A stretch of DNA of 28,764 bases from a virus: positions 1 through 28,764 of IMG/VR virus record IMGVR_UViG_3300041964_000042. One strand, written 5' to 3'. The position numbers and the translations under genes are program-made. Each line of letters starts with the position of its first letter. Positions within the stretch are counted from its first letter, which is position 1. Positions 1-28,764 of the stretch are shown here, piece by piece. The notes under the pieces are model-generated. The model did not search any database. It had not been told where the DNA came from and worked only from the letters and a program-made list of their open reading frames with translations.

Positions 1-140
1 TGGCGCGGATCGATAAGACGCTGAAGAAGCGGATCGCTGAACAGGAGCGGACTTCGATTCGGCGGCTCACCCAGACGCGGATTGATCCAACGGAACCGTT
101 GGATATGGCGGACCGCACTCAGCAGCTCGTGAATGAGTAG
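1..140 (+). CDS. 3' end of an unrecognised host gene (partial)
   Basis: An open frame enters from the left edge (first full codon at base 3) and ends at TAG 138-140, giving 45 residues. The fragment is charged and helix-prone, with motifs such as KTLKKRIAEQ and TSIRRLTQTR, and ends QQLVNE. I do not recognise the family from this C-terminus. It runs on the plus strand, opposite to the phage genes, and lies just upstream of the tRNA, so it is most likely a chromosomal gene outside the prophage. The 57 bases between it and the tRNA hold no feature I can support. Confidence 0.5.
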   Translation, partial: ARIDKTLKKRIAEQERTSIRRLTQTRIDPTEPLDMADRTQQLVNE

Positions 141-197
141 GTTTTTCCATTTGTCGGGTGGAGAGATGTGCGTTAACTTCGCGGCCCTCTAAAAAAC

Positions 198-270
<73 letters not shown>

Positions 271-337
271 CTTTGTCGGTTGCGGGCAGTTGCGGGTTAA
301 GTCGCGGAGTTACAGAGGCTTGCTCCTTTTAATGCAA

Positions 338-362
338 AGCCCGGCTCCGTCTCGTCCGGGTT
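338..362 (-). terminator. weak hairpin downstream of the endolysin
   Basis: CCCGG (340-344) and CCGGG (356-360) form a short GC stem with an 11-nt loop, extendable by a G-U and an A-U pair. Read on the minus strand it lies about 80 nt past the endolysin stop and is followed by CTTTGC, so the U-tract is poor. It could end the late operon, but a strong intrinsic terminator is not evident. The rest of 271-443 holds no gene I can support, although a short TTGCGGG repeat occurs at about 278-295. Confidence 0.25.
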
Positions 363-443
363 GCGATCCGCAGCGGTCCGCAGCAAAGTGCGTCCAAGAT
401 TGTCCAAGGTGAGCCGCGCGTATGTGCGGGCATTCCTTTGCGG

Positions 444-948
444 TTAAGTGTGAGCCCGCGCTCTCGTGTCAAACTGTGAACCGGATCCGCGACCGATGCG
501 GGAAACGTGGCGCGCTTTGCGCCAGACTCCCCCACCCTCGCGGCTGCCGGCGGCGTCGGTGTTGCCTTCGATCGTCCAGACCATGCCGTTTGCGTCGGGT
601 GCAGAGGGCGAGGCCGATGTGGGAAAAGGTAAAGACGACGATGTCGCCGGCCTTGATATCGCCGCCGTGCGGCTTCTTCGTTTCCGTGCTGCTGTCTTGC
701 GCGAGACTCCAAGCCTCGAAGCCCCATGCGGCTGCAGTAGTTGGCCGCTTGAATGTATAGCTGCCGCCCTTCATCGCTTCACGCACGAGCCAGCAGACGA
801 ACGCGGCACACCAGGGCCATGCTGCCGTTGGCGTCAACGTCGTGGCTGCCTTGTATTCGTTAACCCGCGGACCGCAGTTACTCCCGTCGATCTCCTGGAC
901 ACCGACTTCTTTCTTTGCGAGTGCGACGAGTTTTTGAGCGAGGGACAT
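444..948 (-). CDS. CHAP-domain endolysin (frameshifted)
   Basis: A phage lysin expected to cut peptidoglycan peptide or amide bonds. The first ~115 residues are uninterrupted from ATG 948. An N-terminal helix (AQKLVALAKKEVGVQE) leads to the catalytic cysteine in AWPWCAAFVCW (Cys47), and His110 lies in FTFSHIGLA; this Cys/His order is typical of CHAP amidases. Near 605-620 the frame changes. The family-like continuation (ANGMVWTIEGNTDAAGSREG) is found one frame away and runs to TAA at 444-446. In the original frame the tail becomes Arg/His-rich and ends at 469. A good ribosome site (GGGGCGGAG) lies just before the start, 15 nt after the hydrolase stop, so the two genes look cotranscribed as a lysis cassette. 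The C-terminal boundary depends on the frame correction. Confidence 0.8.
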
Positions 949-963
949 GCTCCGCCCCGCATG

Positions 964-1653
964 TCAAAGCGGCAGCTCGTCGAGATCTGCGGCGAGCTCC
1001 TCCATGCTCCAGGCAAAGTGGCCGGCTGCGAACCAGGTGGAGTGGCCGAGCTCGTCACGTGCGACGACGCGGATCCGCGTCTCGAGATCGGCGGGAACGA
1101 TTGCGGGCCCCGAATACCCGAGGCGGCCGTAGAGTCCGACGATGGATGCGGCGCCGGCGATCCAGCGCAGCACCGAGTCACCGCGGGAGGTGTAGATCCG
1201 GAGTCGATCGAGGCGGCCGCTCGCAGTGCGTTGGCGAGTCCAGACGCTTGGAGATCAGTTCCGATCGCGGGTGCGAATAGGTGCAGCGAGTCGATCCGGT
1301 AGCCGCATTCGACGATCAGCCGGCGGGCGATCTCGGCGCCGCGCGAGTGGGTGACCAGGTGGAGCTCCGAGCGGGAAGTCCCGCGCGCTGGAAAGCGGCG
1401 AGGTAGCCGCTGATGAGCTGGACCACCTGACCGACTCGCTTTCCCTCACCAAACAGGCCCAGCAGTGGAGACGAGAAATACTCGAGAGAATCCACGTCGT
1501 GCAGAGTGCGCTCGAGGAACCATCGCTCTGCGCGATCCGTCCAGGAGTGTTGATCCCCAGGGCTGTGAGAATCCCATTGATGAAGAGAATGAGTTTCCCA
1601 TCGCCGCCGGCGCGTGGCGTGAATCTCTGCGGGTCGTGCGGCCAGCTCGGCAT
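964..1653 (-). CDS. Alpha/beta-hydrolase, lipase-like, in lysis cassette (frameshifted)
   Basis: Three overlapping frames join into one protein of about 230 residues starting MPSWPHDPQRF at 1653 and ending DLDELPL at 964. A beta-strand and oxyanion region (KLILFINGILT) comes first. The nucleophile elbow reads LHLVTHSRGAEIARRL, a T-H-S-R-G variant of GxSxG, followed by ECGYRIDSLHLFAPAIGTD. A late His in GHSTWFAAGHF could complete the triad. At least three one-base shifts are needed (about 1550, 1365 and 1215). The position directly before the CHAP endolysin suggests a role in release, such as cleaving lipid or ester bonds of the envelope, as LysB does in mycobacteriophages. That role is inference; an unrelated esterase carried as a moron is also possible. 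Confidence 0.68.
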
Positions 1654-1839
1654 GATGCCGAAGCCCGAGTGTCAAAGTTCACTCTCCAGACGCTCTCTGG
1701 ACAACGAACGAAATCGAGCGCTACGTTAGCTCCTCCTCGCCGAGTGCGAAACCCGGCTCATACTCGCGTTGGCAGCGCGGGCGAACCCGTGGGACAAGAA
1801 CGGATGCTTCCTGCTGAAAGACTCATCCCTCGATGCGCC

Positions 1840-2062
1840 ATGGTCCGACTCCTTGGCGCATCGCTCCTACTGCTCGGCCTGATGATCACCGCTCCGGTTT
1901 GCTCAGCGGGGTCTGCACGCCTCATGCGGAGATCTGCACGGCTTGCAAAGATTGCCGCGCGTGCCGGTACTGCTCGGGCCACGCAACTCGGCGACGTGCA
2001 GTGTTTCCCGCGAAAAAAAGGCGGGCAGCTCTACTCGTCCGAAGAAGCCAGCTCAGCGGTGA
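1840..2062 (+). CDS. Small secreted cysteine-rich protein, plus strand (frameshifted)
   Basis: From ATG 1840 the frame encodes a clear signal peptide: MVRLLGASLLLLGLMITAPV, then CSAG. One base added in the G run at ~1909-1912 continues into CTACKDCRACRYC, five cysteines each separated by two residues. A second shift near 1975 gives CSVSREKKAGSSTRPKKPAQ and a stop at 2060-2062. The composite is about 74 residues with eight cysteines. It stops 9 nt before the stop of the fibre gene on the other strand, so the two are convergent and neatly packed, which supports it being real. Every other confident phage gene left of 28.3 kb is on the minus strand, so this may be a moron with its own promoter. 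Function is unknown; metal binding or disulphide folding are possible. Confidence 0.5.
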
Positions 2063-2071
2063 CCGAAAGAC

Positions 2072-2929
2072 TCAGATCGCCTGGATCAACGCACGCTCGA
2101 TGACAAGTGGGCCGACGGCGCGAGTAACATCATCACCTGCAGACGTGCGGATCTTGATCGCCCATTGCCCGGCCGTGGCGGCGATGGCGCTGGTTGCACT
2201 TTCGTCCAAGCGGATGCGCATATTGCCCGCGGTTGCATCTTCGAGCGTAATTCCGCCGAGACTCGGGTCAGGGGCCGGCAGCCTGGCAAGGGTGATCACC
2301 CCGCTGAGATCGAGAAACAGGAGCGCATCGCTGTCGGCATCAGAGGCCCGACTCTTGATTGCGAACCAGATCTGCTCCGCGTCGAGTAGAGAGCCGAGTG
2401 CGGAAAATGAATGCTCCAACTGTCCCCTGCTCTGACGGTGATCTTGTTGCCGCTGATCGCGACAGGCGAGAGCACTTCGAATCCGCCTGGCGTGATGAGC
2501 GAGGTGTGCGCTGCGATGGTGTCGAGCTGCGCCTGCTGCTCCGGCGTAAGCCTCCGCCGCTCTCGGCGATCAGCGCGGCGATCTCTGCGAGGAGTTGCGT
2601 GGTGTCGATGGTGCCACCACCTCCGCCGCTGCTCGCGGCGTGGGCTGGGATCGTGACGGTGGCCACACCTGCCTTAGTTCCATCCTGGACGCTCGTCGCG
2701 GTGATCGTCGCGGCTTGGGGGCCGCTCGCGAGACCGCCCGCCGCGGTATAGAGCCGGTGGCGCTGATGCTGCCGAGTGTCGCGCTCCAGGTGACGCCGCT
2801 CGCAAATGGTCCGGTGCCGTTCACGGTTGCGGTGAATTGCTGGGTGCTCCCCCCGTAGAGAGTTACGGTGCCGGGGTTCACCGCGACGCTCGTGATCGTC
2901 GTCGGCACGAGCAAGGATTCATTGGTCAC
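2072..2929 (-). CDS. C-terminal part of the tail fibre: Ig-like domain plus BppU-like domain (frameshifted)
   Basis: Adding one base near 2947 lets the large fibre read through its apparent stop at 2926 into AAAVTNESLL, which completes the repeat that ends each preceding Ig unit. It then enters a Big_2-type Ig domain (SVAVNPGTVTLYGGS, QFTATVNG, VTWSATLGSI). Further shifts near 2755 and 2550 lead to a Gly-rich linker, a helix (TQLLAEIAALIAES) and LTPEQQAQLDTIAAH. A final shift near 2410 reaches LLDAEQIWFAIKSRASDADS, which resembles baseplate upper-protein (BppU) N-terminal domains, ending ERALIQAI at 2072. No stop separates these segments once the frames are joined, so I read them as one fibre with the upstream gene. 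A separate BppU-like gene is the alternative. Confidence 0.6.
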
Positions 2930-5900
2930 CGCGGCGGCGCTGAAAGCCTCCAGCGGTTGCCGGTCGTGTCCGCGATGTTGCCCGGCGTATAGCTGAGGGT
3001 CGGCGTCTCTGTCTGATAAACCGCAGGCGTGATCGTGTAGCTACGCGTCGCTCCGCTGCCGCTGGCGGCGCTGAGCGCATGGCCCGCGAGCAGAAAGCCG
3101 GTGCCCCCTGCGACGACTTCCGAGAAGTTCACCGTAAGCGTAGTGCCCGCGCTGGAGATGGTCGCGACGGTCACTGCCGGCGCGGTCACATCGGGCGGCA
3201 CCTGGGTCGAGTTGTTCGTCACTGCCGCGCCGGTGAATGCGCCCAGGGCATTGGCCGCGAGATCCGTCACGTTACCTGGCGAGTAGGAGACGGTGAGCGT
3301 TTCGCTCGCGAGGATCGTCCGCGATGGTGTGGCGGTGTAGGTGCTGCCACTAATGATTGGATCGAGCAGCGTGACCGGGCCGAGTGACGAAATGAGAGTG
3401 AAGCCGGTTGCTCCGCTTGGCGGCAGGATTGACTCGCTGAATGTCAGAACGAACACCGTGCCAGCCGCGTTTACATTGGCTGTGCTGAGCGTTGGAGGCG
3501 TCGAGTCCGCGATCTGCGTTGAGTTATTCGTCACCGCCGCGCCGCTGAATACAGCGAGCGAATTATTTGCAAGATCCTTGGTAGCCGTGCCGCTATAGCT
3601 CAGCGTCCGCGTTTGGCCCTGATGAACGATTGGCGAAATCGCCATACTCCAACTCGTCCCGCTACCAGTCGTATTCGAGAGCGTCGCCCCACCACTAAGG
3701 GAGAAGTCGGCGGCAGAAACGCCGGTGACATCTTCGCTCGTGGTAAAGCTCACCATGTTACCCGCCGCGTTGATCGAGCGGGTGGTAATGGTGGGAGGCG
3801 TCGTGTCGGGCACCTGGAAAGCCCCGGCCGCGTCGGTGCCGTCGTTACGGAATGATATTCCGGCCAGATCAAACGGCAGCGGCGCCATCCCGGCCGGGAT
3901 GCGGTTAAGGACGGCTGATCCCGCTGCAGGGATATAAGAGCCGCCACCTGTGTTAGTGCCGGTGAAGCTGCGATCATCAGCCCAAGCGCGGGTTCCGCTA
4001 AAGACGCCACGGAGCCCGATCACCTCACCCGCAAGATTGTTCGGCGCTGGAATTGCGACCGTTGCCGCGTGCACCACGTTACTCTCAAAGTCCACGTGAT
4101 AGCGGGGGGCCATGTTGCCCACCCGCAACGAACTGGCCGCCACTCCGGATGCATGGAAGTCGCTCTTGAGGTTCAGATCCTGCATCGCACTCCACCGGAT
4201 GATGCCCTGCTTGAGCGCGTAGATCGTCCCCACGTCATTGTAGAGGAAGTTCAGCCCCTCGCCCGCGATGGTGTTGCAGAGGTATTGCGCATTCCCGAAC
4301 GGAACCGTTGCTCCGTCTGCGGAAATCTCCATTCCCTTGCTGGCGCCCGCGTTCAGCACTTCGTGGAGGTTGAGCATCCAACCAATACCACTGGCGAACG
4401 TGCTAGTTGTTCCGCTCGGGAAGCTCGAGTGCGCGGTCTGTCCGATGAATTTGTTCGCGATCCACACCGGCGCATCCAGAGCGTTCGGAGGGGAGTCGAG
4501 GAAGGTCGTCGTATGTGCTGCCGTCTTGGCACTCCCGTTGAAGATATTCCCGAGGCCGTTCACCGCGCGGAACGTGATGCCGGTGTTGATCGTGCAACCT
4601 CCGAGCAACGCGGTTGCCGTCCGGTTGTTGCCGTTCCCCATGCTGTTGCCGCTCAGCGTGAAAATCGAGTTCGTGTAAAACTGCAACCCTGTCCTGGTGA
4701 CGGGGGCATTTGCTCCGGTATGGCCAGAGAAGTCGCAATCGTCGCACCACAGCTCGTTGAGAAACGGGGCTGTGGTCCAAAGCGTCCCGCCATCGAGAGT
4801 CGCGTCAATGACGGCTTCGCTGGTCGCGTTGCCCTTCATCGTCAGACCCACCATCTTCGTGCGGGTCGGTGGACGCTTGTTGTTCACCGTCACCGATGCG
4901 TTAAAGATCACTGCGGACCGCACCGCCAGTGGGTCGCGCTCGATAGTCACCCACACATCCCCCCGCGTGAGGCTGAATTGCGCAGTCGTGCCCGCTACGC
5001 CAAATCCATCGTGCGTTCCAGCCATTAGGCGCACGATATGGTTGGCCAAATTAGCCCTGCTGTAGCTCGTGCCTGATTGCACCTGGAGACGCCAAAGCGC
5101 ATACGCGGCGCTGAGAAACGGCTTGGCTCTGGCAGCAGATGGGTCAGTGGAGACTACTGCTGAGGTTCCGTCTGTTGAGTTCACACCGGCTATCGGATCG
5201 ACATAGGCGAATAGCCTCCCAAACGTCCCGGCAGCATCCTTGCGAAAGGGCAGCCGCTTCGCCGGATTGTAGTGCAGTGTGTTCGCCGCAGTGATCGCCA
5301 GAGTTCCGAAGCCGTTATCAGCACTCTTATAGGTAACATTACCCCGGAACGGATAGACCTCTGCCTCTACCGTGCAAAGTCCGTCAGTAAGCGAGGAGAT
5401 GTTGATATCAGCTGCAAAGACTGGCACCGGATTGCCGGCGGTGAGCACAGTGCTCTGACTCATTACGGCGACAGTGCTCGTGACTACTCCAGCCGCCGCG
5501 TCTCGCACGATGAATTTCACGCACGCGGCTATCCGCTTGCTCTCCCCGAAAGGGTGCGTCGCGGCCAATTCGACATGCAAGACGCCGCCCGTGATCTGCC
5601 AAGGTGGATTTACCCAGGCGATGTGTGGCCGAAGGTGCGCCGAGGTAGATGCGTTGGTGACATTGGACGTTGTTGCCTTGGCGTTGCTCGAACCATAGGC
5701 ACCCGCGCCGATACGGACGGCGGTGATCGTCTCGCCGGCAAAGAGGCGCTGATTGAGCGCGTAGGAGATTACGGCGTTCGAGCCGCTCAGTGCCTGCTGG
5801 AACTGATAGATCGCCACCGTGTCGGTAGCCGCGCCAAGATAAGTCCAGGTTACGCCGCCGTCTGAAGAGCTTCCTGCGGAATGCGTCGGCGCGGTTGCAC

Positions 5901-6228
5901 CGCTCGTTCCACCAGATGCTGTGGAATAGAATTTACTCAGGTGCGTCACGCGGGCACCTGATGCGTACACCGTCGCCGTCACCCATTGGGCGGGAATCGG
6001 CTTACGCAATGCGGCTGACGCCTGAATCGTGCGAACCGGGCGTGTGATTGCCGCTCCCGTGCTGTCGAAGCCGGGGCCGGACACATCAAACTCTACCTTA
6101 TTCGGGTCGGCGGTTGCACCCAGCGCCATCCCCTCGAACGTGATGTCTGCCACCCAGCCGTTGCAGTCCACGCCGTTGAGCAGCGTCTCGTCCCGGATAT
6201 TGATGGAAAGGATGTCGCCGGTAGCCAT
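2926..6228 (-). CDS. Large tail fibre/tailspike with beta-helix and tandem Ig-like repeats
   Basis: An uninterrupted 1100-residue frame, the longest in the window. Residues ~80-135 contain a carbohydrate-binding-like segment (VTATVYASGARVTHLSKFYS, then GGTSGATAPTHSAG and GGVTWTYLG). Residues ~350-800 look like a right-handed beta-helix as in phage depolymerases or pectate-lyase folds: an opening YVDPIAG...KPFLSAAYAL, then many short N/G/T-rich turns. From ~807 come three tandem ~100-residue Ig-like repeats. Each begins D-x-T-x-P-x-[IL] or similar; the first two end GAAVTNNSTQ. The protein probably binds host surface glycans and may degrade them; no catalytic residues can be assigned. It follows the holin-like gene after a structured 150-nt gap. 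The end at 2926 is probably artificial (see the entry for 2072-2929). Confidence 0.85.
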   Translation of the reverse strand: MATGDILSINIRDETLLNGVDCNGWVADITFEGMALGATADPNKVEFDVSGPGFDSTGAAITRPVRTIQASAALRKPIPAQWVTATVYASGARVTHLSKFYSTASGGTSGATAPTHSAGSSSDGGVTWTYLGAATDTVAIYQFQQALSGSNAVISYALNQRLFAGETITAVRIGAGAYGSSNAKATTSNVTNASTSAHLRPHIAWVNPPWQITGGVLHVELAATHPFGESKRIAACVKFIVRDAAAGVVTSTVAVMSQSTVLTAGNPVPVFAADINISSLTDGLCTVEAEVYPFRGNVTYKSADNGFGTLAITAANTLHYNPAKRLPFRKDAAGTFGRLFAYVDPIAGVNSTDGTSAVVSTDPSAARAKPFLSAAYALWRLQVQSGTSYSRANLANHIVRLMAGTHDGFGVAGTTAQFSLTRGDVWVTIERDPLAVRSAVIFNASVTVNNKRPPTRTKMVGLTMKGNATSEAVIDATLDGGTLWTTAPFLNELWCDDCDFSGHTGANAPVTRTGLQFYTNSIFTLSGNSMGNGNNRTATALLGGCTINTGITFRAVNGLGNIFNGSAKTAAHTTTFLDSPPNALDAPVWIANKFIGQTAHSSFPSGTTSTFASGIGWMLNLHEVLNAGASKGMEISADGATVPFGNAQYLCNTIAGEGLNFLYNDVGTIYALKQGIIRWSAMQDLNLKSDFHASGVAASSLRVGNMAPRYHVDFESNVVHAATVAIPAPNNLAGEVIGLRGVFSGTRAWADDRSFTGTNTGGGSYIPAAGSAVLNRIPAGMAPLPFDLAGISFRNDGTDAAGAFQVPDTTPPTITTRSINAAGNMVSFTTSEDVTGVSAADFSLSGGATLSNTTGSGTSWSMAISPIVHQGQTRTLSYSGTATKDLANNSLAVFSGAAVTNNSTQIADSTPPTLSTANVNAAGTVFVLTFSESILPPSGATGFTLISSLGPVTLLDPIISGSTYTATPSRTILASETLTVSYSPGNVTDLAANALGAFTGAAVTNNSTQVPPDVTAPAVTVATISSAGTTLTVNFSEVVAGGTGFLLAGHALSAASGSGATRSYTITPAVYQTETPTLSYTPGNIADTTGNRWRLSAPPR

Positions 6229-6290
6229 AGCTTAAGCAGGGAAGAGGGTTGGGTGTGCGGTAGTCACTTAGTGTGGGGTTTAGAGAAGGA

Positions 6291-6373
6291 GCCGCCGCGA
6301 GGGGCTAAGGTGAGCTGGTCCGGCGTCTGCAGATGGCAGGTCAGTCCTCACCAGGCTTCTCCCTCGCGGCGGT
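6291..6373. ncRNA. Nested stem-loop structure between holin and fibre genes
   Basis: A perfect 12-bp outer stem, CCGCCGCGAGGG (6292-6303) with CCCTCGCGGCGG (6361-6372), encloses a second stem GGTGAG (6309-6314) / CTCACC (6347-6352) extended by CTG/CAG. Inside that is a small hairpin CTGC-AGATG-GCAG (6327-6339). The element fills much of the 151-nt gap between the holin-like stop (6380) and the fibre start (6228), so on the minus-strand transcript it is a 5' leader of the fibre gene. It has no U-tract, so it is not a standard terminator. It could be a cis-acting RNA, a processing site or a recombination site. Confidence 0.5.
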
Positions 6374-6379
6374 GAATCT

Positions 6380-6601
6380 TTACGAGCGGAGCCTCGACCG
6401 GAGCCAACGGCAGGCGCGGTAGGCCATCAGGCCCATGGTGACGGCGCCGGTGACGGTTCCAAAGAAACCGGTGAGCAGGCTAAACCAGAAATCGAGGTCG
6501 CCCTTGTGGAGCTGCAGCCAGCTCAGAATCGTGGACGCCGTCCCGATGATCCATGCGGCGAGGCGATGGCGATCGACCGCCTGGAAAAAGTGCGCGAGCA
6601 T
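6380..6601 (-). CDS. Small two-helix membrane protein, candidate holin
   Basis: 73 residues with two predicted membrane segments: AAWIIGTASTILSWLQL and FWFSLLTGFFGTVTGAVTMG, joined by a short charged stretch (HKGDLD). The C-terminus is strongly basic (YRACRWLRSRLRS). Size, two-TM plan and basic tail fit class II holins, and phage holins often sit among fibre and lysis genes. There is no sequence motif that proves it, and the endolysin is 5.4 kb further along the operon. It may equally be a small structural or accessory membrane protein. Confidence 0.6.
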   Translation of the reverse strand: MLAHFFQAVDRHRLAAWIIGTASTILSWLQLHKGDLDFWFSLLTGFFGTVTGAVTMGLMAYRACRWLRSRLRS

Positions 6602-6635
6602 AACGTCACCGATGCATTGTCAATGCAGCGGTTCC

Positions 6636-7406
6636 TTAGTTCGTGACGAAAAACCCGACGCTGGTTTCGGCGGTGGCGGCGGCTTCAAGGTTGATGGTGA
6701 AGCTGCCAGATGCGGCGACGACGTTCTTGATCTTCGCGGTACTGTCGTTGGTCCGGACCTGCGCAAAGATAAGACTGCTCGCAGTAACGGTGGAGTTCGT
6801 CACGACGAGCGAGCTGGCTCCGGCGGCGAAATTTACGGTGCCGGCGGGCTTATTAATCGTCTGCGGGCCTACTGTCGCGGCGGCGGTGATGGTGCGATTT
6901 GCAAGGACTGCTCCCTCATCGCTCACGGCAAATTTGGTGACAGCCCCGCTCTCCAGAGTGCCGGGCAGGTATCCTGTGCCTTTGCGGAGCTGGAGCAGCG
7001 GTTCGGTGGTGTGCCCGGTGATACGAAGCGGGGTGAAATGCTGCGCCTCGACGAGCAGGCCGGGATTTCCATCCTCGCTCCGCGAGCGGATCACCGCGCG
7101 CCCGTTGCCGTAGCCGGTCGGGGCGACGTAATAGAGCGAGGTCGCGCCGATTGAGGGAATTGTGTCGGCGCCTGTCGCGATCGCGAGCCCCAAGAGCCGC
7201 AGGCCGCCGGGCAGCGTACTTGTCGCGGCGACGGGCATCACCACCTTGCTGGCCTCGCCCGTGCTGGAGGTGGGCGGCATCACTGCCACATCACCACCTT
7301 CCAGCGCCAGGCGCAGAGTGCTATCGCTCAGCCGGACGTAAATGATCACCTCGCCTGCGGGCGGCAGAGCTGGGGTGGCTTGGAGAGTCATTGAGATATC
7401 GCTCAT
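6636..7406 (-). CDS. Tail fibre/receptor-binding protein with C-terminal trimer-like domain
   Basis: 256 residues from ATG 7406, which overlaps the upstream stop by 4 nt (ATGA), so the genes are translationally linked. The N-terminal half is beta-rich (PAGEVIIYVRLSDSTLRLAL, ATSTLPGGLRLLGLAIATG). The middle region repeats short hydrophobic strands around RITGHTTEPLLQLRKG. The last ~85 residues (ITAAATVGPQTINKPAG through SFTINLEAAATAETSVGF) match a domain I know from the ends of many phage tail proteins, where it is thought to form a trimeric beta-structure. No frame breaks are needed. Likely a short fibre or tip protein attached to the baseplate. Confidence 0.72.
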   Translation of the reverse strand: MSDISMTLQATPALPPAGEVIIYVRLSDSTLRLALEGGDVAVMPPTSSTGEASKVVMPVAATSTLPGGLRLLGLAIATGADTIPSIGATSLYYVAPTGYGNGRAVIRSRSEDGNPGLLVEAQHFTPLRITGHTTEPLLQLRKGTGYLPGTLESGAVTKFAVSDEGAVLANRTITAAATVGPQTINKPAGTVNFAAGASSLVVTNSTVTASSLIFAQVRTNDSTAKIKNVVAASGSFTINLEAAATAETSVGFFVTN

Positions 7407-8315
7407 AAAATGCGGAGGCGTGCGGTGCCGGTGAGTGCGAGGCGGCCATAGTTGCGAAGGCCGCCAAAGAGCAGCAGGTCGCTGCCGGTGGAGAGGGTGG
7501 CGCCGGCGGGGATGACGTTCTGCGAGCCGGGTCGAATGAGGCGCGGGTCGAGGTAGCCATCGCTGCGCACGAGCGGCACAGCACCAGGGACGGGAGCCTC
7601 GCTGGCGTTGCGCGTCGCGGCGGTGCCGAGATCGGCAATCTGCACGGACGCGAGACGCTCGAGACGCTCCGGCAGCGGGACAAAGCTGAGCACTGCGGAG
7701 CCGATCGCCGCCTGAATCGCCGCGATATAGGCGGTGTGAAAAGGGCCTCCAGCGGCAGAGGTGAGCGTGCTCAAGAGCACGAGCTGACCCGGCATGGACC
7801 CCCGAACACTCCTGACCGGAATCGCCATCGACTGGCGTGCCGGTAACGGCTGCCGCAAGGAGTCCACCGAGGGATTGTGCGTGAGCGCGACCATCGCATA
7901 CCCGGCGATGTTCGTGAGCGACGGCGCCGAGATACATCTCGCAGGAGAGCGGCGCGGTTTTTGCTCGATGATGAGCAGCGACAGCCCTAGCAGCGCGAGG
8001 ACGCTCTCGTAGCCGGCGGGCGCAGCATGCCGGGCGGATGGTATCCGGCAGCGGCGCGTTGAGCGTGAGGAGCTGGATATCTGTGAGCGCCGATCTGGAC
8101 GCTGGCAACGATGGTGCGCGGGATGAGAGTGCCGTCCTCGCGTGAGCCACCATCTCCGTCTCCCCGATTTGCGGGGCCGCGTGGTTGCAGCTCACGGCGT
8201 GGAGGGGCGTGATTGCGGTCCAGGGGATGCGCCCCATTTTGGCCCTGCGTCGTATTGGCGACGCAGACGGCCGTCGTATCGACACACCGCGCGCACAGGC
8301 GCTGGAGTTGCGCAC
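7403..8315 (-). CDS. Tail/baseplate-region protein (frameshifted)
   Basis: A composite of about 300 residues; I do not recognise the family. The C-terminal 160 residues are in one frame (ALTHNPSVDSLRQPLPARQ, GGPFHTAYIAAIQAAIGSAV, LERLASVQIADLGTAAT, ending GTARLRIL at 7403). Upstream, LTDIQLLTLNAPLPDTIRP and then YESVLALLGLSLLIIEQKPR lie in two other frames, so at least two single-base shifts are needed (about 8020 and 7900). The start is uncertain: GTG 8315 opens a frame 29 nt after the upstream gene's stop. The order between a BppU-like gene and a fibre gene suggests a baseplate or adsorption component. Confidence 0.55.
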
Positions 8316-8343
8316 AAACGGTCAGATTACAGGATCGTAGGTG

Positions 8344-8969
8344 CTAAGATCCGCTCGTCGCATCGCTCGCGGTGACTCCCTCGAGACGGGTGTTGATCTG
8401 ATCGGCGAAGTGGTGTGTGGATTGCGAATCCCCGCCTCTAGAGCGCTGATGCGGTGTCCAGATCTGGCCCGGCTTGCGTAGGAAGAGTCTCGTTGGCCGG
8501 AGTCGTAGGAATTCTCCGCGACGACTGAGAAGCTGCGCGTCTTCTTTGGCTTGGCACCTCCCAGGCGCCACGAAATGACCCCGCCCAGGATCACCTGCCC
8601 AAGATCGTTTGTCGCGTCGCCATCGGCGAGTTCAGGAGATCGTTGAGCGGCTCGGTGTTTGTCTCCGGATCCGCCGTGTAGTAGCCACTCGCATCACCTG
8701 GCTCGGTGAAGCCTGCTCAAAGATGACCGGCGCGCCGTCGAACTCCCCCGCTTTTTGATCATCCAGCCGGATCACCGTTCCGGCCGGCAGCAACTCCGGA
8801 TTGCCGTTGCGAAAAACTGTCAGCTCGAGCGGCAGGGCGCCGCCCGCGCTGCACATACAATGCGCTGATCGCCTGTGCCTGGTACTGATCTCCTGGATAA
8901 GAGCGTATCGAGGTTGACGTAGCGGGCGGCATGCAACGAGCGCGGCGGTGTCAATGCAGGGAAACTCAC
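8344..8969 (-). CDS. BppU-like baseplate/fibre protein (frameshifted)
   Basis: Best start is GTG 8969, preceded by a G-rich ribosome site (GCGGGGG). Joined frames read YVNLDT, then YPGDQYQAQAISALYVQRG, then ALPLELTVFRNGNPELLPAG, GEFDGAPVIFEQ, GDASGYYTADPETNTEPLND, QVILGGVISWRLGG and SFSVVAENSYDSGQ, ending EGVTASDATSGS at 8344. Alternating beta-strands, a 'GYYT...NTEPLN' motif and a 'tRSFSVVxENSYDSG' segment are typical of the upper-baseplate or fibre-base proteins of siphoviruses. At least four one-base shifts are needed (about 8915, 8830, 8700 and 8500). A helical linker near the C-terminus probably connects to a receptor-binding partner. Confidence 0.6.
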
Positions 8970-9016
8970 CCCCCGCAACAGCCGCGGCGGACGATCGGCG
9001 GCGCGGGCGATTGGTC

Positions 9017-9548
9017 TTAGCCTGGCGCGCAGTGCTCCCCGCGCCGCTGGTAGTCGGCGAAAGATGGGCGTCGGCCGATGCTCCAGTGCCCATCGATCCG
9101 TGAGCGTGCTCCGGAACTCGCACAGTGAATCCCGCTGCAACCACGCCTGCTCACCGATCACGGCGAACTCGCTAACGTCCTCGCTCTCCCCTCTCCCAAG
9201 CCCGCATGGCCGCGCCACCGACGGCCGACGCGCGCACCGCCTCGAGTGTGGCGCCACGGACCGCGAACGGCAGCCGAGTTGCCATTCGCGGAGGCAAGGT
9301 GCGCGAAAGAGCCGCTCTGACCGCTCGCCCAGACGGTAAGCGGATCCGGCGCGTAGTAGATCCGTGCGCGACCGTCGGAGCGAAAAAGGTGGAGCATTCC
9401 AAGGCGCGATCGCAGGCGTGTCGTCGTCGGTGATGATGAGCTGCTCGCTGGAAACGCCGGCAGCCGCGCAGATCTGTGCAGCCTCGAGCTTTGCCCCCAT
9501 CTGTCGCAGATAGCCGCTCGCGATCCGCGTCTCGAGATGAGCCGGCAT
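9017..9548 (-). CDS. Unrecognised tail-tip region protein (frameshifted)
   Basis: Starts at ATG 9548 with an intact N-terminus: MPAHLETRIASGYLRQMGAK, then LEAAQICAAAGVSSEQLIIT. After about 9390 the best reading moves to RARIYYAPDPLTVWASGQSG and SFAHLASANGNSAAVRGATL, then back to SEFAVIGEQAWLQRDSLCEF and finally HWSIGRRPSFADYQRRGEHC with a TAA at 9017-9019. At least three shifts are required. I do not recognise a family. It lies between small Cys-containing genes and the BppU-like gene, so it is probably part of the tail tip. Confidence 0.45.
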
Positions 9549-9606
9549 CGTCGACGACCGTTGCCCTTTCGCCGCGCGATCGTTCGCGCGTACGGCCGCG
9601 ACGTGC

Positions 9607-9726
9607 TCAGCTTCCCGTCGTGAGCAGCCAGGTGAAGGCCTCGCCGGCGTGCTCGCGGTAGCTCTCCAGGCAGGCGCGGAGCTCGAGTGCGTTTCCCGGC
9701 ATCGTCACGGCGAAGACAGTCAGCAT
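9607..9726 (-). CDS. 39-residue hypothetical protein
   Basis: ATG 9726 overlaps the stop of the preceding small gene (ATGCTGA), which supports translational coupling. The product has a helical, mostly uncharged start (MLTVFAVTMPGNALELRACL) and ends EAFTWLLTTGS. With a one-base shift the frame would instead continue through EHVAAVRANDRAAKGQ into the gene starting at 9548, so this may be the N-terminus of that protein and not a separate gene. Function unknown. Confidence 0.35.
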   Translation of the reverse strand: MLTVFAVTMPGNALELRACLESYREHAGEAFTWLLTTGS

Positions 9727-9872
9727 TGTGGCAGGGACGGCACACCGCCGACGATGGTGGGCGGCGATGGCTCGCCATACAGCACCGGCACATCGCGTAG
9801 CGCGTCGTCGATCGCGATCCGCGCACAATCCGGGCAATCTCCCGCAAGGTCGAGCAATTCGTCACGAGGCAT
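9720..9872 (-). CDS. 50-residue hypothetical protein with CxxC
   Basis: An intact small frame: MPRDELLDLAGDCPDCARIA, an acidic stretch (IDDALRDVPVLYGE) and a Pro/Gly-rich end closing PSLPQC. The CPDC pair plus the terminal Cys could bind metal or form a disulphide. The start overlaps the likely end of the Cys-rich protein by 11 nt, and the stop overlaps the next start, so all three look like one coupled unit. Function unknown. Confidence 0.5.
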   Translation of the reverse strand: MPRDELLDLAGDCPDCARIAIDDALRDVPVLYGEPSPPTIVGGVPSLPQC

Positions 9873-10969
9873 GTCTCCATGCCGCGCGGCGCCGTCGGCT
9901 TTGCAGGCGTCTCGATCGGCACCGCACGTTGTCTCCCGCTGTGGGATTCCCGGCTGCCGCGGTCATGCATTCCTTGTAGGTCTTGCAGCAGCCGACGTTG
10001 GCATCGAACTGCGCTTTCCAGCAGGTGACGTAGCAGGTCGAAAAGTTGTGCTGATTGCGGGCGGTGGCATGCTCCGTCTTGCAGCAGCCGAGGCGACAAT
10101 CGACGTTTTGCCTTCGTAGCCAGACGGACGCAGGCGGATTGCTGGGCTGCACAGTCCGTGAGGCACACGGGATCCACGGGATCCTCGCCGGCGGCGGCAT
10201 AGCACGCCTGGGTGCAGGTGTGGTAGCCATTGCTGCAAGTTACGTAGGAAGTGTCCGAACACGGCCCCACACCCTTCGTTGCACACGTGAACGGCTTCGC
10301 CCCGCGGACGGGCGCGCCCTGGAAATCGCCGAGACACGCGGCCGTCTTGCGTTCCGCGAGATCGACGCGGCCGAGCTCGTCGCCGGCACACCCGGCGCGG
10401 CACGCCCGGCGATTTGCCGCAGGCGTCGCGAGCGCCATTTCAAAGGTCGCGCGACGACCTGCATTGCAGGCGATCAGCGCATTAGCCGCGTCGTAGCTGC
10501 ATTCCCCCGTCGAAGGATTCGTGGTAACGTCGGTGTAGTAGGCGACGAGGCAGTCGCGCAGCCCGCTTTATACGCAGTTTCGAGGGGCTCGAGCGCATCG
10601 ATAAACGTACTCTCACACGGGCGCAGGCACGTCCCGAGTGTCGTGCTGCAACAGCTCTCGCTGGCGCTGTAGGCCTGCCGGATCGCCGTGACCGCGTTCG
10701 GCAGCTGCTCGCCGAGCAAGTGTGCAGACAGGTGGCGGCGTCGGCTCGAGCCTGTGCACGGCAGGCGCACCGATCGGCAGGTTCCTCGATATCATCGCAG
10801 GCGGCTTCGTCAGCTTCCTGCGTCTCGTCGCAATCGGCACCGCATGTTTCGAACTCCTCATTCTGCTCGATCGCGCCCCATGGCGTGAGCTGAACTCCGG
10901 AAAGTCGCACGGCTCACAAGCGGCGACACGCCCGCGAAATTGACGCCCGCGACCAGCAATCGCGCTCAC
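9862..10969 (-). CDS. Very cysteine-rich protein with repeated CX3C pairs (frameshifted)
   Basis: Five or more frame changes split this gene, but all segments share one unusual character: pairs of cysteines three residues apart in helix-prone, Ala/charged sequence. In order I see CGADC, CLHTC, CLRPC, CRAGC, CTQAC, CLTDC, CRLGC and CYVTC, with additional CC pairs and single Cys (for example SASESCCSTTLGTC and DANVGCCKTYKEC). This is the pattern of disulphide-stapled helical hairpins. The likely start is GTG 10969, overlapping the upstream stop by 4 nt, and the likely end is RHAS at 9862. Composite length is about 365 residues. I know no phage structural family of this kind. Its place between tape measure/tip genes and the baseplate genes suggests a virion component, possibly needing oxidative folding. 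Confidence 0.55.
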
Positions 10970-11383
10970 ACGCGCACCGAAACTTCTGCGCGGCTCGCAC
11001 CACATCGGCGCGCCTTAGCCCGCGAGAATCCGGCGTGACCGTGGAACGCCACGAGAGCGACCAGATACACCGCGAGAGTGAGGAGCGGGACCCCGGCCGC
11101 GAAACAGGCGCCGGCGGAGATCCACAGGCCCAGGCAGAAGGGACATGTGACCAGGCGCGCGCGATGAACGTCTTGCGAGAGCCGACCCACGCGAGAAAGC
11201 TGACCTTTACTGACCGCGCCGCACACGAGCACTCGGCGCTCTCTGCGCCGGCGAGCTGCTCGCTGCAGAGTTTCCGGAGAGGGAGCCGAAAGAGATCCGC
11301 ATACTCGAGGACGAACTCGGTGCGAAACCAGAGGATGAGGAGACCAGCGACCGAAAGGCCGAGGTGAGGATATGGGCGATCAT
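10966..11383 (-). CDS. DUF1360-like membrane protein (frameshifted)
   Basis: Begins MIAHILT at ATG 11383 after a GGGG ribosome site. One base added to a CC run near 11363 continues as LGLSVAGLLILWFRTEFVLE and YADLFRLP (membrane helix 1). Another shift near 11150 gives LVTCPFCLGLWISAGACFAA followed by VPLLTLAVYLVALVAFHGHA. The CPFCLGLW motif between two membrane helices is what I recall of DUF1360 proteins. The frame ends at 10966 (AEVSVRV). About 138 residues. A membrane protein with this fold inside a tail operon is uncommon; a role in lysis, superinfection exclusion or tail-tip membrane contact is speculative. Confidence 0.58.
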
Positions 11384-11406
11384 TCCCCGTGGGGGATGTC
11401 AATAAA

Positions 11407-12103
11407 TCAAGTCGGCCGGAGCGGCCCGGGAGCGCCCCAGGGGCGCGGTATATCGACGTTCTTCCCTCGTAGCAGTCGGGCGCAATGCGCTGGTTGCCGA
11501 CGGTGCATTGCACCACGGCCATCACATCGGCACCCGTGCCAATAGTGATGCGATCCGGAAAGGCGGGATCGACACTCGTGGTGTAGGCGAGCAGCGTATA
11601 GGAGCACTCCTGCTGAGTCCCGCGACCTGATTGTCGCCAACGAATCGAACCGGCGCGGATACTCTGCCCAGAATTCACCGTGCTCGATCGAGGCAGTATA
11701 GGCGCCGAGCGAACCATTCGCGACCTTGAGATAGATCGCCTGATTGATCGCGATCTCGAAGGGCGCGCCGAGTCCGGTGATCGTGACCTTGTCGTCCGCG
11801 CGCAAGCTCCCGAGGAGCCAGGAGTCGAGCGCGACTTGCGCCTTTTTGGGTAATGACACCGGTAGAGCTTGTCGTGCTCGCATTCGTGACCAGGAACGGG
11901 TCGCCAGAGCTACTCCAACCGCCCGCGCCGCCTTCGATGTCGAAGAAGCGCCCGTATTCGTCGGGATCTCATTACCATCGCCGGGGATGAGGCAGGCGCG
12001 GTCTCTGATCAAGGCCCCGAGGAAACGCTTGAACCATTTTCCGCTGGGCCAGAAAGAGCCGCGGGAAGTTCCCGCTCGAGCTGCTGGAGATCGCGAGCGC
12101 CAT
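11407..12103 (-). CDS. Unrecognised tail-tip protein (frameshifted)
   Basis: Starts MALAISSSSSGNFPRLFL at ATG 12103, one base after the upstream stop. The remaining frames read KWFKRFLGALIRDRACLIPG, then RFFDIEGGAGGWSSSGDPFL, KAQVALDSWLLGSLRADDKV, TITGLGAPFEIAINQAIYLK and GAYTASIEHGEFWAEYPRRF, then CSYTLLAYTTSVDPAFPDRI and VVQCTVGNQRIAPDCYEG, ending near 11407. It is mostly beta-strand with a few cysteines in the C-terminal third. At least three one-base shifts are needed. Position after the tape measure and one other gene suggests a distal-tail or minor tail protein. No family recognised. Confidence 0.5.
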
Positions 12104-12104
12104 G

Positions 12105-12730
12105 CTAGGCAGCGACCTGGTAGTAGTAGGTGTAGAGCTCGGTCACGAGCCACACGCCCAGCCCCAGCTCTTCCCATGTGCGACTGGAGAGCACCCAGCC
12201 GCTGTAGTAGTTCAGCGTCGGCGGCTCGTCCGGGTTTGGCTGGTAGCTAATGCTCCAGTTTGGCGACTGCAGAAAATTGGCGGAGGTAGGCAACCCGCAG
12301 CCAGCGTAATTTGGCTGGGTGTAGCTGACGTAATCGCGTGTGCAGGTCGGCATCGGCACGGGCACGACATAACGCTTCCGCTGCGGATCGTTCGGCGCCG
12401 GCGGGAGCGAGAAAATCGAGGTCGCGACGCCGGGCGTGAGCTTGTGGGGCTTTTTGCCGTCGAGCAGGCCGCGATACGGGATGGTGAGCTCGACATGGTG
12501 CACTCGAGGAGCCGATCGGCGGATGCCGCCCGCGACGCGCATGAGCGGGTAGGTCTTATCCGCCGCGCGCGAGCGCCGGCCATTGCGATCGCGGGGTCTG
12601 AGGATGAGTGAGGTAGATGCGCTCGCCGGTGTCGAAGCCGCCGCGGTCGGTCTGCTCAAAGCCAGAGCTCTCCTGCAGGATGAATTCTCTCCGGCCGGAT
12701 GTTGATGAATTTCGGATCTCCGGTGGCCAT
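12105..12730 (-). CDS. Unrecognised minor tail protein (frameshifted near the start)
   Basis: ATG 12730 overlaps the tape-measure stop by one base (TAATG). After MATGDPKFINIRPE a one-base shift continues EFILQESSGFEQTDRGGFDT and GERIYLTHPQTPRSQWPALA, and a second one enters the long clean C-terminal frame: DKTYPLMRVAGGIRRSAPRV, HHVELTIPYRGLLDGKKPHK, SYTQPNYAGCGLPTSANFLQ, TWEELGLGVWLVTELYTYYY, ending QVAA at 12105. About 208 residues, beta-rich with aromatic clusters. Its place right after the tape measure matches lambda gpM or a distal tail protein by position only. Confidence 0.55.
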
Positions 12731-14163
12731 TAGAGTGTTACCTTGGGGAGGCGCTTATCGAGGGCGTTGTAGATCTTCTCGAGAACGGTCTCGTCTGCCG
12801 TTTTCTTGGCGTCCGCGGCTTTCCCCGGCACCTGGGAGCCGCGGGAATCCGCCGAAATCGGCCTTTTCCCGAGTCCATTCACCCGAAGGCCAGAACCAGC
12901 CGCGCCAGGGCCCAGCCCATCGGTGTCGCGCAACCCACTCCCAGGCGCATCGCCGGTGCTGCGGCGCCGCCCGGTCTTGGATCAAACCCGCCGGCATCGA
13001 CGCGGCGGAGGAATTGGTTGCGGCGCCGGGTGGCGTTGCGCTCGTCACGAAATTCGCGCATGAGCTCGCCTTGCGGCTTCCGCCGACCGTCGGGGCGGAG
13101 ATAGCGCCCAACGTGAGCGCTGCGGGTGGCATTTTTTTGCTGCGCGATGTTCTCCTCCTCTGCCCCGGTATTGCGGGGCAGTGAGGGCCCGGAATCTTGC
13201 AAAGCCTCGCTCCGCCCCTTGCTTTCATCGGCCAGCTGCAGCCGTTTCTGGAAATCGCTTCCTCCCCCGCCCTGGATCTTCGCATCGGCCAGAGTGAAAT
13301 TGTGCCGCACGGAGATGAGCGCACGCTCGGCCTCGAGGGTTTGCTGAGGACGCGGAACCGCTCCTTGATGCGGGAGAGGTCTGCTCGCCAAGTCGTCGGC
13401 CTTGGCCCTGCATCATGGCGAGCTTCTCGGCATACTGCAGTTCAGCGCTTTAGCGTTCAGCGGATCGCCGCCAGGGCCGCGGGAGCGAGCCACGTCGGTC
13501 CGTGGTCGAAGGCCTCGGACCGCGCCTCCATCATCTTTGGTACCTGCTTATCAGCGATGCGCGCTTGCAGGCGGCTCTCCCCCATCTTCTTATCGATCGT
13601 AGGATTGCCCGTGAAAGCACTGCGCCCTTGTCGAAGGTGCCGAGCAGCGCCTTACTGATGATGTTCGTGTCCCGATATTCTGGAGCGATGCGAGGTCGCC
13701 CTGCTGTTCCCGCTCGTCTTTCACTGTTCGTGATTCGCCTCGATCTTTGCAGTGAGGCTTTCTGCCCCCTCGCCGGCGGTGGAGAACGTGGCTGCACGGC
13801 TGATCTTGAGGAAGCTCTGCTCGAGCCTCGTGCGGATGCGTCGGTGCGATCCAGCTCCCCGCGAAATGTTCGAGAACGCCGCCTGGCCGACGCGCACCGC
13901 GGCCATCAGTCCGCGATTTTGCCCGCATTCGAGCCGATCACATGGCCGAAGCGCTGCATCGCATTGAGCGTGCGGCCCTCACTGAGGTCGCGCACGCCAT
14001 ACGCAAAGTTCCCGTTGCCTGCACCAGGCGTGGCCTTTGCCGCGGTCTTTTTCTCGGCCTCCTGCAGGCGCGTCATGGCGCGTTCGACCCGCTGGACGCC
14101 TTTATCGACATCCTTGGTATCCCACGTGAAAACCGTGCGCAGTTCTTCGGTCTGTGTGGCCAT
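12730..14163 (-). CDS. Tail tape-measure protein (heavily frameshifted)
   Basis: Starts MATQTEELRTVFTWDTKDVD at ATG 14163 and ends EKIYNALDKRLPKVTL at 12730. Between them the frame changes at least five times, but the pieces share tape-measure character: long amphipathic, Gln/Lys/Glu/Ala-rich helices (KGVQRVERAMTRLQEAEKKT, TLEAERALISVRHNFTLADA, GSDFQKRLQLADESKGRSEA, AKKTADETVLEKIYNAL). Joined length is about 475 residues, short for a siphovirus tape measure, which would predict a short tail of roughly 70 nm. It follows the tail chaperones as in lambda (G, GT, then H). No lysin domain is visible. Confidence 0.6.
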
Positions 14164-14816
14164 TAGAGACTAGCGGCAGTTTTCAGATTGCGCCCCTGCT
14201 CGCGCATTTTACGGAGGATATAGACCCACATATCCGCAGCACGGACGGCGATCGCCTTGGCTACGAAGTGCTTTTTCGCATCCATGGTTTCGATGCCAGG
14301 CGTGCGGTTCCAGAAGACGATGGAGACCCTGCCCGGCTCGCGGTGGATCTCGGCGCCGCCCCTCGCGCGATCGACTGTGCCGCTCGACGTCTTGAGGCTC
14401 CCGCCGAGATCGCCGATCGCACCGAGCCATACCCACTGGCGAGGTAGAGCCGGGCGGCGGCGCGCTTCGCGATGACGAACGCCTGCATCTGCTCGAGTGT
14501 GGTGCTGAGGAGAGGATCGTCGCGCGCGCCGCTTCGGCTTTTTTGCTTGGCCGGCCACGACCGCGCTTCTCGACGGCGCCGCGCTTCCATTGATCCGGAG
14601 TGCCGCGCTTGATCACTGCCCAGCCGAGAGACTTCACCTTTGAGGCGATGGTCGCTTTAGTGGGAGCGATGGCGGCGGTTTGGACGTAGAGCTCGGTTGC
14701 GAGCTTCCTGGATGATCGAGGAAGAGCTCCGCAGAATCACGGCCGTTGTATTCGGCGTACTTCCGGAAGGTGTCGCTGATCCGGCTGGCGTTGGAATTAA
14801 GAGAGATGCCGGCCAT
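14163..14816 (-). CDS. Minor tail protein, gpZ-like by position (frameshifted)
   Basis: Begins MAGISLNSNASRISDTFRKY at ATG 14816. A one-base shift in an AA run near 14708 turns the Ser/Pro-rich artefact into LATELYVQTAAIAPTKATIA and SKVKSLGWAVIKRGTPDQWK, followed by RGRGRPSKKAEAARD. Two more shifts (about 14525 and 14435) give LSTTLEQMQAFVIAKRAAAR, VWLGAIGDLGGSLKTSSGTV, and a clean end (RVSIVFWNRTPGIETMDAKK ... MREQGRNLKTAASL) at 14163. About 217 residues. The stop overlaps the tape-measure start by one base (TAATG). Assignment to the lambda gpZ-like group is by position and style, so it is tentative. Confidence 0.5.
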
Positions 14817-14833
14817 GCGTCTGCGCGGCGTTG

Positions 14834-15047
14834 TCAAGCGGAGGCGTAACGAACTCGCGCCCGAAGCCGCGGAATGGCGCCGCCGGCAGCGATGCCCCTC
14901 GAGCCAGAGCTCCGCATGGCGGCAGCGGTAGAGTTCATGGAGCGGGAGTTCCCAGCGGACGTGGTCCCACGTCCAACCGGAGATCCTGGATACGCTCCAG
15001 ATCAGGAGCGCTTCTTCGTCCGGCTCGGCCCCGGAGCGCGTTCCTTT
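14834..15047 (-). CDS. Frameshifted extension of the tail chaperone (GT-like)
   Basis: In the -1 frame relative to the upstream chaperone, codons run on without a stop from the A9 tract: GTRSGAEPDEEALLIWSVSR, then ISGWTWDHVRWELPLHELYR and CRHAELWLEG. The Trp-rich 'sGWTWDHVxxELPLHELYR' pattern is the sort of C-terminal T domain produced by translational frameshifting in lambda-like phages. Removing one base from a GGGG run near 14895 gives IAAGGAIPRLRARVRYASA and TGA at 14834, just before the next start. Without that change the frame runs on into the following gene. There is no start codon with a ribosome site here, consistent with expression only by frameshifting. Confidence 0.6.
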
Positions 15048-15454
15048 TTTTTTGCCCCAAACTTTGAAACCGTCACCTCGGCGGCCGCGACTGGCGCGAG
15101 AATGGAATCGACGATCTCCCGCGCTTCCCGGATCTCCGCGTCGGTGAGCTCGTCGAGGAACTCCACACTCACCGCCGCACGAAAGGCGGCGACGTTGTCG
15201 GTGGAGCTGATCAGAGCCTGGCGTTTGGCGACCCGCTCATCCTTGCTCTCACCGTGGGATTCGGTGAGGAGCTTGATCACGGTGAGATCGTGGCAAGCGT
15301 CGGTATCCGCACGGTTCAGGACCTTCATCGCCAGGTCACGAATGCCGGCGGTGTAGGGAGCGAGTGGCTTGCCGCGAAAGTGCCGCGGACCGCGGGCGCT
15401 TTCCTTGGCGAGATGCTCCTGGATTTCAGCTTCGGTGAGGTTTTCTGGGTTCAT
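15002..15454 (-). CDS. Tail assembly chaperone (gpG-like)
   Basis: 150 residues from ATG 15454, acidic and helical at the N-terminus (MNPENLTEAEIQEHLAKESA), then HDLTVIKLLTESHGESKDER and AAFRAAVSVEFLDELTDAEI, ending in a Lys/Arg-rich tail that starts immediately after a run of nine A. Chaperones of this class coat the tape measure during tail assembly and are made in two forms by a programmed -1 slip. Position (after tail tube and terminator-type genes, before the tape measure) and the downstream -1 frame both support this. No sequence motif of the family itself can be claimed. Confidence 0.65.
   Translation of the reverse strand: MNPENLTEAEIQEHLAKESARGPRHFRGKPLAPYTAGIRDLAMKVLNRADTDACHDLTVIKLLTESHGESKDERVAKRQALISSTDNVAAFRAAVSVEFLDELTDAEIREAREIVDSILAPVAAAEVTVSKFGAKKKERAPGPSRTKKRS
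15045..15053 (-). promoter_or_regulatory. Putative programmed -1 ribosomal frameshift site (A9)
   Basis: On the minus strand the 0-frame reads GGG GCA AAA AAA AAG GAA, nine consecutive A followed by GG. This is an ideal slippery sequence (A-AAA-AAG) inside the last 20 codons of the chaperone gene. A -1 slip joins the chaperone to an open frame with tail-chaperone character. Because many homopolymers in this window appear to carry length errors, the exact A count could also be wrong. Confidence 0.6.
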
Positions 15455-15470
15455 TTGGGTGCAGGTGGAA

Positions 15471-16133
15471 CTAGCTGATGAGGAGGTCGAAAAATTGATC
15501 GCGCAGCTTCACAGGTGCATCCGCGCTGAGGTTGAGCGTCTTGTCGTCCTGGCGGGTGATCAGCCGGGGATCGGCGTTCTTCGCGAGCGCCAGCAGCGCG
15601 TCGAGATTGAGGAGATAGCGATGCATCCACTGCGCATCGCTGTGGCCGTGGGTGCGCGCGGCGCGATCGAGGATTTCCCGGCAGCCGGCGGCATTGGAGA
15701 AAACAAAGGTGGGCCGGGCAAAGACGAGCAGCTCCATGCCGCTCGCCTCGAGCAGCGCCGCCTCGCGCAGCGAGTGCGTGGTGAAACGATCGCCGCGCGA
15801 CGGACGCGGGCGCAGAGGCTCGGTGCCGAAGATGATGCCCAGCATGCGGGTGCGCGCATCGCAAGCCCGGCGCATGATGGTGATCGGGTGGCGTGGATGC
15901 TCCAGCTCGAACCGGACGCGTGTCGCCCAGGCGCCAAGGATGTGTTCGGTGACGCGCTCCGGATCCGTAGTCGAGCGGTCGCGAAACCAGAATTGCGTGA
16001 GCGCACGACCGGTGGCGGTGTCGGTCTGTTTGGAGACCGGTTCTTCTGGATCCAATTCTACGCCGAGAGTGCCGAGTGCAGCGGCAAGAGTGGTGTCGCT
16101 GACGGGCCAGTGCGGGACGCCTAGTGTGCTCAT
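15471..16133 (-). CDS. Unrecognised 220-residue tail-region protein
   Basis: Intact frame starting MSTLGVPHWPVSDTTLAAAL. It is mixed alpha/beta with a conserved-looking core RFELEHPRHPITIMRRACDA and GIIFGTEPLRPRPSRGDRF, followed by HSLREAALLEASGMELLVFA and YLLNLDALLALAKNADPRLI. The C-terminus KLRDQFFDLLIS ends 16 nt before the chaperone start. No family recognised. It lies between the putative tail tube gene and the chaperones, where lambda-like phages carry tail completion genes, so a tail role is likely. Confidence 0.7.
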   Translation of the reverse strand: MSTLGVPHWPVSDTTLAAALGTLGVELDPEEPVSKQTDTATGRALTQFWFRDRSTTDPERVTEHILGAWATRVRFELEHPRHPITIMRRACDARTRMLGIIFGTEPLRPRPSRGDRFTTHSLREAALLEASGMELLVFARPTFVFSNAAGCREILDRAARTHGHSDAQWMHRYLLNLDALLALAKNADPRLITRQDDKTLNLSADAPVKLRDQFFDLLIS

Positions 16134-16190
16134 GTGAGGATGTGGAGATTTGGTGAAAAATGAAGGCGCGGCGTTCGCGCAGTGCGGGAG

Positions 16191-16349
16191 TTACTCGAGA
16201 GGGTCGGGAACCAGGCGGGCGCGCAGATGAGCGAGGCGTTCGCCAAACTGGCGCTCGAGTTCCTCGCGGTGCGTGGGCGAGGCGGTTTCCAGACGCTTGG
16301 AGATGGCGTCGTGCTCGGCCTGGAGGCGTTTGCGATCGTCAGTGGTCAT
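16191..16349 (-). CDS. 52-residue hypothetical protein
   Basis: A short gene from ATG 16349 to TAA 16191: MTTDDRKRLQAEHDAISKRL, then ASPTHREELERQFGERLAHL, ending LVPDPLE. Strongly charged and almost entirely helical, it may form a coiled coil. It begins 8 nt after the upstream stop, and fills the gap between the putative tail tube gene and the gene at 16133. Function unknown. Confidence 0.6.
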   Translation of the reverse strand: MTTDDRKRLQAEHDAISKRLETASPTHREELERQFGERLAHLRARLVPDPLE

Positions 16350-16357
16350 GCTCGCGA

Positions 16358-16747
16358 TCAGGAGATGCCGTGACGCTGGACCGCTGTGCCGGAGATCATG
16401 CGGAGATCTTCACCCTCGTGGGTGATATTCACCGTGCGAGTATAGATGCCGCCGGTGGCGACACCGTTCTTCGCCGTGCCGACACTGAGATCATTGGCCA
16501 GCGTTGAGACAACACCCGGGGCAATGACAGTGAGGCCCGTCGTCCCGTTGATGATCGCGCGGAAGTCGGTGTTCGCGACGAAATCGTAGAAGACGTAGCC
16601 GATCGTGTAACCGAGTGCGGCGTTGAAGACTTCCTTCATCTTGCTCTCCACCTGGCGTCCGGAGCTTTGGATGATGCACCCGGTTTCAGCGGACATATTG
16701 AACGTCGCGCCGGAGAGATTAATAAGGATGGGATCGCCTGCGGCCAT
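16358..16747 (-). CDS. Putative tail tube protein
   Basis: 129 residues from ATG 16747, mainly beta-strand: MAAGDPILINLSGATFNMSA, then NAALGYTIGYVFYDFVANTD, FRAIINGTTGLTVIAPGVVS and TRTVNITHEGEDLRMISGTA. Small, beta-rich and lying just upstream of the tail-completion and chaperone genes, it fits the place of a major tail tube protein, although it is shorter than lambda gpV. The alternative is another small head-tail or tail-tube-associated protein. No diagnostic motif. Confidence 0.5.
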   Translation of the reverse strand: MAAGDPILINLSGATFNMSAETGCIIQSSGRQVESKMKEVFNAALGYTIGYVFYDFVANTDFRAIINGTTGLTVIAPGVVSTLANDLSVGTAKNGVATGGIYTRTVNITHEGEDLRMISGTAVQRHGIS

Positions 16748-16782
16748 GGTAGCCGAGAGGCGGTGTCAACGGGAGGAAGAGC

Positions 16783-17262
16783 CTAGCTAGTGACGAACTC
16801 GGAGCCGACGGCTTTCACCTCGAGGCTATAGCTTTGGATGCGGATGGCGCCTTGCACGCTGAAGCCTCCGCCAGGCGCGCGAGTAGCTAGCATCACGCGG
16901 CAGGCATTCGCCGGCGAATCGAGCGCGGTGATGAGGTTACTGCCGTCGAGCAGCGCCTCGAGTGCCCCGCACGTCTCGGCGAAAGGATCGGCCTTGCCCG
17001 CGGCGGTCTTTACATTTCCGCGGATGGCAAAGGTGAGACGAAACGCGCGGATCGGGGCGTGACCGGCACGAATCACACGTCCGAGGTCCTCGGCAGTAAG
17101 GATCAGCCGGAGCTTCTTTGGCGCCTCGTCCTCGGGAGTGAGGGCGATATCCTCATCACGCTGCTTGATCGAAAGCGCGGCAAGCGTCGCGTCGGTATTC
17201 ACGAAGGCCATGGCCGCGAGCATGAGCCGGTGGCCGAGTGGGAGATCTGCGGGGTTACTCAT
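16783..17262 (-). CDS. Putative tail completion/terminator protein
   Basis: 159 residues from ATG 17262, which overlaps the previous gene by 8 nt. Alpha-helical start (GHRLMLAAMAFVNTDATLAA), then beta-alpha elements (KLRLILTAEDLGRVIRAGHA, AFRLTFAIRGNVKTAAGKAD, ETCGALEALLDGSNLITALD) and an end with QGAIRIQSYSLEVKAVGSEF. The alpha/beta pattern and the place between a head-tail joining candidate and the putative tube protein match tail terminators (lambda gpU-like). Assigned by position; family similarity unproven. Confidence 0.5.
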   Translation of the reverse strand: MSNPADLPLGHRLMLAAMAFVNTDATLAALSIKQRDEDIALTPEDEAPKKLRLILTAEDLGRVIRAGHAPIRAFRLTFAIRGNVKTAAGKADPFAETCGALEALLDGSNLITALDSPANACRVMLATRAPGGGFSVQGAIRIQSYSLEVKAVGSEFVTS

Positions 17263-17575
17263 CGAAGGAGCCGATGTGCAAAGTGAGCGTGACCGATGCG
17301 GGGTTCTTCCGGCCGGTGACTTTCTTCACCTGGTGTGTGTCCTCATTGATCCCGTCGCCATCCTGTGGCCAGGCGGCGCGGCCGGGGAATGCAGACTTGG
17401 CGACGACGAGCCAGTAATCGACACCGTCGATGAATCCCCCGCTCTCCTGCAGATCCATGGCTGTCGGTTGATCGCGGCGCACGCACGGGTAATCCGCGCC
17501 ACCATGTTCGAACGTCTCTTCGTAGCCGGCGATCGCCGCGGCGGAATCTGCGGCCAGCTGCTCGCGAAGGGTCAT
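17255..17575 (-). CDS. Putative head-tail joining protein
   Basis: 106 residues: MTLREQLAADSAAAIAGYEE, then TFEHGGADYPCVRRDQPTAM, DGVDYWLVVAKSAFPGRAAW, ending ASVTLTLHIGSFDE. A short N-terminal helix followed by a small beta-barrel-like pattern is what gpFII-type head-tail joining proteins look like, and this is the position lambda FII takes. It overlaps the next gene by 8 nt. Identity is likely but not certain. Confidence 0.55.
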   Translation of the reverse strand: MTLREQLAADSAAAIAGYEETFEHGGADYPCVRRDQPTAMDLQESGGFIDGVDYWLVVAKSAFPGRAAWPQDGDGINEDTHQVKKVTGRKNPASVTLTLHIGSFDE

Positions 17576-17593
17576 TGGCGAATTAGCGATAAT

Positions 17594-18067
17594 CTACTTC
17601 CAGCGGACGTACGCCTTGCGGCCGCCCTGGAGCTGCCCGGGCACGATGCAAAGCTGAATCAGATCCTCAGCCTTTTTGGGTGTGAGGCGGCCTTTAACCA
17701 GGCCGCGGAAATCTTCACGCGGCGCGTACCACACGTGCCGCTTGAACAGGGTGAGAAAATCAGCGCCGGCGAGGGCGCGGGCGGCGGCTTCATCCTCGGC
17801 GCTTTTGAGCTCGAAGCGATCGGGCGCGAGGGTCGGATCGATGGCTGCCACGACGGTGCAGATGCTCTGCGCGGCGTCCGGATCGCAGTAGCGGCCGCGG
17901 CCGAGTGCGACAAGTTGCTCGTTGATCGCCTGCAGCTCGGCATCCTTCTGCTTGAGTCGAAGAGCAATCGCGTCCCGCTCGAGCGTGATTGCCTCGGCTT
18001 CCGCAATGAGCCGCAATCCATCTGCGACGAGTGATGTGGGAACGGCAGGCGAAGTTTTGCTAGCCAT
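17594..18067 (-). CDS. Unrecognised 157-residue head-region protein
   Basis: Starts MASKTSPAVPTSLVADGLRL at ATG 18067, just downstream of an intrinsic terminator. Residues ~20-60 form a strong coiled coil (IAEAEAITLERDAIALRLKQ, KDAELQAINEQLVALG), followed by DPDAAQSICTVVAAIDPTLA and ending GQLQGGRKAYVRWK. No family recognised. Position after the capsid and before the head-tail joining protein suggests head completion or decoration. Confidence 0.68.
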   Translation of the reverse strand: MASKTSPAVPTSLVADGLRLIAEAEAITLERDAIALRLKQKDAELQAINEQLVALGRGRYCDPDAAQSICTVVAAIDPTLAPDRFELKSAEDEAAARALAGADFLTLFKRHVWYAPREDFRGLVKGRLTPKKAEDLIQLCIVPGQLQGGRKAYVRWK

Positions 18068-18077
18068 GGAGATTTGG

Positions 18078-18126
18078 AAAAAAAGTGAGCGGGGGGAGGG
18101 CGGCTTGCGCTCTCACCCCCGCTTTT
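18078..18126 (-). terminator. Rho-independent terminator
   Basis: Read on the minus strand, AGCGGGGG (123-116 of 18 kb) pairs with CCCCCGCT (95-88), with an inner GAG/CTC pair, and is followed by CAC and seven T (18084-18078). It sits between the stop at 18146 and the start at 18067, so it would separate capsid gene transcription from the tail genes or reduce read-through. The plus strand also has a four-T tract, but the minus-strand reading is clearly better. Confidence 0.72.
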
Positions 18127-18145
18127 GTGGAAAAGGGTTTGCTGT

Positions 18146-18520
18146 TTACTGAGCAGCGGCAGCTTTCGCCGCTGCAGCGGCAGCCTTCTTGTCGGCCGCG
18201 GTTTTCGCTTTTGCGGCTGCGTCAGCGGCTTTCTTATCGGCCGCGGCGGCAGCTTCTTCGGCAGCTTTTGCCTCCGCGGCGGCTTTAACTTCGGCGTCCT
18301 CGTCGGGCTCCGGCGCCGGCGCCGGCACGATCCGGCCTTTGCCGTTGCTCACCAGCGCCGTCGCGATATCGCTCGTCACTTCGACGGTGATACCCACCTC
18401 GAGGTGTTCGCCGTGGATCGCTGTCGGTGCAGTGATCTCGACGAAACGGGTGACGACTGGTCGTGGAAAATTGCGGATCATCTCCTCTGGAAGAAAATTT
18501 CGGTGAACGTGGAGAGGCAT
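18146..18520 (-). CDS. Hypothetical protein with Ala/Lys-rich C-terminal helix
   Basis: 124 residues. The first ~70 (MPLHVHRNFLPEEMIRNFPR, VVTRFVEITAPTAIHGEHLE) form a small beta-rich domain. A Pro/Glu linker (RIVPAPAPEPDEDAE) leads to a ~45-residue low-complexity helix of AEAKAAEEAAAAADKK type, ending AAAAAAKAAAAQ. This follows the capsid gene where lambda carries small head genes. The tail resembles Ala/Lys-rich DNA- or surface-interacting helices. Function unknown. Confidence 0.65.
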   Translation of the reverse strand: MPLHVHRNFLPEEMIRNFPRPVVTRFVEITAPTAIHGEHLEVGITVEVTSDIATALVSNGKGRIVPAPAPEPDEDAEVKAAAEAKAAEEAAAAADKKAADAAAKAKTAADKKAAAAAAKAAAAQ

Positions 18521-18543
18521 GGTGAATTCCCACTCGAGGCCCG

Positions 18544-18577
18544 GCCGCTCCTGAGTCTGCAGTTGATCAGGAGCGGC
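18544..18577. other. 11-bp perfect hairpin just past the capsid gene
   Basis: GCCGCTCCTGA (18544-18554) and TCAGGAGCGGC (18567-18577) are exact reverse complements with a 12-nt loop. On the minus strand it begins 22 nt after the capsid stop and has no T-tract. It may protect the capsid mRNA 3' end or slow read-through, ahead of the true terminator at 18078-18126. Confidence 0.6.
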
Positions 18578-18598
18578 TCGGAACCGGAGTGAAGGTCT

Positions 18599-19588
18599 TT
18601 AGGCAGCGGCGGTGTCGGAGCTGGCCACGAATGAGCCAGCGTGGCGCACGCCGACATCCATGAACTGATTGACGGTGATGCGGACGGTGCCTTGGGTTGC
18701 CTGACTGTAAGGATCAACCACCACGTCGAGGCCTGCCCAGCCGGCGACGATCATATCGGCGAAGTTGCCGAAGATCATGCGATTGCCAGGCACCTGCAGC
18801 GTCGCAAGAGCGAGATAGCTATTGATGATCCCCTCACCTGGAGCGGAGCCTTTCTCCCAAAGGAAGTCGGCATACTGAGACGCCGCGATCTTGGTCGCGC
18901 CCTTGAGTTTCGCCCGAGCGCTCGGGGTGGTGAGATAAGCCAGAGATCCAACATCGGCGTTGGCGTTTGAGACCTGCGTCTCGAAATCGAGGATCTTTGC
19001 CCACGTCGCCGCGCCGGCGAACGTAACGCTGCCGATGCCGGTCGTTGCAAGGATGCCGGTCGGCTGGTTGGTGGCGCCGGTGCCATTGATGGCCAGGAAG
19101 TCGCTGAGGATCGCGAGCACCTGCATGAGATCCATGCGGATGAAATTCTCTACGTCGATCGAAGACTGAGCGAGCAGCTGCTTGCTGTAGTCATTGAACG
19201 CACCGATGCGCTTCGGCGTGAGAGCGAGCTGGTCGATCGCCTGGGTGGATTCGGTGAGCGCGCCCTGCTCGGGAACGCTGTAGCCGGAAGCGGCGCCAGT
19301 CTGCCGCGGGATCGCGACGTTGCCGACGAGCCCGTCGAGGGAGCGTGCGCCGAGGCGGCGGATCGTCTGCCGATTGCGGAGCAGCTCGATCATCGAGCCG
19401 CCGAGCACGTCCGTCTGAACCGTGTTGCCGCCTTGGACTGCGCTGGTGACGTTCAAGTCGCGCTGGCCTTGGTAGCCTTGCATGTCGCTGCGGCCAAAGC
19501 TGGCGATATCGTTCGGCACGAAGAAGCCTTCGGGCGCGGAACCGACGATCTTTTTCCATCGCACGGGAGCACTCGAGCTCGAGGCCAT
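18599..19588 (-). CDS. Major capsid protein, HK97 fold (C-terminal part of a protease-capsid fusion)
   Basis: The uninterrupted 329-residue frame covers the mature HK97-like capsid. APVRWKKIVGSAPEGFFVPN opens the N-arm. GGNTVQTDVLGGSMIELLRN and RQTIRRLGARSLDGLVGNVA IP follow, then the long helix LSDFLAINGTGATNQPTG and IASQYADFL-type capsid segments, and NRMIFGNFADMIVAGWAGLD with PYSQATQGTVRITVNQFMDV near the end. The apparent start (MASSSSAP) is likely false. Removing one base from an AAAAA run near 19553 joins it to the upstream segment ending ECSRAMEK, whose sequence is the normal lead-in to the capsid domain. It forms the capsid shell after proteolysis. Confidence 0.9.
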   Translation of the reverse strand: MASSSSAPVRWKKIVGSAPEGFFVPNDIASFGRSDMQGYQGQRDLNVTSAVQGGNTVQTDVLGGSMIELLRNRQTIRRLGARSLDGLVGNVAIPRQTGAASGYSVPEQGALTESTQAIDQLALTPKRIGAFNDYSKQLLAQSSIDVENFIRMDLMQVLAILSDFLAINGTGATNQPTGILATTGIGSVTFAGAATWAKILDFETQVSNANADVGSLAYLTTPSARAKLKGATKIAASQYADFLWEKGSAPGEGIINSYLALATLQVPGNRMIFGNFADMIVAGWAGLDVVVDPYSQATQGTVRITVNQFMDVGVRHAGSFVASSDTAAA

Positions 19589-20456
19589 CGAGCGGTCGGC
19601 GCTCGGCGATGATCCGCGCAGCGCGGACGAGGGAGTAGCGGGCCTTCTCCTTCTGGTTCATCCCAAGATTGGGATCCAGATCGATGGGCTTGGCGCTTTG
19701 GCCAGCGATGATTTCGAAAGCAGCGCGCTTGAGCTCGTCGGCTATCCATCCCGTCCTCGAGGCGCGGGTGACGAGTGCGGTGATCTCGGAATTGCGGCGC
19801 GAACTTCTCGCCGATGGTGCGGATCTCCGCCTGGCGTTTGAGTTCGGTTTTGCGGGTATCGTCGCGGAGCTTTTTGTCGGCGGCTGCTTTTTCGGCGTCG
19901 GTCATAACAGTGATGGAAGGAGTGGTCGGAGTGGGATCAGCGGTGAAATCAGCGGATCTTTCCGCCGTGCATTCGGTGACTTCCGCGGTGTCAACAGCGC
20001 GACCAAGGCCGACACTCCCGTCGGCGCCGAGGGTGACGAGCGAGACTTCGTAAGGCTGCCAACGGGTGACGCGCAGCGTGGGCGGATCGTTTCGGGTCGC
20101 GCCTGGCTCCAGGCGATAGGCGCGCACTTTGTAGCCGACGCTCACGTCGCTCCGGATCCCATCGAGCACGTCCTGGAACTCCTGCTCGCCGGCGGCGCCT
20201 CGGGAGAAGCGGGCGAGCGCATAGCCGCGCTTCCCGTCGATCCTCACGTCGGCGACGGCTCCTACTTGCCGCTTCAGATCGTGCTCCACGCACAAAGCGC
20301 GAAGTCGGGAAAGGTCGCAGGCGCCATCCTCGTGGGAGAGGACCTCTTGCACCTGTTTGCCGCGATCGCCTTGTCGGGAAAATCTTTCGGAATGGTGCGG
20401 AGGACCGGCGTCTCGCTGCTGAAGCTGAGTGGGACGGTGCGGTCGGATTCATTCAC
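19550..20456 (-). CDS. Prohead protease and scaffold-like linker, probably fused to the capsid protein (frameshifted)
   Basis: Starts at GTG 20456 after GGAGCG: VNESDRTVPLSFSSETPVLR. One base added to an AAA run near 20355 restores QEVLSHEDGACDLSRLRALC, RGYALARFSRGAAGEQEFQD and GIRSDVSVGYKVRAYRLEPG, an HK97-family (U35) serine protease with the active His in LSHE and Ser in SVGY. WQPYEVSLVTLGADGSVGLG closes the domain. The frame then continues without a stop into a Lys-rich helical linker (TDAEKAAADKKLRDDTRKTE) and, after removing one T near 19786, SEITALVTRASRTGWIADEL and ARYSLVRAARIIAERRPLDG, leading into the capsid. It matures the head and may act in cis. If all corrections hold, one ~615-residue polyprotein results. 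Confidence 0.78.
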
Positions 20457-20538
20457 CGCTCCGCGCTCGAGCGCGAAGGAGCGGAAGAACGGCGAGATTC
20501 TGGACAACAAGCGGCGTGGACATGCCACGGCGCGGCTG

Positions 20539-20717
20539 TCAAAGCTGGAAGCGGATCGGCGTGAGATCGAGCACTGGCAGCGACTGGTCACCTTCCCCTT
20601 CTCCGCCTTGGCTAGGTGATGGTGGCCGTCCACGATGCGATCGTTCAACACGAGGATGTATTTGTCGGAGCGGCCGTGGATGGCGTCTGCGGCCTCAGCG
20701 ATCGTCAGCCGCGACAC
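20539..20717 (-). CDS. ParB-like domain fragment (frameshifted)
   Basis: From GTG 20717: SRLTIAEAADAIHGRSDKYI, then LVLNDRIVDGHHHLAKAEKG, which has the 'DGHHHL' core of ParB/Srx-type domains. A one-base change near 20590 gives SLPVLDLTPIRFQL and a TGA at 20539. The frame overlaps the portal end by 13 nt, and one extra base near 20728 would fuse it in frame to the portal C-terminus (ELLAKADQHNWKP...). Only about 60 residues, so it is either a small protein or a C-terminal appendage of the portal or a lost domain. Enzymatic activity should not be assumed. Confidence 0.55.
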
Positions 20718-22525
20718 ATTCTTGCGCGCGGTTTCCAGTTATGCTGGTCGGCCTTGGCGAGAAGCTCGGGGACCGTCATCCCGTAGCGGATGACTTTCGA
20801 AGATGCGTCGCCACCGGCGAATGTCGCGACCTCCGCCTGAACTGCCGCAGGCAGCTCCTGGACGACGATATCGCCCAGGCATGCTGAGCGTCTCCCTTCC
20901 GCCTCCGGTTGCGGATTTTTTTCCGCAGCGGGCGCGGCAGCCGGCTGTGGTTTCTCCTCGGCGGTTTCGATATCGAGCTTCTTCCGCAGCTGCTTTTCAT
21001 ACGCCAGCTCGGCATAGACTTCCTCGAGATCGCCGCCGGTCTCGGCGATGACGTTTGTCGCAGTCTCCAGATTGGATTCGATCGCGCCTTTTTTTGCATC
21101 GAGGTCCTTTGCCGGATCGACCCATGGCCAACGGCGCGGCTTCCAGATGCACGCCTCTTCGTCGCAATACTCATCTGGATCGTACGGCAGATCGAGGAGC
21201 GGCGAGAGCAAGGCGCACTCGAGCCAGGCCCGGAAGATCTCGCGCTTTACCTCATCGATGAAGAACGTCTGCAGCCCTTTCCACCCTTCGCGCTCCTCAA
21301 GGAGTCCCGCGCGGATGCTGGAAAAGTTCACGTCCTCGATATTCCCAGAAAGGCTGGTGTAGCTGACGTTGCCGCCAGCGGCCACGGCGCGGATCTGCTC
21401 TTTCACGAAGCCTGCAAAATTGCCGTTCGGATGAGTCGGATCCCATTCCTTGAATCGCTTGCCGACCGGAAGCTCCTCGATTTCACCAGGCGAGCCCGTG
21501 ATCTCCGCCATTTGGGTGTCGGGATCGTAATACTGTTCGAACATGCTCTCCGGCACGTCGCTCTCGATGAAGCCCATCTTTTGCGCGCCGGCACGCGCGG
21601 CGACGAGCTCGGCCTCGGAATACCCGCCAATCATGTGCAGTCTTAGCATCGCGCTGGCGAGCGCCGGAATGCCGCGGGTTTGCCCCGGACGTTTCCGGAT
21701 GAAGGGGTGGATGATATCCCCGACCGGGACGCGGATCCGGCTCTGCGCGTAGATCGCCGTTCCGACGAGGTAATCGCCCGGGTGCGCGCCGAGTAGCCAG
21801 TAGGCGACGGGAAAGCGCCAGTCACCATGGAGTTCCACGCCCATGCGGATCTCGTGCGTGCCGTGCTCGCACATCGGCAGCCCGAATTGCTGGGGACACT
21901 GGCACCGCACCGCGCGAAAGTCGGTATAGGTATCGTCGAGGAAATCTCCTTCGATCATCTGCACAGCGAAGCCGAAGTCATTGCGAGCGCCGCGGATTTT
22001 GCGAATGAGGAGATCTCCATCCCGCAACATGGTGCGGAGGATGAGCTTATCGGCCGCGGTGCCGCTAAGGCTGCGCTCGATGGTGTAGTTTTGCCGGCGG
22101 TTCTGGCGCTTCCATGCGCGCTCGAGAGCGCGATTGCGGACGGTGTCGAGCTCGCGCTTGGGTTGGCCGGATTCGTCGAGCGTCTCCTCGAGGAGGAGTT
22201 TCATCTGAAGGCCGATGCCGGCACTGCCGATGACGTTCTGCTCGGCGAGGGTGTAGTAGCGCTCGGCATACGAGTCGTTGCGCTCTTGCTCGCGCGAGCG
22301 GGCCCGAAGGTTGCGGAAATTCTGCCGGATCTCGGCGTCCGCGCTGAGCGGGGAAAAGGTCCAGTCGCTCGTGAGCCTGGTCATGACCGCGGCGTCATAC
22401 ACGCGGGTCAGCGATCGGGCAGGAGGACGGACGGCGCCAGGCGCTGGGCCACCGGTGCGATGGAAGCCGCTATCAACGCGGCGGAAGATGGTGCCATCCT
22501 TGGCGACGGCGCGCTTGAGGATCAT
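20705..22525 (-). CDS. Portal protein, lambda gpB family
   Basis: 606 residues, intact. Features of the lambda portal family include SADAEIRQNFRNLRARSREQ, ERNDSYAERYYTLAEQNVIG and GSAGIGLQMKL near the start, the wing and stem regions (MIEGDFLDDTYTDFRAVRCQ, DIIHPFIRKRPGQTRGIPAL), LRLHMIGGYSEAELVAARAG and the clip-like AAGGNVSYTSLSGNIEDVNF with REGWKGLQTFFIDEVKREIF. A Glu/Ala/Pro-rich tail follows about residue 530. It forms the dodecameric channel at the capsid vertex and docks the terminase. Its ATG overlaps the upstream stop by 4 nt (ATGA), as does the classic W-B order in lambda. Confidence 0.93.
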   Translation of the reverse strand: MILKRAVAKDGTIFRRVDSGFHRTGGPAPGAVRPPARSLTRVYDAAVMTRLTSDWTFSPLSADAEIRQNFRNLRARSREQERNDSYAERYYTLAEQNVIGSAGIGLQMKLLLEETLDESGQPKRELDTVRNRALERAWKRQNRRQNYTIERSLSGTAADKLILRTMLRDGDLLIRKIRGARNDFGFAVQMIEGDFLDDTYTDFRAVRCQCPQQFGLPMCEHGTHEIRMGVELHGDWRFPVAYWLLGAHPGDYLVGTAIYAQSRIRVPVGDIIHPFIRKRPGQTRGIPALASAMLRLHMIGGYSEAELVAARAGAQKMGFIESDVPESMFEQYYDPDTQMAEITGSPGEIEELPVGKRFKEWDPTHPNGNFAGFVKEQIRAVAAGGNVSYTSLSGNIEDVNFSSIRAGLLEEREGWKGLQTFFIDEVKREIFRAWLECALLSPLLDLPYDPDEYCDEEACIWKPRRWPWVDPAKDLDAKKGAIESNLETATNVIAETGGDLEEVYAELAYEKQLRKKLDIETAEEKPQPAAAPAAEKNPQPEAEGRRSACLGDIVVQELPAAVQAEVATFAGGDASSKVIRYGMTVPELLAKADQHNWKPRARMCRG

Positions 22526-23076
22526 GGCCGGACGAAGCGAATGCCGATGGTGCGGCGGGTGCGGATGCCAGCTGCAGCGCGGGCGGCGAATTGCTCGGCC
22601 TGCACTTCAACGCGATATTTGTCGCGAAGCCTGTGCAAATCGGCGATCGGGATGCGGCTGAGGCTCTGACCATCGATATCGCTATTTTCGAGGCCGTGTG
22701 GAATCCGCCCCTCGAGCGCGGCTTCGATGAGGGCGAGCGCACGGCTGGCGTGAGTGCTATCTGTCTCGCTAAGCGGCGTCGGGGAAATGGTAATCTGCCG
22801 GCGCTCGACGACAAAGCGCGCGCCGCCGGCATGCTCGACGTAGGCGGTGGCGATATAGCTACCGGGCGCGTAACCGAGGCTCTTCGCCGGCGCGACCGTA
22901 ACCAGGTGCGCTTCGCCGGAAGCCGCCGAGACGATCGTGATGAGATCCTTTCCAGACGCTTGGAGTGCGTATTTCAGCGTCCACTCCGGCGCCGGATACT
23001 CGCTGAGTGCCCGGCTCCAGGTGATCGTTTCGCCCGCGGTGATGTGGGCAGGCTCGGAATTTGGGACGGCGGGCAT
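22522..23076 (-). CDS. Head-tail connector-region protein (gpW position)
   Basis: 184 residues in two parts. The N-terminal ~110 residues are an Ig/beta-sandwich-like domain (AHITAGETITWSRALSEYPA, EWTLKYALQASGKDLITIVS, SYIATAYVEHAGGARFVVER). The C-terminal ~65 residues are helical (LALIEAALEGRIPHGLENSD, then GQSLSRIPIADLHRLRDKYR) and closely resemble gpW-like joining proteins, including the 'G.SLSR.P..dL..lRdkY' motif. Directly upstream of the portal, with a 4-nt overlap, as gpW is in lambda. Its N-terminal extension is unusual for gpW, which is about 70 residues. Confidence 0.7.
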   Translation of the reverse strand: MPAVPNSEPAHITAGETITWSRALSEYPAPEWTLKYALQASGKDLITIVSAASGEAHLVTVAPAKSLGYAPGSYIATAYVEHAGGARFVVERRQITISPTPLSETDSTHASRALALIEAALEGRIPHGLENSDIDGQSLSRIPIADLHRLRDKYRVEVQAEQFAARAAAGIRTRRTIGIRFVRP

Positions 23077-23099
23077 TCCCTGCCCCCCGCGCTGTCAAT

Positions 23100-23393
23100 T
23101 CAGCAGAGAAGACGCGAAGGAGGCAGACTCTCGATCACTTCCACGGTGATTCGCACCAGCACCCGTCGGCTCGTAACATCCAAGTCGAGACCTGCGCACG
23201 GGAGATTTTCGAGCAGGCGCCCGCTCTCCACGTCCCGCGCCTTCATGCTGTGGGTAGCAGCGGGACCGATGTCTGTCGTGGGTGCGGTTGATCGGTCCAG
23301 CCTATCCCACGCATACTGTCGCTCGATGTCGATCTGCTCCACGATCGCATGCACCACCGCGGCATTCGCTGATCTCGCTGATTCGTCTGCCAT
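23100..23393 (-). CDS. 97-residue hypothetical protein
   Basis: From ATG 23393, 2 nt after the previous stop; a longer reading from 23429 would overlap it. MADESARSANAAVVHAIVEQ is a helix, followed by RQYAWDRLDRSTAPTTDIGP, KARDVESGRLLENLPCAGLD and a beta-strand end (DVTSRRVLVRITVEVIESLP). No family recognised. It is in the terminase-portal interval, where this phage has several extra genes. Confidence 0.6.
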   Translation of the reverse strand: MADESARSANAAVVHAIVEQIDIERQYAWDRLDRSTAPTTDIGPAATHSMKARDVESGRLLENLPCAGLDLDVTSRRVLVRITVEVIESLPPSRLLC

Positions 23394-23395
23394 CG

Positions 23396-23854
23396 TTAAA
23401 CCTTCGCCCGTGCCCGCTCCATGACCCACTCGCGGCCGGCGAGGTCGAGCATCACGTCGAGACTCGGGGCTAGCTGGCGCTGCGCATCTTCCACTGACGG
23501 CCGCGGGATGAGTCCTTTGCTGATCTGCTGGTGGAACTTGTTGAAGTCGTTAATGAAGTTCCACTGATTGGGCCCATGGGTGAGCTTCTTGTCGCCTTCA
23601 AGTTTCGGCCGCTCTTTCTCCGGAGCGAGGTGGAAAACACAGCGGCGGATGCTCTCCGCAGTGAAATTACCCGAGCTCGGGTAATTTGGATTCGCTTCGA
23701 AAAACGCCTTCGCATCGTTGGCCCGGTTGCACCGGCTGCGCTCATCACCGCCGAGTTGGGTGAAATTAGCTGCGACGTAGAACATCCATTTGCCGTGCCC
23801 GACAGCGTCTTTCAGCGGACGAGCTGCTGTCCGAATTCCCAGAGTCGTTTGCAC
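23396..23854 (-). CDS. 152-residue hypothetical protein
   Basis: The start is uncertain. A GTG at 23854 has GAGG upstream but overlaps the previous gene by 43 nt; ATG 23785 (MFYVAANFTQLGG) starts 27 nt after that stop. Visible segments include DAKAFFEANPNYPSSGNFTA, ESIRRCVFHLAPEKERPKLE and KGLIPRPSVEDAQRQLAPSL. The Asn/Phe/Gln-rich middle (HGPNQWNFINDFNKFHQQIS) is distinctive. No family recognised. Confidence 0.65.
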   Translation of the reverse strand: MQTTLGIRTAARPLKDAVGHGKWMFYVAANFTQLGGDERSRCNRANDAKAFFEANPNYPSSGNFTAESIRRCVFHLAPEKERPKLEGDKKLTHGPNQWNFINDFNKFHQQISKGLIPRPSVEDAQRQLAPSLDVMLDLAGREWVMERARAKV

Positions 23855-23973
23855 AGATCCTCGAGGTCCTCGCGGATCTTTGCCTCGGCAGCCAGATACT
23901 CATCGCAACAAGCGAGAGCTTTCGTGAGGCGACCTTCCACCAGGCTTGTTTCAGAGACGACTAGACTGCTCAT
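23812..23973 (-). CDS. 53-residue helical hypothetical protein
   Basis: From ATG 23973, sharing ATGA with the upstream stop, to 23812. A longer reading from 24066 is possible but would sit inside the upstream gene. MSSLVVSETSLVEGRLTKAL is followed by a charged helix, CCDEYLAAEAKIREDLEDLC, ending FGQQLVR. Four-nt coupling makes it likely real. Function unknown. Confidence 0.6.
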   Translation of the reverse strand: MSSLVVSETSLVEGRLTKALACCDEYLAAEAKIREDLEDLCKRLWEFGQQLVR

Positions 23974-25019
23974 GCGGCGGCGAGTTGAGCTTCCTTGCAG
24001 CGGATCCGCGTCTCGTAGCTGCGCATGACGCGCGCTTTGAGGCCGGCGAAGGTGTCGCGGAGGCAATTACTGGGCTTATTTACGGCCTGCCGCGTTTTGG
24101 CGAGCGTCGCGCCGATGCCGGCGAGTGTGCGACCGTCGAGCAGATCGGGCGTGATGTGGTACGCGATGATCTGCGCACGCTCGCCGATGCCGCTGATGCT
24201 TGTGCTACGCTTTAGCCAGGCGAGCACGTTTTCGAACACCTGGCCCGTCGCTTGCAACGTGGCGATGGCCTCGCTGCTGCGCGGGTAGGCGGCAAAGCGG
24301 GCCACGAACGCCCGGGCGAGAGTGGGATCGATGATGAGCGAGCTGACCATGGAGTGATCGCGGTGCATGGCGGCGATCGCGACCATAGCCCGCTGGCCGA
24401 TCTCGACGAGCGCCTCCGGAGCGGGCTCGAGGATCCAGCGGAAGATCTCACCGAAGCTCTCGCCGGCGAGGTCGGCTTCCTTCTGGCTGAGCATCGGGAT
24501 TTCGACGCCGGCGAGCGGTTCGAGCTCATCTAGGATCGGGTGAGACTCCGCAACGATTGGCGTCGTGCCATTGCGGATGCCGCGCAGATCATGCTCAGGG
24601 ATGGGCTCATGCTCAGCGTGATCGAGCGCGTCTTCGCTCTGCTGCCCGGAATCGGGACCGCTGCGCTCATCCTGGAGCGGCTTGAAGAGCTTATGCTTGC
24701 GAGCGAAAGCCTGGTCTTCTTCGGAGAGGGAAAGAAACCAGGTGCGGTAAGTGCGCTTGTCGGCCTTCGCACTAGCGATCGCATTAGCTTGGGCTCGCGA
24801 CTGATCGAGAAAGGCTTGCTTCGCGGCTTTCTTCGGTGGGCCACCGAAGGCACCCTTAGTGCCGCGGCGGTTCGCCTTTCCTGACCGGCGCTTCATCGAT
24901 GACGGGGAAGCGTAGCCTTCTGAACTCGACAGCGGCAGGAATGAGTTGCTGTCGGTGCTAGCAGGTCCGCCCAAGGTGATCGCTGCTAGTAACCCAGCGT
25001 TGAGTGATGTCGGGGTCAT
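23970..25019 (-). CDS. HTH/sigma-like hypothetical protein
   Basis: The ATG at 25019 overlaps the small membrane protein's stop by 4 nt, giving 349 residues; a start at ATG 24896 (MKRRSGKANRRGTKGAFGGP) gives 308 and may be the real one, with a short separate gene before it. After a basic N-terminus (KTYRTWFLSLSEEDQAFARK region) come helical modules (EIFRWILEPAPEALVEIGQR, DPTLARAFVARFAAYPRSSE). The C-terminus, SGIGERAQIIAYHITPDLLD then GRTLAGIGATLAKTRQAVNK, looks like a helix-turn-helix as in sigma region 4 or resolvase-type proteins. Possibly a late-gene regulator or DNA-packaging accessory. Low certainty on function. Confidence 0.6.
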   Translation of the reverse strand: MTPTSLNAGLLAAITLGGPASTDSNSFLPLSSSEGYASPSSMKRRSGKANRRGTKGAFGGPPKKAAKQAFLDQSRAQANAIASAKADKRTYRTWFLSLSEEDQAFARKHKLFKPLQDERSGPDSGQQSEDALDHAEHEPIPEHDLRGIRNGTTPIVAESHPILDELEPLAGVEIPMLSQKEADLAGESFGEIFRWILEPAPEALVEIGQRAMVAIAAMHRDHSMVSSLIIDPTLARAFVARFAAYPRSSEAIATLQATGQVFENVLAWLKRSTSISGIGERAQIIAYHITPDLLDGRTLAGIGATLAKTRQAVNKPSNCLRDTFAGLKARVMRSYETRIRCKEAQLAAA

Positions 25020-25189
25020 ACGCGGTTCGTTTTGACCGCAACCAGGCCGATGAAGGCGTAGAGGATGGCGAGAATTACGAGCGGGATCCACAACGGAGAG
25101 AGCACCCAGAGCCAGTCCCAATGGATCACGCCGCAGAGCTTGAGGGTCACAAATGCGACCGTGAGCAGGGAGGCTAGTGAGATTTTCAT
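25016..25189 (-). CDS. Small membrane protein (57 residues)
   Basis: From ATG 25189 to TGA 25016: MKISLASLLTVAFVTLKLCG, VIHWDWLWVLSPLWIPLVIL, AILYAFIGLVAVKTNRV. Two hydrophobic stretches flank a Trp-rich turn. Small phage proteins of this shape, with the 'WxWxWVLSPLWIPL' feel, are common and have been labelled 'transmembrane Fragile-X-F protein' in some annotations, a name with no functional basis. The next ATG overlaps its stop by 4 nt. Confidence 0.75.
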   Translation of the reverse strand: MKISLASLLTVAFVTLKLCGVIHWDWLWVLSPLWIPLVILAILYAFIGLVAVKTNRV

Positions 25190-25237
25190 CTGCCGAAAAT
25201 CATCCCTCCCCCGCCCCGCTTAGACAATAGGTCGGAG

Positions 25238-25729
25238 CTACTTTGGTGGCGTGAACGTGGCGTGATCTTCCGATTTTTGGCAGGAAGGTGGCGCAACCCA
25301 CTTCTCGAACTCTTCATTGCTCCGGATCTGAATGATGCGCCCGGTCGGGCCGCGCTCGATGTCCGCTGGTGGCAGGACGCGCGAGAGGAAGCGACTGGCG
25401 AGCTTGCGCGCCCAAGTGCGCTCCGTGACGCCAAGTCGCTGGCGGAGAGCGGCCGACTTCTCCCAGTGGCTAGGCATGCCGACGGTGAAGCCCTCCGCCA
25501 GGAGTGCATCGACAGCCTGGGAGAGGAACTCTTCTTTCGTCCGGCCATGGATGAGGAAGACTTTTTCCAAAGGGAGGCGTCGCGATGATAGCGTATATGA
25601 CAAGATCCCGCCACCGATCGGGCAGGACGGAGCTTCCGGAAGTGGCAGCATACGCTGCCGGGCGGAGAGCTCCGAACCTGGCCGACCGTTCGGTAACACT
25701 GCAGCGCGCGAGTCAACTAGCGGCGCCAT
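25238..25729 (-). CDS. Winged-HTH-like hypothetical protein
   Basis: ATG 25729 overlaps the terminase stop by 13 nt. The first ~50 residues are low in structure; a later TTG start at ~25570 (LEKVFLIHGRTKEEFLSQAV) is an alternative. The core looks like winged helix-turn-helix: AVDALLAEGFTVGMPSHWEK, SAALRQRLGVTERTWARKLA, then strand-rich GPTGRIIQIRSNEEFEKWVA. The 'LGVTERTWARKLA' helix would be the recognition helix. Such genes beside terminases may regulate packaging or late transcription; this is inference. Confidence 0.6.
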   Translation of the reverse strand: MAPLVDSRAAVLPNGRPGSELSARQRMLPLPEAPSCPIGGGILSYTLSSRRLPLEKVFLIHGRTKEEFLSQAVDALLAEGFTVGMPSHWEKSAALRQRLGVTERTWARKLASRFLSRVLPPADIERGPTGRIIQIRSNEEFEKWVAPPSCQKSEDHATFTPPK

Positions 25730-27693
25730 CCGCTCACGAAACCTCCAGGCTTCGCGCCGGCGGGATTAACGAAACGGCGGACCGGTTTGCTCGACGCCGG
25801 AGATTTTCCAGACGCGTCTGGAAAATTGCCGGCCGCTGAGGGCTCGGTCGGTTTCTCGCCTGCCTCAAGGACGCGGAGTTCGCGGGCAAGTTTCGAGTAG
25901 TTCGGCCGCAGAATCTTCTCAATCGCCATACAGCCGACGGTGCCGTCGAGCGCCTCGTTGCGGACGCCTTTCTCGCACCCGAACCATTTGTGCCAATTGC
26001 CATCGCGGCCCTGGCGGTCCTCGCTGTCTTCGGCGAGCAACATTTTGAAGAAGACTTCGGAGAACTGGCCTTTTCGCGGATAGTGCCGGTAGCCAGTGCT
26101 GACCGGATTATCCTGAGCCAGGCGTTGGTAAATGATCTCCTTCGCGATGTGGGTGCCGAGGTGCCAGACGCTGGTCCCGTGTTTACCTTCCTTTCGCGCC
26201 CGCTTTTCCACGAGCGGCCGCGAAAGCTCTGTAGATCCGCGCGAGGAATAGATCCGGCGCCGGGCCCGCGGCCGCGTGAAATCGTGGACGTGGTCGGCCC
26301 AGTTGCCGCAATCGACCAGACCGCCGGCGATGCGGAGGATCTTCCCGCTTGGATGGGAATACGTGGTCGTCAGCAGGATGCGATCGAGCTCGGCCCAGAC
26401 GCCTTGGTGAGGCTTCACGAGCGGCGAACCTTTGATGACCTGGTAGTCGAGATCCCAGACTTGCTGGTTCTCGCCGAAACCTTGAATGAAGAGCTCGAGA
26501 CGATTCGCCTGCACATCGACGAAGAAGACGATGAGCAGGACGCCGGCGGGGAGCATAACGTCCGGGTCGTAATCTTCCCGGCGCTCAAAGAGGACGGAAT
26601 GTTCGGGCTTCACGTCGCTGGCCGCTTGGTAGGTTTCGGCGTCGCGGCGGTTCACCATGACTCGGCGCGAGCGCTCCGGGTTATCAGATTTCTCGACGTC
26701 GATCTCTTCCTGGGCGAGGAGCTGGAGGAAGCCGCCGGGAAACTTGAGCGGATCGGTCGCGTGCGGCCACAGGAGCGCGTTGGCGTGAAAGCCGCGCTTT
26801 CCGCGGAACGAGTTGCGCGGCTTCCATTCGCCCGCGCGCGCCATTGTCACGCGTTGCGTGTCGTCGATGTGGTCGTTACACCGGGGACAGGCCAAACGCG
26901 CCCCTGCTGGATTCTCGACGTCATACACCAGGTGCCGGCGATGCATGACGAACGGCTCGCCGCCGCAAATCGGGCACGTGACGAACCATTCGTTGTAATC
27001 GCTCTCGAGGAGTTTCGCTTCGATGCGGCTCTTTCCCTTCAGGCTTGGGTAACTGCAATAAACCTCGCGGGTGTCCGGGAACTCATCGCCACGGCCTTTG
27101 AACTGCTTAACCTGGTCTCCCTCGTCACTCTGAACTTCGACGATCGCGTCGATCTCGTCGGCGTACAGCCGGTTGCCTTTCGCGCGGCGAATGTCGCCGG
27201 GCGAGTTCGCACCGACCATGTCGATCAGGCCTCCCGGGTAGATCTTGTGAAGGAGCGTATTGTCGCTCTTTCGTCGGCCGGTGCCGTCGCCGATGAGCGC
27301 GCCGAGGCTGGGCGTCGGGTCGATCAGTTCGCGCTGGAGCTGGTCCTTGCTCCACTTCTTCGCCTGGCCCAACGTCGGCCACATGACGAAGATGTCCGAC
27401 GGTAGTTCGTCGATCCAGTAGCCGATCGCGTTCAGAACGACCTCAGACTTCCCGCCGCGCGAGTAGAGCTGAAAGATCGACTCCTGGACCGTCGGATCGA
27501 ACAGCGAATCGAACATCGCGCGCTGGTAGGGGGCGTAGTCGAACGAGAACGGTCGCGAGGCGCCGTGCTTTGCCGGCATGCGTCGGACCTGCTCGGCCCA
27601 CTCTGGGGGCGGCTTAATCGCCCAGGTGCTAAAGCATCGATCGAGATACTGTGTGCGCCGCTTCCGCCGTTCGGCCAGGGAGATATCATCCAC
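25717..27693 (-). CDS. Terminase large subunit, GpA family
   Basis: 658 residues, intact. The N-terminal ATPase has a Walker A-like loop near residues 78-84 (YSRGGKSEV), a Walker B (LYADEID) at 177-182 and the motif MVGANSPGDIRRAKGNRLYA between. A zinc-ribbon-like insertion carries C240, C243, C269 and C272. The nuclease half begins about residue 395 with VLLIVFFVDVQANRLELFIQ, with an acidic DVQANRLE site, then NWADHVHD and NEALDGTVGCMAIEKI. It cuts concatemeric DNA and pumps it into the prohead; GpA-type enzymes usually act at cos sites. Overlaps the small subunit by 8 nt. Confidence 0.95.
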   Translation of the reverse strand: MDDISLAERRKRRTQYLDRCFSTWAIKPPPEWAEQVRRMPAKHGASRPFSFDYAPYQRAMFDSLFDPTVQESIFQLYSRGGKSEVVLNAIGYWIDELPSDIFVMWPTLGQAKKWSKDQLQRELIDPTPSLGALIGDGTGRRKSDNTLLHKIYPGGLIDMVGANSPGDIRRAKGNRLYADEIDAIVEVQSDEGDQVKQFKGRGDEFPDTREVYCSYPSLKGKSRIEAKLLESDYNEWFVTCPICGGEPFVMHRRHLVYDVENPAGARLACPRCNDHIDDTQRVTMARAGEWKPRNSFRGKRGFHANALLWPHATDPLKFPGGFLQLLAQEEIDVEKSDNPERSRRVMVNRRDAETYQAASDVKPEHSVLFERREDYDPDVMLPAGVLLIVFFVDVQANRLELFIQGFGENQQVWDLDYQVIKGSPLVKPHQGVWAELDRILLTTTYSHPSGKILRIAGGLVDCGNWADHVHDFTRPRARRRIYSSRGSTELSRPLVEKRARKEGKHGTSVWHLGTHIAKEIIYQRLAQDNPVSTGYRHYPRKGQFSEVFFKMLLAEDSEDRQGRDGNWHKWFGCEKGVRNEALDGTVGCMAIEKILRPNYSKLARELRVLEAGEKPTEPSAAGNFPDASGKSPASSKPVRRFVNPAGAKPGGFVSGWRR

Positions 27694-28126
27694 GGCCCCG
27701 GACGCCTTTCTGTCGGGCTTCCTTTTCCCGGGCTTCCGGCATCGCGCGGAAGCCAGCGAAGATGGTGTTGATCAGTTCCTGCGTCAGGACCTTGCCCTTG
27801 GCGTTCTTCAGCGACGCCGAGATTGCTTGGAAGGTCTCATTATCGACCTGGTCAATGACGGCGTGCGGGATTCGCTCTTTCCGCTCCGACTCATTCCGCG
27901 TTCTGGTGAGTGCCGCCTGCTCTAGCGCCAGCTCCTTCCGCGCCTGCTCGAGCGACTTCCCATCCGAGTCGGCGCCGTAGAGAAGAGCCAGTGCGATCGC
28001 TGAATCGTAGAGGTGCGCTCCTTTCGGTCCGTCCTCATGCAACACGCCGGACAGGCGCGTTGTGATCGTGCGCCGGTCTTTGCCGGTGAGATTGCTCAGC
28101 TCATTGACGGATAAAAGCTCTGCCAT
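27686..28126 (-). CDS. Terminase small subunit, Nu1-like
   Basis: 146 residues. The N-terminal MAELLSVNELSNLTGKDRRT, ITTRLSGV is a DNA-binding helix-turn-helix of the Nu1 type, with HLYDSAIALALLYGAD after it. Residues ~60-110 are a charged coiled coil (RKELALEQAALTRTRNESER). The C-terminal helices (TFQAISASLKNAKGKVLTQE) likely bind the large subunit. It recognises the packaging site; a cos site would be expected just upstream (right), but I see no convincing one within the window. Confidence 0.82.
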   Translation of the reverse strand: MAELLSVNELSNLTGKDRRTITTRLSGVLHEDGPKGAHLYDSAIALALLYGADSDGKSLEQARKELALEQAALTRTRNESERKERIPHAVIDQVDNETFQAISASLKNAKGKVLTQELINTIFAGFRAMPEAREKEARQKGVRGRG

Positions 28127-28318
28127 ACGAGGGCAGAGCGCGTGTCAGCTGGAGTCTTGTTGTGGAGCATAGGGCCACTTGGCATCTAACGAAAAAGAGG
28201 GCGTTCGGAACCGCTGGGGCCAAACCGCCAAGGAGGACCCGTGCTTTTTCGTCCCCCATGGCCCTTGCGTTGGAAGCGGCTTGAGTGCTCAGCAGCGCGC
28301 CATCATCCTTCATGGGTC

Positions 28319-28693
28319 GTGAAGAGCACAGATCACATTCAGTATTCCAGCCGCCTCATGTACGGTTTTGGGGCACGTGTTTCGTTACCGTTCTGCAACT
28401 CCTGAGCGATCCACGCGCGCATCACTAGACTTCGCGGGGCTCGTTGCCACAGTGCCCCTGTCGGTCGCGTCTGCCATGCTTCTCGAAATCCTTGCGAGCA
28501 GAGAAGAGGATTACGGTGCAGCGTACGGCACGACGTGCATTGTATCCGCGCTCGCGGTTTCGATCGGAATACTCACAATGTCGCGGTTGTTCTCGGCTTT
28601 CTCTTTCTGGGCAGGTATTGCCCTCGTGGCTGGAATCATTTGGCGTTCGCGACCTTTTTCGGCGTTATTAAACTCATGGACGAACGGCGGTGA
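28319..28693 (+). CDS. Membrane protein, plus strand, outside or at the edge of the late operon (frameshifted)
   Basis: Divergent from the terminase. The clearest frame is open from about 28377 to the right edge: FRYRSATPERSTRASLDFAG, LVATVPLSVASAMLLEILAS, YGTTCIVSALAVSIGILTMS and LFSAFSFWAGIALVAGIIWR, three likely membrane helices. Dropping a G near 28369 joins an upstream start at GTG 28319 (KSTDHIQYSSRLMYGFG). Adding one T near 28654 gives PFFGVIKLMDERR and a stop at 28691-28693; otherwise the frame stays open to the window end. I do not recognise a family. It may be a phage or host gene. The 185 bases between it and the small terminase hold nothing I can support. Confidence 0.42.
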
Positions 28694-28764
28694 GCGACCG
28701 TTACATCGTCCAGCCGGATCCGCGCGGCGGCAGCCGCCTTTCAGGCCGCTGATCCCGTGGCCGC

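What the first reader, a model, noticed from the sequence alone, without database searches (positions are those of the whole stretch)
964..1653. Lipase-like alpha/beta hydrolase immediately before the CHAP endolysin
The repaired frame has a THSRGA nucleophile elbow and late His. It is 15 nt upstream of the endolysin with a strong ribosome site between. Mycobacteriophages use an esterase (LysB) to cut outer-membrane lipids, but this pairing with a CHAP lysin in another lineage would be a different lysis design.
Basis: partly seen in the sequence, partly recalled or inferred. Interest (0 to 1): 0.55.

Follow-up and report, generated by a model that had tools for sequence, protein, structure and literature searches.

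The report
Fat-cutting enzyme in phage lysis cassette
A virus of outer-membrane-bearing bacteria carries, right before its wall-cutting enzyme, a gene for a probable fat- or ester-cutting enzyme, and relatives of that gene usually sit beside wall-cutting genes in other viruses, so it probably helps burst the host cell.

Summary
Minus-strand 964-1653 encodes, in four pieces in three frames, one alpha/beta hydrolase ending 15 nt before a CHAP endolysin. All pieces align collinearly to one intact 221-aa ORF in an IMG/VR contig, also followed by a CHAP endolysin. With 13 homologues its AlphaFold2 model is good (pLDDT 83, pTM 0.85) and esterase/lipase-like; Ser96-Asp152-His195 is invariant in 18 of 18 homologues and kept in the window's pieces. 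Hydrolase-only searches found 28 further loci, mostly Verrucomicrobiota. Of 26 not cut by a contig end, 12 have a database-recognised endolysin within two genes, 7 an unannotated lysozyme-like gene, 2 an uncertain candidate, 5 none. At least six kinds of wall enzyme are partnered, often with a small lipoprotein and a membrane/coiled-coil gene. I read it as a lysis-module serine esterase, LysB-like in role but not a LysB member. Activity, substrate and effect on lysis are untested. A GDSL lipase in a Pseudomonas phage lysis cassette is a published precedent (PMC12173070): a new variant of a known kind. Whether the broken frame is sequencing error or decay is undecided; error is likelier.

The parts
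964..1653 (-). alpha/beta serine hydrolase (probable esterase), one gene read in four pieces over three frames
   Evidence: pieces located; collinear alignment to intact P0001; model of P0001
1528..1653 (-). piece 1: N-terminus, first core strand with ILFINGI motif
1355..1546 (-). piece 2: SWTDRAE helix and following helices
   Evidence: 55% identity to P0001
1209..1364 (-). piece 3: nucleophile elbow THSRG and strand 6
   Evidence: 60% identity to P0001; weak Pfam Hydrolase_4 match 0.0046
964..1215 (-). piece 4: acid TSRGD, LYGRLGY motif, His in GHSTWF, stop
   Evidence: 47% identity to P0001; tblastn 7e-23
949..963 (-). 15-nt spacer between hydrolase stop and endolysin start
   Evidence: sequence printed
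444..948 (-). CHAP-type endolysin, broken into two frames (598-948 and 444-701)
   Evidence: Pfam CHAP 5.8e-5, PHROG endolysins; NCBIfam TIGR02594 2e-7, below its cut-off

Best explanation
The gene is a phage lysis-module serine esterase of the alpha/beta-hydrolase fold. SHOWN: fold by a confident model of the intact homologue; conserved Ser-Asp-His; no signal peptide or membrane segment seen in seven members checked; recurrent same-strand placement beside endolysin genes of six or more kinds, often with a small lipoprotein gene and a membrane/coiled-coil gene. INFERRED: it is made late in the cytoplasm, leaves through the holin lesion together with the endolysin, and cuts ester-linked acyl groups of the envelope (outer-membrane phospholipid, lipid A or lipoprotein acyl chains are the likeliest targets) so that the outer membrane gives way once the wall is cut. 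It works like mycobacteriophage LysB but is a separate family.
For: One intact 221-aa homologue followed by a CHAP endolysin on an otherwise scarcely related contig. Model pLDDT 83.1, pTM 0.85, with nucleophile after strand 89-95, Asp after strand 141-148 and His after strand 185-189; Foldseek best human monoglyceride lipase 3.9e-5; VIA Z 16.0 to 5f2h (183 aligned, 3.5 A), 15.4 to Est30 1tqh, 14.8 to B. subtilis lipase 1i6w. Triad invariant in 18 of 18. Context: of 28 loci found with hydrolase queries (L003; L133-L143; L183-L187; L201-L211), 2 are cut by contig ends; of the other 26, 12 have a recognised endolysin within two genes, 7 a lysozyme-like gene, 2 an uncertain candidate, 5 none. Control: 32 weak hits that are other alpha/beta hydrolases have none of these endolysins in their 2.6-3.6 kb (0 of 32). 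Partner enzymes switch across the tree, and the lysozyme-like partner recurs across its deepest, fully supported split.
Against: No activity, substrate or lysis phenotype was measured. Five of 26 loci (L142, L143, L185, L208, L211) have no endolysin found nearby; in L142 and L143 the gene sits among structural or other phage genes by my reading. Many loci are close relatives (L133-L137, L139, L140), so loci are not independent events. None of the other 79 IMG/VR loci with a related CHAP endolysin carries a homologue, so the esterase is not required by that endolysin. Lipoprotein and membrane/coiled-coil genes in many cassettes could be spanins, so the outer membrane may already be dealt with. 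Seven of the partner calls rest on an unannotated lysozyme-like protein.
Confidence: 0.6

Rival explanations
1. It is a peptidoglycan or wall-polymer O-acyl (for example O-acetyl) esterase that strips esters so that the neighbouring endolysin can cut; the target is the wall, not the outer membrane.
For: Pairs with wall enzymes of several kinds (CHAP, TIGR02594, VanY/M15, PHROG endolysins) rather than with one; fold matches carboxylesterases and feruloyl esterases as well as lipases.
Against: No match to a named peptidoglycan O-acetylesterase family in the Pfam or NCBIfam scans and no wall-binding domain match; partner enzymes of different bond specificity would not all need de-O-acetylation (inference).
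Confidence: 0.15
2. It is released at lysis to degrade host extracellular polymer or capsule esters for the next infection round, as PMC12173070 describes for PghP of phage PhiNIT1.
For: In the window and L003 the gene follows tail-like genes; a published lysis-cassette lipase was proposed to act on surface polymer (PMC12173070, passages read).
Against: No signal peptide seen in seven members; several loci lie just before terminase-like genes, away from tail genes.
Confidence: 0.12
3. It is a cargo (moron) gene for host lipid metabolism or superinfection exclusion that hitch-hikes at the end of operons where lysis genes also lie.
For: L142 and L143 have it next to other phage genes; absent from most related CHAP loci.
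Against: Tight, same-strand coupling to wall enzymes in several unrelated genome layouts, with stop/start overlap in L110, L138, L183 and L203.
Confidence: 0.08
4. The window's copy is a dead gene: real frameshifts have inactivated it, whatever the family does.
For: Several frame changes in 690 bp; L201 carries a decayed second copy, so loss happens in the family.
Against: The adjoining endolysin and the capsid gene of the same window are frame-broken too, as expected from assembly error; all catalytic residues and 44-60% identity are kept in pieces 2 to 4.
Confidence: 0.12

Closest known systems
Mycobacteriophage Lysin B (LysB; Ms6, D29)
   Same: Ester-cutting enzyme of the lysis cassette for the outermost envelope layer; Ms6 LysB is needed for efficient lysis and is said to parallel spanins (PMC5707550, passages read).
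   Different: Other host lineage and envelope; no sequence match to any PHROG; elbow is T-H-S-R-G in the window and [AGT]-H-S-[NR]-G in the family; activity unknown.
GDSL lipase in the lysis cassette of a Pseudomonas syringae pv. actinidiae siphophage (source of part24, PMC12173070)
   Same: Lipase gene in a probable lysis cassette of a Gram-negative phage; the lipase domain, tested inside an endolysin fusion, cut C2-C10 esters (passages read).
   Different: GDSL-type with a carbohydrate-binding part, upstream of a holin; ours has the nucleophile at residue 96 after the central strand and no GDSL motif.
Two-component and unimolecular spanins (PMC6139136)
   Same: Third lysis function, for the outer membrane; 91 of 677 phages there had no spanin found (passages read).
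   Different: Spanins are lipoproteins and membrane proteins; the hydrolase has neither feature. Lipoprotein plus coiled-coil membrane genes in the cassettes here may be spanins.
YdeN/RBBP9-like serine hydrolases (Pfam Ser_hydrolase, PF06821) and DUF900 (PF05990)
   Same: Nearest weak profile matches: DUF900 1.4e-5 above its cut-off in L183; Ser_hydrolase 6.9e-4 below its cut-off in L139.
   Different: P0001 itself reaches no cut-off; only the middle of the protein aligns.

Membership tests
alpha/beta-hydrolase superfamily | Fold: central sheet with strand-nucleophile elbow-helix, acid after a later strand, His after the last strand | tested here: met
   Model pLDDT 83.1, pTM 0.85; 42 PDB chains at E <= 0.001; VIA Z 14-16
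alpha/beta-hydrolase superfamily | Ser-Asp-His triad in that order | tested here: met
   S96, D152, H195 in 18 of 18; window pieces keep all three
Mycobacteriophage LysB | Sequence membership in a known phage protein family | tested here: not met
   No PHROG at E <= 10 for P0001 or the window's hydrolase pieces; no hit in 50,697 phage records for four queries
Mycobacteriophage LysB | Coded next to the endolysin | tested here: met
   Window, and 19 of 26 evaluable loci counting lysozyme-like partners
Mycobacteriophage LysB | Mycolylarabinogalactan esterase activity on a mycolata host | not testable with these tools
   No assay; homologues found lie in Verrucomicrobiota, which are not mycolata
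Spanin | Lipoprotein signal and/or transmembrane segment | tested here: not met
   None by hydropathy and lipobox scan in seven hydrolases
GDSL/SGNH lipase | Nucleophile in an N-terminal GDSL block | tested here: not met
   Conserved Ser is residue 96 in HS[RN]G
Phage lysis gene (functional class) | Loss changes lysis | not testable with these tools

The most novel reading that the evidence does not exclude
A whole lineage of phages of outer-membrane bacteria of the Verrucomicrobiota uses a dedicated lipid esterase as a standard third or fourth lysis function, coupled to interchangeable endolysins: an enzymatic way of breaking a Gram-negative-type outer membrane that replaces or assists spanins.
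Probability: 0.3. Interest if true: 0.75.

Novelty: new variant of a known kind. Interest (0 to 1): 0.55.

Why it matters
How tailed phages open the outer membrane is known mainly for spanins; the spanin census read here found none in 91 of 677 phages (PMC6139136). An unannotated serine-esterase family that is repeatedly wired to different endolysins in Verrucomicrobiota phages would give an enzymatic alternative that can be tested in culturable hosts, and would give many unnamed phage genes a role.

Tried and rejected
Reading it as a virion tail esterase: not favoured, because several loci lie just before terminase-like genes. Reading it as tied to CHAP endolysins: rejected, since six or more partner types occur. 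Reading it as a LysB family member: rejected on sequence. D29 LysB did not appear among the 50 VIA rows shown; that absence is not evidence of a different fold. Searches that led nowhere: P0001 patterns in genome contigs (50 stretches, no relative); A13 in viral contigs (127 stretches, none); four tblastn searches of phages with hydrolase queries; PDB sequence searches for the hydrolase (nothing under 0.02) and the lysozyme-like partner (nothing credible). Pseudomonadota (16 of 398) and Bacteroidota (10 of 296) gave only weak, mostly partial matches, best 8e-9 and 2.6e-9, treated as other alpha/beta hydrolases. Host of the window not settled: its portal protein matches 18 of 221 Verrucomicrobiota and 4 of 223 Bacteroidota genomes, but the closest cellular CHAP relatives are Kapaibacterium/Bacteroidetes/Ignavibacteria MAGs at 63-66%, and no hydrolase homologue was found in those loci (L089, L091, L092 looked at gene by gene). 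Paper searches for an earlier report of this family; two searches found no paper, the others gave listings and starts of abstracts, of which three papers were read in passages (PMC6139136, PMC12173070 with its abstract, PMC5707550). The library holds only openly licensed papers, so this does not show that nothing is in print.

Full report
WHAT IS THERE. The window is a 28,764-base virus record. Recognised phage genes run on the minus strand: terminase small and large subunits, head-tail joining protein, portal, protease/major capsid, a long ORF at 2926-6228 that I read as tail-like (its two PHROG matches are of unknown function), then the hydrolase and the CHAP endolysin at the low-coordinate end, next to a tRNA-Glu on the plus strand. 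The hydrolase occupies 964-1653 in four overlapping pieces in three frames. The endolysin starts 15 nt after the hydrolase stop; the ribosome-site claim is only moderately supported, because GGAG lies one base from the ATG.

IS IT ONE REAL GENE? A tblastn-confirmed scan with the C-terminal piece found one IMG/VR contig with an intact 221-aa ORF (P0001). The window pieces align in order along it at 55, 60 and 44-47% identity for pieces 2 to 4; piece 1 is shown at 31% but was placed badly there, and rests on its position and the NGI motif. BLASTP E-values for three pieces are 4e-20, 1e-13 and 2e-14. That contig shares with the window, at E <= 1e-3, the hydrolase, the endolysin, one further gene (window 17597-18112, 6e-10) and two trivial matches, so the pair is held in common by otherwise scarcely related phages. 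The intact ORF is likewise followed by a CHAP endolysin (Pfam CHAP 1.1e-7, PHROG endolysin 1.6e-16). The window's endolysin and capsid genes are frame-broken too, so sequence error is the likelier cause of the broken frame, but this was not decided.

FOLD AND ACTIVE SITE. A first model built from P0001 and the fragments was poor (pLDDT 57). With 13 homologues (A10) the model of P0001 reached pLDDT 83.1 and pTM 0.85. Order of elements: strand 89-95, Ser96, helix 98-107, strand 113-119, strand 141-148, Asp152, strand 185-189, His195: the canonical alpha/beta-hydrolase order. Foldseek's best PDB matches are monoglyceride lipase, YqiA and RavL; VIA gives Z 16.0 for 5f2h, 15.4 for esterase Est30 and 14.8 for B. 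subtilis lipase A. Ser96, Asp152, His195, the His before the Ser, Trp34 and the glycines at 24, 98, 167, 170 and 173 are the same in all 18 homologues tested. No signal peptide, lipobox or membrane segment was seen in seven hydrolases by a simple hydropathy and lipobox scan. A shared fold does not by itself show lipase activity.

WHERE RELATIVES LIE. Viral contigs gave only the L003 contig with the first four queries and 11 loci with a broader alignment. Genome searches: 2 of 387 Verrucomicrobiota genomes; 12 of 68 in one family (11 near-full-length genes in 10 genomes plus two weak partial matches in larger ORFs); 14 of 384 in the class (seven at 2e-12 or better, two of them seen before, and seven weak partial ones). 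L110, a named Verrucomicrobium MAG contig, was found through the endolysin and is left out of the counts below.

GENOMIC CONTEXT. Loci found with hydrolase queries: L003; L133-L143; L183-L187; L201-L211; 28 in all. L140 and L204 are cut by contig ends near the gene. Of the other 26: recognised endolysin within two genes in 12 (L003, L183, L184, L209 CHAP; L138, L141, L201, L203 TIGR02594/NlpC-like, of which L138 and L141 were scanned with NCBIfam and L141 lies under the cut-off; L186 VanY/M15 with PHROG endolysin 1.4e-38; L202 PHROG 315 endolysin 7.9e-45; L207 PHROG 17001 endolysin 7.6e-20, and L206, whose product is visibly the same protein); an unannotated lysozyme-like protein in 7 (L133-L137, L139, L187); an uncertain candidate in 2 (L205, third gene; L210, a PHROG of unknown function); none found in 5 (L142, L143, L185, L208, L211). 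The lysozyme-like protein has no match in Pfam above cut-off, NCBIfam or the PDB sequences; its L187 member has one weak PHROG match of unknown function (0.0017), and its single phage-record match, in a Bradyrhizobium phage, is annotated 'peptidoglycan-binding protein'. I recall such proteins as lysozyme-family, but no call says so. Stop and start overlap in L138, L183, L203 (and L110) and nearly meet in L187. A small lipoprotein-like gene adjoins the hydrolase in many loci, upstream (L110, L141, L183, L209) or downstream (L133-L137, L139, L140, L186, L202, L205, L208, L211), and a membrane or coiled-coil gene lies upstream in others (L134-L141, L201, L203); these could be holins or spanins. 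Several loci lie just before genes that I read as terminases (L110, L183, L184, L186, L187, L210), others near tail-like genes. As a control, 32 loci of weak hits to other alpha/beta hydrolases contain none of these endolysins (0 of 32; loci 2.6-3.6 kb). The converse does not hold: of 80 CHAP loci only the already known contig has the hydrolase, and of 29 cellular CHAP loci only L110 does.

EVOLUTION. In an 18-sequence tree the L185/L186/L187 branch is separated from the rest with full support, yet L187 shares the lysozyme-like partner with the L133 group; TIGR02594-type partners also occur on two separate branches, though L141 is a long branch of unsure place. Partners seem to have been exchanged while the hydrolase stayed. 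The L133-type loci are close relatives, so the 26 are far from independent; I count at least six partner types in several genome layouts.

MECHANISM. Best reading: a cytoplasmic serine esterase that leaves with the endolysin through the holin lesion and cuts ester-linked acyl groups of the envelope. Shown: fold, triad, context. Inferred: timing, export, substrate, effect on lysis. Rivals are listed separately; the O-acyl esterase for the wall is the strongest.

COMPARISON. LysB of Ms6 is needed for efficient lysis and is said by its authors to parallel spanins (PMC5707550, passages). The spanin survey states that Lysin B esterases are essential in phages of the mycolata and found no spanin in 91 of 677 phages (PMC6139136, passages). 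[quoted passage not shown] The present family is distinct in sequence and nucleophile position and is unmatched in PHROGs and in 50,697 phage records for the queries tried. No paper describing it was found in eight searches of an open-licence library, which is weak evidence of absence.

VERDICT. A real and conserved lysis-associated hydrolase family, new in detail; function unproven. Interest 0.55.

Noticed in passing
window 1833-2435 +: Plus-strand frame with a cysteine-rich stretch CTACKDCRACRYC, opposite to the phage genes, upstream of the hydrolase; the motif was not found in the other loci held at that time.
   Followed up: partly
window 198-271 +: tRNA-Glu (CTC) close to the contig end and next to the end of the lysis genes; could be an attachment site or a phage tRNA.
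   Followed up: no
window 18602-20448 -: Protease-type head protein (phrog_4523, phrog_617) and major head protein (phrog_617) pieces in two frames, consistent with one fused protease-capsid gene broken by a frame error.
   Followed up: no
window 10966-11232 -: Membrane-type ORF with two hydrophobic segments and a TCPFCLGLW motif, recalled as DUF1360-like; possible holin candidate.
   Followed up: no
window 25016-25189 -: 57-aa ORF with two hydrophobic segments downstream of the large terminase; another small membrane protein candidate.
   Followed up: no
L201 3081-4681 +: A shortened, decayed second copy of the hydrolase (3081-3281) followed by the endolysin and then an intact hydrolase: a duplication or a replaced copy.
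   Followed up: no
L113 7018-8375 + and L100 8001-9648 +: Other alpha/beta hydrolases next to CHAP genes in proteobacterial contigs: a class 3 lipase just upstream (Pfam Lipase_3 1.6e-34) and a DUF900 protein just downstream (2.1e-26); possibly independent cases of the same pairing.
   Followed up: partly
L133 7987-8535 -, L187 9119-9712 -: A lysozyme-like 180-197 aa protein family without Pfam (above cut-off) or NCBIfam match, linked to the hydrolase in seven loci.
   Followed up: partly
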